NCBI GenBank assembly: GCA_024281675.1
Contig: JAMXAG010000016.1
Coordinates: forward strand, 1-63,501
Length of the DNA: 63,501 nucleotides
Reading direction: 5' to 3'
DNA from: Nitrosomonas sp.
GTDB taxonomy: Bacteria; Pseudomonadota; Gammaproteobacteria; Burkholderiales; Nitrosomonadaceae
Of this stretch, positions 1-63,501 are shown piece by piece. Position 1 is the stretch's first letter. Every line of letters starts with the position of its first letter. Below the pieces are notes generated by a model. The model was not told the DNA's origin. It was given only the letters and a program-made list of their open reading frames with translations, and made no database searches. The translations under genes and the position numbers were made by a program.

Positions 1-69
1 TGCTCCAACTCTCTTTTAACTACCTCTATTTTAGTGGGTTATTGCAAGGGCAGGCGAGGTTGTGCAGGA

Positions 70-92
70 GTCTTTTTTATGAAACTTCGGAC
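70..92 (-). repeat. Remnant of an IS3-type element end
   Basis: Read on the minus strand, positions 75-92 give GTCCGAAGTTTCATAAAA, identical over 18 bases to the left end of the intact IS3-family element at 46736-46753. After a 2-base gap the next five bases (AAGAC) also match. No transposase fragment is visible beside it. The rest of 1-259 shows no convincing gene. It is probably a scar of an older copy, although a chance match to a short AT-rich motif cannot be excluded. Confidence 0.4.
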
Positions 93-259
93 GCCACGAA
101 AATCAGTATATCTCAACAGAATTATCGTTTGATAAAGAAGAGTGGCAAAACAAGCTCTAATTCACTCATTGGAGCTTAGTGCGGCAAATTATTATGCTTT
201 TTGTTTAAAAAAGAGCGAATAAAGCCTTCTAATCGAATGAAAGTAATGAGATATCTGCG

Positions 260-2317
260 TTGTATAACAAGCTAAATACTCTAGTGTCAGGTTCTTATAT
301 TGGAGCACACTTGTCTCTTTTATTTTTGATATCGGCTAGCTTTTTCTGGGTGAATTTTGTGTCAGCCAATAATATTCGCGCAAATGCACAGCTATTGGAT
401 TTGCCTATAGAAGAGCTGATGAAAGTTCAGGTGACTACTGCTTCGCGACATTCACAAAAACTTGCCGAAATCCCTGCCGCAGTATTTGTCATTACACAAG
501 ACGATATCCGCCGCTCTGGCGCAACCAGTATTCCTGAAGCATTGCGTATGGCTCCTGGTGTCGAAGTGGCTCGCATCGGCACCGATAAATGGGCTATCAA
601 TATCCGTGGTTTTAATGGTCGATTTGCTGACAAACTACAAGTCTTGATTGACGGACGCAGTGTTTATAATCCACTTTTTTCCGGCGTGCAATGGGAGCAA
701 CTAGACACGTTTATGGAAGATATCGAACGCATTGAGGTCATTCGTGGCCCTGGTGCTGCTTTGTGGGGTGCCAATGCAGTCAATGGGGTTATCAATATCA
801 TTACAAAAAAAGCGCGCGATACTCAAGGCACATTATTCACCGCAGGCGGTGGCAGTTTTGAGCGTGGTTTTGTCGGTGCACGTCATGGCGGAAAAATTAA
901 TGAAGATACCGCATATCGCGTCTACGCCAAAGGATTTGCTCGGGACAATATGGAGGCCATGCAAGGAAAGAATGCTAATGATAATTGGCATAGTGCAAGG
1001 GGTGGCTTTAGATTAGATCATCAACGTGGCAATGATCACTTTACATTGCAAGGCGATATTTTTTATAACTCTTTCGGCGATACCCTGAGTAAATCTTCAT
1101 TCGATATCACAAACTCCCAGATTGATAGTGCACGCGGACATAACGAGGGGGGGAATATTCGCTTTCGTTGGGATCGAACAATATCAGAAAAATCTGCTAT
1201 CATGTTTCAAGCTTATTATGATCGTGTTGATTATAAATCACTCATATCGAATCAATTCAAAGCTGAAAGTTTTGATATAGATATCAATCACCGTTTTCCT
1301 CTGTTCAATCGGCATGATGTAACTTGGGGTTTTAATTATCGCTTATATCACAATAAAATTTATGATGGCGCCCTTCTAAGCTTTATACCTCGTGACCGAA
1401 TCAATCAACTATTTAGCGGTTATATTCGTGACGAAATTACACTGATTCCAGAGCGCTTAAAACTAACGTTAGGCACAAGGCTTGATCATAATGATTTTAC
1501 TGGATTAGAAGTTCAGCCAAATGGGCGTCTCATGTGGACACCAAACGAAAAGAATTCAATTTGGCTTGCTATTTCTAGAGCTGTACGAACACCTTCTCGT
1601 GCAGAAAATGATGTTTTATTTAATTATGGTACACAAGGCAAGCCACCATTTCTTACAGTATTACAACTTAACGGATCTCCGCATTTTAACTCAGAAAAAT
1701 TACTAGCCTATGAAGCAGGATATCGTTATCAACTGGCACCTCAAGCCTCCATCGATATCGCTGCTTTTTATAATGATTACAGCCAACTCCGTGATTTAAC
1801 TTTTGATCCAAGGCTGGGTAGTTTTCATGCCGGCATTCCGTCCTATTTCTTATTGCCTATTGGATTAAATAATAAGGCTTCCGGACAAACACAGGGGGTG
1901 GAAGTTTCTGTTGATTGGCAGCCTCATGAAAAATGGCGTTTACAAGGCAACTACAGCTTTTTGACGATGCAAATTCACTCCGAATCCCCTTTTCGTAGCC
2001 TTGATCCAACAACAGGTAGCGCAGATAAAATCACCCCGCAACATAATATGTCATTTCGATCTCATTATGATTTGTCAGAAAAATTGCAGTTCAATTTATG
2101 GATGCGCTATGTCAGCAATATCAGTTTTTATAATATTCCTGATTATGTAACGATGGATGCAAAGCTGATATTTAAACCCACAAAAAATGTTGAGTTATTT
2201 TTAGTTGGTCAAAATCTCTTTCAAGAGAAACATAAAGAATTTGTGAGCGATTTTATTCCATCATTACCTGCCTATATCCCCCAAGGAATTTATGCGGGAG
2301 CACAATGGCGTTTTTAA
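260..2317 (+). CDS. TonB-dependent outer-membrane receptor
   Basis: This is a predicted outer-membrane gated receptor of 685 residues. The proposed start is TTG at 260; it is chosen because it keeps a hydrophobic signal segment (about residues 15-36) before the mature protein, and the next in-frame Met is far downstream. A plug domain follows (about 60-180), with the typical run PGAALWGANAVNGVINIIT near residue 160, then a barrel ending in an aromatic C-terminus (QWRF). The substrate cannot be read from sequence. The neighbours are YfiR proteins, a sensor kinase and a GGDEF-EAL protein rather than transport genes, so a role in sensing or signal transduction is as likely as uptake. The length is normal for the family. 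Confidence 0.88.
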   Translation: MYNKLNTLVSGSYIGAHLSLLFLISASFFWVNFVSANNIRANAQLLDLPIEELMKVQVTTASRHSQKLAEIPAAVFVITQDDIRRSGATSIPEALRMAPGVEVARIGTDKWAINIRGFNGRFADKLQVLIDGRSVYNPLFSGVQWEQLDTFMEDIERIEVIRGPGAALWGANAVNGVINIITKKARDTQGTLFTAGGGSFERGFVGARHGGKINEDTAYRVYAKGFARDNMEAMQGKNANDNWHSARGGFRLDHQRGNDHFTLQGDIFYNSFGDTLSKSSFDITNSQIDSARGHNEGGNIRFRWDRTISEKSAIMFQAYYDRVDYKSLISNQFKAESFDIDINHRFPLFNRHDVTWGFNYRLYHNKIYDGALLSFIPRDRINQLFSGYIRDEITLIPERLKLTLGTRLDHNDFTGLEVQPNGRLMWTPNEKNSIWLAISRAVRTPSRAENDVLFNYGTQGKPPFLTVLQLNGSPHFNSEKLLAYEAGYRYQLAPQASIDIAAFYNDYSQLRDLTFDPRLGSFHAGIPSYFLLPIGLNNKASGQTQGVEVSVDWQPHEKWRLQGNYSFLTMQIHSESPFRSLDPTTGSADKITPQHNMSFRSHYDLSEKLQFNLWMRYVSNISFYNIPDYVTMDAKLIFKPTKNVELFLVGQNLFQEKHKEFVSDFIPSLPAYIPQGIYAGAQWRF

Positions 2318-2371
2318 TAAATAAGCTGAGTTCAATTTTTTGTCAATTTTACTTATAAAATTCAAGCTACG

Positions 2372-2923
2372 ATGACATGGTTTTGCATCTCTCTAAAGCG
2401 TATTTTTTGGGTACTTACACTGGTAGCCAATATTTCTGTCATCACATCTTCATTTGCTTCGTCACAAACTGCTAGCGAACAAACTTTGATCGTGGCATTT
2501 CTCTATAATTTTCTTAAATTCACAGAATGGCCTGATGGATCTATCAAAAATGAAATCAATCTATGCACAGATAAAAGTTCAGCTTTTGAAGAATTAAAAA
2601 CTATTTCTGCAAGGAATGTACAGAACAAGCCTATTCAAATCAAATATATTACGCTGTCCGACTCCCCAGAAGAATGCCAGTCATTGTTCTTGTCTCGCGA
2701 AACCAGTGTTGAAAGCATTCGTGAATGGATTAAACTGACGCAAAACCAACCCATCCTTATTGTCAGTAATATCAATGGCTTTCTCGATATGGATGGCATG
2801 ATTGTGTTAATTAATGATGGTAAAAATCTTAATTTCGCAATAAATCTTGAAATTACTAGAAATTCTGGAATCAAGCTCAACGCCCAATTGCTACAAATTG
2901 CCCGCGAAGTTAGAGGTCGGTAA
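2372..2923 (+). CDS. YfiR-family (DUF4154) periplasmic protein, copy 1
   Basis: The product has 183 residues: an N-terminal signal segment (about 10-30, ending near SSFASS) and a YfiR/DUF4154 body with the family runs FLYNFLKFTEWP, PILIVSNINGFLDMDGMI and the C-terminal KLNAQLLQIAREVRGR. YfiR in Pseudomonas is a periplasmic repressor of the diguanylate cyclase YfiN. Here no YfiN lies next door, but a HAMP-type kinase and a REC-GGDEF-EAL protein follow. A second copy at 4391-4945 is clearly paralogous. The stop overlaps the start of the decayed receptor (TAATG), which implies one transcript. Confidence 0.85.
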   Translation: MTWFCISLKRIFWVLTLVANISVITSSFASSQTASEQTLIVAFLYNFLKFTEWPDGSIKNEINLCTDKSSAFEELKTISARNVQNKPIQIKYITLSDSPEECQSLFLSRETSVESIREWIKLTQNQPILIVSNINGFLDMDGMIVLINDGKNLNFAINLEITRNSGIKLNAQLLQIAREVRGR

Positions 2924-4389
2924 TGGTAAGTCAATTGCAAATTATGAAAAAAACAAGAAATGCATATTTAATGCATTGTTTATATAGCTTCTTAATATTT
3001 TTTCTTTTTGCAAGTACAGTTATTGCAGGAACTGATAAGAAACAGGATATTTTTGATTTGCCGCTTACTCGGCTCGTAAATGTAGAAGTACAAAGCGCTT
3101 CCTGATTTAAACAAAAATCTTCAGAAGCGCCATCCTCTGTTGAAGTTTTGACTGCAGAAGATATTCGTAGTTTTAATTGACGAACTTTGTCAGATGCGCT
3201 TAACGCTATAAGGGGCTTATATGTGCGTAATGATCGTAACTATACCTATCTCGGTGTTAGAGGCTTTGGGCCAGTCGGTGAATATAACTCACGGATTCTG
3301 ATCATGATCAATGGAAGGCGTATGAGTGAGGCTATTTTCGATCAAAGCTTCCTTGGTGAGGATTTCATACTAGATATGAATATCATTAATCGTATTGAAT
3401 ATATATACCTGGCTCAGGTTCCTCTATTTACGGTGCTAACGCTTTACTTGGCGTGATTAATATCATTACCAAACAAGGCAAGGATATTAATGGGTTGAGA
3501 TTAACCGGCGAAATCGGCAGTCTGGATACTCATCGTGGTCGCTTGACTTATGGCAAACAATGCGATAACGGTGTTAACCTGTTGCCTAATGCTTCACAAT
3601 TTTCAAGTCAAGGAAATAGAAACTTATTTTTTCCGGAGTTTACTGATACAAATAAGGGTATTGCAAATAATCTTGATCGAGAACGTAGTGGTCGTTTGTT
3701 TGGCCAACTGGGTTATCCCGGGGCCTTACACTAAAAGCGCAGGCTACGTAGCCGTTCTAAACGAGTTCCTACGGCTTCATTTGGCGCCATTTTTAATGAT
3801 AAACCTTTTAACCATGGTCGACCGACAAGCGTTTGTCGATTTGGACTATAACATCTCCATTAATACAGACTTAGCGTTACAGTTACGCGGTTTCCATCAT
3901 TGGTATGACTATCATAGCACTGAAGTTTATCTCAACACTGATAATGAAGCAGCAAGAAGTTTAGGTTTTGAATTACAGGGCGAGAGAAGATGGGACAATG
4001 GTCGCTTGTTTAAAGTATCTTGGACGTATAATAATACGGATATGCGCGACGATTTTTTCAATAATCATTGGTACAGGGCTGTTAATTCACCACAAAGCCT
4101 AATTAAAGCACATTATGTAGAACCGCTATTCAATAATCGATTGCGCTTCGGTTTTGAGGAAATATTTGTAGATAGCCGACGAACTATGAGCAATAATTCT
4201 GCTTCAGCTTATCACTTATTTAATATCAATTTGGCTTTGACTAAACCTATTTATGGCTTCGAAGCTTCCTTGGGTCTTTATAATGTACTAGACCAACATC
4301 CTCGGATGGTAGGTGGTCCTGAGCATACTCAGGATATGCTTCGAATGGATGGTCGCATTATAAGCTTCCGTCTGGAAAAATCCTTCTAA
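2923..4389 (+). pseudogene. Decayed TonB-dependent receptor
   Basis: Fragments in several frames together read as a second TonB receptor: a signal peptide (about 2944-3030), a TonB-box-like stretch, plug motifs (LGVRGFGPVGEYNSRI; then GSSIYGANALLGVINIIT in another frame) and a C-terminal barrel ending RLEKSF. There are in-frame TGA stops at 3103 and 3178, a frameshift near 3405 and further shifts near 3720-3840. The barrel is much shorter than in the intact receptor at 260-2317, so an internal deletion near 3930 is likely. The two TGAs sit where the paralogue has Arg and Gly, consistent with point mutation and not recoding. The gene is very probably non-functional. Confidence 0.85.
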
Positions 4390-4390
4390 T

Positions 4391-4945
4391 ATGCTGCGAC
4401 AATTCCGGATTACCATTCAAGCAATTATTTTTGTGCTAATCCTGGTGACTACTAATATTTTTCATGTTCCCATATCTATGGCATCAACCACTGCTAGCGA
4501 ACAATCTCTTATAGCAGCTTTTCTTTTTAATTTTCTTAAATTTACTGAATGGCCAGATGGAATAGTTACAGGAGAATTAAAACTTTGTATTACCGAAGGT
4601 CAAATTTTCAAGGAGCTTGATACCATCTCGGGACGATTGATTCAAAGCAAGCGGGTAATAATTCAGCGCGTTAATTTCCGTGGATTCCAAAGTGATTGTC
4701 AATTATTGTATTTGTCACGAGAGGAAAATATAGATCAAATCTACCAATGGCTCAAGATTACAGATCATAAACCGATATTGATAGTCAGTAATGTTAATGA
4801 ATTTCTTGATATGGGCGGCATGATTATCCTAATCAATAATGGCAAGACATTAAGTTTTGAAATTGATCTTGAGCGCATTAAACATGCAGGGCTTAAACTT
4901 AACGCCCAACTCTTGCAGATAGCTCGAGATGTAAGAGGGCGTTGA
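4391..4945 (+). CDS. YfiR-family (DUF4154) periplasmic protein, copy 2
   Basis: The product has 184 residues and is collinear with copy 1 throughout (FLFNFLKFTEWPDG, PILIVSNVNEFLDMGGMI, LKLNAQLLQIARDVRGR), with a hydrophobic signal segment at about residues 8-32. It starts one base after the decayed receptor's stop and lies 43 bases before the hybrid kinase. Receptor plus YfiR therefore appears as a tandem duplicated unit (260-2923 and 2923-4945) in which only the second receptor has been lost. A likely role is a periplasmic regulator that relays a signal to the downstream kinase or to a cyclase elsewhere; this is inference. Confidence 0.85.
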   Translation: MLRQFRITIQAIIFVLILVTTNIFHVPISMASTTASEQSLIAAFLFNFLKFTEWPDGIVTGELKLCITEGQIFKELDTISGRLIQSKRVIIQRVNFRGFQSDCQLLYLSREENIDQIYQWLKITDHKPILIVSNVNEFLDMGGMIILINNGKTLSFEIDLERIKHAGLKLNAQLLQIARDVRGR

Positions 4946-4988
4946 AATCATTGAATAATCTCATTTTGGAATCCAATTTAACCTAATA

Positions 4989-7811
4989 ATGATAGCAAGA
5001 TTATCACAGAAGAATCGTTCCATCGCTGATAAGTTACTATTAATTATCTTTGTCAGTCTAGCTTCCTCTATGTTATTAGTCTTTGTTTTGGTAGCAGTTA
5101 ATGAAATTAAAAGCTCACTCAATATTGCGGAAGAGCAACTTAATGGACTCGCACGAGTAACAGCCAATAACTCACAGGCATCCCTAGCGTTCCTGGATAA
5201 TAAGAATGCTCAGGAAACTCTAAATTCATTGCGGCAAATTCCTTCTATCATTGAAGCGTCATTGACCACACAAGATGGTCAAGAAATAGCCAGTCTAATT
5301 AATGAAAAACAAATATGGATTCCTGTTTGGTTGCCGTTTCAAGACATGCATATCATTCAACCTGTTATAGTAGGAGAAGAATATGTTGGCAGTTTGAAAA
5401 TTAAGTATGCACTAGGAACAATGTGGAAACAATTAGGATGGAATCTTATGGTTTCCGCTCTCTCAATGCTGACTGCTTTCATTGCGGCTGCATTCTTAGC
5501 AAAGCGCATGACATCTAGGGTAGTACAACCCATTTACGATCTATCAACAACAGCAGAAAAAGTTTCTCGTTCAGGTCATTATTCTTTCCGTGTCACTCGA
5601 CATATTGAAAACGATGAAGTTGGTACTTTAGTAGATGCCTTTAATAGTATGCTTGAACAAATACAAATTAGAGATAAAGAATTGGTACAGTATCACTCCG
5701 ATTTAGAAAATAAAATTGAAGAACGAACCATAGAATTAAGACAAGCAAAAGAAAATGCTGAGGCAGCTAATTTAGCAAAATCCCAATTCCTGGCTGCAAT
5801 GAGCCATGAAATTCGCACACCAATGAATGGTGTACTTGGAATGGCTGAATTATTGCTGGATACTCCACTAAACGCACAGCAACTTCATTTCATAAATATA
5901 TTACATAATTCAGGTGAGTCATTACTGTCCATTATTAATGATATTCTCGATTTTTCTAAAATAGAGGCTGGTCGTTTCGAATTAGAGGATATAGATTTTG
6001 ATTTATATAAATCAGTCGAAGAAGTTATCGAGCTTTTTTCTGAGCGAGCACATAGCAAGAATCTGGAATTAAACTATCGCATTGACCCGGGTGTCATTGA
6101 ATGGGTTAAGGGAGATCCTACCCGAATAAGGCAAGTACTCGGCAATTTAATTGGGAATGCCATTAAATTCACTGAACGTGGTGAAGTAGTCGTTGATGTA
6201 AGCTTAGACTCGGCTTTCAGTAACACTAAACAAAATGGTAATGAAAATGTCAATCAAATTGGAGTTTGTTTTACTGTCATTGATACTGGAATTGGTATTA
6301 ATCACGACATAATACCACGTTTGTTTCAAGCATTTTCTCAAGCAGATGGATCTACTACTCGTAAGTATGGCGGTACGGGTCTAGGTCTTGCAATATCGAA
6401 ACAACTTGTAGAATTGATGGGTGGAACTGAAATTAAAGTAAACAGTCACCTTGGCAAAGGATCCACGTTTTCTTTCACTTTGCCTTTACTGATAGGAAAT
6501 TGCATTGAATCACAAAGATCAGCGAAACGGGATTCTGAGTTAACTGGGGTTAGGCTTTTAATTGTGGAGGATAATGCCACCAGTCGTGGTATTTTAAGTG
6601 CTTATACAAAATCTTGGGGGATGCTTGTAGACTCGGTATCCAGTGCACAAAAAGCCCTAGATAGCTTGCATGAATCTACTATAAGTCACCAAGCCTATGA
6701 TCTTGTTTTAATAGATATGAAAATGGCCAATATGAATGGCTTAGAGTTGGGGCAGAAGATTAAAGCAAATCAAGATTGGAATAAAATCCCTCTTATTATG
6801 TTGACTTCAACACATTATAAGGGTGAAGCTGACGAAGCAAGGAAAACTGGATTTGCAGTTTATAAAACAAAACCGATTAGAAAGAATGACTTGTATCAAT
6901 GTCTAGTACAGGCAAATTCATTGCCAACTGATGATGAATTATTGCGGTCCACGGATTCTACCTCTCAAGATATTGTGAAACAACCTGATATGCAGTCAGC
7001 ACTTACAACTCAAGGGCATTTGTTGTTAGCAGAGGATAATCCTGTTAATCAAGCAGTTGCTTTGGGAATGTTACGTAAATTTGGTTACACCGTTGATGTG
7101 GTAAAAAATGGACTAGAAGCAATAGATGCCGTGCAACATAAAACTTATGATTTGGTATTAATGGATTGTATGATGCCTGAAATGGATGGATACCGTGCAA
7201 CTACCGAGATTAGACGTCAACAAAGCGCTGGGAGATTGCACCACTTCCCAATCATTGCACTGACTGCCAACGCGATAGAAGGAGATCGAGAAAAATGTCT
7301 GACAACTGGTATGGATGACTATTTAGCGAAACCCATAAAAGCTAAAGACTTGGTCAATATCATTGAATTGTGGCTAGGTAATTCAAAATCAATTCGATCG
7401 AGAAATAATCTTTCAGAGTTAGAGCAATCTAATAATCAAGATTCTATTGATCCCGACGCTCTAGCATCCATTCGTTCTTTGGAAGTTGATTATGGTGACG
7501 AGTTACTCAAACAAGTTATTAGTACCTATCTTGATAATTCCAGCAAATTAATGCAAGCCCTTGAACAAGCATGGAGCATTGGTGATCTTAAAGCCATACG
7601 AATGACATCTCACACACTTAAATCAAGCAGCAGTCAGGTGGGTGCTCATAGCTTGGCTGAGCTGTTTAGAAATGTTGAAAATGAGGCTCGTAATGACATT
7701 TATGATGTGTCTGGTCAAGCATTAGTTGCAATTAAACAGCAATTCTTACAGGCCTGCAAAACATTGAAATCTTATCTGGATTCATTACCAATCAATTCTG
7801 GAATACATTGA
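4989..7811 (+). CDS. Hybrid sensor histidine kinase (HAMP-HisKA-HATPase-REC-REC-Hpt)
   Basis: This is a membrane kinase of 940 residues. Two membrane segments (about 17-38 and 155-175) flank a periplasmic sensor region; a HAMP domain and a coiled coil (about 176-260) follow. The HisKA motif [11 protein letters not shown] puts the phosphoacceptor at His273. HATPase motifs include [16 protein letters not shown] and GGTGLGLAI. Two receiver domains follow (about 520-640 and 675-795; the second has a clear [13 protein letters not shown]), then an Hpt domain with [15 protein letters not shown] (about 875-890). The layout matches BarA-type phosphorelays. The gene follows YfiR copy 2 and stops one base before the GGDEF-EAL gene, so the two are surely co-expressed and probably partners. 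Confidence 0.93.
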
Positions 7812-7812
7812 T

Positions 7813-9561
7813 ATGTCACACCAATCAACCGTCATTATTATTGATGATGATCCTTTGATACGATTGGTCGTCGCAAAAACGCTGCAAGCTGTTGGTATGA
7901 ATACACTTGAAGCTTCAAGCGGCGAAGAAGGATTACAGCTTTTTAAAAATAACAAGGCCGATGCAATACTCCTCGATGTAATCATGCCAACAGGGATAGA
8001 TGGATATACCACTTGTTATGAATTGAGAAATACGCCCCAAGGAAAACACTTGCCAATCCTGATGATGACAGGATTAGAAGATATTGAATCAATTAATAGA
8101 GCCTACGAAGTTGGAGCCACCGATTTTATTACTAAACCAATCAATATTCCCCTGTTAAGTTATCGTGTTCGATACATGCTTAAGGGTAGTAATACTACTC
8201 AGCAATTGTTGCAAAGCGAACAACGCTTGCATCAAATGGCATACTTTGATGACTTAACTGAGTTGCCTAATCGACATTTCTTTAAAGAAAGTTTGCAACA
8301 AATGATTGGCCTAGCACAACGCAAGAAATTAAAGTTAGGGGTATTATTTCTTGATCTTGATGGCTTTAAGCGTATTAATGATACGTTAGGTCATCATCTA
8401 GGTGATTTAGTCCTACAAGCAACAAGCGAACGTTTACAAAAAAGTATTCGAATTAGCGATACATTTGCGCAACCAGTTACTAGTCAAGGCGATATTTCAC
8501 TCGCTCGATTAGGAGGCGATGAATTTACTGCATTGTTACCGTTAATTGAGCGTAATGAAGATGCAGCTATTGTGGCTGAACGCATTCGAATAAAACTGGC
8601 GCAACCAATGATTTTTGGCGAACACGAACTTACGACTACCACCAGTATCGGCATTGCAATCTATCCAGACGATGGTGAGACTACGGAAGATCTACTTAAA
8701 AACGCTGATCTTGCAATGTATTATGCCAAGCGCTCAGGTGGAAACATGTATTGTTATTTTTCCAGCTACATGATGGAAAGGGCAGTACGAAAATTAACCA
8801 TGGAAAGTCATTTGCGTAAGGCAGTTGAACGTGAAGAGTTTTGTCTGCACTATCAACCGCAATTTGATATTGAAAGAGGTAATTTTAACGGTGTAGAGGT
8901 TCTGTTGCGCTGGGAAAATAAAGAATTAGGGAAAATTTCACCCGCTGAATTTATTCCTCTTGCTGAAGAAACTGGACTTATCATTCATATTGGTGAATGG
9001 GTTTTAAGAAAAGCTTGTTATCAAACTAAGGCGTGGTGTGATCAGGGAATTCCTCTTGCCCGTGTCGCAGTTAATGTTTCAGCTGGACAACTTCTTCATA
9101 ATGGCTTTGCTTCTATGGTAAATAGTATATTAGCTGAGACCATGCTGGATCCAGGCATTCTGGAGCTAGAATTGACTGAAAGCGCATTAATCAACGATGT
9201 GGATCTTGTAATCGAAGTATTGAAACAACTCAAGCAAGTTGGCGTACAGCTGGCTATTGATGACTTTGGAACCGGTTATTCAAGCTTAAGTCGATTAATG
9301 AATTTTCCTATTGATCGGTTAAAAATTGATCAGGCTTTTGTTCGTAACCTAGAACAAAATTCAGATAATGGAGCAATTGCTACGGCAATTATCGCAATGG
9401 CTACTAGTATGAATATGAGAGTAACAGCTGAAGGAGTAGAAACTAATACACAATTGAATTTTATGAAAAATAAATCTTGTAATGACGTTCAAGGTTATTT
9501 TTTAAGTAAACCATTACCTACAGATCAGGCGGAGGAGTTTTTCAAACAAAAATGTAAATAG
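7813..9561 (+). CDS. Response regulator with GGDEF and EAL domains
   Basis: The product has 582 residues. A receiver domain (about 5-125, with LLDVIMP at the phosphorylation site) is followed by GGDEF (about 150-315; intact RLGGDEFTAL) and EAL (about 330-575). In the EAL domain the signature reads EVLLRW, a mild variant of EALLRW, while ELTES, DDFGTGYSSL, LKID, AEGVE and QGYFLSKPL are all present, so both cyclase and phosphodiesterase activity look possible. It would make or break c-di-GMP according to phosphorylation by the adjacent hybrid kinase. It is the last gene of the block; the next gene is convergent, 81 bases away. Confidence 0.93.
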   Translation: MSHQSTVIIIDDDPLIRLVVAKTLQAVGMNTLEASSGEEGLQLFKNNKADAILLDVIMPTGIDGYTTCYELRNTPQGKHLPILMMTGLEDIESINRAYEVGATDFITKPINIPLLSYRVRYMLKGSNTTQQLLQSEQRLHQMAYFDDLTELPNRHFFKESLQQMIGLAQRKKLKLGVLFLDLDGFKRINDTLGHHLGDLVLQATSERLQKSIRISDTFAQPVTSQGDISLARLGGDEFTALLPLIERNEDAAIVAERIRIKLAQPMIFGEHELTTTTSIGIAIYPDDGETTEDLLKNADLAMYYAKRSGGNMYCYFSSYMMERAVRKLTMESHLRKAVEREEFCLHYQPQFDIERGNFNGVEVLLRWENKELGKISPAEFIPLAEETGLIIHIGEWVLRKACYQTKAWCDQGIPLARVAVNVSAGQLLHNGFASMVNSILAETMLDPGILELELTESALINDVDLVIEVLKQLKQVGVQLAIDDFGTGYSSLSRLMNFPIDRLKIDQAFVRNLEQNSDNGAIATAIIAMATSMNMRVTAEGVETNTQLNFMKNKSCNDVQGYFLSKPLPTDQAEEFFKQKCK

Positions 9562-9642
9562 TTGTTCCTGAAAAATCAATTTTGTTACTACCTTAGCTGT
9601 AGATTTAACTGTCTGAGTGTCAGAGTCAAATTTTTTGCCAAA

Positions 9643-10704
9643 TTATCGAGAATTAGGTTCATCTAACCACGGACCTGAGTACCATTTTGATGGTGATGAT
9701 AGTAGTATGATTGACAAAATGTTACGGTGCGCACCTGATGTAATTGCAAATTCACCTTGTGGACTGGGAATCATGCGTTGTGCTGCATCATACTGATTAG
9801 CAATATTTTTCTGGATTTTTCCTAATACTGGATGGTTGTGCTGTCGTGTGACCAAGTAGGCAATACCAACTTCGGCGATGACATCGGCTTTGGTGCGGGA
9901 AAGAATAGTATCGATATGGGCATCAAAATAATCAAAAATCCATGGGAATTCCATGCGGTCTAGTGGGTATTGATAGTATTGACTTTGCGCCAATACAAGA
10001 TGTGTCAGTCCATAAATTTTGTTTTCATACTGTTGCTTGTTCAGTAATGTATCTTGATTATCGGGATAGGTTTGTTGCAGCGTATCGATAAACTGCTTGG
10101 AGTAATCTTTGCCACCCAATTGCTTGAGCCAAATAACTAGGTTGGCCAGTTGTGCGGCCCATGCTTTGATCATTTCGGGGCTATTTAGATAAGTCGTGTA
10201 GTCATGTGCTAAGACATGCCGTTTCAATTCTTCGAATACTGGAGCGCAGACACGGTATTCTTGCGTGCGTCTGAGTATGTTGAGACTGCTTAAATAATAT
10301 AAGAATTGTGGTGTTGCTGTCAGCGTTTGGCGGCGCAAAGTGGAGCGGGTTTTGGAAGACCAATATTTGATTTTTTCCTCAGCATACTGAGCTTCAGCAT
10401 GATTTCGAGCTACTGTCAGTAATTCCTGAGATTCTTGATACATGGATTGCAGATCGCGAAGATTATATTTCAAATATGACGTATCGCCACTGATACGGAA
10501 AATTCTTGTGGCATAGTGGCTAGCCTGGTATTTCGGCATCGCATCGAGATGCTGGTCGTACTTGGTCTTGATTGCGTGAGCAATGGCTAGATAATCGTAC
10601 TTTTTTGTATGACTCAGCGGTGGGTGATTGTTTGTTTTGCAGCTGGATAGCAAGGCCATAAAAATCCCCATCATCGAAAGCCACATCAGCCATTTGGATT
10701 GCAT
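9643..10704 (-). CDS. DUF3541-type lipoprotein
   Basis: The product has 353 residues from the ATG at 10704; a start ten codons upstream would overlap metH. The N-terminus MQSKWLMWLSMMGIFMALLSSC is a lipoprotein signal with lipobox LSSC. The rest is a helical, repeat-rich protein that I match by memory to DUF3541, a family without known function. The preferred start gives a normal-length lipoprotein signal. It lies immediately downstream of metH in the same direction and may be co-transcribed with it, though nothing links it to methionine synthesis. Confidence 0.65.
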   Translation of the reverse strand: MQSKWLMWLSMMGIFMALLSSCKTNNHPPLSHTKKYDYLAIAHAIKTKYDQHLDAMPKYQASHYATRIFRISGDTSYLKYNLRDLQSMYQESQELLTVARNHAEAQYAEEKIKYWSSKTRSTLRRQTLTATPQFLYYLSSLNILRRTQEYRVCAPVFEELKRHVLAHDYTTYLNSPEMIKAWAAQLANLVIWLKQLGGKDYSKQFIDTLQQTYPDNQDTLLNKQQYENKIYGLTHLVLAQSQYYQYPLDRMEFPWIFDYFDAHIDTILSRTKADVIAEVGIAYLVTRQHNHPVLGKIQKNIANQYDAAQRMIPSPQGEFAITSGAHRNILSIILLSSPSKWYSGPWLDEPNSR

Positions 10705-10720
10705 AATGATTGCTTTGCCA

Positions 10721-13700
10721 TTATTGCCTTTCATAAGCTAGTACAGGTGAAAGCCATTGTTCAGCATGTTCCAATGTCCAGTTTTTGCGGCGTGCGTAAT
10801 CTTCCACCTGATCTTTACCAATCTTTCCAACCGCAAAGAAACTGGATTTCGGATGCGAAAAATAAAATCCGGATACCGCAGCAGTAGGTACCATGGCAAA
10901 CGACTCGGTAATGACAATACCGGCATTTTGAGTTGCATTCAACACACTGAATAGCTCGCCTTTTTCGGTGTGATCTGGGCAGGCTGGATAACCTGGTGCC
11001 GGACGGATACCCAAATATTGTTCATCGATCAGTTGATCATTAGTGAGATTCTCATCTTTAGCATAGCCCCAGAATTCTCGTCGCACACGTGCATGCATAT
11101 GTTCAGCAAAACCTTCGGCTAGGCGATCCGCCAGTGCTTTCAGTACGATCGCGCTGTAGTCATCATTTTTTGCTTCAAATGCCTGAATGCGTTCATCAAT
11201 ACCAAACCCTGCGCCAACAGCGAACATTCCAATATAATCCTGAATGCCGGTGTCTTTAGGTGCAATATAATCAGCTAAACAACGGTTGGGCTTGCCGGAA
11301 GGTTTTTGATCTTGTTGACGCAAACAATGATAGGTCATGGCAAGTTTGCTGCGTGTTGGATCAGTATAGATTTCGATATCATCACCGACCGCATTGGCTG
11401 GGAATAAGCCAATCACCGCGTTTGCACCGAGCCATTTTTGTTCAATGATTTTTTTCAACATGATTTGTGCATCGTCAAAAAGCTGACGAGCCGTTTCCCC
11501 AACGATTTCGTCTTCCAGTATATTGGGATATCGTCCAACCAACTCCCATGCCTGAAAGAAAGGTGTCCAGTCGACATACGGTACAATTTTTTCCAATGGG
11601 TAGTTGTTTAAGGTGCGAATGCCCAATAGCTCAGGCGCATGAGGATGGTAATTTTGCCAATCGGTTTTGAATGCATTGGCGCGTGCTTCGGCTAAAGTGA
11701 GTAACTTGGAGGCACCTTTCTTGTTTTTATGTTGTGTACGGACTTTCTCATATTCTTCTTTGATTTCCCGCACATAATTTTCGTGTAAATCCTGTGATAA
11801 TAAATTACTACATACACCGACAGCACGACTGGCGTCAGGTACCCATACCGTTGGTCCTTTATAGTGCGGGGCAATTTTAACTGCTGTATGTACGCGCGAA
11901 GTAGTGGCACCACCAATCAATAACGGGATGGTAAAGCCTTCGCGTTGCATTTCTTTGGCGACATGCGCCATTTCTTCCAGCGAAGGAGTAATCAAGCCAG
12001 AAAGCCCGATAATATCAGCATTTTCGCGCCGTGCCATTTCGAGAATCTGCCCGCTTGGAACCATGACACCCATGTTAATAACTTCGTAGTTATTGCATTG
12101 CAGCACCACGGTTACGATATTTTTGCCAATGTCATGCACATCGCCTTTGACAGTAGCGATGACGATTTTTCCCTTAGGCTTGTTATCGCCTAATAGTTTC
12201 TTTTCCGCTTCAATAAAAGGTAATAAGTGCGCAACGGCCTGTTTCATCACACGCGCCGATTTAACGACTTGCGGCAAAAACATCTTTCCAGCACCAAACA
12301 AATCTCCGACAACACCCATGCCTTCCATCAACGGGCCTTCGATTACTTGAATCGGACGTCCTCCTTGTTTGTCGATTTCTATGCGAGCCACCTCGGTGTC
12401 TTCGACGATATAGGTCGAAATCCCCTTAACCAGCGCATGAGTCAAACGCTCTTGTATCGGTTGATCGCGCCAGGATAGATCTTCTATTTGCTCCTTTTTC
12501 ATTCCTTTGAAATTTTCGGCAAACTCGACCAAACATTCGGTGGCATCAGGCCGACGATTTAAAATGACATCCTCTACTTTTTGTAATAATTCGGGTGGAA
12601 TATCAGAATAAACACCAAGCTGCCCAGCGTTGACGATACCCATCGTCATGCCAGCTTTGATTGCGTGGTATAAAAAAGCCGTATGAATTGCTTCGCGGAT
12701 CGGTTCATTACCACGGAAGGAAAAGGATACGTTTGATACACCACCACTGATTTTGGCATACGGTAGGGTTTTTTTAATCAAACGAGTGGCTTCAATAAAA
12801 TCAACCCCATAATTGTTGTGTTCTTCGATACCTGTTGCGATTGCAAAAATATTCGGATCAAAAATAATATCTTCAGGCGGAAAGCCAATGCTGACTAATA
12901 AGTTATAACTACGTGTACAAATTTCAATTTTGCGTTGTAAAGTGTCTGCTTGACCTTGCTCATCAAAAGCCATGACGATGACCGCCGCACCGTAACGGCG
13001 CGCCAGTCTAGCGTGGTGAATAAACTCGGCTTCACCTTCCTTCATGCTAATCGAATTAATAATTGGCTTACCTTGAATGCATTTCAATCCCGCTTCTATT
13101 ACCGACCACTTGCTTGAATCTAGCATGATCGGAACTTTGCAGATATCTGGTTCTGCAGCGAGCAGATTCAAGAATGTCACCATGGCTTTTTGTGAATCCA
13201 GCATGGCTTCGTCCATGTTGATGTCGATGATCTGCGCACCGCTTTCTACTTGATTACGTGCGACATTCAATGCTTCTGCGTAGTCGTCACTCAGGATCAA
13301 TCTCGCAAATGCACGTGATCCAGTGACGTTGGTTCGTTCGCCGACATTAACAAATAACGAGTCATCGCCAATATTCAGTGGCTCAAGACCAGACAAGCGA
13401 AGTTTTTTAGGAATATCGGGTATTTTTCTTGGCGCAATATTGCTAACAGCCTCGGCAATGGCCTTGATATGTGCAGGTGTGGTACCGCAACAGCCGCCTA
13501 CGACATTGACAAAACCTGATTCAGCAAAGCTACGGATCTGGCTTGCAGTATACTCAGGAGATTCGTCGTAACCAGTTTCCGAGAGTGGATTAGGTAACCC
13601 TGCGTTTGGGTGTACGCTGGTATATACATTAGCTACTTTTGCGAGTTCTTCAACATATGGCCGCATTAATTCCGCACCTAACGCGCAATTGATGCCTACC

Positions 13701-14440
13701 GATAATGGACGAGTATGACTTACCGAATTCCAAAATGCTTCCGGTGTTTGTCCTGAGAGTGTACGTCCTGATGCATCCGTAATAGTCACGGAAATCATAA
13801 CTGGTAAAAGGATGTCATGTTCCTCAAAGTATTGGTCAATTGCGAATAGCGCGGCTTTAGCATTCAATGTATCAAAAATGGTTTCAACCAATAAGATATC
13901 CACCCCGCCGTCCACTAATCCGCGAATCGATTCGGTATAGTCTTTTGCTAGTTGCTCGTAAGTAATGCCACGAAAGCCAGGGTCATTGACGTCTGGTGAA
14001 ATCGACGCAGTCTTCGTGGTTGGGCCAATGACACCGGCAACAAAGCGCGGTTTTCCCGGTGTTTTGCTTTCGAATTCCTGTGCTACTTCGTGTGCCAATT
14101 TCGCTGCGGCAAAATTCAATTCATATACTAAGTCCTGCATACGATAATCCGACATCGATGCGGCATTCGAATTGAAAGTATTGGTTTCGATGATATCTGC
14201 ACCAGCTTCTAAATAACCGCTATGAATCGATCGAATGATTTGGGGCTGAGTAATGGTCAGCAAATCATTATTACCGCGCAGGTCATGTGGAAAGTCAGCA
14301 AAACGCTTCCCACGATAATCCGCCTCGCTTAGCTTAAAAGTTTGAATCATCGTGCCCATTGCACCATCTAGAACTAAGATACGTTGAGGGAATAAATTTT
14401 CAAGTAATTGCGTGCGGGAATTGCTATTCATTGGGGTCAT
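10721..14440 (-). CDS. metH: Cobalamin-dependent methionine synthase
   Basis: The product has 1,239 residues, the usual length. It transfers a methyl group from 5-methyltetrahydrofolate to homocysteine through cobalamin. All four modules are visible: the homocysteine domain ([12 protein letters not shown] at the start, zinc Cys residues in GINCALGAE and [11 protein letters not shown]), the folate domain ([20 protein letters not shown]), the cobalamin domain with its cap ([14 protein letters not shown]; the His of DVHDIGKN is the lower cobalt ligand) and the AdoMet reactivation domain ([13 protein letters not shown]). The start could be 14440 or the ATG three codons in. No cobalamin riboswitch is visible in the 62 bases upstream. 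Confidence 0.97.
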
Positions 14441-14502
14441 ACATATAAAAGAAGTAACAACAAATTATAACGTACCTGCTGTATTAACTTATTCTAAAAC
14501 GA

Positions 14503-15495
14503 TTAGAGATAAAGTAAGCTCAAACGATAACCGAATGCATCTATTTGATTACTATCAAAATCCAAGCGGATTTCCAGATCGTCGTTAGCTTCGATAAATT
14601 GCAGAGTTTGGTTTTCATTGAGTAGATATTCATGAGGTGTAAATACGCGATTGGCTGTTAACTGGTCATTGGCATCCAATAAAGACAATTGTAATAGCGG
14701 CAATGCTTGAGGGAAAGGCGCGTGATTGCGGATTACCGCGTATAACGTTGAGATCGAAGGCTGCTGTGTCTCGCTTCTTTGTAGATCCGATGTTTCAATG
14801 CCTAGCTGTTCAATTTGTTGAGGATAAGGTACGAAACATCCCAACAGCATGCAATAACGTTCCAACATTGGTCTGCTTTCTGGAGCGATAATGGTCAATT
14901 CAGTGCGGTAATGATAAGTTATTTGCGTAGCTAAAAGCATTAGCAGTATGACGTTTGCGAAACTCAAGGAAACTTGCGACCACTTTGAGACGGAGCGCTT
15001 GTTATCATCCAATAAACTATCCGGTGATGGTTCAGTCGTTTCGTTGTGGTTATTTGAATCAGTTAGGGTTAAATTGGCTTGGAATGCGGTTTGTTGCGAT
15101 GTCAAGTCAACCGCAACAGGAGAATCTGATTGAGTCAGCGGTGCTTCTAAATTTATCGAAGAGTGCGATTGACATGGCGGCTGTAATGATGGCAATGAGT
15201 CTTGTTGTATGTGCTGTAAATTCTGAGTAAGTTGTTCTGGTTGAGTGGTTAATCTGGACGGCACTGGTAAGTCCGGCAGAACAGGCTCTATTGCTGCTTC
15301 TTGGGCGATGTTTGATTCTACTGATATATTTTGTGAAGAGATGATGGCTGATTCACTCACTGTGATCAGTGTTGAGAAACCATTAAATATTTGTTGGCAA
15401 CGTCCACAGCGGACATCTCCGCTATGTGTTTGTAGTTGTGTGGCATTGACGCGAAAAGCCACATTACAACCAGGACAAAAGGTTACCAAAGCCAT
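14503..15495 (-). CDS. Zinc-ribbon/DUF3426 membrane protein
   Basis: The product has 330 residues. The N-terminal MJ0042-type zinc ribbon is CPGC...CGRC (residues 8-34). A long low-complexity, Ser/Thr/Gln-rich linker follows (about 50-165), then one transmembrane helix (about 172-192) and a C-terminal DUF3426 domain. In betaproteobacteria this gene regularly sits after prmA, as here. Function is unknown; an inner-membrane protein with a cytoplasmic zinc finger is the natural reading. Confidence 0.8.
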   Translation of the reverse strand: MALVTFCPGCNVAFRVNATQLQTHSGDVRCGRCQQIFNGFSTLITVSESAIISSQNISVESNIAQEAAIEPVLPDLPVPSRLTTQPEQLTQNLQHIQQDSLPSLQPPCQSHSSINLEAPLTQSDSPVAVDLTSQQTAFQANLTLTDSNNHNETTEPSPDSLLDDNKRSVSKWSQVSLSFANVILLMLLATQITYHYRTELTIIAPESRPMLERYCMLLGCFVPYPQQIEQLGIETSDLQRSETQQPSISTLYAVIRNHAPFPQALPLLQLSLLDANDQLTANRVFTPHEYLLNENQTLQFIEANDDLEIRLDFDSNQIDAFGYRLSLLYL

Positions 15496-15590
15496 GTTGC
15501 GTATCTCTTCTAATGAATGGTGAGGTAAATTTTTTAAAAAAAACGAATTACATTGAATCCCACATCAAATACTGATGTATTAGCGATTAT

Positions 15591-16493
15591 TCATCTTTTA
15601 TGGCCAGCTAACAATACCCAATCTTCTTGCTGGCGAACAAGTTTCATATCGAACCATGATTGGTACGTTTGGATTACTTTGTCTGCTTGTTCGTGCAGAA
15701 TGCCTGATAACACAATATTGCCGTTTTGTTTAACCAGGGATGCAAGCAGTGGAGCAAGAATCGTCAAAGGATTCGCAAGAATATTAGCGATAACGATATC
15801 CACTGGCTCGCGAGATGAGTGGGCGGTGGCAAAAACAAATTGCGATGGATCGCATTGATTACGCATTGCATTGTCATGACTGACCGTAATCGCTTGGGGA
15901 TCAATATCAATACCCGTCACATGGTAAGCTCCTAATTTTAGTGCGCCAATCGCTAAAATTCCGGAACCGCAACCATAATCAATCAATGTATTTCCTGTTT
16001 TTAAGTTTTGTTCCAACCAACATAAGCAAAGTTGCGTGGTCGGGTGACTACCCGATCCAAACGCCAGTCCCGGATCTAGCAATAAGTTAATAGCAGTGGG
16101 GTCTGTTGGTGTATGCCAAGTGGGAACAATCCACATGCGGGATGAAATTTGGATGGGTGTAAATTGCGATTGCGTCAGCCGCACCCAATCTTGTTCCTCG
16201 ACTTGTTCGATCCGATAATTGACGGGATTACTCAAGCAATCCAATTGCATGAGATTTTCTACAATGTGGGTAATATCGGCACCGAACTTGCTGTCAAATA
16301 ACGCTGATATTTCGGCATCTTGCCAAATTTCTTCGCTAGGATTTCCTGGTTCACCAAAAAGAGGCTGCTCGTTGTGGGAGCCGGCTGCAGCATCATGAAT
16401 ATCCACCGATATGGCACCTTGTTCCATAAGCGCATCACTAAGTAGCTCTGCGTGATCAGCATCGGTTCTGAGTATCAGCTTGGTCCAAGACAT
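15591..16493 (-). CDS. prmA: Ribosomal protein L11 methyltransferase
   Basis: The product has 300 residues, normal for PrmA, which trimethylates ribosomal protein L11 using AdoMet. The N-terminal substrate-recognition domain (1-~120) is followed by the catalytic fold with motif I DYGCGSGILAIGALKLGA, the acidic ribose-binding turn GIDIDPQA and the diagnostic IVIANILANPLTIL. It lies downstream of accC in the conserved accB-accC-prmA order, about 45 bases away, so co-transcription is likely. Confidence 0.95.
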   Translation of the reverse strand: MSWTKLILRTDADHAELLSDALMEQGAISVDIHDAAAGSHNEQPLFGEPGNPSEEIWQDAEISALFDSKFGADITHIVENLMQLDCLSNPVNYRIEQVEEQDWVRLTQSQFTPIQISSRMWIVPTWHTPTDPTAINLLLDPGLAFGSGSHPTTQLCLCWLEQNLKTGNTLIDYGCGSGILAIGALKLGAYHVTGIDIDPQAITVSHDNAMRNQCDPSQFVFATAHSSREPVDIVIANILANPLTILAPLLASLVKQNGNIVLSGILHEQADKVIQTYQSWFDMKLVRQQEDWVLLAGHKR

Positions 16494-16539
16494 GCTGATT
16501 TCTTATGATGATAGGTGCAATGAATGCACGGAGAATGAA

Positions 16540-17895
16540 TTAATCTTTTTTGTTGTGCAAGGCAAGTTTTTGCTCCAGGTAATGAATCGCAAGACTACCG
16601 TGCAGAAATGAAGAATCTGCCAACAAATCCAAGTGCAATGGAATATTGGTTTTAATGCCTTCGATCACTGTTTCAGTCAAAGCAATACGCATCCTTGCAA
16701 TAGCCTGTTCTCTTGTATCTCCATAGGTAATGACTTTGCCAATCATTGAATCATAATGAGGGGGGACCATGTAATTATGATAAACATGCGAATCGACTCG
16801 CACACCTGGTCCACCAGGAATATGATATTGCGTGATGCGACCTGCTGATGGTGTAAGCTTATAAGGATCTTCTGCATTGATGCGACATTCGATCGCATGG
16901 CCTTTGATATTAATATCTTTTTGGCGAATGGTTAATGCTTCGTGAGCGGCCACCTTGATTTGCGCTTGAACGAGATCAATGCCAGTAATCCATTCCGTGA
17001 CTGGATGTTCGACTTGTAGACGAGTGTTCATTTCAATGAAATAAAATTCATCGTTTTCGAATAAGAATTCAAAAGTCCCAACACCACGGTACTTGATTCG
17101 ACGGCATGCGTCCGCGCAGCGCTCACCAATTTTGTTGCGCATTTTTTCAGTGATTCCAGGTGCTGGTGCTTCTTCAAGTATTTTTTGGTGGCGGCGTTGT
17201 AAAGAACAATCTCTTTCTCCCAAATGTACTGCATTACCATGTTCATCAATCAGTAATTGGAACTCAATATGACGGGGATTTTCAAGAAATTTCTCAGCAT
17301 ACACAACCGGGTTACCAAAAGCAGCTTGCGCTTCATTCCGTGTCATGACTACGGCATTTGATAGCGCCGCTTCGGTATGCACCACGCGCATACCGCGTCC
17401 ACCACCACCGCCCGAAGCTTTGATGATAATCGGATAGCCGATTTGTTTGGCAATTTTCTTGATTTCATCAATATCTTCAGGTAATGCACCATCCGAACCC
17501 GGTACGCAAGGCACACCAGCTTTCTTCATGGCGTTTTTAGCGCTGACTTTATCGCCCATCAAACGAATCGTTTCAGGGCGTGGGCCAATAAACACAAAAC
17601 CACTTTTTTCTACACGTTCAGCAAAATCGGCATTTTCGGATAAAAATCCGTAGCCTGGATGAATAGCTTGAGAGTCGGTTACTTCGGCAGCGCTGATAAT
17701 AGCTGGAATATTTAAATAACTTTGCGCAGCAGGCGCTGGTCCGATGCACACCGATTCATCCGCCAGTTTTACATATTTTGCCTCGGCATCAGCTGTTGAA
17801 TGCACAGCGACAGTTTTAATACCCATCGTGCGACAGGCACGTTGAATTCGCAAAGCAATTTCACCGCGATTGGCGATTAGGATTTTTTCAAACAT
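16540..17895 (-). CDS. accC: Biotin carboxylase subunit of acetyl-CoA carboxylase
   Basis: The product has 451 residues, close to the standard 449. It carboxylates the biotin on AccB with ATP and bicarbonate, the first half-reaction of fatty acid synthesis. Visible are the N-terminal [13 protein letters not shown], the [11 protein letters not shown] segment, the ATP-grasp glycine loop SGGGGRGM, and [16 protein letters not shown] with the catalytic Glu/Asn/Arg residues. It follows accB by about 30 bases in the usual operon. Confidence 0.97.
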
Positions 17896-17924
17896 AATAT
17901 TCTTGATGGATTGAGATTAAGCGG

Positions 17925-18404
17925 CTATTCAATCACAAATAGCGGTTCACCGTATTCAACGGGTTGGCCATTTTCTGTCAGGATGGCTTTAATCACTCCA
18001 TTTTTATCGGCTTCTATTTCGTTCAGTAATTTCATGGCTTCGATAATGCAGAGCGTGTCGCCCACCTTGACGGTTTGTCCTATTTCAACAAAAGCATTCG
18101 CTCCGGGTGATGCCGATCGATAAAACGTCCCCACCATAGGCGATTTAACCAAATGTCCCTCAGGTATTTGATGACTATTATCAAGGGCGTTGTTAGTATC
18201 TGCTATGGGAGCGACTGCCGCTGTTTGTGGTGTGGATGGCAGTATCGGTTGCTGCATTGCAGAGGGTATAAATGCGTAATTCGGCACCATGGCGGAACCT
18301 GATTTACTGATACGAACTTTCTCTTCACCTTCAGTAATTTCCAGTTCTGCAATGCTTGATTCCTCGACTAACTCAATGAGCTTCTTCAGCTTTCTTAAAT
18401 CCAT
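17925..18404 (-). CDS. accB: Biotin carboxyl carrier protein
   Basis: The product has 159 residues. The N-terminal [23 protein letters not shown] is typical of AccB; a Pro/Ala-rich linker (about 45-80) and the biotinyl domain follow (about 83-159). The biotin site reads [12 protein letters not shown], with Lys125 as acceptor; most proteobacterial proteins read EAMKMMN, so LL is a small variation. It is the first subunit gene upstream of accC; aroQ is immediately upstream. Confidence 0.97.
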
Positions 18405-18511
18405 GTCAAATTTCCTGCGAGATTGTCACTAAAAAAGAATTGATACCGCACTATAAAATGCTTGTTGAAATGAAGGAACATTTAAAAATATCTATAAAAC
18501 TTAATGGGGTG

Positions 18512-18970
18512 TTAGTGATTTTGGTGTAAAGCGTATTGTAGTGCCAGTTCATACCCTTTGACACCTAAACCGCTTATGACACCAATTGCCAAATCCGAGA
18601 AATAGGAATGCCGGCGAAATGATTCACGAGAATAAACATTCGATATATGGACTTCGATAAATGGCACTTTCACCGCAGCTAAAGCATCGCGCAAAGCAAC
18701 GCTCGTATGTGTGTAAGCAGCGGGATTAATAATGATGAAATCAGTGCCATCGGTCATGGTAAGTTGTACTCTATCAATCAATGCAAACTCAGCATTGCTC
18801 TGAAAAAAATCAATTTTAACGCCGTCATTTTCGGCTAATTTCTCCAAATTTCTGTTAATATCGTCAAGTGTGATGTTACCGTATACCTCTGGTTCACGTA
18901 TGCCCAGTAAATTCAGGTTCGGTCCGTGAAGAATTAAAACATTAGTTAATTTATATTCTTTTTCATTCAT
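18512..18970 (-). CDS. aroQ: Type II 3-dehydroquinate dehydratase
   Basis: The product has 152 residues and catalyses the third step of the shikimate pathway. The type II signatures are present: [19 protein letters not shown] (with the catalytic loop Arg and Tyr), [16 protein letters not shown] (His and Asn in the active site), [11 protein letters not shown] and RRHSY. It heads the aroQ-accB-accC-prmA run seen in many betaproteobacteria. Its N-terminus [10 protein letters not shown] is a few residues longer than average; no better start is visible. Confidence 0.95.
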
Positions 18971-19070
18971 TAGTTAATTATGTACTGTTACAGTCAAAAT
19001 GTACATGTTTTTGACGAATTTCGCCGAACTTAGTCTGATATTGTGATTTTTTTGTTAGACTGATTATCAT

Positions 19071-19099
19071 TTGCCGGCAATATCACGAACCACTATAAT
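19071..19099 (+). promoter_or_regulatory. Sigma70 promoter of the tRNA-Thr gene
   Basis: TTGCCG (19071-19076) and a perfect TATAAT (19094-19099) are separated by 17 bases. The first base of the tRNA is 22 bases beyond the -10 box, which leaves a short leader. The fit is close to consensus, as expected for a tRNA gene. Confidence 0.8.
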
Positions 19100-19120
19100 A
19101 TCGCGCTTATTTTCATCCTG

Positions 19121-19196
<76 letters not shown>

Positions 19197-19231
19197 TAAA
19201 ACAAAGACTTAGAAACATAACCGAACCGCTT

Positions 19232-20245
19232 TTACTTCGATTGTGTCAAATTTGTGCCATTAAGTACGTTATCCACGATTCTGGCATGTTGAGCAAATTG
19301 CTCTGGAGCTAGATGCGCATAACGTCTTACCATCTCAGCAGATTCCCATGCGCCCATCTCCTGAATGACATTTAATGGCACACCATTCTGAGTTAACCAA
19401 CTTGCCCAAGTATGGCGCAAATCATGCCAGCGAAAATCTTCAATACCGGCACGTTTTAACGCTTTATACCAAGCTTTTGTATTAACTTGGATGATTGGTC
19501 TGCCCTTGTAACTAAATACTGACTTGGGATTCTTGCCGATCTGTTTGGTTAATACTGCTATAGCCGTCGCATTGAGCGTTACATGAATCGGCTTTCCAGC
19601 TTTAGCCTGATCACCGTGAATCCATGCAACATTTCGTTGCATATCCACTTGCGACCATTCCAGTTTCGTGACATTCGACCGTCTCAACCCTGTAGCTAAT
19701 GAAAACCTTACAATATCCGCCAAATGTTCCGGCAATTCCTGGATAAGCAAATTTGCTTGCTCTGCACTTAAATAACGTACTCGGCGCTTTGCTTCACGAT
19801 ACAGCTTGATAACAGGGGGCTTATCAATCCATTCCCAATCTAAAGCAGATCGCCGCAAGATCGCACGAATTAGCGCCAATAAGCGATTAGCTGTTGCTGG
19901 ACTTGATTGCTGAAGCTTTAGCTCACCAATGTTTGCGATTACATCACGAGTCAACTCATCCAGATACTTGCCTCTGAAGAACTGTTGGATCCAGTTTATT
20001 TTAGCCACATCTTCATGATGTGACTTTTTATGTTGCGTCTCCATCAGCCATTTATAAGCCGCCTCATCCCAAGTTCGCCTTGGCTTATCCCCCAGTCTTG
20101 CAACGCGCCAGGACTCCGCTTTCAACTTGTCGTGGAATTCTTGCGCCTGGGTTTTATCTTCAGTTGCAGCAGAGCATCTAACTCGCTCGCCGCTTGGTGT
20201 GGTGAAACTAATCCACCACGTCTTACCACGTTTACAGAGTGACAT
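19232..20245 (-). CDS. int: Tyrosine-family site-specific integrase
   Basis: The product has 337 residues. The N-terminal part is a SAM-like DNA-binding region (about 55-150). The catalytic domain shows the first Arg in SLATGLRRSNVTKLEWSQ, the HxxR box in WHDLRHTWASW and the nucleophilic Tyr in VRRYAHLAPEQ near residue 310. The gene points toward the tRNA-Thr 3' end with its stop 35 bases away, the classic arrangement for tRNA-targeting elements. Its start overlaps the 3' end of the upstream HTH gene by about 120 bases, so the two are probably translated from one message. Confidence 0.93.
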   Translation of the reverse strand: MSLCKRGKTWWISFTTPSGERVRCSAATEDKTQAQEFHDKLKAESWRVARLGDKPRRTWDEAAYKWLMETQHKKSHHEDVAKINWIQQFFRGKYLDELTRDVIANIGELKLQQSSPATANRLLALIRAILRRSALDWEWIDKPPVIKLYREAKRRVRYLSAEQANLLIQELPEHLADIVRFSLATGLRRSNVTKLEWSQVDMQRNVAWIHGDQAKAGKPIHVTLNATAIAVLTKQIGKNPKSVFSYKGRPIIQVNTKAWYKALKRAGIEDFRWHDLRHTWASWLTQNGVPLNVIQEMGAWESAEMVRRYAHLAPEQFAQHARIVDNVLNGTNLTQSK

Positions 20246-20451
20246 AATTGTTTCTCCTCATGTCCCACTTGCAACGCTTGCCGAGTGCAAGCATATAACG
20301 AGCGAATGTGGTCAGCAAGATCATCTTCAATAAATGCCCACCGTTTACCTAATTTTGCCCCCGGAATAATTCCCGCTTTAGCGCGACGGCGCACTTCTTC
20401 AGGGTGCAACTTCAAGAATTGGGCAGCTTCACTTAAATTTAATGTCCTCAT
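20122..20451 (-). CDS. Small HTH (excisionase-like) protein
   Basis: The product has 109 residues from the ATG at 20451. The N-terminus MRTLNLSEAAQFLKLHPEEVRRRAKAG...GKRWAF is a MerR/excisionase-type helix-turn-helix (about 3-50) of the kind that binds att DNA or regulates the integrase. The remaining 60 residues are basic and unassigned. It lies just upstream of and overlaps int, the usual place for a recombination directionality factor. That role is inferred from context. Confidence 0.7.
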   Translation of the reverse strand: MRTLNLSEAAQFLKLHPEEVRRRAKAGIIPGAKLGKRWAFIEDDLADHIRSLYACTRQALQVGHEEKQLCHSVNVVRRGGLVSPHQAASELDALLQLKIKPRRKNSTTS

Positions 20452-20484
20452 GCGCCATCCCACTTTATTGATAAAAAAGATTTG

Positions 20485-20913
20485 CTATAACAACTGAAGA
20501 AAGGCAATTACAACTGAAACCAGGATCATGAAAGAAGCTAGTAAATTGAAGATGGCAGCTTGCCTGGATACTTTGACCAGCTCATAAATCTCCTGATCCA
20601 CCTCGCTTTTAATCCTCTCATCAATCATCTGAATACAACTTTCAAGGAATTGATCTCTAGTTATATGCGCGTTATTCAAGGATGAATTCAGAAGAGAATT
20701 GGATTTCTTGGTCGAATATTCACACCACCGATTAAAGTTCTCTTCCAATATCGCCTGGTAATTGCTTAGCAGCTCAGCATGGGCTTTTTCATTTTGTTCC
20801 AGCAATACTTCGTTGAGCGTATGCATCATCAACACCGGATCATCCTGTGACAGTACAATGCCGTGCTCTGATGCTATTCTTTCAATGAGCGCATCTAATT
20901 TGTCGGCACTCAT
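20485..20913 (-). CDS. traM: TraM-like conjugal transfer protein
   Basis: The product has 142 residues, mostly helical, with one C-terminal transmembrane helix (about 118-138). The N-terminus (DKLDALIERIASEHGIVLSQDDPVLMMHTLNE) and overall layout resemble TraM of the RP4 leading region, as remembered. The start overlaps the traL stop by four bases (ATGA), so translation is probably coupled. Its precise role is not established even in RP4. Confidence 0.65.
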   Translation of the reverse strand: MSADKLDALIERIASEHGIVLSQDDPVLMMHTLNEVLLEQNEKAHAELLSNYQAILEENFNRWCEYSTKKSNSLLNSSLNNAHITRDQFLESCIQMIDERIKSEVDQEIYELVKVSRQAAIFNLLASFMILVSVVIAFLQLL

Positions 20914-21641
20914 GTTAGAACTGCCGCCACATTCTCAATATTGGTGAAGAGCTGTCTGCGGATAATTGTTAACCGTTGACGCACCATCACCGGTAATGTG
21001 CTATTTTTAAGCGCTTCATCAAAGGTAAATTTCGATTGCAGAATTTCGCTCAAATCTTTACCAAAAGTCTCGGGCTTATAGTGTGGAATTCTAATAATCG
21101 CCGATACTCGAGCTTTGTTATCCACATAAGCTTTCATTTCTTCAAACTGTTTGCCATTCATGCTGATTTCTCCCCAATAGGGATTTAACCAGACGACAAA
21201 TAATGCTTCTTTCGGAAACTGTTTAATCAGGTGTACAAAACCATTGAGTGTGTCCAGCAAAGCCTGACTTCCCGTAATCACGGTATGCACAACCAACTCA
21301 TGCCCCATATCCAGGAGCAAGGCTGGTATCTGATTGCTGATGAGGTAATGCGACATCGGTACAAAGGTGCTGGCACCATTGTCAATAATGACGTCATTTT
21401 CAGCTTTGGCGATGAGTTCAATTAAATCATCAAACTTTCTCGGATCAATCTCATCATTGTTCATCACATTAATCTGCTTAACATTGAGTTTTTTAAATCC
21501 ATAAAAAGTGGCATTCACCGGATCTGTATCAATGCATAATGGATTTCCGCCTTTGGCAAACTTATGTTGTGCTAGCGTGGATGATATGAACGATTTGCCT
21601 ACTCCGCCCTTCCCTTGCAGAATCATATGTATTTTAGCCAT
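20910..21641 (-). CDS. traL: TraL-like ParA/MinD-fold ATPase
   Basis: The product has 243 residues. The deviant Walker A GKGGVGKSFISSTLAQ is at residues 11-26, followed by PLCIDTDPVNATFYGFK (switch region) and VIIDNGAS (Walker B). It is strongly RP4 TraL-like in its opening MAKIHMILQGKGGVGKS. TraL-type ATPases lie beside the oriT-binding gene traK; they are related to partition ATPases and may position the transfer apparatus or stabilise the element. It overlaps traK and traM at its two ends. Confidence 0.8.
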   Translation of the reverse strand: MAKIHMILQGKGGVGKSFISSTLAQHKFAKGGNPLCIDTDPVNATFYGFKKLNVKQINVMNNDEIDPRKFDDLIELIAKAENDVIIDNGASTFVPMSHYLISNQIPALLLDMGHELVVHTVITGSQALLDTLNGFVHLIKQFPKEALFVVWLNPYWGEISMNGKQFEEMKAYVDNKARVSAIIRIPHYKPETFGKDLSEILQSKFTFDEALKNSTLPVMVRQRLTIIRRQLFTNIENVAAVLT

Positions 21642-21964
21642 CAGACCAACTCCTCTTTTTCAGTTGCAGAATTAAAACGAAATCCTTCATGACCATTCCC
21701 AGCTGACTTTCCTTGATCAATGCGCGGATGCTGCTTTTTGTTTTCGCCAATATGTCGATTGACCAAAGTCCTGAACCATTGATAAGAACATTTGATTTTT
21801 TCTTCCTGATGCAAAATGTTCCAGATCTGGCGAATCGTCCAGCCATCCTTTAATGCCTGCTCGATATCGGGTTTCAACGCGATGAACGCCGGTAAAAATT
21901 GCTTACCGGTACTTTTATTTTTATCCGCATAAAGTGCGATTCGATCTGATAAGGATTTAGTCAT
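21641..21964 (-). CDS. traK: TraK-like oriT-binding protein
   Basis: The product has 107 residues from the ATG at 21964 (a GTG one codon earlier is the alternative). It is basic, with a segment (ALKDGWTIRQIWNILHQEEKIKCSYQWFRTLVNR) that looks like a helix-turn-helix DNA-binding unit. Position decides the call: in RP4 traK lies beside oriT, divergent from traJ, and here the same arrangement frames a recognisable oriT. TraK of RP4 binds and wraps oriT next to the nick region to help relaxosome assembly. Confidence 0.75.
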   Translation of the reverse strand: MTKSLSDRIALYADKNKSTGKQFLPAFIALKPDIEQALKDGWTIRQIWNILHQEEKIKCSYQWFRTLVNRHIGENKKQHPRIDQGKSAGNGHEGFRFNSATEKEELV

Positions 21965-22018
21965 CACACAATTTCCACAAAAATATTTATCTTGGCGTAC
22001 AAACAGTTCTTGAATTAC

Positions 22019-22090
22019 TTTTGCTTTCCTTTCTGTTTCTTTTTGCTGCTTTCAATTTCCTTTAATTGCTTATCCTTTCTTTCTGTTTCC
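22019..22090. repeat. Pyrimidine-rich repeated tract beside oriT
   Basis: The plus strand is almost all T and C, with near-direct repeats CCTTTCTGTTTC (22028-22039) and CCTTTCTTTCTGTTTCC (22074-22090). It lies between traK and the nick region, where the TraK-binding intrinsically bent DNA lies in RP4, so a TraK-binding or bending role is possible. No protein-coding potential is seen. Confidence 0.4.
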
Positions 22091-22214
22091 AAGTGACTGT
22101 TATTTAGTTGATTAAAGCTTCTTTCAAGTGTTTTTGTATTGCTTGAAATTATGATATAACGAAAATAATCTATTTGCAAACATCGATTATAGTGTTAGTA
22201 TATTTCTTGAAACT

Positions 22215-22305
22215 CACAGAACCGGGCAAGATATGTGGAGATGGCCATCTCCACCCCAACTTATTCGCACTCCGTGCTCAACGTTGATCTTGCTCTTCGA
22301 GGAAA
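22215..22305 (-). other. oriT: Origin of transfer (oriT), RP4 type
   Basis: The region shares blocks with RP4 oriT as I remember it: CCGGGCA (22222-22228), CTTATTCGCAC (22260-22270), GTGCTCAACG (22274-22283) and a CTTGCTCTTCGAGG-like end. A perfect 20-base palindrome spans 22235-22254, where RP4 has the inverted repeat by the TraJ site. On the minus strand CATATCTTG^C (nick between 22227 and 22226) fits the P-type nic consensus YATCCTG^Y with one change. Divergent traK and traJ flank it, as in RP4. Confidence 0.82.
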
Positions 22306-22311
22306 ACTGAA

Positions 22312-22680
22312 ATGATTGACCAAAAGAACCCAAAGACAATCGGGAAAGAAAGAAGAGATAAGAAGCTCAGGGTGCCTGTTTTGCCAATCGAGGAAGCTGA
22401 GATAAAGAGCAAAGCAACGGATGCCGGATTAACCGTTGCCGAGTACCTGCGCAATCTGGGCCTAGGTTATCAAGTCCCCAGTGTTATAGATAACCGGAAA
22501 GTGGATGCTTTGTTAAGAATCAACGCGGATCTTGGCAGATTGGGTGGGTTGATCAAACTTTGGCTCACCAACGACAAGCGTACAAAATTGATTGGCAAGT
22601 CACAATTGCATTTAACCTTGGACAGTATCCGGAGTACCCAGAGCACGATGCTGGGCGTCATTATGAAGCTTAAAAAATAA
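22312..22680 (+). CDS. traJ: TraJ-like relaxosome protein
   Basis: The product has 122 residues with a ribbon-helix-helix-like region (RVPVLPIEEAEIKSKATDAGLTVAEYLRNLGLG, about 22-54). In RP4, TraJ binds the inverted repeat next to the nick and recruits the relaxase TraI. It starts a few bases past the oriT conserved block and ends 41 bases before traI, the RP4 order. The acidic/basic distribution and length match the family. Confidence 0.82.
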   Translation: MIDQKNPKTIGKERRDKKLRVPVLPIEEAEIKSKATDAGLTVAEYLRNLGLGYQVPSVIDNRKVDALLRINADLGRLGGLIKLWLTNDKRTKLIGKSQLHLTLDSIRSTQSTMLGVIMKLKK

Positions 22681-22721
22681 CTTTCGGAATAGTCATTTAT
22701 TACTTAAGCAGCTTAAATACG

Positions 22722-24326
22722 ATGATCGCTAAAATCATACCCATCAAATCAGTGCGCAAAAGTAACTTCTCTGCGCTGATACGGTACTTAACTGATCCTC
22801 AAGACAAGAGTGAGCGTGTCAGTCAGATCAAGGTTTCGAACTGTTATTCAGACGATCTAACGGCTGCCTTACTTGAAATTCAGAACACGCAGGAAATGAA
22901 TAAGCGTGCCAAATCAGACAAAACCTGTCATTTGGTACTGAGCTTCCCTGAAGGGGAACGTTTATCCTTTTCTGACCTGAATGCCATTGAAGAGCGATTT
23001 TGCGAGGCTCTGGGTTTTGGTGGCCATCAACGCATCAGCGTAGTTCACGATGACACCAATAACCTGCACGTGCATATTGCGATCAACAAGATTCACCCCA
23101 AAAACCTCACAATCCATAACCCTTACTATGATTACAAGAAAGTAGCCAAGCTTTGTGAGCAAATCGAACAGGAATATGGTTTAACACAGATTAATCATGA
23201 AACCCAAAGCGATAAAGCGTCAAGAGTAGCGCAGGAAATTGAAACCAGAACAGGCGTGGAGAGTTTATTGGGCTGGATCAGGCGTGAGTGCTTGAATGAA
23301 TTGAAGCAGTCGGACAACTGGCAGGATTTGCATCAGGTTCTAGCTAGACATGGCCTTGAAATCAAGGAACGTGGCAACGGGTTTGTATTGGTTGCCAACA
23401 ATGGTGTGGCTGTTAAAGCCAGTTCGGTTGACCGTTCTCTCTCCAAAGGCAATTTGACCCAAAGACTGGGCGCTTTTGTATCTGGTGAGCATTCTGTTCA
23501 ATCTTCAAGTCCAGACACCAAACAATACCAGCCAAGACCGCTACAAAATCAAATGGATACTTCAAAGCTCTATTCAAGATACCAGCAAGAGCAAGCGAAT
23601 AGCGTCAGACATCGTTCAAGCCAGTGGGTTATGTTGCGCCAAAACAGAGATCGATTAATAAAACGCGCCAAACAGGAAGCAAAACTCAAGCGCAACCTCA
23701 TTAAAAACATCAAAGCCGGGAGATTGGCAAAGAAAGCGCTATACGCAACCGCACATCAGCAGTTCAAAACAACGATAGCAGTCATTAAAAATGATTACCA
23801 GAAAGCCTACCAGCACTCTAAAACCCGTCATTCCAGAATGGGGTGGTTGGATTGGCTAGCATTTGAGGCCAAAAATGGTAATGCTGAAGCATTAGGTGTT
23901 TTGCGATCCAGAAGAACCGGTCAATTTAAAGGCAACCAAATATCGGCCAAGCAAAGCCATGATTGTTTCAGCACCGACCGGGACTTCAAGGATAGTTTTG
24001 ATGAATCGATTACCAAAATCGGTACAGTCACTTATAAAGCAGGATCAACCACCATCCGCGATGACGGCAAACGGCTCATCGTTCTGCCGGATACATCGCA
24101 GAAAGCCTTGAGAGATATTTTGCAAGTGGCCATGAAGAAGTACGGCTGCCACCTGGCGATCAATGGAACTGAATCGTTTCGTCTTGAGATAGCACAGGTC
24201 GCAGTACAAAACCAAATGCACGTGACTTTTGATGATAAGGCACTGGAACAATACCGTCAGCGATTAATGAAACAGCACAGGGTCAATAAAGCGCAATCGG
24301 CAGGTCAAAAACGATCCGTTACCTAA
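22722..24326 (+). CDS. traI: MOBP1 relaxase with LPD7-like C-terminus
   Basis: The product has 534 residues. It should nick oriT and stay covalently bound to the 5' end. The catalytic residues fall at the same positions as I recall for RP4 TraI: Tyr22 (IRYLTD), Ser74 (VLSFPEGE) and the metal His residues in HDDTNNLHVHIAINKIHP (His109, His116, His118). The C-terminal third contains a segment (about 440-515) that resembles the LPD7 domain found on conjugative proteins. It is shorter than RP4 TraI (about 730), lacking the long primosomal tail. It stands between traJ and traG. Confidence 0.93.
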   Translation: MIAKIIPIKSVRKSNFSALIRYLTDPQDKSERVSQIKVSNCYSDDLTAALLEIQNTQEMNKRAKSDKTCHLVLSFPEGERLSFSDLNAIEERFCEALGFGGHQRISVVHDDTNNLHVHIAINKIHPKNLTIHNPYYDYKKVAKLCEQIEQEYGLTQINHETQSDKASRVAQEIETRTGVESLLGWIRRECLNELKQSDNWQDLHQVLARHGLEIKERGNGFVLVANNGVAVKASSVDRSLSKGNLTQRLGAFVSGEHSVQSSSPDTKQYQPRPLQNQMDTSKLYSRYQQEQANSVRHRSSQWVMLRQNRDRLIKRAKQEAKLKRNLIKNIKAGRLAKKALYATAHQQFKTTIAVIKNDYQKAYQHSKTRHSRMGWLDWLAFEAKNGNAEALGVLRSRRTGQFKGNQISAKQSHDCFSTDRDFKDSFDESITKIGTVTYKAGSTTIRDDGKRLIVLPDTSQKALRDILQVAMKKYGCHLAINGTESFRLEIAQVAVQNQMHVTFDDKALEQYRQRLMKQHRVNKAQSAGQKRSVT

Positions 24327-24346
24327 ACCACTCGAAGGAGTCTTTG

Positions 24347-26191
24347 ATGAATAAAGCCAATTTTGATTCTAAAGACAGCAGAAATATTACAAAAGATACA
24401 TTTATCGTTCGGCTATTGTCCGTTGTGTGTCTTGTTGGCGGATTCCAAGTCGCCACCCAGTATTTTGCCTATAAATTCAATTATCAAGAACAATTAGGCG
24501 CGCACTTTTTTTGCATCTATGAACCCTGGGCAATTCTGCTATGGGCAAATAAATGGTATGGCGAGTATTCGGGCATCTTCGATCTGGCGGCAGGTTTCGG
24601 GATGTTATTCTCCAGTATCGGTTTGATATTGGTGCTGGTCATTAAAATGGTGCTGGCCAATTCATCCCGGACCAATCAGGGATTGCATGGTTCAGCCAGA
24701 TGGGCAGATAAAAAAGATATTAAGGCCGCAGGACTACTGTCAATCAGCAAGAATAGCAAAAATAACCAGAGCGACGCCGTTTATGTCGGCGGCTGGCGGG
24801 ATAATTCCGGCAAAACCCACTATCTGAAACACAGTGGCCCGGAACATGTATTGTGTTATGCCCCAACCCGCTCTGGCAAGGGTGTCAGTCTCGTCATACC
24901 GACTCTGCTTTCCTGGACTCAGAGTGCAGTCATTACTGACCTCAAAGGTGAGTTATGGGCATTGACCGCCGGTTGGAGAAAGCATTATGCCAAGAACAAG
25001 GTACTACGTTTTGATCCGGCATCAACCAGTAGTGCGCACTGGAATCCGCTGGATGAAATCCAGATTGGCAGCGGGATGGAAGTGGCCGACGTTCAAAACC
25101 TGACTACCTTAATTGTTGATCCGGATGGTAAAGGATTACAAACCCACTGGCAGAAGACCAGCCAGGCATTGCTGGTAGGTGTCATTTTGCATGCTTTGTA
25201 TAAATCAGAGCGAGAAGGAATCCCTGCCACATTCTCGACTGTCGATGCAATGCTCTCTGATCCTGATCGCGATATCAGGGAATTGTGGATGGAAATGGCC
25301 ATGCAAGATTATCTGGACGGCAAAAGTCACTCGGTTATTGCAGCCAGTGCGCGCGACATGCTGGATCGCCCTGAAGAAGAAGCGGGTTCCGTGTTGTCGA
25401 CAGCCAAATCGTATTTGTCTTTGTACCGCGATCCGATCGTGGCCAACAATATCAGCACATCGGATTTCACAATCCGCGACCTCATGCACCATGAGCATCC
25501 CGTCAGCTTATACATTGTGTCACACCCCAATGACAAATCGCGCTTGCGTCCTTTAATGCGCATTCTGATCAATATGATCATCAGAAAGCTGGCCGATAGA
25601 ATCACGTTTAAAGACGGTCAACCAGCTGTGCATTACAAACACAAACTGCTATTAATGCTCGATGAATTCCCAAGCTTAGGCAAGCTTGAAATCTTCCAGG
25701 AATCCCTCGCATTTATCGCAGGCTACGGCATGAAAGCCTATTTGATCTGTCAGGACTTAAATCAACTCAAAAGTCGCGAGACCGGCTACGGGCACGATGA
25801 GGCGATCACTTCCAACTGTCACATTCAGACCGCATTTGCACCCAACCGGATTGAAACAGCGGAACACTTATCCAAACTGACTGGGCAAACCACGGTCATC
25901 AAAGAACAGATTACCACCAGTGGCCGCAGGTCATCAATGATGCATGGGCATGTCACCCGTACCCTGCAGGAGACGCAACGCGCGTTATTAACGCCGGATG
26001 AGTGTATGCGGCTACCCGGCCCGATGAAAGATGCTGACGGCAAGATCACCAAACCAGGCGACATGATTATTTATGTGGCCGGTTTCCCCGCAATCTATGG
26101 CACACAGCCTTTGTACTTTCAGGATGAAACCTTTACGGCACGGGCACAAGTGAATCCCCCGAGCTTTAGCGATAAATTAACCGGACTGTAA
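24347..26191 (+). CDS. traG: Type IV coupling protein (TraG/VirD4)
   Basis: The product has 614 residues from the ATG at 24347, which has GAAGGAG seven bases upstream; the TTG one codon earlier is not preferred. Two N-terminal membrane segments (about 24-45 and 80-105) anchor it. Walker A is APTRSGKGVSLVIPTLL (about 173-190) and Walker B is LLLMLDEFPSLGK (about 430-443). It docks the relaxosome to the secretion channel and pumps the DNA. Length and motifs are normal; traF follows 29 bases on. Confidence 0.95.
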   Translation: MNKANFDSKDSRNITKDTFIVRLLSVVCLVGGFQVATQYFAYKFNYQEQLGAHFFCIYEPWAILLWANKWYGEYSGIFDLAAGFGMLFSSIGLILVLVIKMVLANSSRTNQGLHGSARWADKKDIKAAGLLSISKNSKNNQSDAVYVGGWRDNSGKTHYLKHSGPEHVLCYAPTRSGKGVSLVIPTLLSWTQSAVITDLKGELWALTAGWRKHYAKNKVLRFDPASTSSAHWNPLDEIQIGSGMEVADVQNLTTLIVDPDGKGLQTHWQKTSQALLVGVILHALYKSEREGIPATFSTVDAMLSDPDRDIRELWMEMAMQDYLDGKSHSVIAASARDMLDRPEEEAGSVLSTAKSYLSLYRDPIVANNISTSDFTIRDLMHHEHPVSLYIVSHPNDKSRLRPLMRILINMIIRKLADRITFKDGQPAVHYKHKLLLMLDEFPSLGKLEIFQESLAFIAGYGMKAYLICQDLNQLKSRETGYGHDEAITSNCHIQTAFAPNRIETAEHLSKLTGQTTVIKEQITTSGRRSSMMHGHVTRTLQETQRALLTPDECMRLPGPMKDADGKITKPGDMIIYVAGFPAIYGTQPLYFQDETFTARAQVNPPSFSDKLTGL

Positions 26192-26220
26192 GATACCTCG
26201 AACTCTATTGAGTCATTTTC

Positions 26221-26760
26221 ATGAAAAAACCCATCAAAATCCTGGGTATTTCTGTTCTGGCAGTGAGCGTTAGCCTATTTGTGCTGAGTATTGGTTTGCG
26301 TATTAGCGGTATTTATATCAATACCACACCAAGCTTGCCAGTGGGTTTTTACAAAGTGGTTGATGAACCGATTGCAAGCGGTGCTTATGTCGCCTTCTGC
26401 CCACCACAGAATGCGGTTTTTGATATGGCCAGGGATAGATCCTACATCAATCAAGGGGATTGCCCTAGCGGTTATGGCTTGATGCTGAAACGTGTCTTTG
26501 CACAATCCGGAGATACGGTTTCCATCGATCAGGCTGGCATTTTTGTGAATGGCAAACATTTACCCAACAGCGCCCAGTTAACAACCGATGCTGATGGTCA
26601 TCCATTGCCGCAATACCGGCTGGAAGCTGTGCTGGAAGATTCTGAGTACCTGCTGCTATCCGATTTAAACCCACAATCCTTTGATGCGCGCTATTTCGGA
26701 TTGATTGTGCGTGATCAGATTCAACAGGTTGTACGTCCGGTTTTTACCTGGAGTCATTAA
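26221..26760 (+). CDS. traF: Conjugative transfer signal peptidase TraF
   Basis: The product has 179 residues: an N-terminal membrane helix (about 7-28) and an S26-type peptidase fold. The Ser of TPSLPVG (Ser38) and the Lys of GLMLKRV (Lys90) sit close to the Ser37 and Lys89 catalytic pair I recall for RP4 TraF; the Asp of SFDARYFG near residue 155 fits the third residue. In RP4, TraF circularises the pilin TrbC. The gene lies between traG and a small gene before the primase. Confidence 0.88.
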   Translation: MKKPIKILGISVLAVSVSLFVLSIGLRISGIYINTTPSLPVGFYKVVDEPIASGAYVAFCPPQNAVFDMARDRSYINQGDCPSGYGLMLKRVFAQSGDTVSIDQAGIFVNGKHLPNSAQLTTDADGHPLPQYRLEAVLEDSEYLLLSDLNPQSFDARYFGLIVRDQIQQVVRPVFTWSH

Positions 26761-26778
26761 TTAAAAGGAGGCAAAACC

Positions 26779-26997
26779 ATGCATAGACCACCGATTGATG
26801 CTGAAACCAATAATCCTGACATAACAGAAATCATTCAGGAAAAGCTACTCGATGCTGAGATACCGGGCTTCCAGGCTGAATTTGATCCCTTGGAGGCGGA
26901 AAGGCTGGGCGCATTCAAAGAAGATGCTTTGAGTGAGGAAGATGCGCTGGATAGCACAATTGATCATACAGCGGAGGTTCAAGATGAAAGAGGCTAA
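26779..26997 (+). CDS. Small acidic protein of the tra operon
   Basis: The product has 72 residues and is very acidic, with many Glu/Asp and no membrane segment or recognised domain. An AGGAGG-type ribosome site (26767-26772) precedes it well. Its 3' end overlaps the start of the traC-like gene by 14 bases in another frame. RP4 has a small gene, traD, at this place; sequence similarity cannot be judged by eye, so no symbol is given. Confidence 0.6.
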
Positions 26998-29824
26998 GAA
27001 GGCTTTTCATGAACAAGTCGCCGAGAATCTGATTGAGCAACTCAAAAAAGGTGTTGCGCCCTGGCAAAAGCCGTGGAAACCCGGTGATCTGCTTACCATA
27101 TTACCCATGAATCCCACATCCGGTAAACGTTACCGTGGCATTAATAGCTTGAACCTGATGAGCCGTGCGTATACGGATCCGCGTTGGTTGACGTACAAGC
27201 AAGCGATAAGTCTTGGCGCACAAGTGCGCAAAGGTGAAAAAAGCACGCTCGTGCAATACTGGAAATTCACCGATGAACGCATCAAAATCGATGACAACAA
27301 TAATCCTGTACTAAATAGTGAAGGTAATGCTATTAAAGAACAGGTGAGATTGGAGCGTCCCAGGGTGTTTTATGCCGCCGTATTTAATGCGCAGCAGATG
27401 GATAATCTGCCAGAACTCAGTATTAAAGCCCCTGACTGGGATCCACTGGAGCGTGCTGAGCACATATTACAAGCATCCAATGCCGTAATCCATCATGGCG
27501 AGGCTGATCGCGCATTTTACCGACCATCAACCGATAGTATCCACTTGCCCCATAAGCACCAGTTTCCGACCCCCGATCGTTACTACGCAACCGCACTGCA
27601 TGAACTGGGCCACTGGACAGGTCATGAATTGCGCTTAAGTCGTGATCTATCGCATCCATTTGGAAGCGAAGACTATGCCAAAGAAGAATTGCGCGCTGAA
27701 ATTGCCAGCATGCTGCTTAGCGGTGAATTGGGTATCGGTCATGATCCCGGGCAGCATGTGGCTTATGTGAGTTCATGGATCAAAGCGCTACAGGAAGATC
27801 CGACAGAAATATTTCGTGCTGCCACTGATGCTGAAAAAATCCAGGATTATGTACTGGCATTGTCACAACAACAGGAAATTGCAAAGAAAGTTGATGTAGA
27901 GGAGGCAATCAAAATGGATCAAATCAAGCAAAACACCGCCACTTATTTGCAGAATCTCTCGCCTGATCTGGCAACTATCGTTACCAGCAATATCCAACGG
28001 TTTAATGATCTGACACAAGCCATGGCAAAAAAAGATCAGGATGCCATCATTTTGGTTGCTGATGCACTCAAGTTTTCGAGGGGCGGCGGCATTGATAATC
28101 TGGAGTTTGAAGAAGTGTCAGAAGAAAAACTGGGCTTTGGAATTCCGGCTGACTGGAATGGACAATTGCAGATTCAGGGCAACGTGATTCAAACCGATGA
28201 AAATGGTATTGAGTCTATAGTATCCGCTGATTCAATAAACATGGAGCCACAATTTTGGGGCGTGACTATGCAGCGTGATGATCAGACCTTTCAATGGGTT
28301 AGAGACTGTGAGTCCAAACAGGAAGCGCAAGATTTAACCAATCTGCTCGCACTCATTGATGTTGCTGCCGAAAAGAATGAACATGAAAAGGCCGCTAAGC
28401 TTGTCAACATCCATGAAAATCGCATTCGAAATGATCCAATTAGCACTGGAGTATCGATATCAGGAGCCAAGACCGAACAAAACGATGGCAATGCTCGTCA
28501 ATATTTGATTGTTCCTTATCGTGATAAGGATTTAGCAAAAGCCGCTGGGGCTCGTTGGGACAAAAAAGCCCGTGCCTGGTATGTAGGGCCAGAAGCAGAT
28601 ATTCAGACATTGCAACGCTGGCTGCCGGAGAATGTTTCCAGACAGCAGGAACCGGCTATCGATCCTCACGTGGAATTTGCTGAATTGCTGCGCGCTCAAG
28701 GTTGCCGAGTTGATGGCAATCATCCGGTGATGGATGGCAGCAAACACAGAATTAAAGTTGAGGGTGATAAGTCGGGTGAGAAATCAGGTTTTTATGTGGC
28801 GCATCTGGATGGTCATCCTGCCGGATATTTCAAGAACAATCGAACCGGTATTGAAATTCGCTGGAAGGCTAAGGGGTATTCGTTAACGGATGAGCAGAAA
28901 GCCGAGCTGATCGCCCAAGCTGCTATCAAGCAGCAGAACAGAAAAGCCGAACAACATGCACAGCAAATTAAAGTTGCTGATGCAATTCAGCAATTGCTGA
29001 CTATCGCACCTGCTGCCGATTCCGAACATCCTTATCTGAAAGAGAAGCATGCCCGGCCAGGCGATTTAAGAATCGTGCCGCAGAATGTGCATGATTTGCC
29101 AACCGATTCAATCATCAAAATTGGTCAGAACTGGCAGGAAGTCAGGCTACTACGTGAGGAAAATCCAGACAGTATTGTACTGACTGCCGGTGATTTATTG
29201 CTGGCTGTACAAGATATTCATGGTCAGATCTGGAGTGCGCAAACGATACAACCCAGTGGTGCAAAGCTTTTTGCAGCGGGTAGCAAGAAAGAGAATAACT
29301 TTCATGTGGCGGGTAATGCAGGTCAGGGATTGGATGCAGCAATTAACAAATTACCTGCCATTGTAATTGCTGAAGGTTATGCCACCGCAGATACATTATC
29401 TCAGGGGCTGAATTATCCTGTCATAGCTGCATTTGATTCAGGTAACTTGCCCAAAGTTGCGCAGGATTTACATCATAAATACCCGCACAAGCCAATCGTT
29501 ATCGCAGGCGACGATGATTATCATCTGGAATCCACCCTTGGCAAAAATCCCGGCAAGGAAAAAGCGTTGGAAGCAGCGACATTGGTAAATGGGGCTGTGG
29601 TATTTCCGATTTTTGCGCCGGGTGAACGGAACTCAAGGAAATTAAATGATTTTAATGATCTCGCCAATAAAAGCGCGTTGGGTATTGAGGCAGTCAAACG
29701 ACAAGTTGGATCGGTTGTTGAAAAAATATCTCAGCAGGCTAAGCAGGACAGCTTATTGAAGTTACAAGTCCCTATTGAACCTAAGCAGCAGGAAATCAAG
29801 CAAAAACGTGCATTGACCAGGTAA
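26984..29824 (+). CDS. traC: TraC-type primase with ArdC-like zincin and Toprim
   Basis: The product has 946 residues from the ATG at 26984, which follows CGGAGG; an upstream in-frame start would lie inside the previous gene. The N-terminal domain (about 1-290) is ArdC-like, with [21 protein letters not shown] and the metalloprotease motif [16 protein letters not shown]5710-type segment ([21 protein letters not shown], about 505-550) follows. The C-terminal part (about 640-920) is Toprim-like: [14 protein letters not shown] and [10 protein letters not shown]4 TraC primes the transferred strand and is sent to the recipient; the ArdC part is thought to protect incoming DNA from restriction. Confidence 0.88.
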
Positions 29825-29844
29825 TCTTTTAAGGAGACCATAAG

Positions 29845-30966
29845 ATGCGCGATAATATGCTGAAGATTCCAGGAAACCCATTCGATTCTGATGAAGGTGA
29901 TCTTTATGAAAAAATTGAGACTCGTCCCGGTACTACAGACAAGCAAAAGAAAGCAGGAAGAGGTGCCTATACAGAACTGCTTGAAGCTCATGCTCGATGG
30001 GCAGGTGGCACCTTATTGGGTTGTGATTTCCCAAAAGACTTCAAAGAAAAAGGAGGAACCACTTTCCTGAATCAGCGCATCAAGTCAGGCCATGATCTGG
30101 CAATAATGACGCAAATATTACGCGATCCGCGTTATGAGACACTGAGAATCTTCTATACCCGTATGAATCGCATCATTCATCATACGGCTGTGAGTTCCAG
30201 ATTGCCGGGTGCAGTCTATTTGGAAAAGATTGGGCATGCCAAACATGATCTGGGTGTTTTAGTAGGAAAGACTAGACGACATGTTAAAGCAGATGGTTAC
30301 TGGTTATTGCATAATCATCCATCGGGTAGTGCTACGCCATCGAGTCAGGATGTCAGACTCACAGAGATACTGGCATCAACTGTTCCGAGTTTCAAAGGCC
30401 ATGTGGTAATCAATACCAGTCAATACAGTGTCATTGATAAAGACGGTCATGTCGATTTTGTGGCTTGGATGGGTGATCAGGCAGGAGGTTATCAGAATAA
30501 TCATTATAAAAGTCATGAGCTGCTTTTGGAGAAAATAGCCTCACCGGAGGATCTGGCAAAGATAGGTCATGCTTTAAAAAAGCGAGATCAGTTTTTTAAC
30601 TTCATAGGGCTTAGTGCAACAGGTTTTGTATTGTCGTTAAGTGAGTTACCCCTGTCTGTATTGGAGCGTCCTCAAAATCTGCTTCTGGCACGACTACAAA
30701 ATTTTGCACGCAATTCTGGCGTCAATACGGTATTTGCCATCACGAACACCAATGATTACAGACACCCGGTATTATCCAAAGCCTGTGAAGCTGGCATCTT
30801 AAAAGATGTGCTAACCGTAGAGGGCTCTGATTATCGTTCATTGCGGGAAGAAGGATTATTTGCGTCAATGCCCGGTGAAATAAGCGCCATTCTTAGAAAG
30901 CCCAGATCCTTTGTGAAGGAAGATGGCGGATTAACCAAGTTAAGGGGCAAAGGACGCAATAGGTAG
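29845..30966 (+). CDS. RadC-like JAB-domain protein
   Basis: The product has 373 residues. The central JAB/MPN motif reads WLLHNHPSGSATPSSQDVRLTE (about 152-173): the His-x-His, Pro-Ser-Gly and downstream Asp residues of the RadC family are all present. Residues 1-90 and the C-terminal 170 are not assigned. RadC-like proteins are frequent on integrative elements, with roles in recombination or anti-restriction suggested but unproven. It is preceded by AAGGAG and lies 20 bases after traC, closing the left transfer operon. The convergent cassette starts 37 bases on. Confidence 0.8.
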   Translation: MRDNMLKIPGNPFDSDEGDLYEKIETRPGTTDKQKKAGRGAYTELLEAHARWAGGTLLGCDFPKDFKEKGGTTFLNQRIKSGHDLAIMTQILRDPRYETLRIFYTRMNRIIHHTAVSSRLPGAVYLEKIGHAKHDLGVLVGKTRRHVKADGYWLLHNHPSGSATPSSQDVRLTEILASTVPSFKGHVVINTSQYSVIDKDGHVDFVAWMGDQAGGYQNNHYKSHELLLEKIASPEDLAKIGHALKKRDQFFNFIGLSATGFVLSLSELPLSVLERPQNLLLARLQNFARNSGVNTVFAITNTNDYRHPVLSKACEAGILKDVLTVEGSDYRSLREEGLFASMPGEISAILRKPRSFVKEDGGLTKLRGKGRNR

Positions 30967-31003
30967 CGGACTGGATGACTATTTGTGGCGGTATTGAATT
31001 CAA

Positions 31004-33604
31004 TTAGAAAAGCTTTAGTTGTGTTTGCTGTGCAAAAACTGAAAGTGATATTTCTAGATCCCCTTTTTTTCTAATTGTGGTGATTTCCGCACTTATGGTT
31101 TTATCTCCAATAAAAAATTGCGGTGTTTCGCTCTTCCATGAGTCAAGTACAATTGGTGCTGTAACTTTTAATAAAATTTCCTTAGTTGCCGCATGTTCTC
31201 TTTTATCAGTCCATTTATTTATTCTAGTTTCGGAACGACGATAAGGTGCATAATTAGAGACACTCTGAAATTCGTTTAGAGGCAGTGAATTTTGAGAAGA
31301 ATCTAAATTGTATTTTGTAGAAGGCAATGGATTTGTGGTTTTTACGAGAACAACACCATCCTTAAATCCACCAACTTTATTTAGTTTTCTTTCCTTTGCT
31401 TTTGTGACTTCGGACATGTCTGCTTTTAAACTATTTAATATCCCATCTATAACTTCTTGGACATCTGATAATTCTTCGATTATTGAGTCATGATCTTTCG
31501 CATCTAAAACTTCAAGAGATTCTTCTACCAGTTTTTCACATAAAGCTCTTAATAGGTCATCACCTATTAAACGTTCAGCTTTTACAAGTTCTCCACCCGA
31601 TTCAATTTTTTGAGGGATCTTGTCTCTAACTAACTTATTAAATACCTGCTGCTCATTATCACCTTTAAATGTAGTACCTGCTTCTACATTTGCGCCCGTT
31701 TGAAGAAGTTGATAATAAGCATGAGAAAGAGTAGCCCCTTCTAGAAAAATAACAGCATCAATTTTTTTAACTAGCCCACCAATTTTTTGTAATGCATTTC
31801 TATCACGTAACAATATTTCATCTTGAGGTTTTACAAGCACTCTTCTAATACTCTTGTCATTCGAATCTACAAGTGCTTCTAGTTTTGCAATATCTTCAAA
31901 ATTTTTAATTTCAAATATTTTATCAAAATGCGTTTTATTTCTATGACCATGACTTCTTTGTATTTTTTTTAAGTCATATTCTTCATGATACCAAGGTAAA
32001 ACCGAAGCTGTAGAAAATTCCTTTGGGACACCAACAAACCACATGATGCTTAGTGGCTTATCTTCTTGAGTCGATATCAGTCTAGAATCACAAGCTATTT
32101 TTCGGATCCATTTTTTATATCTAATGCTGCTTTTCCAATCATACGGTTTGGAAATTGCTTGATTTATCCATGTACCATTTTCATTTGGGGCAACACAATT
32201 ACGTTTAAAGTTCTTCTTCTCTGTGAGAACGTAATTGTCGATTGATGTACTAGCCTTATCGATATCTGAATATAGTGTGTCAACAATATAATTATCATGT
32301 GAGTTGTAATACAATCCTTCGGGAATACCCCATAAAGCTTCAATTTGGACTTTCCTTTCCCCTGGTGCAGAGAAAGCAAAAGCTGATGCTTCAGCAGGAA
32401 TAAAGTTATGAAAAATGAAAGCTAATTCTATAGGCCCTGAAACTTGACTCAAAAGAATTTTAGATTTACTTATTAACCATTCTTTTGCATCTTCAATATT
32501 TCTGACTTCATGTGTGCGAGGAAGAAGCTGTTTATTTGATAGTTCATCACTAACAATATCGGTTCTTATAACCAATGAGGATCTTACCAATTCACCAATA
32601 TCGTGTAATAACTCTTCTTGGAAATTTCCATTAGAAATTTCTTTTATTACTCCCTGATTATCTAGAACATATAAACTGGTTATCGGAAGATCAAGTTCCA
32701 TATAAGTAAAAACATTGTTAATCTTATGATACTTCCTACCATGTTCTTTCGATATTTTAGAAAGTATTTTGGGCACGAAGGAAAAATGTGATTGATTATT
32801 TTTTTTACAGTGTTTTACAGGATCAAAATTTCCTAATAAACTTTCAACATCAGCCTGAACCAAATATATGATTTTGCCATCCCATACCCATTCAAAATGC
32901 AATCGACATTGATGTGCAGTTCCCCATGATGCTGCTTTCTTTAAAACATTTTGTAGAGATATTTTGATATTACAATCTAGGGGTTTTAGCGCAGACTCAA
33001 AATTATTTTCTTTACTTCGCCAATTGCGCAAATTAATTTGAAATGGCTCTTTTTCATTTTCTATTTCACCTAACCAATCTCTTGATTCTTTGGAGCATCT
33101 TCGTTCATTTGATAGATGACCTTTGGCAGAAACCAACGAGTATTTCTGAATAATAAGATTTATTTGTTCGTTTCTTAGCGTTTCATCTGAGATGATCTGT
33201 ACTAGCCAACTTATTAGGTCATCAGCTAGTTTATTGGATCTTGCTATTTTTGTATGGAATTTTCCTCGATTCTGGATAGATTCGTTTATCCCGGAAGATC
33301 TCAAAGTTAGATGCGTTTCATTATCTAATCCAGTCTTTTTAAGTGCAAAAGTTAGTTCGAGAAACCATTCTGCAATTAGCAAATGAAGTTGTGAGTGATC
33401 CATCTTGCTTGCAGATGCTACAAGCTCTCCAGAGACTACAAAAAATGGGAGTGTCCATAAAGATGGAATACAAGCAAGACCGAAAGCTTTTTCACCTACT
33501 AATTCAGTTGAAACTTGATCGGGTAATAATTCAATAATTTCATCTTTATGTACCAATAGAATATTATTGATAGGAGTTAATCCATTAATAATATTTTTTG
33601 ACAT
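31004..33604 (-). CDS. PEP-synthase-like ATP-grasp / His-swivel / MazG-like fusion
   Basis: The product has 866 residues; the ATG at 33604 is preferred over a GTG one codon earlier. Residues 35-450 look like a PEP synthase/pyruvate phosphate dikinase ATP-grasp domain: VGEKAFGLA, LTLRSSG, FEWVWDGKIIYLVQAD, FIPAEASAFAFSA and VQIEALWGIPEGLY. Residues 590-645 resemble the swivelling phosphohistidine domain (LEGATLSHAYYQL, His629). Residues 656-740 are MazG-like (NKLVRDKIPQKIESGGE, EKLVEESLEV, IIEELSDVQEVIDGIL). No PEP-binding barrel is seen, so it resembles rifampin phosphotransferase in layout more than PEP synthase. It is the last gene of a four-gene operon. The substrate is unknown. Confidence 0.72.
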   Translation of the reverse strand: MSKNIINGLTPINNILLVHKDEIIELLPDQVSTELVGEKAFGLACIPSLWTLPFFVVSGELVASASKMDHSQLHLLIAEWFLELTFALKKTGLDNETHLTLRSSGINESIQNRGKFHTKIARSNKLADDLISWLVQIISDETLRNEQINLIIQKYSLVSAKGHLSNERRCSKESRDWLGEIENEKEPFQINLRNWRSKENNFESALKPLDCNIKISLQNVLKKAASWGTAHQCRLHFEWVWDGKIIYLVQADVESLLGNFDPVKHCKKNNQSHFSFVPKILSKISKEHGRKYHKINNVFTYMELDLPITSLYVLDNQGVIKEISNGNFQEELLHDIGELVRSSLVIRTDIVSDELSNKQLLPRTHEVRNIEDAKEWLISKSKILLSQVSGPIELAFIFHNFIPAEASAFAFSAPGERKVQIEALWGIPEGLYYNSHDNYIVDTLYSDIDKASTSIDNYVLTEKKNFKRNCVAPNENGTWINQAISKPYDWKSSIRYKKWIRKIACDSRLISTQEDKPLSIMWFVGVPKEFSTASVLPWYHEEYDLKKIQRSHGHRNKTHFDKIFEIKNFEDIAKLEALVDSNDKSIRRVLVKPQDEILLRDRNALQKIGGLVKKIDAVIFLEGATLSHAYYQLLQTGANVEAGTTFKGDNEQQVFNKLVRDKIPQKIESGGELVKAERLIGDDLLRALCEKLVEESLEVLDAKDHDSIIEELSDVQEVIDGILNSLKADMSEVTKAKERKLNKVGGFKDGVVLVKTTNPLPSTKYNLDSSQNSLPLNEFQSVSNYAPYRRSETRINKWTDKREHAATKEILLKVTAPIVLDSWKSETPQFFIGDKTISAEITTIRKKGDLEISLSVFAQQTQLKLF

Positions 33605-33618
33605 CACTTTTATGTACT

Positions 33619-34194
33619 TTATTTTTTATGATGTAAGCTTGTAGGACCAAAAAGAACCATTGCAATTTCATACATTTTTCCGATTGCTTGGTCAGCAAAA
33701 TAACCAACTAAGAATCCAATGCCTATAGCCGATGCTGCTGAATGACTAAATTTAATGGTATCTGACCCAATATAACTTGCGCTAATTAATGTACCGACAG
33801 CAAAAGATATGCTTATAGACATAAAAGGTGATAACAATCTCCAAATTTGTCTGTCCAGGTGCCAATATCCACGCGCAACTACCCGGTACATGTACTTTAT
33901 CGAAAAGGTTGTTCCCCCTAATAGTCCCGCAAAACAATAGTAGCTGTAAATACGAAAAATTTTTGGATCTAATATTTCTGGATTAAAAAGAAAGTTTTCG
34001 AGATATCTATTCCACGTTAAAAGTATTCCGAGAAGTGACATAAGAAGCAGAATAAATAGATAGATAGACTCGAACCTTATAATTTGCATCGCATCTTTAG
34101 GATATTTGCTTTGCCATTCATATTGTTGCCTTCCATCAGTGGGCTCAGCCGTGCTCGCATTGGGATCATGTGCTTCATGGCTATTGTTACTCAT
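33619..34194 (-). CDS. Unknown membrane protein of the cassette
   Basis: The product has 191 residues and matches no family that I recognise. A polar 40-residue N-terminus (His/Asp/Ser/Thr-rich) is followed by four probable transmembrane helices (about 41-62, 85-101, 122-141 and 147-167) and a short basic tail ending HHKK. It lies 14 bases before the ATP-grasp/MazG gene and 17 bases after the HIT gene, so it belongs to the same operon. By context it could be the membrane effector or anchor of the system; the sequence alone does not say. Confidence 0.72.
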   Translation of the reverse strand: MSNNSHEAHDPNASTAEPTDGRQQYEWQSKYPKDAMQIIRFESIYLFILLLMSLLGILLTWNRYLENFLFNPEILDPKIFRIYSYYCFAGLLGGTTFSIKYMYRVVARGYWHLDRQIWRLLSPFMSISISFAVGTLISASYIGSDTIKFSHSAASAIGIGFLVGYFADQAIGKMYEIAMVLFGPTSLHHKK

Positions 34195-34211
34195 CGGATT
34201 TATTCCAGAAA

Positions 34212-34844
34212 CTAGCTTAGGCCTTGCAGCTCTAGTGCTGTTCGTTGGGTTTTTTCAAGGAGGGGAAAATTCTTGTAGTCGCTAATAAGCTCATTTCCTG
34301 TTTTCCTTGCCAATATTTTTCTAAAGAATTGAGAAACTGGTCTATCAACTATGTGCAAATACCCATTAATTTTGCTAAGAGTTGGTGGTGTTTCACTATA
34401 AAAAAGGTAGTCTCGGCCACATGATTTATTGGTAATTTCACTTGCGATACATTTTTGCCACGGTAACCTAGTCTCTTTTAAATCTTCTAATAGAGATTCA
34501 ACAAATGGGACGAAATGAAAATGAGCATGATCAACGCCGCATCCTGTTGGAGAGCCGCTATATGATGCACCATGCTCAAACATTACTGGCCGACCAAATT
34601 TTTCTTCAATATATTTATAAATTTTTAGTGCTAATCTTACAAATTCATCATCTTCGTACAGTTCTGACATGTCATATATATGTTTTCTTGGAACAATCAT
34701 TACCCATCCATCTATAAAAGCCCCAATTGAAGGAATTACCATGTAATTGGGCGTTTCATGAATTGGTTTATCGACAATTCCGTTTATATGTCTGCTTTTT
34801 ACGATTGAGCACAACCTGCATAAATCAGTTGTTGTACTTTTCAT
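34212..34844 (-). CDS. HIT-family nucleotide hydrolase/transferase
   Basis: The product has 210 residues from the ATG at 34844 (a GTG at 34856 is the alternative). The N-terminal DLCRLCSI looks like a half zinc site. The histidine triad is GVDHAHFHFVPF (about 112-123), with HxHxH followed by hydrophobics as in HIT nucleotide-binding hydrolases; GWVMIVPRKHIYDMSEL is the usual upstream strand. A C-terminal extension of about 80 residues has no assignment. HIT proteins cleave nucleotide-phosphoramidates, dinucleotides or similar compounds. Here it lies between a DNA methylase and the membrane protein in a tight operon. Confidence 0.82.
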   Translation of the reverse strand: MKSTTTDLCRLCSIVKSRHINGIVDKPIHETPNYMVIPSIGAFIDGWVMIVPRKHIYDMSELYEDDEFVRLALKIYKYIEEKFGRPVMFEHGASYSGSPTGCGVDHAHFHFVPFVESLLEDLKETRLPWQKCIASEITNKSCGRDYLFYSETPPTLSKINGYLHIVDRPVSQFFRKILARKTGNELISDYKNFPLLEKTQRTALELQGLS

Positions 34845-34887
34845 TTTTGAACTCACTAATAAAAAATGGTCAGTTAAGCTTAATAAT

Positions 34888-35853
34888 TTACACTGGAATG
34901 AAATTATTTGTTTGATTCATAAATTTTGATGACTTAGCATCAAAATCTCTTATTGAAATTCCACTGTGATAATAGTTCGTATCAAACTTTGGCAAAGTTT
35001 TCAGGTTAGTTAATAGTAGCTCTCTTCCAATAAATGAATTCCCACCAATTGGATGGGTTGAGTATGTACTATCAATTATGCAGCCGTTAACTTGTTTTCC
35101 AGACAGATACATATCACGAATAATTTTTGAATCATCATACGATAAAACCCAAGGAATATCGCAAAAATTATGTAAATATTCATATAATGCAGCGTGTTCA
35201 TTTTCATCAAATACATATCTATAAAGTCTATCCGCCTTGTTGTAGTAGGGGGGGTCAAAATAAAGAAAACATGAGGAAGTAATGCTTTGACAGATAAAAT
35301 TCCTCCAAGGTTTATTTTCAATAAAATTTACCCTATCTGCATAACTAGACAATTTTTCTATCCGTGCAGCCAATTTTTCTCGATTGAATCTACATCCAAT
35401 TGTCCAGCGATCCTGTTTTCTTCCTCCAATAGGACCTGCATGCTTATGTAATAAACCAGAAAAAGAGGTTCTGTTGAGATAGAGGCATTGGAATGCCTGT
35501 TCTCTAAGTGTTTGAGGAGTTTTTGATTTTTGATAATCCCAGTATTCAAGTGTCAAAGGAGCGGTCATTACTTGCTCGCAAAGCCATTTGCTATCGGAGG
35601 TAGAAAAAACAGCTTTCCATAGAGATGCGATCATTGGATCTAAGTCATTTAGACTAATTGTTTCAACTGCATCAGCTTCCAGTAGGTTTAGAGAAATTGA
35701 AGCTCCACCACAGAATGGTTCAATAAATGTTTTCGGTTGCAGTTTGTTCAGCTTAAAAATAGACACGAGTATTTTAGCATGTCGGCCTTTTCCACCCGGG
35801 TATCTCAATAAACTGCCAGAAAGGGATCTAATTTTGAGAGGTTCTGATGCCAC
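34888..35853 (-). CDS. Dam-type N6-adenine DNA methyltransferase
   Basis: The product has 321 residues, starting with GTG at 35853 (GGTGA upstream). It is a class D12 adenine methylase: LRYPGGKGRHAK at residues 16-27, AdoMet motif I TFIEPFCGGASISL (42-55) and the catalytic DPPY at 200-203 in LYFDPPYYNKADRLYRY. The middle segment (about 120-180, LYLNRTSFSGL) is normal for Dam relatives. Target specificity cannot be read. There is no cognate endonuclease next to it; it is the promoter-proximal gene of the cassette, 43 bases before the HIT gene. Confidence 0.9.
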   Translation of the reverse strand: MASEPLKIRSLSGSLLRYPGGKGRHAKILVSIFKLNKLQPKTFIEPFCGGASISLNLLEADAVETISLNDLDPMIASLWKAVFSTSDSKWLCEQVMTAPLTLEYWDYQKSKTPQTLREQAFQCLYLNRTSFSGLLHKHAGPIGGRKQDRWTIGCRFNREKLAARIEKLSSYADRVNFIENKPWRNFICQSITSSCFLYFDPPYYNKADRLYRYVFDENEHAALYEYLHNFCDIPWVLSYDDSKIIRDMYLSGKQVNGCIIDSTYSTHPIGGNSFIGRELLLTNLKTLPKFDTNYYHSGISIRDFDAKSSKFMNQTNNFIPV

Positions 35854-36250
35854 GCTATTTCACCAATTTTCTATGCATTGAACAGTAACTATATAAAGTA
35901 TCCAGTTTTTTTAACACAACCCATGCACGACTAGTGTTCAGAAAAGATCGCTCTGATTATGAATACATCAAGTCGAGCGCATCTGCATCCAACGACAAAG
36001 ATGGTTTGTACCACAATAAATGCATGCGTTCACTATTCACTTGACCATAATCGCACCAGTTTATAGATGTTGAGCTTTTATTTAGCAATCGCACTGAAAA
36101 CAAAAGCACTACAGTTGCACAACACACTTTCTATTACTAGAGCAGGTTATGCCGCACAAGATCAAGTATCCGTGCCCCATATAGCTTCTTGCTTTAACGA
36201 TACAACAATCCAGAGCCACGCAATATTTTAATAAAATTCTATAAGAATCT
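35854..36250. other. Cassette upstream region, no gene seen
   Basis: About 400 bases lie between the methylase start and IS debris. No ORF longer than about 35 codons and no recognisable motif were found. The promoter of the four-gene cassette must lie here or inside the debris, but I see no convincing -35/-10 pair on the minus strand. Confidence 0.5.
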
Positions 36251-36359
36251 TGTTTTAATCGGTTCTACACCAATTGCAAGAACAGTAGCACTAAATACCA
36301 GCTCATCGCATATTTAAAATAATAGGGGCTGTAGTAGATCAGGTTAAATCTGGGTCCAA

Positions 36360-36745
36360 AGTTTGTGTATTTATAGTTGCTGTTTAGGTGTTCCATAATT
36401 AAATCTAAATTCACATTCTTTGAGAAACAGAGGAAATGATCCTTTAGGAATACCATTGTATTTTCTTAAGACGCATTTTGCCTGATTCCAAAAGTTTTCA
36501 ATGCCGTTGATGTGATTCTTACCTTGAGCAAATAGCGTGGAATGATTGATCCGTTCATGGTAAAAATGATTCACGTCGAGAGCATTATAACTGCGGTAAC
36601 AGTCTGTATAAACTATGCTGTCAGGTGCTATTTTTCTAGTAATGGGCGGCTCAACGTTTCTGTCTTGGTATCTCCAACAACCTTCGTATAGACCTTATCA
36701 CCGCGTTTCAATATGCCAAACACAGCAACCTTATGGAGATTATCT
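36360..36745 (-). pseudogene. IS1595-type transposase remnant
   Basis: Minus-strand fragments read as the C-terminal half of an ISXO2-like DDE transposase: KVAVFGILKRGDKVYTKVVGDTKTETL (about 36735-36650), then in other frames SIVYTDCYRSYNALDVNHFYHERINHS and FAQGKNHINGIENFWNQAKCVLRKYNG, ending KQQL at about 36372. An in-frame stop and at least one shift (about 36640) break it. The N-terminal half is missing, and the fragment is fused directly to a truncated acetyltransferase gene. No terminal inverted repeats were found. Confidence 0.85.
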
Positions 36746-36881
36746 CGTAACGGAAGCCATCGGATGAAGTCGAAAGTAACAAGCGGGCGTTAATGATAAA
36801 TGTTCCATCGATTGCCTTGGCATCGGTCGCGTTATCGTATGTAACGGGTTCAATGCGCAGTTCGTCAATGGAGATCGTCAT
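36741..36881 (-). pseudogene. 5' fragment of a GNAT acetyltransferase gene
   Basis: The fragment has an ATG at 36881, inside the last codons of the kinase gene (overlap with its stop), followed by about 45 codons reading MTISIDELRIEPVTYDNAT...RLLLSTSSDGFRYE. It resembles the N-terminus of small GNAT/streptothricin-acetyltransferase-like proteins and is then cut at about 36741, where IS1595 sequence begins. The overlap with the kinase stop implies a former two-gene resistance operon. The GNAT call rests on a short stretch. Confidence 0.5.
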
Positions 36882-37704
36882 GATTATTCGCTTCCGTTGA
36901 CAGGGCTTGCAGTGCTAGTTCAGCAATGGAAAAATCCGAATCTGCGTTTTGGCGATCATCATCTTCCAAAAACCATGAAGCCGATAAGCCAGCATATGCC
37001 AATGTCCACTGCAATAAGCGCCGTCGTTCCAAATTAGCAGCTTGCGCAATCACGTAAGATTGGCGAATAAATCTGATGGGATCAGTGACCGATGGTAATT
37101 CCGGATTGCACAGAAGATTCGCATAATCATAGCCGCGCTCACCGATTATGCGCTTCGGGTCGATGGCAAGCCAACCGCGCGAACCAAAATCTAATACGTT
37201 TTCATGATGTATGTCACCATGCAGCACTACAATGTCGTGCGGTGAGGCCAACAACTCGCGGGCGGCAGCTAAACTTTCAAGAAGCACGCCCCCTTCGCGC
37301 TGTGCAGCCGACTCTAACGCCTCAAACCAAATATTTAATGGGATAAGCTCTGGCGGCGGCATAGATCGGGGTTGGTGTAGTTTGGCGATTACATTGCAAG
37401 CAATGCGGCTAGCCTCATCATCTTGACCATTGCATGCCATCTGCATGAGAGAATTAGCTCCTTGAGCCCGTTCCATCAGTAGTGCATCACCTTCGTAAGC
37501 ATACACTCGCGCTGCGCCATCGCCATTCCACCATTGCATGACTAAACCGCCAAATTTTTCTTCGGTATCCATGACAATTTTCAGCATGGCAGGATTGCCA
37601 TTTATGTGCCCATCCATACGCACTGGCAATAAATAGCTGCCGCGCGTGACAATGGGGTCGCCATCGGGAAGGAGATTCCATCGTCTTAAATAAGGTTCAA
37701 ACAT
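36865..37704 (-). CDS. APH(6)-like aminoglycoside/hydroxyurea phosphotransferase
   Basis: The product has 279 residues with a kinase fold of the StrB/APH(6) type. The N-terminal LRRWNLLPDGDPIVTRGSYLLPV and the ATP-lobe LKIVMDTEEKFGG are followed by the catalytic loop VLHGDIHHENVLDFG (about 178-192) and the metal motif LAIDPKRIIGERGYDYA. By family it could phosphorylate streptomycin-like aminoglycosides or hydroxyurea. The length is normal. A cut GNAT gene overlaps its 3' end, and IS debris lies on both sides, so the gene arrived as part of a resistance-type segment. Confidence 0.83.
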   Translation of the reverse strand: MFEPYLRRWNLLPDGDPIVTRGSYLLPVRMDGHINGNPAMLKIVMDTEEKFGGLVMQWWNGDGAARVYAYEGDALLMERAQGANSLMQMACNGQDDEASRIACNVIAKLHQPRSMPPPELIPLNIWFEALESAAQREGGVLLESLAAARELLASPHDIVVLHGDIHHENVLDFGSRGWLAIDPKRIIGERGYDYANLLCNPELPSVTDPIRFIRQSYVIAQAANLERRRLLQWTLAYAGLSASWFLEDDDRQNADSDFSIAELALQALSTEANNHDDLH

Positions 37705-37828
37705 AAAATCATTTCAGCAGAGCTTATTATTTTTCTGAGCGTATGACACTTCTACCTTTTCGCATGGCGTGATTGGGTGCTTGTTAGTGCAAATAATCAA
37801 CTTGTTTCAGATTTTCAGAAATAAACAA

Positions 37829-38325
37829 CCTCCCTGGCAAGACCACGGGGTATTAGAAAAGCGCAAGCTGACGCAGTTCTTCTTTTGGCATACCTTGGTT
37901 CTTTACATACCGCTCAACTACATTCCAATCCGCTCTTCCCCCTACAGTTGCGATAATAGCCATCCGTCCAAAACTCTCCATTCCACAGGTCTTCCGGCCT
38001 CTTCTTAAACAATTCTCGCGCTGTAATGCTCTTGAACACCCTTACAATCTGACCCGGTGCAATCTTCGGATGCGCTGTACAAAGTATATGACATGGTCTT
38101 TGCGCAACCTATCTGCTCAAACTCAATGTCGTAGCGCTCTTCTATCTCTTTCGTAGTCATCATAATGATTCTTACAACCGCTTCGTCTAACAGCCCTCGT
38201 CTGTATTTCACAGGAAATGCAATGTGATAATGTATCTACCACGCATAGTGGCTCGCCTTTTCTACGACATCTCGCATCCCAACATTCTAAAACCTAATTA
38301 GATCCCCGTGGCAAAACCACAGGGA
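37829..38325 (-). pseudogene. IS200/IS605-type element remnant with broken tnpA
   Basis: Reading the minus strand across frames gives a Y1 transposase: IAFPVKYRRGLLDEAVV, EIEERYDIEFEQIGCAK, (frameshift near 38090) SITARELFKKRPE, then WNVVERYVKNQGMPKEELRQLALF, with the stop at 37853. At least two indels break it. Hairpin-like ends lie at both sides: CCCTGG...CCACGGG near 37832-37850 and CCCGTGG-CAAAA-CCACAGGG at about 38305-38324, the subterminal structures expected of IS200 elements. No tnpB is present. Confidence 0.78.
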
Positions 38326-38341
38326 ATCACAAGATGAAAAA

Positions 38342-38485
38342 ATGAAAATTCTCGTTATTATATCAATGATTATTTGTAGCTTAATTGGCTGCGTGACATA
38401 TGACACTTCTAATCAGTTAGAACAAAATGATAAATGTGCCTTAGCGGGAAGAGCATTCATGCACTCTTGCATGAGTAGGAGATAA
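38342..38485 (+). CDS. Small predicted lipoprotein
   Basis: The product has 47 residues: a hydrophobic N-terminus MKILVIISMIICSLIGC with lipobox LIGC at 14-17, then a short polar tail with three more Cys residues, ending CMSRR. It lies directly after the IS200 remnant. No family is recognised. The short length makes the coding status uncertain, but a lipobox in the right place is unlikely by chance. Confidence 0.45.
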   Translation: MKILVIISMIICSLIGCVTYDTSNQLEQNDKCALAGRAFMHSCMSRR

Positions 38486-38754
38486 CTTTAATAAATTTCA
38501 GATAAATTAAAAACATGAGATATTGAACAGATTAATAGGTTATTCTGGAATCACTAGCAACAAAATAGAAGCTTGTCAGGCTGCTAACCCTCTCCCCTCC
38601 TAGATGTATATAAAATCTGAAGATTAAAGCAACCAATAGCGGTTTTATATTATTTGGCCCAAATGCTCTGATAAATGACCCTAGGGCCACTAATAATTTT
38701 TTATTAGCCTCCTCATAATGTCTTCTACACAAACCATTAGAGGAGCACCACAAA

Positions 38755-39525
38755 ATGCAATTTACTCAAATCAGAAATGCCACACTTAAAATTAATTATG
38801 GTGGTAAGAAAATATTAATTGATCCTTGGTTAGCGGAAAAAGGAGCCTTGCCGGGGTTTGGCGGGACGATCAATGAACATATTCGCAACCCAACGTCAGA
38901 ATTACCTATGCCAATCAATGAAATAATTGATGTGGATGCGGTTATCTTAACGCATGATCATCCAGATCATTGGGATGATGCGGCTAAAAAGGCAATTCCT
39001 AAAGACATGTTGATTTTTACCCAACATGAAAAAGATGCAAAAGCCGTAAAATCTGCCGGATTTAACAATGTTCAGATACTAAATGAAGTCAATGATTATG
39101 AGGGTATTACGCTGATTAAAACATTGGGACAACATGGAAGGCCGAAGGTAGTAGAGGATATGAAAGAATTGCTGGGAGAAGTGAGCGGTATCATTCTCAA
39201 ACATCCCGACGAAAAAACATTTTATATCGCTGGAGATACGGTCTGGTGTGAAGAAGTCGAGAATACCTTGAGCAAATATCATCCTGATGTGGTTGTATTA
39301 AATAGTTGTGATGCACAAGTTATTGGTAATGAATCTATTATTATGGGCAAGGAAGATATTTATGAGGTCTACAAAGCCGCTCCTGAAGCAACTATTATTG
39401 CAAGCCACATGGAAGCAGTGAATCATGCCACTTTAACCAGAAAAGAGCTGGGTGAATTTCTCAGAGCAAAGGAAATGACGCAACGAGTATTAGTACCCCA
39501 TGATGGTGAATCATATACGTTCTGA
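38755..39525 (+). CDS. Metallo-beta-lactamase-fold hydrolase
   Basis: The product has 256 residues. The N-terminal LKINYGGKKILIDPW and the metal motif ILTHDHPDHWDD (HxHxDH, about 64-75) define the MBL fold; GHxxxFYIAGDTVW-like DEKTFYIAGDTVW and the late ASHMEAVNH supply further ligands. It resembles the YtnP/UPF0173-like group of small hydrolases; the substrate is unknown. A ribosome site (GAGGAG, eight bases upstream) supports the ATG at 38755. A strong terminator follows. Confidence 0.83.
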   Translation: MQFTQIRNATLKINYGGKKILIDPWLAEKGALPGFGGTINEHIRNPTSELPMPINEIIDVDAVILTHDHPDHWDDAAKKAIPKDMLIFTQHEKDAKAVKSAGFNNVQILNEVNDYEGITLIKTLGQHGRPKVVEDMKELLGEVSGIILKHPDEKTFYIAGDTVWCEEVENTLSKYHPDVVVLNSCDAQVIGNESIIMGKEDIYEVYKAAPEATIIASHMEAVNHATLTRKELGEFLRAKEMTQRVLVPHDGESYTF

Positions 39526-39529
39526 GGTC

Positions 39530-39567
39530 AAAATAATGCATCTACCTTACTGATGCATTATTTTCTT
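39530..39567 (+). terminator. Rho-independent terminator after the MBL gene
   Basis: AAAATAATGCATC (39530-39542) pairs perfectly with GATGCATTATTTT (39552-39564) across a nine-base loop, ending in a T-run. It starts five bases past the MBL stop. The symmetric A/T tails would allow it to work in both directions. Confidence 0.75.
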
Positions 39568-39648
39568 CATATATTGTCTGATTATTTACAAGCTTTCATC
39601 ATAAATACTATTTGAACGGTAAAAAAGTTTACCCTGCGAGGTTTTAAT

Positions 39649-40632
39649 ATGACAGTCCCATTAGTTGCGGTTGTTGCTTTTAATCATTTCAGCCCTTTTC
39701 ACTTATCGGTACCATGTATTATTTTTGGTGATCTCCTGCACGATCAAAAATTATTTGAACTGAAGATCTATGCAGAGGAATCGGGCCAGATACGTTCAAA
39801 TGAGGGGCTGAGTGTTCAATCGTCACTTAGTGTGGAGGAATTGGCGAAAGCAGACATTATTATTGTTCCTTCTTGGCGAGATCCTGCTGAAAAGCCAAAC
39901 CAGGTAATGCTGGATGCAATGGTTGAGGCACATGCTCGAGGTAATCAAGTTGTAGGGCTGTGTTTGGGCACTTATGTGCTTGCGTATGCAGGTTTACTGA
40001 AAAACCATAAGGCGGCTACGCATTGGGAGTTTGAGCAGGATTTCATAAATCGTTTTCCTGATGTAGAACTCGACTGTAATGCGCTATATGTTGATGATGA
40101 TCGTTTGATTACTTCGGCAGGGACAGCAGCCGGTCTCGACTGTTGTTTATATCTAGTTCGCCAGCGTTACGGCAGTGCAATTGCTAATAAATTGGCTAGA
40201 CGTATGGTGATTCCTCCATATAGAGAAGGTGGTCAGGCACAATTTATTGAACGTCCTGTGCCTGTTTCAACACAGGATGCCAGAATCAACAAGCTTCTAG
40301 ATTATTTAAGAAATAATTTAAATAAAATACATGGGTTGGATGAACTTGCTCAATATTGCATGATGAGCCGACGTACCTTCACCCGACAATTTTACAAAGC
40401 AACTGGAATGACAGTTGGAGATTGGCTATTAATAGAGCGCCTTCAGCGAAGTCAGGAATTATTAGAATCTACCTCTTTAGCAATAGATACTATTGCAGAG
40501 CAAGTAGGATTTCATTCTACTGTTTCCCTGCGTCAACATTTCAAACATAGATTTAATGTAACTCCAAGTGAATGGCGAAAAACTTTTCAAGGTAAATATC
40601 CACGCTTAGCATCCGCCGGGGGGTGTAAATAA
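39649..40632 (+). CDS. GlxA-type regulator (DJ-1/PfpI + AraC HTH)
   Basis: The product has 327 residues. The N-terminal DJ-1/PfpI-like domain (about 1-185) contains the conserved VVGLCLGTYVLAYAG elbow and LITSAGTAAGLDCCLYLV; a linker and two AraC helix-turn-helices follow (about 215-310; MSRRTFTRQFYKATGM and AEQVGFHSTVSLRQHFK). This is the GlxA/FtrA class of transcriptional activators. An IS256 element has inserted in the last codons: the original ending SAEIA has become SAGGCK. The change lies beyond the HTH, so function is probably kept. Confidence 0.88.
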   Translation: MTVPLVAVVAFNHFSPFHLSVPCIIFGDLLHDQKLFELKIYAEESGQIRSNEGLSVQSSLSVEELAKADIIIVPSWRDPAEKPNQVMLDAMVEAHARGNQVVGLCLGTYVLAYAGLLKNHKAATHWEFEQDFINRFPDVELDCNALYVDDDRLITSAGTAAGLDCCLYLVRQRYGSAIANKLARRMVIPPYREGGQAQFIERPVPVSTQDARINKLLDYLRNNLNKIHGLDELAQYCMMSRRTFTRQFYKATGMTVGDWLLIERLQRSQELLESTSLAIDTIAEQVGFHSTVSLRQHFKHRFNVTPSEWRKTFQGKYPRLASAGGCK

Positions 40633-41947
40633 TTTTGTGTAAATGGTCATTTGGCAGGAAACTGCTTATATATTTTTGGAGTAAAAATGACCACACCCAA
40701 ACCCCTGCCGACCGGCCTAATTGATAGCCTGCTGGCTGATTACAAAAAGCCGGAAGATTTAATCGGTGAGCATGGCCTTCTCAAGCAACTCACCAAAGCG
40801 TTGGTTGAACGTGCCTTGCAAGCAGAAATGGCCGAGCATCTTGGTCACGATAAGCACGAAACGGTAATCAATGCCACTGGCAATACCAGAAATGGTAAAA
40901 GCCGCAAGACCCTGAAAGGTGAGTTCGGTGAGTTGCCCATCGAGATCCCCCGTGACCGTGAAGGCAGCTTCGAGCCTCTGATCATTTCCAAGCATCAGAC
41001 CCGTTGGGCGGGATTTGATGACAAGATCCTCTCGCTATATGCCCGTGGCATGACAGTGCGTGAAATCCAGCAGCACCTCACTGAAATGTATGGCACAGAA
41101 GTATCGCCTACGCTCATTTCCACGGTCACTGATGGCATAATGGATGAAGTAAAGCAGTGGCAATCCCGGCCTCTCGATGCGGTGTATCCTGTGATCTATC
41201 TCGATTGTATCCATGCCAAAGTCCGTGACGCTGGCAGTGTTCGTGCCAAAGCGATTTACCTGGCGATCGGCATTAACATGGAGGGCCATAAAGAAGTACT
41301 GGGCTTATGGATTGCTCAGACCGAGGGTGCCAAGTTCTGGCTCAGCGTTGTCACTGAACTCAAGAATCGTGGCGTGCAAGATATCTTTATCGCCTGTGTT
41401 GATGGCTTAAAGGGCTTTCCCGAAGCGATTGAAACCGTCTATCCACATGCCATTGTACAACTCTGTATCGTGCACATGGTACGTAACAGTCTCAACTACG
41501 TCGGCTGGAATAAACGCAAGGAAGTCGCTGCTGATTTACGTTTGGTCTACAGCGCCGCCACGATTGATGAGGCTGAGCAAGCGCTAGCAGACTTCGAAGA
41601 TAAGTGGAACAATGCTTATTCACCGATTGCCCTGTCTTGGCGCAATAATTGGCAGCGCATCATTCCGTTTTTCGACTACCCGCCTGAGATACGGCGCATC
41701 ATTTATACCACCAATGCGATTGAGTCAGTCAATATGAGCCTACGCAAAGTCAGCAAAAGCCGGGGATCGTTTCCCAACGATGAAGCCGTGATCAAATTGT
41801 ACTATTTGGCTCTCAGCAATATCGCCAAAAAATGGTCTATGCCACTAAGAGATTGGAAACCTGCACTAAACAGGTTTACCATTCAATTTAACGAAAGAAT
41901 GCCTCGGCATTATTAATCACCGTTTACACAAAATCTAGGACACCCCC
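40619..41947 (+). mobile_element. IS256-family insertion sequence with 8-bp target duplication
   Basis: The ends are inverted repeats: GGGGGTGT at 40619, six unmatched bases, then TTTTGTGTAAATGGT, against GGGGGTGT, six bases, TTTTGTGTAAACGGT read inward from 41947. The 8-bp direct repeats ATCCGCCG at 40611-40618 and 41948-41955 are a perfect target duplication, typical of IS256. The element is complete (1,329 bp) with one transposase gene. Perfect repeats and an intact gene suggest a recent insertion. Confidence 0.95.
40687..41916 (+). CDS. IS256-family (mutator) transposase
   Basis: The product has 409 residues from the ATG at 40687; an in-frame start 12 codons earlier lacks support. It has the usual N-terminus ending in NTRNGKSRKTLKGEFGELPIEIPRDREGSFEP, then the DDE core: PVIYLDCIHAKVRD (first Asp), FIACVDGLKGFPEAI (second Asp) and the late IYTTNAIESVNMSLRKVSKSRGSFP (Glu). 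The length is normal and there are no interruptions. Confidence 0.95.
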   Translation: MTTPKPLPTGLIDSLLADYKKPEDLIGEHGLLKQLTKALVERALQAEMAEHLGHDKHETVINATGNTRNGKSRKTLKGEFGELPIEIPRDREGSFEPLIISKHQTRWAGFDDKILSLYARGMTVREIQQHLTEMYGTEVSPTLISTVTDGIMDEVKQWQSRPLDAVYPVIYLDCIHAKVRDAGSVRAKAIYLAIGINMEGHKEVLGLWIAQTEGAKFWLSVVTELKNRGVQDIFIACVDGLKGFPEAIETVYPHAIVQLCIVHMVRNSLNYVGWNKRKEVAADLRLVYSAATIDEAEQALADFEDKWNNAYSPIALSWRNNWQRIIPFFDYPPEIRRIIYTTNAIESVNMSLRKVSKSRGSFPNDEAVIKLYYLALSNIAKKWSMPLRDWKPALNRFTIQFNERMPRHY

Positions 41948-42012
41948 ATCCGCCGAGATAGCCTAAGAATCTTTGTTATTTTTTTATTAATTTTTACTGC
42001 GGAGAACTATAC

Positions 42013-42807
42013 ATGGCAGAGTATGTAGATGAAGTCGTTATTCCTTATGATCGTGATTTGGGGCCGGTACTTTTCGATTATTATGGTGTAGACACTGCGC
42101 GACGTATTTCAGAGCAATCACCACGCGACGTGCTTGAAATTGCAGCTGGCACAGGTATTGTCACCCGTCATTTACGTGACATGTTACCTAAAGAGACTCA
42201 CTTGACTGCGGTGGACATTAGCGATTCCATGATGGAACTAGCCCGCACAAAATTTCTTTCCAATGAACAGATCATCTTCCAAAATGCCGACGCTACCGCG
42301 TTACCATTCGAAGACGAGGCGTTCGATGCTGTAGTCTGCCAATTCGGTATTATGTTTTTCGATAAAGAACTAGCATTTCGTGAGACGTATCGAATGCTGA
42401 AGCCTGGAGGCAATTACTTGTTCCGTGTCTGGGATTCTGAAAAGTACAATCCATTCGCGAGCTTGAGCTTTGAGGTATTCAAACAATTTTTTCCTTCAGA
42501 TCCTCCCCACTTTTTATTTGAACCAGTTTCGTGTCACCAAATCGATCCCATCAAAGAAAAACTGATAAATGTTGGTTTTGATAATATAGAAATCTCAGTT
42601 CAGCGCCATTCATACGACATTTTAGATGTGACTGCTTTTGCACGTGCATTAGTGTTTTCGCCAGTTATTTTTGAAATAAGAGATCGTGGCGGTGTTGATC
42701 CGGAGGATATAGTTAAGGTGTTAGCAGAGGCATTTAAAAAAGAATATGGTTCAAATCCAATGCGCTATCCGATGCAAGCCATATTGTTTGAAACGGAAAG
42801 ACTTTAA
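42013..42807 (+). CDS. Class I SAM-dependent methyltransferase
   Basis: The product has 264 residues. Motif I is VLEIAAGTGIVTRHL (about 40-54), then TAVDISDSMMELAR, ADATALPFEDEAFDAVVCQFGIMFF and MLKPGGNYLFRVW, as in UbiE-like enzymes. The substrate is unknown. The opening IPYDRDLGPVLFDYYG is shared with the decayed paralogue at 60764-61270, which marks a specific subfamily. Before the IS256 insertion it was the next gene after the GlxA-type regulator, in the same direction. Confidence 0.88.
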   Translation: MAEYVDEVVIPYDRDLGPVLFDYYGVDTARRISEQSPRDVLEIAAGTGIVTRHLRDMLPKETHLTAVDISDSMMELARTKFLSNEQIIFQNADATALPFEDEAFDAVVCQFGIMFFDKELAFRETYRMLKPGGNYLFRVWDSEKYNPFASLSFEVFKQFFPSDPPHFLFEPVSCHQIDPIKEKLINVGFDNIEISVQRHSYDILDVTAFARALVFSPVIFEIRDRGGVDPEDIVKVLAEAFKKEYGSNPMRYPMQAILFETERL

Positions 42808-42874
42808 GTATTGCGGGCAGATGTTATTTAAAATCGAAAATTAATATCTAGCATATCGAATGAATTATTTTGGG

Positions 42875-42919
42875 TCTTAGGAAGTTAAGCACATACTAAA
42901 GTGTGCTAACTTACTGAGA
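42875..42919. repeat. 45-bp hairpin matching the right end of the IS1595 element
   Basis: The sequence is an imperfect palindrome (TCTTAGGAAGTTAAGCACA against TCTCAGTAAGTTAGCACA, loop about eight bases). Its reverse complement matches 55784-55828, the terminal segment of the IS1595 element, at 41 of 45 positions. It lies between two convergent genes, where it could also act as a bidirectional terminator. It may be a solo IS end or a very short MITE. Confidence 0.7.
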
Positions 42920-42951
42920 TGGCTTCCCTTTATAAAGTAGCATACGAAATA

Positions 42952-43413
42952 TCATACCCACCGGCGAACCGATCTCAAATATCTGGCATAGTCATCGCCA
43001 AATTTAGCCAATAGGGCATTTTCTTCCGAAATAATCTGAAATCGATTTAAATACACAACAAACAGCGGTAACAACAAAACAGACAAGACATTTGCTAAAA
43101 ATACGCCCCATGCCGCAAGCATCAACAAAAATCCGACATACATGGGATTTCGGCTCAATCTATAGACACCGGTGGTGACTATAGAAGTGGCTAATCCAGG
43201 AGTCAATGGATTTGCTGTTGTTTTTGCTGAAATAAATTCAACGGCAGCGACAATGATCAATGCAAAACCTATTAACCATAATGCCCCTGCCACCCACTCC
43301 TTGCCCGGAATTTGAATCACCGCCCATGGATTCATCGATGAAACAAACCACATGACTACTGCAAACAAAAGAACCAACATAGCCGGCGGAATTTTAAGTT
43401 CAAGACAATACAT
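42952..43413 (-). CDS. ICMT/PEMT-like membrane methyltransferase
   Basis: The product has 153 residues with four hydrophobic segments (about 10-28, 42-62, 94-113 and 114-128). The C-terminal catalytic pattern TTGVYRLSRNPMYVGFLLML and EENALLAKFGDDYARYLRSVRRW is diagnostic of the isoprenylcysteine/phosphatidylethanolamine methyltransferase family (AdoMet-dependent, membrane-embedded). The substrate is unknown. A small membrane-protein gene lies seven bases upstream in the same direction, so the two probably form a pair. Confidence 0.83.
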   Translation of the reverse strand: MYCLELKIPPAMLVLLFAVVMWFVSSMNPWAVIQIPGKEWVAGALWLIGFALIIVAAVEFISAKTTANPLTPGLATSIVTTGVYRLSRNPMYVGFLLMLAAWGVFLANVLSVLLLPLFVVYLNRFQIISEENALLAKFGDDYARYLRSVRRWV

Positions 43414-43419
43414 AGCTTA

Positions 43420-43815
43420 CTAGAATGAAGCAATATCCTTAGAAGATTCTGAATGGGAATCAAGTGATGTTTTCGCTAAAAATAACCAGCAATGATTCCG
43501 ATAAGCTTGGTAAGCACAACAAGAATTGTGCATCAATTGTGAACCGCTACTATCTCTAAACTGAGTAGTCAAAGTCCCAAGTGGAGCGACACCACATGCT
43601 ATAAAAATGCAACCTCCTACCGCTCCTTTATTCCAGTGCGACACAGAAAATGATAGTAGAAGAAATAGGAAAAACATAACTAACTGATAATTCCAGAATA
43701 TGCCACTCCAAAGTACCCAGAAACCAACAATCGACAAGAGAAAACTTCCAGCCAAGACAAGTAAGATAACCACTATCTTTTTCCAATGATTACGATGTCC
43801 AGATTCTTTCTTCAT
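43420..43815 (-). CDS. Unknown small membrane protein
   Basis: The product has 131 residues. Three hydrophobic helices are seen (about 12-33, 38-58 and 64-82), then a polar Cys/His-containing tail (SCCAYQAYRNHCWLF). No family is recognised. The sudden change to a less hydrophobic tail after GTLTTQFRD could reflect a frameshift of a longer membrane protein. It lies just upstream of the ICMT-like gene. Confidence 0.5.
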   Translation of the reverse strand: MKKESGHRNHWKKIVVILLVLAGSFLLSIVGFWVLWSGIFWNYQLVMFFLFLLLSFSVSHWNKGAVGGCIFIACGVAPLGTLTTQFRDSSGSQLMHNSCCAYQAYRNHCWLFLAKTSLDSHSESSKDIASF

Positions 43816-44205
43816 TCTAACGAAAGAGGCACGATGATGACAGAGAAGAATGTCAATCCCGGAGATGGTATAGACTCATAGATCCTCAATATATTTACTT
43901 ATATCTCACCAATATGAGCGTTACCATCATTTATTTCTGAATTTATGTTCAATACTCATCAAACTCCATGATGCTCTAGATTTCAAGCATTTTGTGCATT
44001 CAGATCTGAGAATTTGTGCTGATGTATCGAACCATCAGGGAAACCGGTTCTGCTACTATAGCAATCAAAGAACAGGCTGACACTTTTCTCCACGTTGCTT
44101 TTCGAGCCACATCCAGTTCGATGATCGGACAGGACTAAAGCGCGAGATACTCAGTGAAAGCCTATGATGGTATTTGTTTCGAGTTTAATCCAGTTTGATC
44201 TATAT
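43816..44205. other. Non-coding stretch, nothing recognised
   Basis: The region is about 390 bases between two minus-strand genes. No ORF, repeat, IS end or RNA gene was recognised. It may hold the promoter of the 43815-42952 pair. Confidence 0.4.
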
Positions 44206-45294
44206 TTATTGTTTTGATAGTTCGTTGTTCCCTGTAACTGGTTTTGCCTTGCTACTTGTTAACAAGTTGGGTGGCGGACCTATCGGCTCAAAATCTTTCA
44301 GCAAGGGAATGTCATCCTTATAAACCCAGCGGATATCCGTGTCGAAAGTACCTTGCGGCCCCCAACTACCAGTGAATTTCTTGCCATCCGGGGTAAAAGT
44401 CCAACACATGTCCTCACCGTCAGTATTTATGGAATCACCGAGATTGATCGGCTCTTGCCATTCACCATTTGCTTTTTGATGTGAAATCCACATATCATGC
44501 CCACCACGGGAACCCAGATCAGTCCGCATACTGGTGACGACTAAACTTTTTCCATCTTTTGACAGCCCAGTCCAGTGCATGTGATCACGCTGCGGAGAGT
44601 TAATTTTCGATCCCAGGCTTACCGGTTTTTGCCATATCCCATTTTTCTTCTCAACTTTCCAGATATCACTCTCTTGTGTTACCCCTGGCTGGCTATAGTT
44701 GAAATAAATCAGGCTGTCAGAAGCAATAATCGGACAGTGTTCCTCACCGGTCGGCGTATTGATGCTGGGGAGTTCCGGAACATCATTCCAGTTCCTGGCC
44801 GATTGCCATACGCCATCTACTTTCTGAACGACGTATAAATCACCCGACAATAAATTACCGGGTTCATATCTTGTAAAATAGATGACATTTCCATCATCGG
44901 AAAAACTCGGTTCCAGTTCCCAAGCTGCCGTATTAATATTTGGCCCGACAGCAGGATCAATATCAGATCCTAAGTGAATAGGCGGTTGCCAGACACCATC
45001 TACATTGTGAGACATCCATATATCGAAGTTGTACGGGTTACCGGATGATTCTAGGCTACCTTCACGGGTCGACACAAAAATTGCAGTTTTGCCGTCTGCG
45101 CTATAGGTAATCTCGATTTCTGAACCAGGCGAATTGATCGGCTCACCCATGCTTTTTGAGATGCGTGGCAACTCCGAGGCACTCCCGTGGCCGGCTCCAT
45201 GCATACCTGGCATTGCATAAGAAACACCATGCACTAACAGCAATACAAGCGATGTGCAGCCAAGTTTTGCAGTAATCAGTTTACTTTTCATCAT
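44206..45294 (-). CDS. Periplasmic PD40/TolB-type beta-propeller protein
   Basis: The product has 362 residues with an N-terminal signal peptide (about 1-28, ending VSYA). Repeated blades carry the PD40-like motif, for example SPGSEIEITYSADGKTAIFVST, FSDDGNVIYFTR and LSKDGKSLVVTSMR, and the repeated WQ-P-LGS-IN pattern occurs about five times. Secreted propellers of this kind bind proteins or sugars. No catalytic residues are evident. A His/Met-rich stretch (MPGMHGAGHG) just after the signal may bind metal. Confidence 0.75.
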   Translation of the reverse strand: MMKSKLITAKLGCTSLVLLLVHGVSYAMPGMHGAGHGSASELPRISKSMGEPINSPGSEIEITYSADGKTAIFVSTREGSLESSGNPYNFDIWMSHNVDGVWQPPIHLGSDIDPAVGPNINTAAWELEPSFSDDGNVIYFTRYEPGNLLSGDLYVVQKVDGVWQSARNWNDVPELPSINTPTGEEHCPIIASDSLIYFNYSQPGVTQESDIWKVEKKNGIWQKPVSLGSKINSPQRDHMHWTGLSKDGKSLVVTSMRTDLGSRGGHDMWISHQKANGEWQEPINLGDSINTDGEDMCWTFTPDGKKFTGSWGPQGTFDTDIRWVYKDDIPLLKDFEPIGPPPNLLTSSKAKPVTGNNELSKQ

Positions 45295-45888
45295 AATTGC
45301 TCCCTCTTAAAATAATAGCCCCAAATTTAATGTGACGATCCCGAAAATCTTTCCAATCACCGCTAAGCACATAACTCTTCTTTATGTCAGTCAAAGATCA
45401 ATTAGCGCTTTCTTGATTGCTTAGTTAATTTAAATTGTTGCGTTTCTGATTTGCTTAAATTGCATTCTTATATACTCCTCTATCAGTATTTGATGGAGTT
45501 TATTATGAGTAAACTGCTGGAAAATGGCAGTGACCCACGGGACATTTCTCACAACATTTGGGCCAAAAAAATATTGAATCGAACGACAACTTTCCAAACG
45601 AATTGATCAAGGTAATTGTTGTGAGGCACTGATAATTGTGACAAGGGGGTGTAATATCTTTGCGTATAAATTCAGCATAACTTGTTAGCTATACTTTTTC
45701 ATATGCGCCGGTATTCAATACCAAAATCATAAAACTTACTTCCTCCAGTTTGAGAACAAATTATCATCAAAACATATTGTTATAATTAAACTATCTGACA
45801 AGTGTAAATAGCGCAACCTCCTTTTGGTTCATCAAATACAACGCAGCTTATCGTCCACCTTGCGGAAAGAGAAGGAAAAATGAGACTA
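45295..45888. other. Non-coding stretch upstream of the propeller gene
   Basis: The region is about 590 AT-rich bases. A 33-codon ORF at 45505-45606 has no recognisable features and is not called. No IS end, repeat or RNA gene was seen. Confidence 0.4.
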
Positions 45889-46710
45889 CTAACTAAAAAA
45901 TGCATTCCAAACCACTTTGACAATCAAGCCAATTGCAACACTAATTGCTAAAATGGCAAAACTTTGCTGCAATCTATGTCCTGCAAAACGATGAGCGAAT
46001 AATCTGCCAACCAATATTCCTGCGATAGTTCCACCACAAAAGGGAAAAGCAATCGACCATATCAGAGCACCAATCAGTATTGCTGAAACAACACCAGTCA
46101 GAGAAACCAATGCAATAATGGTGAGTGATGTGGCCAATATGGATTGCATGTTCAGATTAGTGACTTTCTTGAGTGTAGGAACGATTACAAATCCACCACC
46201 TACGCCTAGTAAGCCTGACAGAAAACCTGCCATCGTGCCTGACAATGTTAATGCTCTAAAGCAAGGGATGTTCCAAACCAAACGTTCGCCGATTTCATCC
46301 AGTCGGCAAGGTGGATCAGCCATTATTCTCACGTCTTTGTTATTTTCATCCAGGCTTTGGTGAAACATGCGAATAGCAACATAAATTAACACACAGGCAA
46401 ACAACAAGGTCAGCGGTGCGTTTGGCAACTGTTGTGCAGCCCATATGCCTATGGGGGCAGTCAGCGCACCTGTCGCTGCGATCAGCATAGCTGCCCGGTA
46501 TCTGACAATTTTTTGCCTGAATGCCAACAATGCCCCGATTGCAGCTGACAAGCCGACCGCAAGTAAACCAATGGGAGCAGCTTCTGCAACCGTAAGATGC
46601 AAGCTGAACATGAGCAGCGGCACCGCAATGATGGCACCGCCAGCCCCTGTTAGTGCAAGAACGATGCCTGTGAATGAGCCCAGTAGAATGCTGATTAAGT
46701 CTGGTTCCAT
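45889..46710 (-). CDS. TauE/SafE-family membrane permease
   Basis: The product has 273 residues with about eight hydrophobic helices. The repeated family motif is visible twice: GSFTGIVLALTGAGGAIIAVPLL (about 12-34) and GTMAGFLSGLLGVGGGFVIVPTL (about 157-179). TauE-type proteins are anion permeases, often for sulfite, thiosulfate or organosulfonates. The start codon is two bases from the inner edge of an IS3 element, which has replaced its upstream region and original ribosome site. Without the element the start would lie nine bases past the SQR stop, the end of one operon. Confidence 0.87.
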   Translation of the reverse strand: MEPDLISILLGSFTGIVLALTGAGGAIIAVPLLMFSLHLTVAEAAPIGLLAVGLSAAIGALLAFRQKIVRYRAAMLIAATGALTAPIGIWAAQQLPNAPLTLLFACVLIYVAIRMFHQSLDENNKDVRIMADPPCRLDEIGERLVWNIPCFRALTLSGTMAGFLSGLLGVGGGFVIVPTLKKVTNLNMQSILATSLTIIALVSLTGVVSAILIGALIWSIAFPFCGGTIAGILVGRLFAHRFAGHRLQQSFAILAISVAIGLIVKVVWNAFFS

Positions 46711-46778
46711 TTTGAGGTATGCTGATTTTCAAGGAGTCCGAAGTTTCATAAAATGAAGACATGAAATGGAGGATGAAA

Positions 46779-47078
46779 ATGGAATTACCCCGCACACAAT
46801 ATAGTCAGGAATTTCGGAAGGAATCAGTTAAATTTTTCAAAGAAAGCGGATTGACTCTGGTTGAAGCAGCAAAACGGCTGTCGTTACCCCAGGGGACACT
46901 AAAGAATTGGGTTTATGCTGACAAACGAGGAGAACTCATTACAGTAGGCAAGCATCATAAGCCGCTGACTGAACTTGAGTTAGAGCTATCCAGAGTTAAA
47001 CGTGAATTAGCAGAAGTGAAGATGGAGCGTGATTTTATAAAAAAGTGTGCGACGTATTTCGCCAAGGAGTCGCGGTGA
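46779..47078 (+). CDS. IS3-family transposase OrfA
   Basis: The product has 99 residues from the ATG at 46779, six bases after GGAGG. The N-terminus YSQEFRKESVKFFKESGLTLVEAAKRLSLPQGTLKNWV is the HTH of the IS3 family. A leucine-zipper-like segment (LTELELELSRVKRELAEVKMERDFIKK) follows. It ends shortly after the slippery site used to read into OrfB. Confidence 0.92.
   Translation: MELPRTQYSQEFRKESVKFFKESGLTLVEAAKRLSLPQGTLKNWVYADKRGELITVGKHHKPLTELELELSRVKRELAEVKMERDFIKKCATYFAKESR
47039..47045 (+). promoter_or_regulatory. Programmed -1 frameshift site (A AAA AAG)
   Basis: The heptamer A-AAA-AAG is in the OrfA reading phase (codons AAA 47040-47042 and AAG 47043-47045). OrfB lies in the -1 frame, and its open frame begins at 47045. 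This is the classical IS3-family signal for making the OrfAB transposase. Confidence 0.85.
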
Positions 47079-47950
47079 GATACGGTTTGATTGAATCGAT
47101 GCGACGAAGCTATTCGATTGGGCTCATGTGTCGAGTATTGAATGTTTCCGAGAGCGGCTTTCATGCTCAAAGAACGCGCCCGCTTTGTAAACGTAAGCGG
47201 GAGAATAGAAGGCTGGAAATAGAAATACTGGCCGCACACCAACGTACACGAGAGACCTACAGTGCAAAGCGCTTGCATCATGATTTGGCGGATCACGGAG
47301 TACAAGCCACACCATACCGTGTTCGAACATTGCGCAGGAAATTGGGTTTGCGTTGTAAGCAAAAGCTAAAATTCAAGGTGACGACCGATTCTAAACATAA
47401 TTTACCGGTTGCGCCCAATATTCTGAAACGGGAATTTTCTGTTAATGCACCTGGTAAAGTGTGGGTCAGTGACATCACTTATATTCCTACAGATGAGGGC
47501 TGGTTGTACTTGGCTGGAATAAAAGATCTATTTAATGGCGAACTGGTGGGCTATGCCATGAATGAGAAAATGACAAAGAGCCTGGTTATACAGGCATTAT
47601 TTCGCGCAACTGCAAATAAACATCCGGATAAGGGGCTCATTGCTCATTCAGATCAAGGTAGTCAATACTGTGCACACGATTACCGGAATTTATTGCAACA
47701 ATTTGGCATGATCGCCTCCATGAGCCGCAAGGGCGACTGCTATGATAATGCGCCGATGGAAAGCTTCTGGGGGATACTTAAAACCGAACTGGTGCATCAT
47801 CGGAGATTCAAAACACGGCAACAAGCCATTCAGGAGATTACCGAATATATCGAAATATTCTATAACCGACAGCGCAAGCAAGAAAAATTAGGTTATTTAT
47901 CGCCTGCACAATTTTCGCAGCAGTACTATGCAAATCTACTCGCTGCTTAA
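47045..47950 (+). CDS. IS3-family transposase OrfB (DDE integrase core)
   Basis: The product has 301 residues; it is probably made mainly as an OrfAB fusion by -1 frameshifting. An HTH_21 domain (NRRLEIEILAAHQRTRETYSAKRLHHDL) precedes the rve core, with VWVSDITYIPTDEGWLYLAGIKDL (first Asp), GLIAHSDQGSQYCAHDYRN (second Asp) and SRKGDCYDNAPMESFWGILKTE (Glu). All three acidic residues are present and the frame is intact. Confidence 0.92.
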   Translation: MCDVFRQGVAVRYGLIESMRRSYSIGLMCRVLNVSESGFHAQRTRPLCKRKRENRRLEIEILAAHQRTRETYSAKRLHHDLADHGVQATPYRVRTLRRKLGLRCKQKLKFKVTTDSKHNLPVAPNILKREFSVNAPGKVWVSDITYIPTDEGWLYLAGIKDLFNGELVGYAMNEKMTKSLVIQALFRATANKHPDKGLIAHSDQGSQYCAHDYRNLLQQFGMIASMSRKGDCYDNAPMESFWGILKTELVHHRRFKTRQQAIQEITEYIEIFYNRQRKQEKLGYLSPAQFSQQYYANLLAA

Positions 47951-47989
47951 ACCTATGGACTCCATTTTTGACAACATACCTCATTTTAC

Positions 47990-49678
47990 TTAACTTACAC
48001 CTGTTGAACGAGTGAGCCATTCGCGGCCTTTCAACATGCCGTTCCAGTATAACCAAGGAAATAATCTGGCTTTTAGAAACCACGCAAATCGCCTTGCCAC
48101 GGTCGGATTAAGTGGAAAAGTGGGCAGCAATTTACCGCCAAAACCAAATTCGGCTAATATCACCTTGCCATCCCCTACCGTAAGAGGACAAGCACCATAA
48201 CCATCATAAATATTAGGAAATTCTCTCCCTTCTTTGGCTGCCAGGAGATTTTCTGCCACTATGACAATTTGCTTTCTGGCTGCGGCGGCTGTTTTGGCAT
48301 TAGGCGAAGAGCAGGCATCTCCTAAGGAAAAGATGTTGGAGTAACGCGGGTGCTGCAACGTTTTGGGATTGACCTCACAAAATCCGGCAGCATCGGCCAA
48401 AGAGCTTTTTGTGATGAAGTCTGGCGCAACCTGAGGCGGTACCACGTGCAGCATATCAAACGGCTTTTCCATGCGTGTAACATTTCCTTCGCTATCCTTG
48501 ATGTCGAAGACGGCTATTTTGTTGGTGCCATCAACTTTTACCAGATTGGAATTAAATGCCAGTTTTGCATGATAACGTTTCACATACTCCATCAGTGGCG
48601 GGACAAAATCAGCTACACCAAACAATACTGCACCGGCCGTATTGAATTCGACTTCGATATTGTCCAGCAAATGATGGCGCAACCAATAATCAGAAGATAG
48701 ATACATGGCTTTTTGAGGAGCACCGGCACATTTGATCGGCATGGAAGGCTGCGTAAACAAGGCCTTGCCGCTTTTGAGATTCTTCGTCAGTGACCAAGTA
48801 TAAGGCGCCAAATCAAAATGATAGTTGGAGGTGACGCCATTTTTGCCGAGTGTTTCTTGTAAACCATCGATTTTTTCCCAAGCCAAACGTATACCTGGAC
48901 AAACGATCAATTGCCTATAGCCAATTGAACGGCCATCTGCCAGATTAACTAGATTGTTGTCCGGTTCAAATCCAATCGCTGCTGTTTGTACCCATTCTGC
49001 ATTCGGTGGAATGACATCTGCCATGTTCCGCACCGTTTGTGCCATGTCATAAGCGCCACCACCAACCAGTGTCCAGGCGGGCTGATAATAATGTTTATCA
49101 CAGGGTTCGATGATGGCAATGCGAAGAGCAGGCCTGCGGTGCATGAGACTAGCAGTCACTCCGATTCCTGCTGCGCCACCACCTATCACAACAATGTCAA
49201 ACGCATTACCCCAATTACAAGCAGCTGCCACTGAAAGTGACTTGTCTTGGGATGCGTGTGGAATGTGAATTGTTTCAAGTGCTTCACCTGTCCAACTGCA
49301 AGCGGCTCTGACAAATTCATCCTCATATTCGGGCTCTTGTTTTTGCCTGATCAGTCCATACAATGCCCTGGCCCGATTGCCAGTATTACAGAAAGCAAGA
49401 ATTGGTCCGGGCAATTCAGTTAGTAGTTTGTTGAATGATTCAATCTTTTCGGTGGAGACTGGGCCAATTTCGATGGGTAAATAAATAAAATTGATTCCAA
49501 ATGGGCGCGCTGCTTTTTCTAGTTCCAGGCTAGAGGGCTGGATATCGCCTTCTTCATGATCAGGACGATTGCAAATAATGGATTTATATCCCGCTGCTGC
49601 TATTTCTGCCAAATCATTTACACTAATTTGGCGAGTAACAAACAATTTCTCATCCAATTTTGTCGTAACTATGCTCAT
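47990..49678 (-). CDS. DUF442 sulfurtransferase-like domain fused to type II SQR
   Basis: The product has 562 residues from the ATG at 49678, which has AAGGAG nine bases upstream; the longer frame to 49858 would run into fmdB and is rejected. Residues 1-135 form a DUF442/TIGR01244 domain with active loop FCNTGNRAR (Cys97). Residues 150-562 match sulfide:quinone oxidoreductase: FAD motif VVIGGGAAGIGV, KHYYQPAWTLVGGG, the Cys motif IKCAGAPQKAMYLS, NIFSLGDACSSPNAKTAAA and the C-terminal PWLYWNGMLKG. KCAGAPQK and this C-terminus resemble the mitochondrial-type (type II) SQR. It oxidises sulfide to a persulfide while reducing quinone. Confidence 0.88.
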   Translation of the reverse strand: MSIVTTKLDEKLFVTRQISVNDLAEIAAAGYKSIICNRPDHEEGDIQPSSLELEKAARPFGINFIYLPIEIGPVSTEKIESFNKLLTELPGPILAFCNTGNRARALYGLIRQKQEPEYEDEFVRAACSWTGEALETIHIPHASQDKSLSVAAACNWGNAFDIVVIGGGAAGIGVTASLMHRRPALRIAIIEPCDKHYYQPAWTLVGGGAYDMAQTVRNMADVIPPNAEWVQTAAIGFEPDNNLVNLADGRSIGYRQLIVCPGIRLAWEKIDGLQETLGKNGVTSNYHFDLAPYTWSLTKNLKSGKALFTQPSMPIKCAGAPQKAMYLSSDYWLRHHLLDNIEVEFNTAGAVLFGVADFVPPLMEYVKRYHAKLAFNSNLVKVDGTNKIAVFDIKDSEGNVTRMEKPFDMLHVVPPQVAPDFITKSSLADAAGFCEVNPKTLQHPRYSNIFSLGDACSSPNAKTAAAARKQIVIVAENLLAAKEGREFPNIYDGYGACPLTVGDGKVILAEFGFGGKLLPTFPLNPTVARRFAWFLKARLFPWLYWNGMLKGREWLTRSTGVS

Positions 49679-49736
49679 TTTTTTCTCCTTCCAAATCATC
49701 CCAAGCAAATTTAAATAACACCCATATCTATGAATG

Positions 49737-49979
49737 CTAATGATGGCCGCATGCGCATCCAGGTGCGTGTCCGCGATTTGTTTGATCGAGTTTTGGCTGA
49801 AGCGAGCGCATTGCCAGATCACGGCCACGTGCCATGTTGCCATGCATCGCAGGGGCAAAAAGAATCACTTTTTCTGTCATGTTTCCGCATGCCGAACAAT
49901 CCGGGTTGGATGCGTTAATTGAATGACGTACTTCAAATTGGAGCTTGCACTGTGTACACAAGTAATCATAAGTTGGCAT
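49737..49979 (-). CDS. FmdB-type zinc-ribbon protein
   Basis: The product has 80 residues. MPTYDYLCTQCKLQFEVRHS and PDCSACGNMTEKVILFAP carry two CxxC knuckles (about 8-11 and 33-36), the FmdB-like zinc ribbon that is common next to genes for small-molecule hydrolases. The His/Gly/Cys-rich C-terminus (HAPGCACGHH) could bind a second metal. It lies between the CS2-hydrolase-like gene and the SQR fusion in the same direction, 58 bases before the latter. Confidence 0.83.
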   Translation of the reverse strand: MPTYDYLCTQCKLQFEVRHSINASNPDCSACGNMTEKVILFAPAMHGNMARGRDLAMRSLQPKLDQTNRGHAPGCACGHH

Positions 49980-50030
49980 TTGGAATCCTTATTTATTACA
50001 TGAATGGCATTTTTCAGAAACACTAAGATA

Positions 50031-50056
50031 TGACCACTTGAGATGCCAAGTGGTCA
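50031..50056. terminator. Strong hairpin between hydrolase and fmdB genes
   Basis: TGACCACTTG and CAAGTGGTCA pair perfectly over ten bases with a six-base loop. It lies 25 bases past the hydrolase stop (minus strand). On the minus strand it is followed by only a weak T-rich stretch, so partial termination or mRNA-stability control between the two genes is more likely than a full stop. On the plus strand a T-run follows directly. Confidence 0.55.
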
Positions 50057-50081
50057 CGCTTTTAGGTTTTTTCTCTTAAAT

Positions 50082-50735
50082 TTAGCTCCAACGAGGCGGT
50101 TGTTTTTCTTTAACGCCGAATTGAGCAGAAGTGACATCGGTCCTGGCCCGTTTTTCAGTGTCTCGTGTCGGTGCTCTCAGTCGGCGCGTTTCAACTTCCC
50201 AGATCCAGCCGCTGATGACTACATCCTTGGGAATGAGAGGGTGATTTTTAAATGCTTCGATGGTCTTCATGCAGGTTACATCTACGTCATCCATCATTCC
50301 GATCCACTTGGCAAATGCACCTTTCTCTAACTTCTGCTCTGGCAGAGTTGGATCCAACGCGATATTATCCGGATCAATTCCCTTGTCACGAAAAGCCTTT
50401 TCCAGATCAGTCGCATTTGCAGACAGCATGCCGCATTGCGTGTGCTGCACAATAACAATTTCTGTGGTGCCAAAAAAATTACAAGTCAGCATCGCCGAGC
50501 GAATTGCATCGTCGGTGACGATTCCTCCAGCATTACGGAAACAATGTGCATCTCCATGACCTGCCGGGGTATCCACATGGATACCGAGCGCCTCATCTAT
50601 CGGCAGGCGTTCGTCCATACAAGCAAGTACCCACAACTTCCGGTTATTATGCCCACCCGCTCCATGACGGCGACGTTGTGCCCAGTGATCATATGAGGCT
50701 AAGCGTGTATCCAGTTCCTCTTTGAGAGTTTTCAA
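50082..50735 (-). CDS. CS2-hydrolase-like beta-carbonic-anhydrase-fold enzyme
   Basis: The product has 217 residues and starts with TTG at 50735 behind GAGGAG. Zinc ligands are Cys39 (ACMDERLP, with the Asp-Arg dyad), His98 and Cys101 (VQHTQCGML). The stretches NNRKLWVLACMDER, DAHCFRNAGGIVTDDAIRSA and CNFFGTTEIVIVQHTQCGML are much closer to the archaeal/Acidithiobacillus carbon disulfide hydrolases, as I recall them, than to ordinary carbonic anhydrases. Reaction by analogy: CS2 to COS to H2S plus CO2. A sigma54 promoter and activator sit upstream, and SQR lies downstream, which supports a sulfur role. A carbonic anhydrase or COS hydrolase is the alternative. Confidence 0.72.
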   Translation of the reverse strand: MKTLKEELDTRLASYDHWAQRRRHGAGGHNNRKLWVLACMDERLPIDEALGIHVDTPAGHGDAHCFRNAGGIVTDDAIRSAMLTCNFFGTTEIVIVQHTQCGMLSANATDLEKAFRDKGIDPDNIALDPTLPEQKLEKGAFAKWIGMMDDVDVTCMKTIEAFKNHPLIPKDVVISGWIWEVETRRLRAPTRDTEKRARTDVTSAQFGVKEKQPPRWS

Positions 50736-50867
50736 TTTTGAGTCTCCTCGGTAATAGGTTGAAATTTAAAACTCCCTAAAACGATCTACTTTCTCAGTAG
50801 AACCTTAAGGGTTTCCTAGGGTATATAACCCGTGCACCTAGTTATTTCGAGATGCAATAAAGTTAAT

Positions 50868-50883
50868 AGCAAATACCATGCCA
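50868..50883 (-). promoter_or_regulatory. Sigma54 (-24/-12) promoter
   Basis: On the minus strand TGGCATG-GTAT-TTGCT fits the consensus TGGCACG-N4-TTGCW with one mismatch; the GG and GC dinucleotides are correctly spaced. Transcription would start near 50857, giving a leader of about 120 bases before the TTG of the hydrolase gene. Confidence 0.8.
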
Positions 50884-50947
50884 TCAAGATAAAAATAATA
50901 TTTATTATTAATTACAATAAGTTAAGTTTTATTTGTTGCTAGCTTAG

Positions 50948-50984
50948 TGAAGCTATGCTTCAATAAGTGAAGATTAACTTCACT
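50948..50984. promoter_or_regulatory. Paired dyads, probable activator binding sites (UAS)
   Basis: There are two inverted repeats: TGAAGC-TAT-GCTTCA at 50948-50962 and AGTGAAG-ATTAA-CTTCACT at 50966-50984, sharing TGAAG half-sites. They lie about 65-115 bases upstream of the -24 box, as expected for enhancer sites of an XylR/DmpR-class regulator, and just upstream of the activator's own start codon. Confidence 0.72.
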
Positions 50985-50999
50985 AATCATCCATAATTT

Positions 51000-52562
51000 A
51001 TGAATAACAATCCTCTTTCTGAGTTAACGCCGATCTTTTTTTTGCAAACCTTCATTCTTGAACTGATGCATGCCAGCGAACAGCAGGGACAAAAGCATTG
51101 TGAAGAGTTGATTGAGCATATAGCCCAAACTGCAGGATGTTTTTTTGAAGAAACTTATCGAGAAAATACTAATAAAAATGAACAGCTCGATAATGAAAGC
51201 TATACCGAACTAATACTCGGCATCAAAAACAATATCGGAGGTAAATTTTCGCTGGTCTCCAGCAATCAGGACTGTATTACAGTTACTAATTCTCGCTGTC
51301 CTTTCGGTGAACAAGTTACTAATTTTCCTGAATTATGTAGAATGACTTCCAGTGTATTTGGAGGTATCGCGGCCAGAAACTTTGGTTACGCCAAAGTTGA
51401 AATCAAAAAAAGTATAGCCCGCAAAGATGGCAAGTGTGATGTATGTATTTACACGAATCCACATGCAGCAAAAGGCCATGCGGGAATGGAATATACCGAT
51501 TCGACACCAGTTAAGGAAATCAACGATACGAATGAATTGCAGTGCCGAATTGAAACTAGTATGCAGAGACTTTGGCAGAAACAAAATAGGCAAATATCAG
51601 AAAAACATCAGCCTCCTGCAATCATCGCAAAATCACCAATGATGCAGAAAATACTGCAATCAATTGAGATTATTGCCCCTACTATGGCAACGGTTCTGAT
51701 TCAGGGTCAAACAGGCGTAGGTAAGGAGCTTATAGCACGTGCCATACATGCAATGAGCGATCGCTACAATAAGCCATTCATCGCCATTAACTGTGGCGCG
51801 ATTCCAGAAAGCTTGATTGAAAGCAGCTTATTCGGACATGAAAAAGGCGCTTTTACAGGAGCCCTCGAGGTACACCACGGTTTCTTTGAGCGAGCCGAAG
51901 GCGGTACTTTATTTCTTGATGAAGTCGATTCATTGTCGCCAGCTGCACAAACCAGATTGCTTCGTGTAATCCAGGAAGGAGAATTGGAGAGAGTTGGCGG
52001 CAAGCAAACCTTGGCGGTTGATGTAAGGATCATTTCAGCAACAAATCAGAATCTGGAAGGACTTGTTAAACAGGATCTCTTCCGCAATGACCTATACTAC
52101 CGCATCAATGTAGTGCGTTTAAGTATTCCTCCCTTGGTCGAGCGACCGGAGGATTTACCTTATCTTGTGCAATTGATCATTCAGCGATTGAATAAGCGTT
52201 ATAACAAACAGGTTAAATCAGTAAGCCGTGAAGTTATGCAGAAAATCCGCACTTATCATTGGCCAGGCAATGTTCGTGAGTTAGAAAACATCCTTGAGCG
52301 TAGCATCTTGTTTGTTAGTGGCAAAGAAATGACTGAATTGGATATAGAGCTTCCAACTAAAACAAAAAGTATTGGTGAATGGAAAGACGAAAAAGAATAT
52401 GCTCTTACCAAAATTGAAAAATCATTCCTTGAAACAGCTTTGAAACAACACCATGGAAATATAAAAAAAGTGTCTGAGAACATGGGAATTACTTCACGTG
52501 CTGTTTATGCCAAACTAAAAAAATACGAAATAAACTTGGCAGAATTCCGTATTTTTGATTGA
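51000..52562 (+). CDS. XylR/DmpR-class sigma54 activator with V4R sensor
   Basis: The product has 520 residues. The N-terminal sensory part (about 1-165) ends in a V4R-like stretch (NFGYAKVEIKKSIARKDGKCDVCIYT) with Cys residues. The AAA+ domain has GQTGVGKELIARAIH (Walker A), the sigma54-contact loop SLFGHEKGAFTGA, EGGTLFLDEVDS (Walker B) and the R-finger NDLYYRINV. A Fis-type HTH ends the protein (about 480-505, NIKKVSENMGITSRAVYAKLKK). It is divergent from the hydrolase gene. Such activators bind a small aromatic or sulfur-containing ligand through V4R; the ligand here may be CS2, sulfide or a derivative. Confidence 0.93.
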   Translation: MNNNPLSELTPIFFLQTFILELMHASEQQGQKHCEELIEHIAQTAGCFFEETYRENTNKNEQLDNESYTELILGIKNNIGGKFSLVSSNQDCITVTNSRCPFGEQVTNFPELCRMTSSVFGGIAARNFGYAKVEIKKSIARKDGKCDVCIYTNPHAAKGHAGMEYTDSTPVKEINDTNELQCRIETSMQRLWQKQNRQISEKHQPPAIIAKSPMMQKILQSIEIIAPTMATVLIQGQTGVGKELIARAIHAMSDRYNKPFIAINCGAIPESLIESSLFGHEKGAFTGALEVHHGFFERAEGGTLFLDEVDSLSPAAQTRLLRVIQEGELERVGGKQTLAVDVRIISATNQNLEGLVKQDLFRNDLYYRINVVRLSIPPLVERPEDLPYLVQLIIQRLNKRYNKQVKSVSREVMQKIRTYHWPGNVRELENILERSILFVSGKEMTELDIELPTKTKSIGEWKDEKEYALTKIEKSFLETALKQHHGNIKKVSENMGITSRAVYAKLKKYEINLAEFRIFD

Positions 52563-52927
52563 AACCATCATATCAATCTCGAAATGGCCACGCAAATTCG
52601 GACAGCCCCCTAAGTGTTAGCTTTGCTCAACCCAAACAGAAGTGTATGGGTCAAATTATTAGAAAGTCCCAATGCGTCAAGACTACAACAGAAGCAGAAA
52701 CAACGTTTAAAAACAGATTCATTCTATAAATCACTGCTAATATAAATGCTGTTGGTGCGGAGTGTTAGTACTCATAACGAATACGAGAAACTGACACGCT
52801 AACCCTAATCCGATTAGCATGATTTCAATTTAATAATTGAACAAAATTCTACACAGGAATTCTATACTGCATACAGCTAGTTTCTTATCGAAACCAACGG
52901 ACGACCAATGGAATTGAAGGAGATTAA
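52563..52927. other. Non-coding stretch after the sigma54 activator
   Basis: The region is about 365 bases with no recognisable gene. A good ribosome site (AAGGAG, 52916-52921) belongs to the dsrE pseudogene that follows. Confidence 0.4.
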
Positions 52928-53259
52928 ATGGAACTCGGAATTATCATTTACTCGAATGATCCAGAAACTATATGGAGCACCTTCCGGCTTGGAATTTTCT
53001 CCCGTAAGCAAGGAAGATACTGTTACAGTCTTTTTGCTTGGAGAAGGTATGGAGGTAGAATCTCTTAATAGGGATAAGTTTGATATTACCGGTCAGATTC
53101 ACAGTTTTTTGGATACAGGTGGTGCAATTCTAGCTTGCGGAACCGTCTTAAGCTTCGTCAGTCTGAAGAATTAGGAATCTATCCGATATCCACGATACAG
53201 GATTTATATAGTCTGATTCACAATTTATATAAGATATTGATATTTTGTGTAAATTACCA
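52928..53259 (+). pseudogene. Frameshifted DsrE-family gene
   Basis: From the ATG at 52928 the frame reads MELGIIIYSNDPETIWSTFR, and then must shift by one base (extra A near 53009) to read EDTVTVFLLGEGMEVESLN and IHSFLDTGGAILACGT. A second indel (missing base near 53142) is needed to continue CLKLRQSEELGIYPISTIQDLYSLI. Restored, it is a small DsrE-type sulfur-relay protein with the usual ILACGTCL cysteine. Two single-base indels are enough to break it. It adjoins the sulfur genes and probably once belonged to them. Confidence 0.75.
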
Positions 53260-53299
53260 ATGGATAATAAGCAGCATTGAGGCTAGATATATACTACCA

Positions 53300-53868
53300 A
53301 AACATCTGACCCAGGCAGTTGGTTTCAGGAACATGCGAACCAGTCTCTGCGACTAATCCATAATACAAAATACAAGACTCGATAAAGATGCGGCCATTAT
53401 TGATGTGGGAGGGAGGAACTTCCAGGCTAGTAGATGATCCTGTGGTCGAGGGCTATACTGAGTTGACAGTATTTGATTCATCATCAACTGCGCTTGTTGT
53501 TGCCAGACAGCGTTGGGGGGCATGCGGATATTGTTCACTGGATAGAGGCGATAATATTACCCGTGCAAAATTTCTCCTGAATCGATTCGACATTTAGCAT
53601 GACCGAGCAGTGTTCCATTTTTTGACTGATCCAGCAGATCGCCATACTTATGTCGATCGGGTTTTAAGTTTAGTTCGACCAGACGGACCATGTGAATGGT
53701 GCCACTCTTGCCGAGATGGGCCAGAAAAATTTAGTGGTCTTACCCGGATGAGATACCAATCCGAAGCCCTACATGAGGTATTTGGAGATCTTTTCAGCTA
53801 GTCGAACATGAAAAAGAGGCACGCCATACGCCGTTTGGAGTTTGTTTATTGCTATTGCCGCAAGAGGT
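53300..53868 (+). pseudogene. Decayed class I SAM methyltransferase
   Basis: Pieces in different frames join into one enzyme: GSWFQEHANQSLRLIHNTKYKTR-like, AAIIDVGGG(T)SRLVDD, LTVFDSSSTALVVARQR, RFDIxHDRAVFHFLTDPADRHTYVDRVLSLVRPDG, MRYQSEALHEVFGD and finally VEHEKEARHTPFG. At least five frameshifts or stops are required. The family is small methyltransferases of the UbiE/Mtase_11 type. It is broken beyond function. Confidence 0.7.
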
Positions 53869-53947
53869 AGTAAGTGATAATTCCTCGAATAAATATCTTC
53901 AGAGTGCATAATCTTTCCCGGGTAGAAGCGCAACGTATTGATCCTGA

Positions 53948-54946
53948 TTATTTCTTTTTGCTAAATGTTTTTGAGATTTCTAAACTTTTAGACTCTTGCA
54001 AGAGCATCGCAGGCACCCAGCGTATGTAAATCAACTCACCGACCAGTTCCACCAGCGTTTGAGTAACGATGACGACAGATGCCAGAATCCAGCCGTCCGG
54101 CAAAGCCAATGCTAAAGGCAGAACCACCAGCGAATTCCGCGTCCCTGCGCTAAAAATGAGTGCTCGTCCTGCCTGTGTGTCCAGGCGAAACGCATATGCC
54201 GTCAAGCGAGCAAGAAACGGCATGATAGCCATGAAGGCCATATAAACTGGCACGACTTGTGCCACAACCGGAAGGTACTCGTCTATTCTGTCAATTTGAG
54301 ATGCTACGACGAAAAGTAATGTCATTGCCATAAAGGGCACCGGAAGCCACGCCGTGACTTCAAGCCAGATGGCACCGCTACGTCGGCGTTTTGCCCAAAA
54401 CTCGGTCGATAAGGCAAGTCCCAGAGGAAGCACAATCAATACAAGAAAAGCTTCCAGGAATGGTTCAGCACTCATGACTTGTGCATCTTGCTCTTCCATG
54501 AAAAGCCATAGATACACGGGCAGAAGAAGCATCTGGGTAAGCAGCAGCAAAGGTGTGGAAGCAAGCACGAGTCGGGCATTGCCACGACCAAGATGGGTAA
54601 AAACGACAACGTAATCAATACAAGGTGTTAACAGAACCAGATATACCCCAAGTAGCAGTGGTGGGTGCTCCGGTAAAAGAAGCGACAAAAACCAGACCAC
54701 GATGGGTACGATGATGAAATTGACTATCAATAGCGCGGCTGTAAACCGTTTGTTCGCGAACGCAGCGCGCAACTGAAGGAATGGAATCTGCGTAAACATG
54801 CTATAAAGCAGCACCGCAAGCACGGGGGAAATCAAATACTCTAGGCTGGCACCAAAGTTAGGATGCCACAACCCAAGCCCCACCCCGGCAGCCAAGGCTA
54901 CCGCGTATAACTCTATCTGATTTTCTTCCAGCTGTTCTCTTCGCAT
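53948..54946 (-). CDS. SBF/ArsB-like arsenic resistance permease
   Basis: The product has 332 residues from the ATG at 54946 (AAGGA upstream); an earlier start is not supported. About ten membrane helices are seen. Diagnostic stretches include LLTPCIDYVVVFTHLGRGNARL and FSAGTRNSLVVLPLALALP, typical of the bile acid:sodium symporter/ACR3 superfamily annotated as arsenic resistance proteins. Arsenite export is the best guess, but no arsR or arsC lies beside it. A hairpin at 54980-55007 lies just upstream. Confidence 0.78.
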   Translation of the reverse strand: MRREQLEENQIELYAVALAAGVGLGLWHPNFGASLEYLISPVLAVLLYSMFTQIPFLQLRAAFANKRFTAALLIVNFIIVPIVVWFLSLLLPEHPPLLLGVYLVLLTPCIDYVVVFTHLGRGNARLVLASTPLLLLTQMLLLPVYLWLFMEEQDAQVMSAEPFLEAFLVLIVLPLGLALSTEFWAKRRRSGAIWLEVTAWLPVPFMAMTLLFVVASQIDRIDEYLPVVAQVVPVYMAFMAIMPFLARLTAYAFRLDTQAGRALIFSAGTRNSLVVLPLALALPDGWILASVVIVTQTLVELVGELIYIRWVPAMLLQESKSLEISKTFSKKK

Positions 54947-54979
54947 GTGTTTCCTTAAAATACAAACCATCCCGGGTCA

Positions 54980-55007
54980 GCGCCAAATTTGTGCCATAAT
55001 TTGGCGC
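54980..55007. promoter_or_regulatory. Inverted repeat upstream of the permease gene
   Basis: GCGCCAAATT and AATTTGGCGC pair perfectly across an eight-base loop, 34 bases before the permease start. It could be an operator or leader hairpin. The loop-side motif CAAATTTGTGCCAT also occurs at the 3' end of the integrase gene, so it might instead be a scrap of an integrase gene end. Confidence 0.4.
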
Positions 55008-55094
55008 AACGTTTTATTTCAATGATTCTGATCATTTTGGTATAACGATTGTAATTCAACCTATAAATCTTCGATCGACTCCATATAATTTTAT

Positions 55095-55831
55095 GGTTCT
55101 TAGGAAGTTAAAGCGGGTTAGAACGTAGTAATTTAAGAATTGCATAATAGAGATTATCACGACGATGATTAAATCGAAATTCTGTTTCTTTCAGGTGTAG
55201 ATAAAAGGTATGTTCAGGAACGCCATTGAACTTTGCCAAACGTCTTTTTGCAAAACCCCAGAAAGATTCGATTCCGTTAATGTGCCGTTCGCCACTGGCA
55301 AACTAGTTGTTGCCATGATGAACCCTGAAGTGTTTATCAAAACCGATATCGACCAGCCCGTCATAGCCGTGCCACCCATCGGAATGAATGATTATGTCTG
55401 GTGCTACATGCCCACGGATAATGGTTTTCAATGTGGCTTTAGAGCAATCCGGAACAATCTCCGTATATACTTTCCCCAGGCGCTTCAATACACCAAAAAC
55501 AATTGTTTTGCCAAAACACCTCGACCTCTTTTACCCCTGATGCGTTGCGCACCAAAATAAGACTCGTCGACTTCTACAGCACCTTGAAGAGGCGATTCAA
55601 GCTCGCAACACTGAGCTATTCTTTGCCGGACTTTGAGGTAAATCGTATTAACAGACCGTGTAGAAATATCGGTCAATTGTGCGGTACTTGTGGCAGTAAA
55701 ATCCAGAGCAAAACAGCGGATAAGTTGCCTGAATTTAGCTTCTCTGATTCGAGAACGAAAATAGTATCTGTTTTTAACATTAATCTCAGTAAGTTAGTAC
55801 ACTTTTGTAAGTACTTAACTTCCTAAGACTC
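55095..55831 (-). mobile_element. IS1595-family element with 8-bp target duplication, inactive
   Basis: The ends GGTTCTTAGGAAGTTAA (55095) and, inverted, GAGTCTTAGGAAGTTAA (55831) match at 15 of 17 positions. AATTTTAT flanks both sides (55087-55094 and 55832-55839), a perfect 8-bp duplication. The transposase on the minus strand is broken: VDESYFGAQRIRGKRGRG, KRLGKVYTEIVPDCSKATL and FRVHHGNN lie in separate frames or behind stops, before HINGIESFWGFAKRRLAKFNG. Without repair it could move only with a transposase supplied in trans. Confidence 0.87.
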
Positions 55832-55885
55832 AATTTTATTTATCCGCTACTTTGAAAATTCACATGTCGGGAAACGAATTGATAC

Positions 55886-55964
55886 ATGGTACATAAACAT
55901 TCCCACGATCATAACCATAACCACACCCCAAAAAACTTTGATCGCGCATTCGCAATTATTGAGA
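55886..55964 (+). pseudogene. 5' fragment of a cation diffusion facilitator gene
   Basis: The fragment has an ATG at 55886 followed by MVHKHSHDHNHNH, a His-rich N-terminus, then TPKNFDRAFAI, the usual start of CzcD/CDF-type metal exporters. The similarity ends after about 26 codons, where the DNA changes. It directly follows the IS1595 element and may have been cut by an earlier event. It is too short to be functional. Confidence 0.65.
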
Positions 55965-56513
55965 TTATGAATCGGCCCGGGGTGATTCAGTAACACGCTT
56001 TACCAGGCAACACATTCGTTCAGCACAACAAATCAGAAGTGATGCATTACCCTGCTTGACATCGCTGAAAGAGACTCAACACCATGCCGCATGGGTGACT
56101 CCAGCAAACAAAGCAGGTAAAAGGCTGCCTTGGGTACATCATCATAGGCAATTTCAAGATATTTCTGTTGGGCACATATCACATACTAGTGTATTGGGCA
56201 AATACTCGCAGGAATATCTAAATAAGTTTTGTTATCGCTTCACAACCGCCGTCGCGTGTTACATGAACTTCCGCTACGACTGCTTAACGCTTGCGCGCGG
56301 CATGTTCCAATAAAGTGTGCAGTGCCTTTGTTAAGATGCATAAATATTTATTTATCTGATTTTGACATCTTACTATTTCCGGTATATCATCCCCAAAAAA
56401 GAGAATGACTGGTCTACTTTTTTGAAAAGAAAAAATAGTAACAGACGATATAAATGCCGGATACAAATGCGAAAAATTCATTTCTTTAATTTGTTTGTCA
56501 TGGAGGTCTGACG
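55965..56513. other. Stretch without a recognised gene
   Basis: An 85-codon plus-strand ORF at 56056-56313 (starting MTSLKETQHHAAWVTPANK) has no recognisable domain and no good ribosome site, so it is not called. The OsmC promoter presumably lies in the last 200 bases. Confidence 0.4.
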
Positions 56514-57077
56514 ATGGTTAACTCGAATATCAAAAATATCGTCAATGGAATTGATCTTGAGCAATCCCAAGTCATATACGGTCAGATTAAGATAGAGGGT
56601 AACAACGATATTGCCAAACCTCACTATCAGGCGACAGTTGTTTGGGACAACGGTTACAACACTACCACGAGCGTAAATGGTGATCAGACCATCATCGGCG
56701 ATGAGCCGGTCCGCTATGGGGGAGGAGGCATGGGTATTACACCGCAGGATCTTCTACTTACCGCCGTTGGCCATTGTCTTGCCGCCACTTATATCGGCGG
56801 ATTATCGGTTGCCCGGATTAATGTGGAATCACTCCGCCTGCATGTTTCAGGGCGTGTCAATTTCCGGGCGGCTTTTGCAATAGAACCGGGCAACCCCGGA
56901 TTTGAAGATATAACGGTTGTAGTGGAGATACAGACTGACGCGCCATTGGACAAAGTAACCGCTCTTTTGAAAAAACTGCAGCAGATAGCTCCCATACCGG
57001 ACACCATCATGCGTCCGGTTCCGGTCAACATCGAGATTCATCACCATTCAGAGCAGGCCACAATGCCACATGACTGA
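56514..57077 (+). CDS. OsmC-family protein
   Basis: The product has 187 residues. GGGGMGITPQDLLLTAVGHCLAATY (about 70-94) carries the second catalytic cysteine region (GHC) of the OsmC fold, and the C-terminal IAPIPDTIMRPVPVNIEIHHH completes it. OsmC/Ohr-type proteins reduce organic peroxides through a Cys pair; the first Cys is not obvious here, so the exact class is uncertain. A ribosome site (GGAGG) precedes the ATG. It begins a plus-strand run with a monooxygenase, TetR and urea transporter. Confidence 0.83.
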   Translation: MVNSNIKNIVNGIDLEQSQVIYGQIKIEGNNDIAKPHYQATVVWDNGYNTTTSVNGDQTIIGDEPVRYGGGGMGITPQDLLLTAVGHCLAATYIGGLSVARINVESLRLHVSGRVNFRAAFAIEPGNPGFEDITVVVEIQTDAPLDKVTALLKKLQQIAPIPDTIMRPVPVNIEIHHHSEQATMPHD

Positions 57078-57163
57078 CAACAGCTTATTACGGCGAAACG
57101 CTACAGGCCGGATCATATACGCCAGAACACATTCCCGGTTGGAAACAGGAAAGGAGATAAGCA

Positions 57164-58348
57164 ATGAAAGCCAGTGATATTCATGACGTGACCGTAATCG
57201 GTGCAGGCCCGGCAGGTTTGTCGGTAGCCTATGAACTGACAAAAGCAGAACTGACTCCACTGGTATTGGAACGTACGCTTGCTGTAGGGGATGTCTGGCG
57301 CAATCATTATGATGGTCTGCGCCTGAATACAGGTCGTTTCCTTTCAGCCCTGCCAGGCAGTAAATTCCCAAGATCTACTGGAGCATGGCCTTCGCGTGAT
57401 GCGGTCGTGCATCTACTCGAAACATTTCCCGCTCGGGGCGGTTTCACTGTACAGACTGGAATCGAAATTAAAAAAGTCAGTTATGACCGTAACCGCGATA
57501 TCTGGTTGATCACAAGCAGTGATGGCCGACAATTTGAATCCCGGGCGGTTGTCATGGCAATCGGCACTTGCCGTATTCCGGTGATTCCTGAATGGGAAGG
57601 GAGAGAGGCTTTTCCAGGAGAAATCATTCACTCTTCAAAATTCAAACGTGCACAAGATTACGCGGGAAAGCATGTGCTCGTGATCGGCAGCGGAAATTCT
57701 GCGGCTGAAATTGCCAGCAGACTGACTGAATATGCGAGCTCGGTAGCGATGTCTGTCAGGACACCGCCGTACTTTTTGCCCAAAAGTATTTATGGTATTC
57801 CGATTGTAGGCCTAGGAATAGGGTTAAAGCATTTGCCCAATAATCTAGTTGATATGTTGCTAAGCTTTCTGCAACGCAGAACGATAGGTGATCTGACAGC
57901 ATATGGTCTCCCGTTTCCAACGATGCCCCTCACCAGGCAATACGCTATCAATAATGTAGTGCCGATTCTATACGGTCCTTTCGCTAACGATGTTCGTGCC
58001 GGTCGGATCAAAATCGTCGGACCGATACAGAAAATTTCGGGGCGGATGGCACATGTTCTGAATACTGTTGGAACAGCACAGGATAGTGATAACACCGTGA
58101 CGACGCTGGAACCTGATGTCATTGTTGCTGGAACCGGTTTTCGTACCGGAGTTCCTGAGCTTGTTCAGATACCGGGCATTGCTGACGAGAAGGGTAGGCC
58201 AAAAATTTCGGGTGACCAGGAATTCGAGGGAGCGCCCCGTCTCTACTTTATCGGACAAGTCAATCCACTCAGTGGTCAGTTGCGGGAAATTCGCATCGAA
58301 GCTGGCAAAATCGCCAGGAAAATCAGGAAACAGATTGGGGCAAAATAG
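57164..58348 (+). CDS. Flavin-containing monooxygenase-like protein
   Basis: The product has 394 residues. FAD motif VIGAGPAGLSVAYEL (about 11-25) and a second NADPH-type motif VLVIGSGNSAAEIASRL (about 170-186) are both clear, with FxGxxxHSxxF-like FPGEIIHSSKFKRAQDY between them, the FMO fingerprint. The substrate is unknown; related proteins oxidise sulfur or nitrogen compounds or transfer electrons. It lies after osmC and before a tetR gene, so it is probably the main target of that regulator. Confidence 0.85.
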   Translation: MKASDIHDVTVIGAGPAGLSVAYELTKAELTPLVLERTLAVGDVWRNHYDGLRLNTGRFLSALPGSKFPRSTGAWPSRDAVVHLLETFPARGGFTVQTGIEIKKVSYDRNRDIWLITSSDGRQFESRAVVMAIGTCRIPVIPEWEGREAFPGEIIHSSKFKRAQDYAGKHVLVIGSGNSAAEIASRLTEYASSVAMSVRTPPYFLPKSIYGIPIVGLGIGLKHLPNNLVDMLLSFLQRRTIGDLTAYGLPFPTMPLTRQYAINNVVPILYGPFANDVRAGRIKIVGPIQKISGRMAHVLNTVGTAQDSDNTVTTLEPDVIVAGTGFRTGVPELVQIPGIADEKGRPKISGDQEFEGAPRLYFIGQVNPLSGQLREIRIEAGKIARKIRKQIGAK

Positions 58349-58449
58349 AGTGAGAATGTTTGAAGAGATTCTTTTACCTCAATGGCTTAAAAATCATGGA
58401 TCTACCAGTATGAAGGCCGATGTCAGCATACTGGATTACCTTGACAACG

Positions 58450-59016
58450 ATGCCTAGAAAAATATCAGTAGAGGAAAAAATACTGCGGACGACACGTCGT
58501 CTGTTTTGCCGTGTGGGCATTCATGCTACCGGTATCGCCAGAATCATTGAAGAATCGGGTGTATCCCGGCGCAGTCTCTATACGCATTACGGATCGAAAG
58601 AAAACCTGCTCAAAGCCGTGTTCGAGGCAGAGGCAGATATGTGGTTCCGTTGGTTTGATTTGGATCTTCCGACAATGGAATGCTCTCCTTTCGACCGCAT
58701 CCTGGCACTGTTCGATTTAATGCAGGACTGGTTCGGCAGTGAAGATTTTTTCGGTTGTGTATTTATCAATGCCGTGGCTGAACATGAAAAGAGCAATGGC
58801 TGGATACAGGAAATAGCCAACGGGCACAGGGAGAAAATAAATGCCAGACTCCAGGCAATGGTAGCGGAAAGCGGCGCACGGAATCCCGAGATAGTAACGG
58901 AAAAACTGAGCCTATTGATTGATGGCACCATCGTGACAGCAATGGTTACCGGCAATGGTGAAATTGCGCATATAGGACGATTAGCTGCTGAGGATATTCT
59001 GCGCAGCGCTACATAG
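58450..59016 (+). CDS. TetR-family regulator
   Basis: The product has 188 residues from the ATG at 58450. The N-terminal HTH reads ILRTTRRLFCRVGIHATGIARIIEESGVSRRSLYTHYGSKENLLKAVFE, standard for TetR. The C-terminal ligand domain is variable (MQDWFGSEDFFGCVFINAVAE, as in small-molecule sensors). It follows the monooxygenase and precedes the urea transporter by 14 bases. It probably represses its own operon. Confidence 0.88.
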   Translation: MPRKISVEEKILRTTRRLFCRVGIHATGIARIIEESGVSRRSLYTHYGSKENLLKAVFEAEADMWFRWFDLDLPTMECSPFDRILALFDLMQDWFGSEDFFGCVFINAVAEHEKSNGWIQEIANGHREKINARLQAMVAESGARNPEIVTEKLSLLIDGTIVTAMVTGNGEIAHIGRLAAEDILRSAT

Positions 59017-59030
59017 GAGAGAATATTACC

Positions 59031-59966
59031 TTGAACTGGTCGCTACATATTGACAGAGCGCTGCCCCAACCCTTGCGAGTAATTTTAAGAGGTGCGGGAC
59101 AGGTAGTTTTCTGCTGCAATGCCGTAACGGGATTCATTGTTCTGGCTGCATTCTATGCTGGTGGAGTAATCTTGGGGCTGGCTGCAACCGTTGGGGTAAT
59201 CAGCAGTACGGTTACCGCGTATGCTCTCAGATTCTGCGAGGATGATATTGATGCTGGATTATATGGATTTAACGGCACTCTGGTAGGGCCCTGCCTGTTT
59301 CTATTTCTCGAGCAAACGCCTCAGCTCTGGCTCTACATTGTACTTGCCTCGATGCTGTCAAGCATCGTGTGGGTTACTCTGGCGAGAATTCTCCAGAACT
59401 TTAAGATTCCAGCTGCAACCTCGCCATTCGTCCTGACTAGCTGGTTGTTTTTGATAACGATATACGCATTTGATAGTTATGCACGACCAGCATTACCCGC
59501 AGCAAGCACTCAAACAACTGCGATAGAAATAGGGGCCATACCTATCGAAACGTGGTTTAGCGCGCTAGCAAGAAGTCTAAGCCAAGTTATCCTTACTGAC
59601 AGTATCCTTGCCGGCGGTTTACTTTTAATGGGTATTGCGATCGCTTCGCTGCGTGGCGCACTCATGGCCATAGGCGGAGCAATCATCGGGGTTGTCTTGC
59701 CAGCGCTGATTGGGATTAGCCAGGAGGTAATCGAGATAGGGCTGTATGGATTCAATCCGGTCCTGACTATGATTGCGGTAGGGTGGGTTTTTCTTGAACC
59801 TACTGCTAAAAGTGCTGCGCTGGCAGTATTAGCTGGTATTCTGGCAGTGTTATGCCAAGCAGTATTATCTAGTCTACTGACACCCATGGGTCTGCCCGTT
59901 CTGGCATCTCCCTTTATTCTTACCTTATGGGTAGTCCTGTTTATTGCGAGTAAATCCAGATACTGA
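59031..59966 (+). CDS. Urea transporter (UT family)
   Basis: The product has 311 residues and starts with TTG at 59031 behind AGGAGA. It has ten or so hydrophobic helices in two related halves. The UT signature appears in both: DDIDAGLYGFNGTLVGPCLFLFLE (about 72-95) and EVIEIGLYGFNPVLTMIAVGWVFLE (about 232-256). It would import urea, a source of ammonia and CO2 for an ammonia oxidiser. No urease genes are in the window. It seems to be co-transcribed with the TetR regulator upstream. Confidence 0.88.
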   Translation: MNWSLHIDRALPQPLRVILRGAGQVVFCCNAVTGFIVLAAFYAGGVILGLAATVGVISSTVTAYALRFCEDDIDAGLYGFNGTLVGPCLFLFLEQTPQLWLYIVLASMLSSIVWVTLARILQNFKIPAATSPFVLTSWLFLITIYAFDSYARPALPAASTQTTAIEIGAIPIETWFSALARSLSQVILTDSILAGGLLLMGIAIASLRGALMAIGGAIIGVVLPALIGISQEVIEIGLYGFNPVLTMIAVGWVFLEPTAKSAALAVLAGILAVLCQAVLSSLLTPMGLPVLASPFILTLWVVLFIASKSRY

Positions 59967-60035
59967 TTTTCGGCAGCAATGAGTTAAGCAAATTATCCCC
60001 TTTTCGATTCCAGAAAACATTTCCAGGAGGAGTTT

Positions 60036-60668
60036 ATGACCACAATCTGGCAGAATTTATCGATCCACACCCGGCGCCTTGTAATTGTCACGGGAATATT
60101 GATGAGCATCGTTGTGATCGGCATGCAGTTTCACGTAAGCTCTCAGGGAGACAGATCGGAAACTTATCCCAAAGGCTTTCGTGGCGGCACCTGCACGATC
60201 GAGTCCGATACATTATTGATCGGCTATTCCGCTTATTTTATTCCTGATGACTATGAAATACCGGAAGATGCATTGAGTGCAATGGCCGCTCCAATTCTGT
60301 GTGGAAAAATACCCGGCCCGGGCCTGCTCAGTATTACCATCGATCTGTTATATCCCGTAACTATACGGGAACAGCCCGTAGCACTTACCCTGTTCAGGGA
60401 AGTCGATGGAAAATCAGGGCAACCACTTCTTTCGGCTCCTGCCGGAAATTATCATTCAGGCATCATTTCCCAGGAAATTCGTATTAAGGAAACGGGAGAA
60501 TACATATTCCGTCTCTCCGGAATAGATGAGCACCAGGCTGAATTCAATCTGGAAATCCCGATCACGGTCGGCACGGAATGGTATGAGCCTTTCATTCAGT
60601 TCTGGCCTTTGCTCTTACTAAGCGCGGTAGCTGTCTTTTTATATAATCTCAGACGAATGGTCGATTAG
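60036..60668 (+). CDS. Unknown protein with two terminal membrane anchors
   Basis: The product has 210 residues. It has an N-terminal membrane helix (about 15-33), an extracytoplasmic beta-rich domain (about 40-185; two Cys residues) and a C-terminal helix (about 188-205) followed by RRMVD. No family is recognised. The gene has a good AGGAGG ribosome site and follows the urea transporter by 69 bases. A role in transport or in holding an external complex is possible but unsupported. Confidence 0.65.
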   Translation: MTTIWQNLSIHTRRLVIVTGILMSIVVIGMQFHVSSQGDRSETYPKGFRGGTCTIESDTLLIGYSAYFIPDDYEIPEDALSAMAAPILCGKIPGPGLLSITIDLLYPVTIREQPVALTLFREVDGKSGQPLLSAPAGNYHSGIISQEIRIKETGEYIFRLSGIDEHQAEFNLEIPITVGTEWYEPFIQFWPLLLLSAVAVFLYNLRRMVD

Positions 60669-60763
60669 TTTTTCTTCTGCTTATAAAGATCCGGTCATTT
60701 GACCACCGTACTATGGTCGATCAGACACTTTATCCTATCAGTTAACGTTTACTGGAGAACTCA

Positions 60764-61270
60764 ATGACAGGTTATTTTGGCAACGTCGCTATCCCTTACG
60801 ATCAAGACCTCGGCCCGGTGCTTTTCGAGCACTATGGCGCCGACATCGCACAACGTACCGTGGAAAGATCACTTAAGGACGTGCTTGAAGTTGCCGTCGG
60901 TGCTGGTATAATACCCGTAAGTTGCGTAATATGCTCGCAACACACAACTGACTGCAATCGACACCAGTAATTCCATGCTGGATGTTGCCCATGCGAAATT
61001 TCTTCCTCATGAACAATTCATATTTTTTGATAAAGAAATGCCTTTTCGCGAAATCCACCGGACATTGAGACATGGCGGGTGTTACTTGTTCAATGTCTGG
61101 GGCTCGGAACACTACAATCCATTCGCCAGGTTGAGTTTCGAAGTACTTAATCAATTCTTTCCGTCGGATACGCCCAGATTCCTGTTCAATCCCATTTCCT
61201 GTCATGCAATCGACCCCATCAAAGAAATACTCACTCGTTCAGGCTTTGACCGAATCGTAATATTAGTCTC
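60764..61270 (+). pseudogene. Decayed paralogue of the methyltransferase at 42013
   Basis: The start reads MTGYFGNVAIPYDQDLGPVLFEHYGADIAQRTVERSLKDVLEVAVGAGI, closely parallel to the intact gene at 42013-42807. A frameshift near 60910 is followed, in another frame, by SNSMLDVAHAKFLPHEQFIF, then an internal loss of about 25 codons, then FDKEMPFREIHRTLRHGGCYLFNVWGSEHYNPFARLSFEV and FFPSDTPRFLFNPISCHAIDPIKEIL. After about 61270 similarity ends. The enzyme cannot work. Confidence 0.85.
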
Positions 61271-61569
61271 AATCAATTACGTGCGGTTGATATCTCTCGA
61301 ATTGGCAAAAAACAAAGTAGACTTGAGAGTCAATATCTGCAAGCGATCAAACAAGCTTTGGCAATTGTCAGTAGAAATATCAAAAACACTGACAAATTTT
61401 CAAAAAATTTATAAAATTTGTATCTAATGAATAGCAAAAAGTGTTGGATTTTGATCCGGTGGGCTAAAAAGACAAAAGAATCCAACTGTGCCAAATTTAT
61501 GCTAAATCGCCCTGCAAAAGGTAGTCACCATAATTGCTAGAAGTGCCATCTTCAAGAAAGCGACTATCA

Positions 61570-62004
61570 TTAATCCATAGCTGAAGTAATCCGTTCTTCC
61601 AACCAATCAGCCCATTTAACAGCTCTGGCAATCAAATCAGAGCGATACTTTGCATTATATTTTGGAGTCCGTGAATGATAATTGGCTGCTTTTGTCCAGA
61701 TGTCGCCCTTGTCATTCCTGATATGCAGACGCACCCGCCAGGCGGCCAGATCATAGGCATAACAACCAACTCTTGCCACATGCTCAGCCGTGATGCCATA
61801 TTTGGATAAATCTTGTAGGTATGAGGTATTAAACTGCATAGAACCAACATCGTAAGTGCCATTCCTATTATTGACCCATTGACCTGGCTTGCCACCCTCT
61901 TTTTCGGCTATCGCCAGTAAGATATTGGCGGGTATTTCATACTTGATGGCGGCTATAATTGAGCACACCACTCTTTCTTGCATATCCGGCGGCAAATTCA
62001 TCAT
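61570..62004 (-). CDS. trbN: TrbN-like lytic transglycosylase
   Basis: The product has 144 residues. The SLT fold shows the catalytic Glu in LLAIAEKEGGKPGQ (about 30-37) and NGTYDVGSMQFNTSYL, typical of peptidoglycan-cutting proteins of conjugation systems (VirB1/TrbN). Another ATG one codon in is equally possible. It follows trbL by 28 bases. RP4 has trbM between L and N; none is seen here. Confidence 0.82.
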   Translation of the reverse strand: MMNLPPDMQERVVCSIIAAIKYEIPANILLAIAEKEGGKPGQWVNNRNGTYDVGSMQFNTSYLQDLSKYGITAEHVARVGCYAYDLAAWRVRLHIRNDKGDIWTKAANYHSRTPKYNAKYRSDLIARAVKWADWLEERITSAMD

Positions 62005-62032
62005 CGGTCGAATCGGTTAAATGCCCTATCCA

Positions 62033-63121
62033 TTATTTACCCCCTCCTTGCGAAATATTGTTCACACCTGACGATTCCTGAGCCTGGCCTTTTTCTATGG
62101 CATTACGCAAAGCATCCGTTCCTGCACTCCTTGCTGCTGTCAGCCGACCGGCTGCCAGTGTGCCGCCATAAGAGGCAACGGCTACCGCCGTACCTGCCGC
62201 CGCCATAAAACCACCGGCGCCATAACTGCCAATTCCGACAGCAGAACCTATGCTACTACCCGTTATAATGCCAGCCAGCAACAGCGGCAATCTTGAAATC
62301 AACACAAAAAATGCAATCGTAAAAATCAGCATAACCGCCAGTTCTTCATAATTCAGAACGTTTTTACCCATTTTGGCGTAAAAACTGGATAACAGATCAC
62401 TGCCAATACCAACGATCAGAAGCATCACAAATAGCTGAATACCAACACCCAGAACTGTTTTAAAGTAGTTTATGGCGATGTCGGATGTCCAACGAGCGCC
62501 ACCAAAACCCAAAAAGAAGATACCCGCATACATTAACACCCATCCTGATATCAGCAAAAGCAGCATGTTGACCGCAATTACTGTCAGGATAATTAAAATA
62601 ATCAACGAAATGACAAAACCCATCAGACTATCCATAGGCTGCATGAATGTAAGACTATTCGTTGCCTGGTTCCAGATTAAAATACCTGTGTGCATGATAC
62701 TGGCATGACTGGCTCCACTCGGCAAACCGGCGGCAGTTCCGCCTAGTTGCTGCATCGAATCTATGATTGTCCCTGCAATATTGTGGCCTGATACGGCATT
62801 GGTTAGTAACCAGAAGTAAAAGCCTGTAAAGATAATAAAACGGGTGAACTCGGCAAAGAAATCCGCGATATCGGCTTTGCGCAACAGCATCATTCCAAAT
62901 GTCCACACCATCGAAATCAGCACCAACGTCCAGAACAAACGCTCGGCCGCGGCCTGAACAACATTTTGCCAGCTCTTAACCTTTGTCCAAAACTTTTGGA
63001 CAACTTGATCCAGCACGCTCTGATTGGTTGCTGGATCAATGTAGGCCAGCTCAGCAGATGCCTTTGTAGAAAGAAATATCAGAAGCAAGGTACTTAATAA
63101 GACACATAATAATTTGTACAT
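62033..63121 (-). CDS. trbL: TrbL/VirB6-type channel protein
   Basis: The product has 362 residues with a signal peptide (about 1-23) and six to eight membrane helices. YIDPATNQSVLDQVVQKFWTKVKSWQ and the segment GWVLMYAGIFFLGFGGARWTSDIAINYFKTVLGVGIQLFVMLLIVGIG are typical of TrbL. The C-terminus turns Ala/Gly-rich and polar. It forms the inner-membrane part of the mating channel. AGGAG lies before the ATG at 63121, and trbK lies upstream. Confidence 0.9.
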   Translation of the reverse strand: MYKLLCVLLSTLLLIFLSTKASAELAYIDPATNQSVLDQVVQKFWTKVKSWQNVVQAAAERLFWTLVLISMVWTFGMMLLRKADIADFFAEFTRFIIFTGFYFWLLTNAVSGHNIAGTIIDSMQQLGGTAAGLPSGASHASIMHTGILIWNQATNSLTFMQPMDSLMGFVISLIILIILTVIAVNMLLLLISGWVLMYAGIFFLGFGGARWTSDIAINYFKTVLGVGIQLFVMLLIVGIGSDLLSSFYAKMGKNVLNYEELAVMLIFTIAFFVLISRLPLLLAGIITGSSIGSAVGIGSYGAGGFMAAAGTAVAVASYGGTLAAGRLTAARSAGTDALRNAIEKGQAQESSGVNNISQGGGK

Positions 63122-63163
63122 ACGTTTGATCTCCTGATTCTTCTCGCAATTTTAGGCGAACAA

Positions 63164-63367
63164 CTATTTTGCTTTTTCTAATTCAATTGGATTATCCGTT
63201 TCATCTACTGGCCCGTTAATAGTCCATCTAATTCCAGGCGGCATTTCACTTAATTCTTTCTTAGGCTCCTTCAATTCAAGCTTGCCATCTCCATCCTTAT
63301 AACACCCTGACAACAGCAACAAAGTCAATGAACAGATAACTGCAATAATCAAATGACCTTTTTTCAT
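63164..63367 (-). CDS. trbK: TrbK-like entry-exclusion lipoprotein
   Basis: The product has 67 residues: lipoprotein signal MKKGHLIIAVICSLTLLLLSGC with lipobox LSGC, then a charged tail. Size, lipobox and position between trbJ and trbL are those of TrbK, the RP4 exclusion protein. A ribosome site (AGGAG) precedes the ATG. The sequence itself is too short for a certain family call. Confidence 0.75.
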   Translation of the reverse strand: MKKGHLIIAVICSLTLLLLSGCYKDGDGKLELKEPKKELSEMPPGIRWTINGPVDETDNPIELEKAK

Positions 63368-63390
63368 CGGTATCTCCTTAGGTTAGAGTT

Positions 63391-63501
63391 TCAAAAGGCG
63401 TCCCTGACAGACCAGTTTCTACCCACTGGCAGTATTTCAGGACTCAATCGCTTGGTTGCCGCCTCACGCGCAGCCTGTTGCATGGCCTTTTGGTCTACCT
63501 C
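63391..63501 (-). CDS. trbJ: TrbJ-like protein, 3' end only
   Basis: Thirty-six codons up to a TGA at 63391, reading EVDQKAMQQAAREAATKRLSP then ending NWSVRDAF, run off the window. Position before trbK in a trb cluster makes TrbJ (VirB5-like) the natural call, but the visible piece alone does not prove it. Confidence 0.5.
   Translation of the reverse strand, partial: EVDQKAMQQAAREAATKRLSPEILPVGRNWSVRDAF

Follow-up and report, generated by a model that had tools for sequence, protein, structure and literature searches.

PD-lambda-5 is a tested anti-phage system, and its PD-lambda-5_B methylase family protects E. coli in a partnership other than the one described below (Vassallo et al. 2022, PMC9519451). 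Antibiotics are the substrates of enzymes of the rifampin phosphotransferase (RPH) family and aromatics those of their relative HpeHI, with a phosphohistidine swivel motif of the GGxxSH type (PMC12167813). MazG domains are among the predicted defense domains of DefensePredictor (PMC13092281), whose main text contains none of the terms “HIT domain”, “histidine triad”, “ATP-grasp” and “phosphotransferase”.

We analyzed a 63,501-nt stretch of DNA (the window) in which a Nitrosomonas conjugative element carries four minus-strand genes at 31004-35853. These encode a D12 methylase (34888..35853; 321 aa), a HIT-family protein (34212..34856; 214 aa, with a possible ATG start at 34844), a four-helix, probably membrane protein (TM; 33619..34194; 191 aa) and a multidomain fusion protein (FUS; 31004..33607; 867 aa). 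The gene coordinates in an earlier note on this DNA were confirmed, and the gaps of 43, 17 and 14 bases that it listed hold for ATG starts, becoming 31, 17 and 11 with upstream GTG codons. The cassette is AT-richer than the transfer (tra) genes, as had been claimed, with a GC content of 33-37% over 31-36 kb compared with 44-49% over 23-31 kb. An APH(6) kinase gene lies approximately 1 kb from the cassette. HIT, TM and FUS matched none of the PADLOC-DB 2.0.0 families at E-values up to 1, and searches of Pfam, PADLOC, NCBIfam and PHROGs gave none of the three a nuclease match; the cassette as a whole showed no recognizable sensor, nuclease or DNA-binding domain.

The methylase is not new, being assigned by its sequence to the PD-lambda-5_B family (PADLOC PD-Lambda-5_B, PDLC04018; 3e-70) as a predicted DNA N6-adenine methylase. 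It matches Pfam MethyltransfD12 (3.1e-21) and the PDB profiles of 7m6b (1e-33), DpnM (2e-11) and Dam (3e-7), and it carries the motifs LRYPGGK, EPFxGGA and DPPYY, with 11 of the 12 tallied residues kept in 12/12 homologues and the Tyr of DPPY in 11/12. Methylases of this family found elsewhere adjoin, or lie one gene from, PD-lambda-5_A-like proteins, and others adjoin a defense-type AAA ATPase or Wadjet JetABC. The methylases of the cassette loci form no separate group in the D12 tree, where the Nitrosomonas protein groups with those of L020 and L021; the majority of PD-lambda-5 methylases sit in the main cluster, to which these three do not belong. Distance matrices were uncorrelated between HIT and D12 (r -0.03, p 0.52) and between TM and D12 (r 0.18, p 0.24). 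Searching the window at E 1e-4 with a home-made profile of three proteins identified by PADLOC as PD-Lambda-5_A (from G103, L100 and L101) returned no PD-lambda-5_A-like ORF of at least 60 aa.

The HIT protein falls narrowly below the Pfam HIT cut-off (20.6 bits against 21.5; 7e-4), and it matches PDB HIT proteins by profile (7e-5) as well as PHROG 23000 (1e-8). Its HxHxH triad is intact in the Nitrosomonas copy, with H112 and H114 kept in 15/15 homologues and H110 in 11/15, and the subfamily is marked by an EHG..C..HxHxH signature together with a C-terminal SQ.FR motif. The AlphaFold2 model of TM (pLDDT 81) has long helices at residues 33-61, 77-108, 113-138 and 153-182, the last kinked at 166, which judged by sequence probably span the membrane; a fold search of the PDB with this model gave nothing at E 0.001. 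TM is similar to PHROG 22917 (8e-11), and the residues of its W..DR..WR...P loop are kept in 15/15 homologues.

FUS begins with a probable ATP-grasp-like domain (residues 16-255; 32843..33562, minus strand) in which K40, R103, E239 and Q251 are kept in 15/15 homologues, followed by an ATP-grasp domain of the rifampin phosphotransferase type (residues 280-548; 31964..32770, minus strand). The second assignment draws on a PDB profile match to rifampin phosphotransferase 5hv6 (E 0.005, profile positions 378-499), which was obtained with one profile (A2) and did not recur with another (A6), and on a Foldseek search with the whole FUS model (pLDDT 78, pTM 0.55), which returned 5hv2 (RPH, 5e-9) and 9goj (HpeI, 1e-8). 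ATP-grasp domains of this type usually have Glu at the position of Met522, a residue kept in 15/15 FUS homologues. Compared with each other in HHalign, the two domains gave an E-value of 2-3e-4 (probability 40-45%, 105 columns), against 0.06-0.7 for six controls, and the ATP-grasp part is probably made of two tandem domains, a doubling absent from the earlier note.

The next region (residues 560-645; 31673..31930, minus strand) is predicted, from its GGxLSH-type motif and its secondary structure, to be a swivel-like domain with a phosphorylatable His: strands and helices alternate in the model, a helix begins at 628, and His629 (codon 31721-31723) and G624 are kept in 15/15 homologues, with residue 625 being G in 9, S in 4 and A in 2. 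It is followed by a MazG or phosphoribosyl-ATP-pyrophosphohydrolase-like domain (residues 655-760; 31328..31645, minus strand) whose acids, EExxE..ExxD (E695, E696, E699, E712 and D715), are kept in 15/15 homologues. This domain matches PHROG 5164 (6e-4), scores 12.5 bits against the Pfam MazG cut-off of 21.3 and matches Pfam PRA-PH weakly (0.2); among the plasmid matches to FUS, 24/25 are annotated as NTP pyrophosphohydrolase, nearly all covering the MazG part only. A distant HIT-MazG pair on a Parabacteroides plasmid adjoins thyX and dihydrofolate reductase genes. The protein ends in a beta-rich domain in the structure model (residues 778-862; 31022..31276, minus strand; pLDDT about 44-74). 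The PEP-synthase-type ATP-grasp, the phosphohistidine-like His629 and the MazG-like domain proposed earlier were all borne out, the last despite its Pfam score, and no PEP barrel was recognized in FUS, as the earlier note had claimed. No separate rifampin- or phenol-binding acceptor domain was recognized either; acceptor binding may fall to the MazG domain or to the ATP-grasp-like domain at the start of FUS.

Homologous loci were found through FUS, and 21 of these are uncut by contig ends. In 21/21 the FUS gene is clustered with those of HIT and TM, HIT adjoining TM in each, and the loci span Pseudomonadota, Thermodesulfobacteriota, Nitrospirota and one Clostridia MAG. The proposed co-occurrence thereby goes beyond chance and recurs across several phyla with gene order shuffled. 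The FUS tree, which omits L017 (a near-copy of the Nitrosomonas cassette), splits with 100/100 support into a side with D12 in 14/14 uncut loci and a side with D12 in 0/7, of which 5 are assigned to Alphaproteobacteria. On the first side, the methylase gene is retained although its position varies (upstream, downstream on the opposite strand, divergent, or between TM and FUS); one cut locus on that side (L125) has no D12 in the 8.7 kb downstream, its upstream side being cut. Five genomes of the D12-less branch were searched whole: family D12 was absent from 4/5 at E 1e-5, and the fifth (G589) has one elsewhere, beside PD-lambda-5_A. HIT, TM and FUS, joined in one branch by D12, have descended and spread together, their recognized active-site residues conserved, and the four genes almost certainly form one functional unit. 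The earlier claim of a four-gene unit holds in that the genes form a unit; its composition needed revision, because the methylase belongs to one branch only and the conserved core is HIT-TM-FUS, with no D12 neighbor in the seven-locus branch. Since 7/21 loci have no D12 nearby and 4/5 of the genomes searched have none of this family at E 1e-5, self-marking by this family is not the whole logic.

When Nitrosomonas species are compared, identity reaches 99.8% in the cassette and 84-93% in the transfer genes, which indicates recent transfer of the block, and in Caulobacter a 3.76-kb stretch carrying the HIT-TM-FUS trio was recently transferred. Four loci (L023, L025, L026 and L029) have an integrase or recombinase no more than 1.2 kb from the cassette. 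D12, an IS, PD-lambda-5_A and the trio stand in a row in G103, and in L020 HsdM and a YhcG/PDC-S02 nuclease lie 6-8 kb upstream. Several copies are close to integrases and two to other defense genes; a PADLOC scan of 11 chosen flanking proteins from 9 cassette loci gave strong defense matches for only 3/11, all in L009 and L020.

We infer that the cassette acts against phage or mobile DNA, a role that is likely and better supported now than in the earlier note. A mobile, methylation-guarded defense module with a nucleotide- or phosphate-chemistry effector arm is our favored reading, to which we give about an even chance. Counting against it are the cassette's lack of a recognizable sensor, nuclease or DNA-binding domain, the D12-less loci and L125, the uncorrelated HIT-D12 and TM-D12 distances, the small share of flanking proteins with strong defense matches and the equal fit of detoxification to the FUS enzyme. 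The D12 methylase would mark the DNA of the host and of the carrier element, and unmarked foreign DNA, or a cell without its mark, would be sensed and release the HIT-TM-FUS arm. FUS would then act like a small-molecule dikinase, its ATP-grasp placing phosphate on His629 and leaving AMP, and would pass the phosphate to an acceptor that is probably a nucleotide on which HIT and the MazG domain of FUS also act; the product, or a drop in ATP or dNTPs, would halt phage replication, with TM serving as effector or anchor. In the D12-less branch the trio would work through another cue or mark. A “nucleotide-modifying” activity is plausible from the intact active sites, and the details of a nucleotide or phosphotransfer effector are offered tentatively. 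It is possible, at somewhat under an even chance, that this is a new class of immunity without a recognizable nuclease, in which methylation guards against a FUS, HIT and TM arm that handles a nucleotide-phosphate signal; the arm would make and read, or consume, the signal, and the same arm exists methylase-less, mostly in Alphaproteobacteria loci.

The position beside transfer genes, recent exchange among Nitrosomonas conjugative elements, AT-rich cargo and restriction-modification-like logic would also suit a selfish addiction module that stabilizes the conjugative element, in which D12 is the antidote and HIT-TM-FUS poisons cells that lose the carrier and its methylation. We consider this unlikely: the D12-less branch (0/7) would have no antidote, and copies on contigs of 3.39 Mb (G103) and 1.10 Mb (L026) show that the cassette is not confined to small mobile replicons. 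The substrates reported for the RPH family and HpeHI mean that detoxification fits the FUS enzyme equally, and the nearest FUS folds (RPH and HpeI) and the nearby APH(6) gene agree with a resistance operon in which FUS would neutralize a toxic molecule, possibly an antibiotic of the nucleoside type, with HIT, MazG and TM as helpers and D12 as a passenger. Yet D12 is retained in 14/14 loci of one branch despite rearrangement, no RPH-like substrate-binding domain was recognized in FUS, and in our judgment MazG and HIT would be unusual partners, making this operon rather improbable. All three enzyme types act on nucleotide phosphates, as a housekeeping salvage operon that is on mobile DNA by chance would require, and the Parabacteroides pair beside thyX and dihydrofolate reductase genes points the same way; such an operon is very unlikely, since the cassette is mobile and linked to a defense-type methylase and full FUS is rare and patchy, occurring in 1/299, 1/397, 1/317 and 1/316 sampled genomes and in 2/36 other genomes of the same genus (counts leave out the own or center genome and weak partial matches). 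Least probable is a DNA hypermodification pathway in which a modified nucleotide would be produced by FUS, HIT and MazG, or a DNA mark set by them jointly with D12: MazG-like triphosphatases may clear unmodified nucleotides in modified-base phages, as a jumbo-phage review suggests (PMC7824862), but Pfam, PADLOC, NCBIfam and PHROG searches of the four genes turned up neither a glycosyltransferase nor a thymidylate-synthase-like or base-exchange enzyme, and the membrane protein would have no obvious role.

If the methylation-guarded defense reading is true, an effector chemistry (phosphohistidine dikinase, NTP pyrophosphatase and HIT) absent from the searched phage-defense catalogues would be coupled to a methylase family that is already known to protect E. 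coli in another partnership. This yields the testable idea of one self-marking methylase family with interchangeable effector arms (PD-lambda-5_A, AAA ATPase or HIT-TM-FUS), and knowing what FUS acts on could bring to light a novel toxin or nucleotide signal.

Compared with known systems, the HIT-TM-FUS set is undescribed in the catalogues searched; the earlier statement that no such system is known stands for the set, whose HIT, TM and FUS have no PADLOC model, and fails for the methylase. PD-lambda-5 shares its B component with the cassette and has an A partner where the Nitrosomonas cassette has HIT, TM and FUS, and type II restriction-modification systems have a cognate endonuclease, whereas no nuclease partner was found for the cassette methylase. 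HIT hydrolases and transferases share HxHxH with the cassette protein, which forms its own subfamily with a TM neighbor. MazG and phosphoribosyl-ATP pyrophosphohydrolase-like NTP pyrophosphatases share their acids with FUS, in which the domain is fused to a dikinase-like enzyme, and the MazG domains of DefensePredictor likewise place an NTP pyrophosphohydrolase in a predicted defense context. Rifampin phosphotransferase and HpeHI dikinases share with FUS the ATP-grasp fold and the swivel His in a GGxxSH-like motif; FUS differs in adding MazG and beta domains after the swivel, in its probably tandem ATP-grasp and in having HIT and TM as partners.

Four minus-strand open reading frames fill window positions 31004-35853 and encode a DNA N6-adenine methylase (D12), a histidine-triad protein (HIT), a four-helix, probably membrane, protein (TM) and an 867-aa fusion (FUS); HIT, TM and FUS are called the trio below. 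As the earlier note had noticed, this cassette is more AT-rich than the adjoining transfer genes (GC 33-37% vs 44-49%). To its left lie genes for a relaxase, a T4SS coupling protein, a large ArdC/zincin protein and a RadC-like protein. The last two (ArdC-type antirestriction/zincin polyvalent protein and RadC-like protein; window 26933-30966) directly adjoin the cassette, so that a single conjugative element carries anti-defence genes together with putative defence genes. About 1 kb to the right is an APH(6)/hydroxyurea-type aminoglycoside kinase gene (window 36865-37704; Pfam 1e-80), whose 500-base bins have 91-98% identity between two Nitrosomonas copies as against 99.8% for the cassette, so that this gene seems to have a different history. 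No clear boundary repeats were found around the cassette, where promoter-like sites numbered 17 (21.5 in shuffles) and terminator-like sites 4 (2.9 in shuffles). At window 51000-52562, the C-terminal part of the encoded protein resembles PADLOC RtcR/PspF (AAA-HTH); this protein is probably an ordinary sigma-54 regulator.

An AlphaFold2 model of FUS was computed on 15 homologues (pLDDT 78, pTM 0.55). Foldseek matched it to rifampin phosphotransferase (RPH; 5e-9) and to HpeI (1e-8), the ATP-grasp half of a two-component dikinase, over one domain's worth of residues, in agreement with the PEP-synthase-type ATP-grasp proposed earlier. A 4-row profile (A2) gave an RPH sequence match that a 15-row profile (A6) did not repeat, and the RPH claim therefore rests on the Foldseek result and the motifs. 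The N-terminal and middle parts of FUS look related (HHalign E 2-3e-4, probability 40-45%; E 0.06-0.7 in six control comparisons), so that the protein probably contains a tandem pair of ATP-grasp domains. The first ATP-grasp-like domain keeps Lys40, Arg103, Glu239 and Gln251, which we equate with the residues that bind the nucleotide in RPH; in the second, Met522 (15/15 sequences) occupies a position where Glu is usual. The swivel-like domain that follows carries a GGxLSH-type motif with G624 and H629 in 15/15, and the phosphohistidine-like motif predicted at His629 thus stands; a swivel motif of this kind is described in a passage of PMC12167813. A MazG domain stands where an acceptor-binding domain is expected, and FUS has no recognisable domain of the latter type. 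All five catalytic acids of the MazG domain are intact (15/15), as would suit the NTP pyrophosphohydrolase suggested before, and a beta-rich C-terminal end follows it. In HIT, the second and third His are present in 15/15 sequences. TM has the four helices noted earlier and an invariant W..DR..WR...P loop, and its fold has no PDB match at E 0.001. Residue tallies were taken from alignments of 15 loci (A6-A8) or 12 sequences (A9).

To place the cassette in other genomes, we scanned one genome per species with a FUS profile and used the best 80 of 506 confirmed relatives, an incomplete census, in which 17 were full or long FUS matches and the other 63 (L034 on) matched the MazG part and its surroundings only. 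The FUS profile matches, a named plasmid and further genome loci gave 21 loci not cut by contig ends, after duplicates or pieces of named loci (L001, L002, L005, L010, L012, L013, L109, L117 and L120-L123) were dropped; three further loci, cut at contig ends, were left out of the 21 (L003/L011 from G034, a third Nitrosomonas; L019; L125). With the window, L017 and L018 near-identical and L004/L032 close relatives, distinct loci come to about 12 with D12 and about 6 without. Hosts include Nitrosomonas, Marinagarivorans, Achromobacter, Dyella, Methylumidiphilus, Desulfovibrionales, Nitrospira, a Clostridia MAG, Roseobacter, Thalassospira, Shinella and Caulobacter. Two contigs labelled Bacteroidetes MAG, L017 (JAFDXA010000076.1) and L019, have 99.4-100% identity to the window over long stretches, and their labels probably reflect mis-binning.

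The earlier proposal of a four-gene unit stood for the trio, with HIT and TM clustered with FUS in 21/21 uncut loci, and in one branch for the methylase too, which is present in 14/14 loci on one side of the FUS tree (counting L017, the near-copy of the window) and in 0/7 on the other. This tree (21 rows) has a full-support split between D12-bearing loci (13 rows) and loci without D12 (7), five of the latter assigned to Alphaproteobacteria. L125, one of the cut loci, groups with the D12-bearing loci, yet no D12 is present in the 8.7 kb downstream of it, and a locus found later (G1108) again has HIT-TM-FUS without D12. In the D12-bearing branch, D12 lies upstream, downstream on the other strand (L020, L024, L027, L029), divergently (L021; G103, with two genes between) or between TM and FUS (L028), and HIT-TM is divergent from FUS in L029. 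Because the cassette genes keep company through such rearrangement, it is very likely that they function jointly. For a rough sense of scale, 5/12 D12-profile matches in 12 cassette-bearing genomes (~55 Mb) lay outside the cassette, or about one per 11 Mb. Five genomes of the no-D12 branch were searched whole; four had no D12 of the same family and one had one elsewhere. The existence of this branch shows that the trio can do without this methylase.

Several candidate members were rejected: G741 (a weak TM relative whose 14 kb contain neither HIT nor FUS), G646 (where MazG stands alone as a protein) and the HIT proteins of Lactococcus and Parabacteroides plasmids (different partners). The Parabacteroides plasmid (L098, 2244-7530) has another HIT/MazG neighbourhood, ordered thyX, AAA ATPase, HIT, MazG and dihydrofolate reductase. 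Weak partial FUS matches came from G095, G306 and G199; in G095:C23 and G306:C121 (L007, L006) the MazG-like matches lie within open frames of ~1000 aa, perhaps other MazG fusions. Reverse searches with TM recovered the Caulobacter cassette as the single relative in 72,556 plasmid records, and the window's own copy and G741 in 369 genomes.

Mobility was assessed by comparing related copies. Between the window and Nitrosomonas ureae Nm13, the four genes' 4850 bases hold 11 differences, and the high-similarity block (~29.5-36.5 kb) is somewhat larger than the cassette; in 500-base bins, identity is 84-93% over the transfer region at 22.0-29.5 kb and 95 and 91% at 36.5 and 37.0 kb. The G034 copy has zero differences between 30,655 and window position 32001, where its contig ends, as against 82-96% identity in transfer-region bins. 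Over the DNA compared, the two Caulobacter copies (L004, L032) share a single stretch of 3.76 kb, which contains the trio (88% identity). Since L032 shares only 5558-9314 with the L004 plasmid, a 618-aa protein and a GNAT protein beside the latter's cassette were rejected as cassette parts. Integrases or recombinases lie near L023, L025, L026 and L029. A phage home for the trio is rejected or weak: FUS, HIT, TM and the L030 TM had no tblastn match in 50,697 phage records, and profiles A1, A8 and A7 found no confirmed relative in viral contigs. TM and HIT (window 33619-34856) do match PHROG families 22917 and 23000, which bear function-less labels, despite these relative-free searches.

The trio/D12 linkage, the mobility, the intact active-site residues and the defence-family methylase documented here frame a possible mechanism. 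D12 would mark self DNA, and marked DNA would hold the trio off or fail to trigger it. On challenge, FUS would phosphorylate a nucleotide-like acceptor via His629 and/or the MazG domain would destroy NTPs, while HIT would make, remove or read the product and TM would act at the membrane. The no-D12 branch is the main difficulty for this simple mark-self model. MazG is listed among predicted defence domains in part of a 2026 paper (PMC13092281). Up to an E of 1, HIT, TM and FUS matched nothing in PADLOC 2.0.0, and they had only sub-threshold matches in Pfam and NCBIfam (flanking genes were scanned in selected loci), and no description of these domains with defence roles was found among the matches listed from open-licence full texts. 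Within PADLOC 2.0.0 and those texts, the earlier view that no known defence system has this composition was upheld, and there is a fair chance that the cassette is categorically new.

The D12 protein matches PADLOC PD-Lambda-5_B at 3e-70. According to excerpts from its finders' report (PMC9519451), the anti-phage system PD-lambda-5 gave protection from nine of the ten phages tested, and its finders describe it as an RM+Abi system in a compacted prophage version. Same-family D12 genes adjoin PD-Lambda-5_A in L100, L101 and, across an IS, in G103. Among eight non-window PD-Lambda-5_B matches from 200 genomes, five have a PD-Lambda-5_A-like partner, adjoining in L103, L104, L105 and L107 (home-made profile) and one gene away in L111 (PADLOC-confirmed). 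In L112 (5974-8505), D12 adjoins an AAA ATPase related to PARIS AriA, Septu PtuA and Gabija GajA (PADLOC), a possible further methylase-effector pairing; in L113 a partial D12 adjoins a Wadjet jetABC set, and the remaining match had no such partner match (neighbours outside the PADLOC scan). The D12 tree (only 6/19 inner branches well supported) does not unite the cassette methylases, and in it the window's D12 groups with L020 and L021, away from the main cluster of PD-lambda-5. A single D12 clade was rejected; the tree needs 3 changes and 500/500 shuffles were equally low, so that there may have been more than one replacement of D12. A Mantel test linked FUS and D12 distances (r 0.45, p 4e-4), and HIT-D12 and TM-D12 were not significant. 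We did not accept it as proof of co-evolution, since D12 distances follow FUS but not HIT or TM, which counts against strict D12-trio pairing. Compared with PD-lambda-5, the cassette's methylase arm is of a known kind, whereas its HIT-TM-FUS effector arm is without a counterpart found; our reading is that one self-marking methylase family serves several effector arms, among which HIT-TM-FUS would be an undescribed one.
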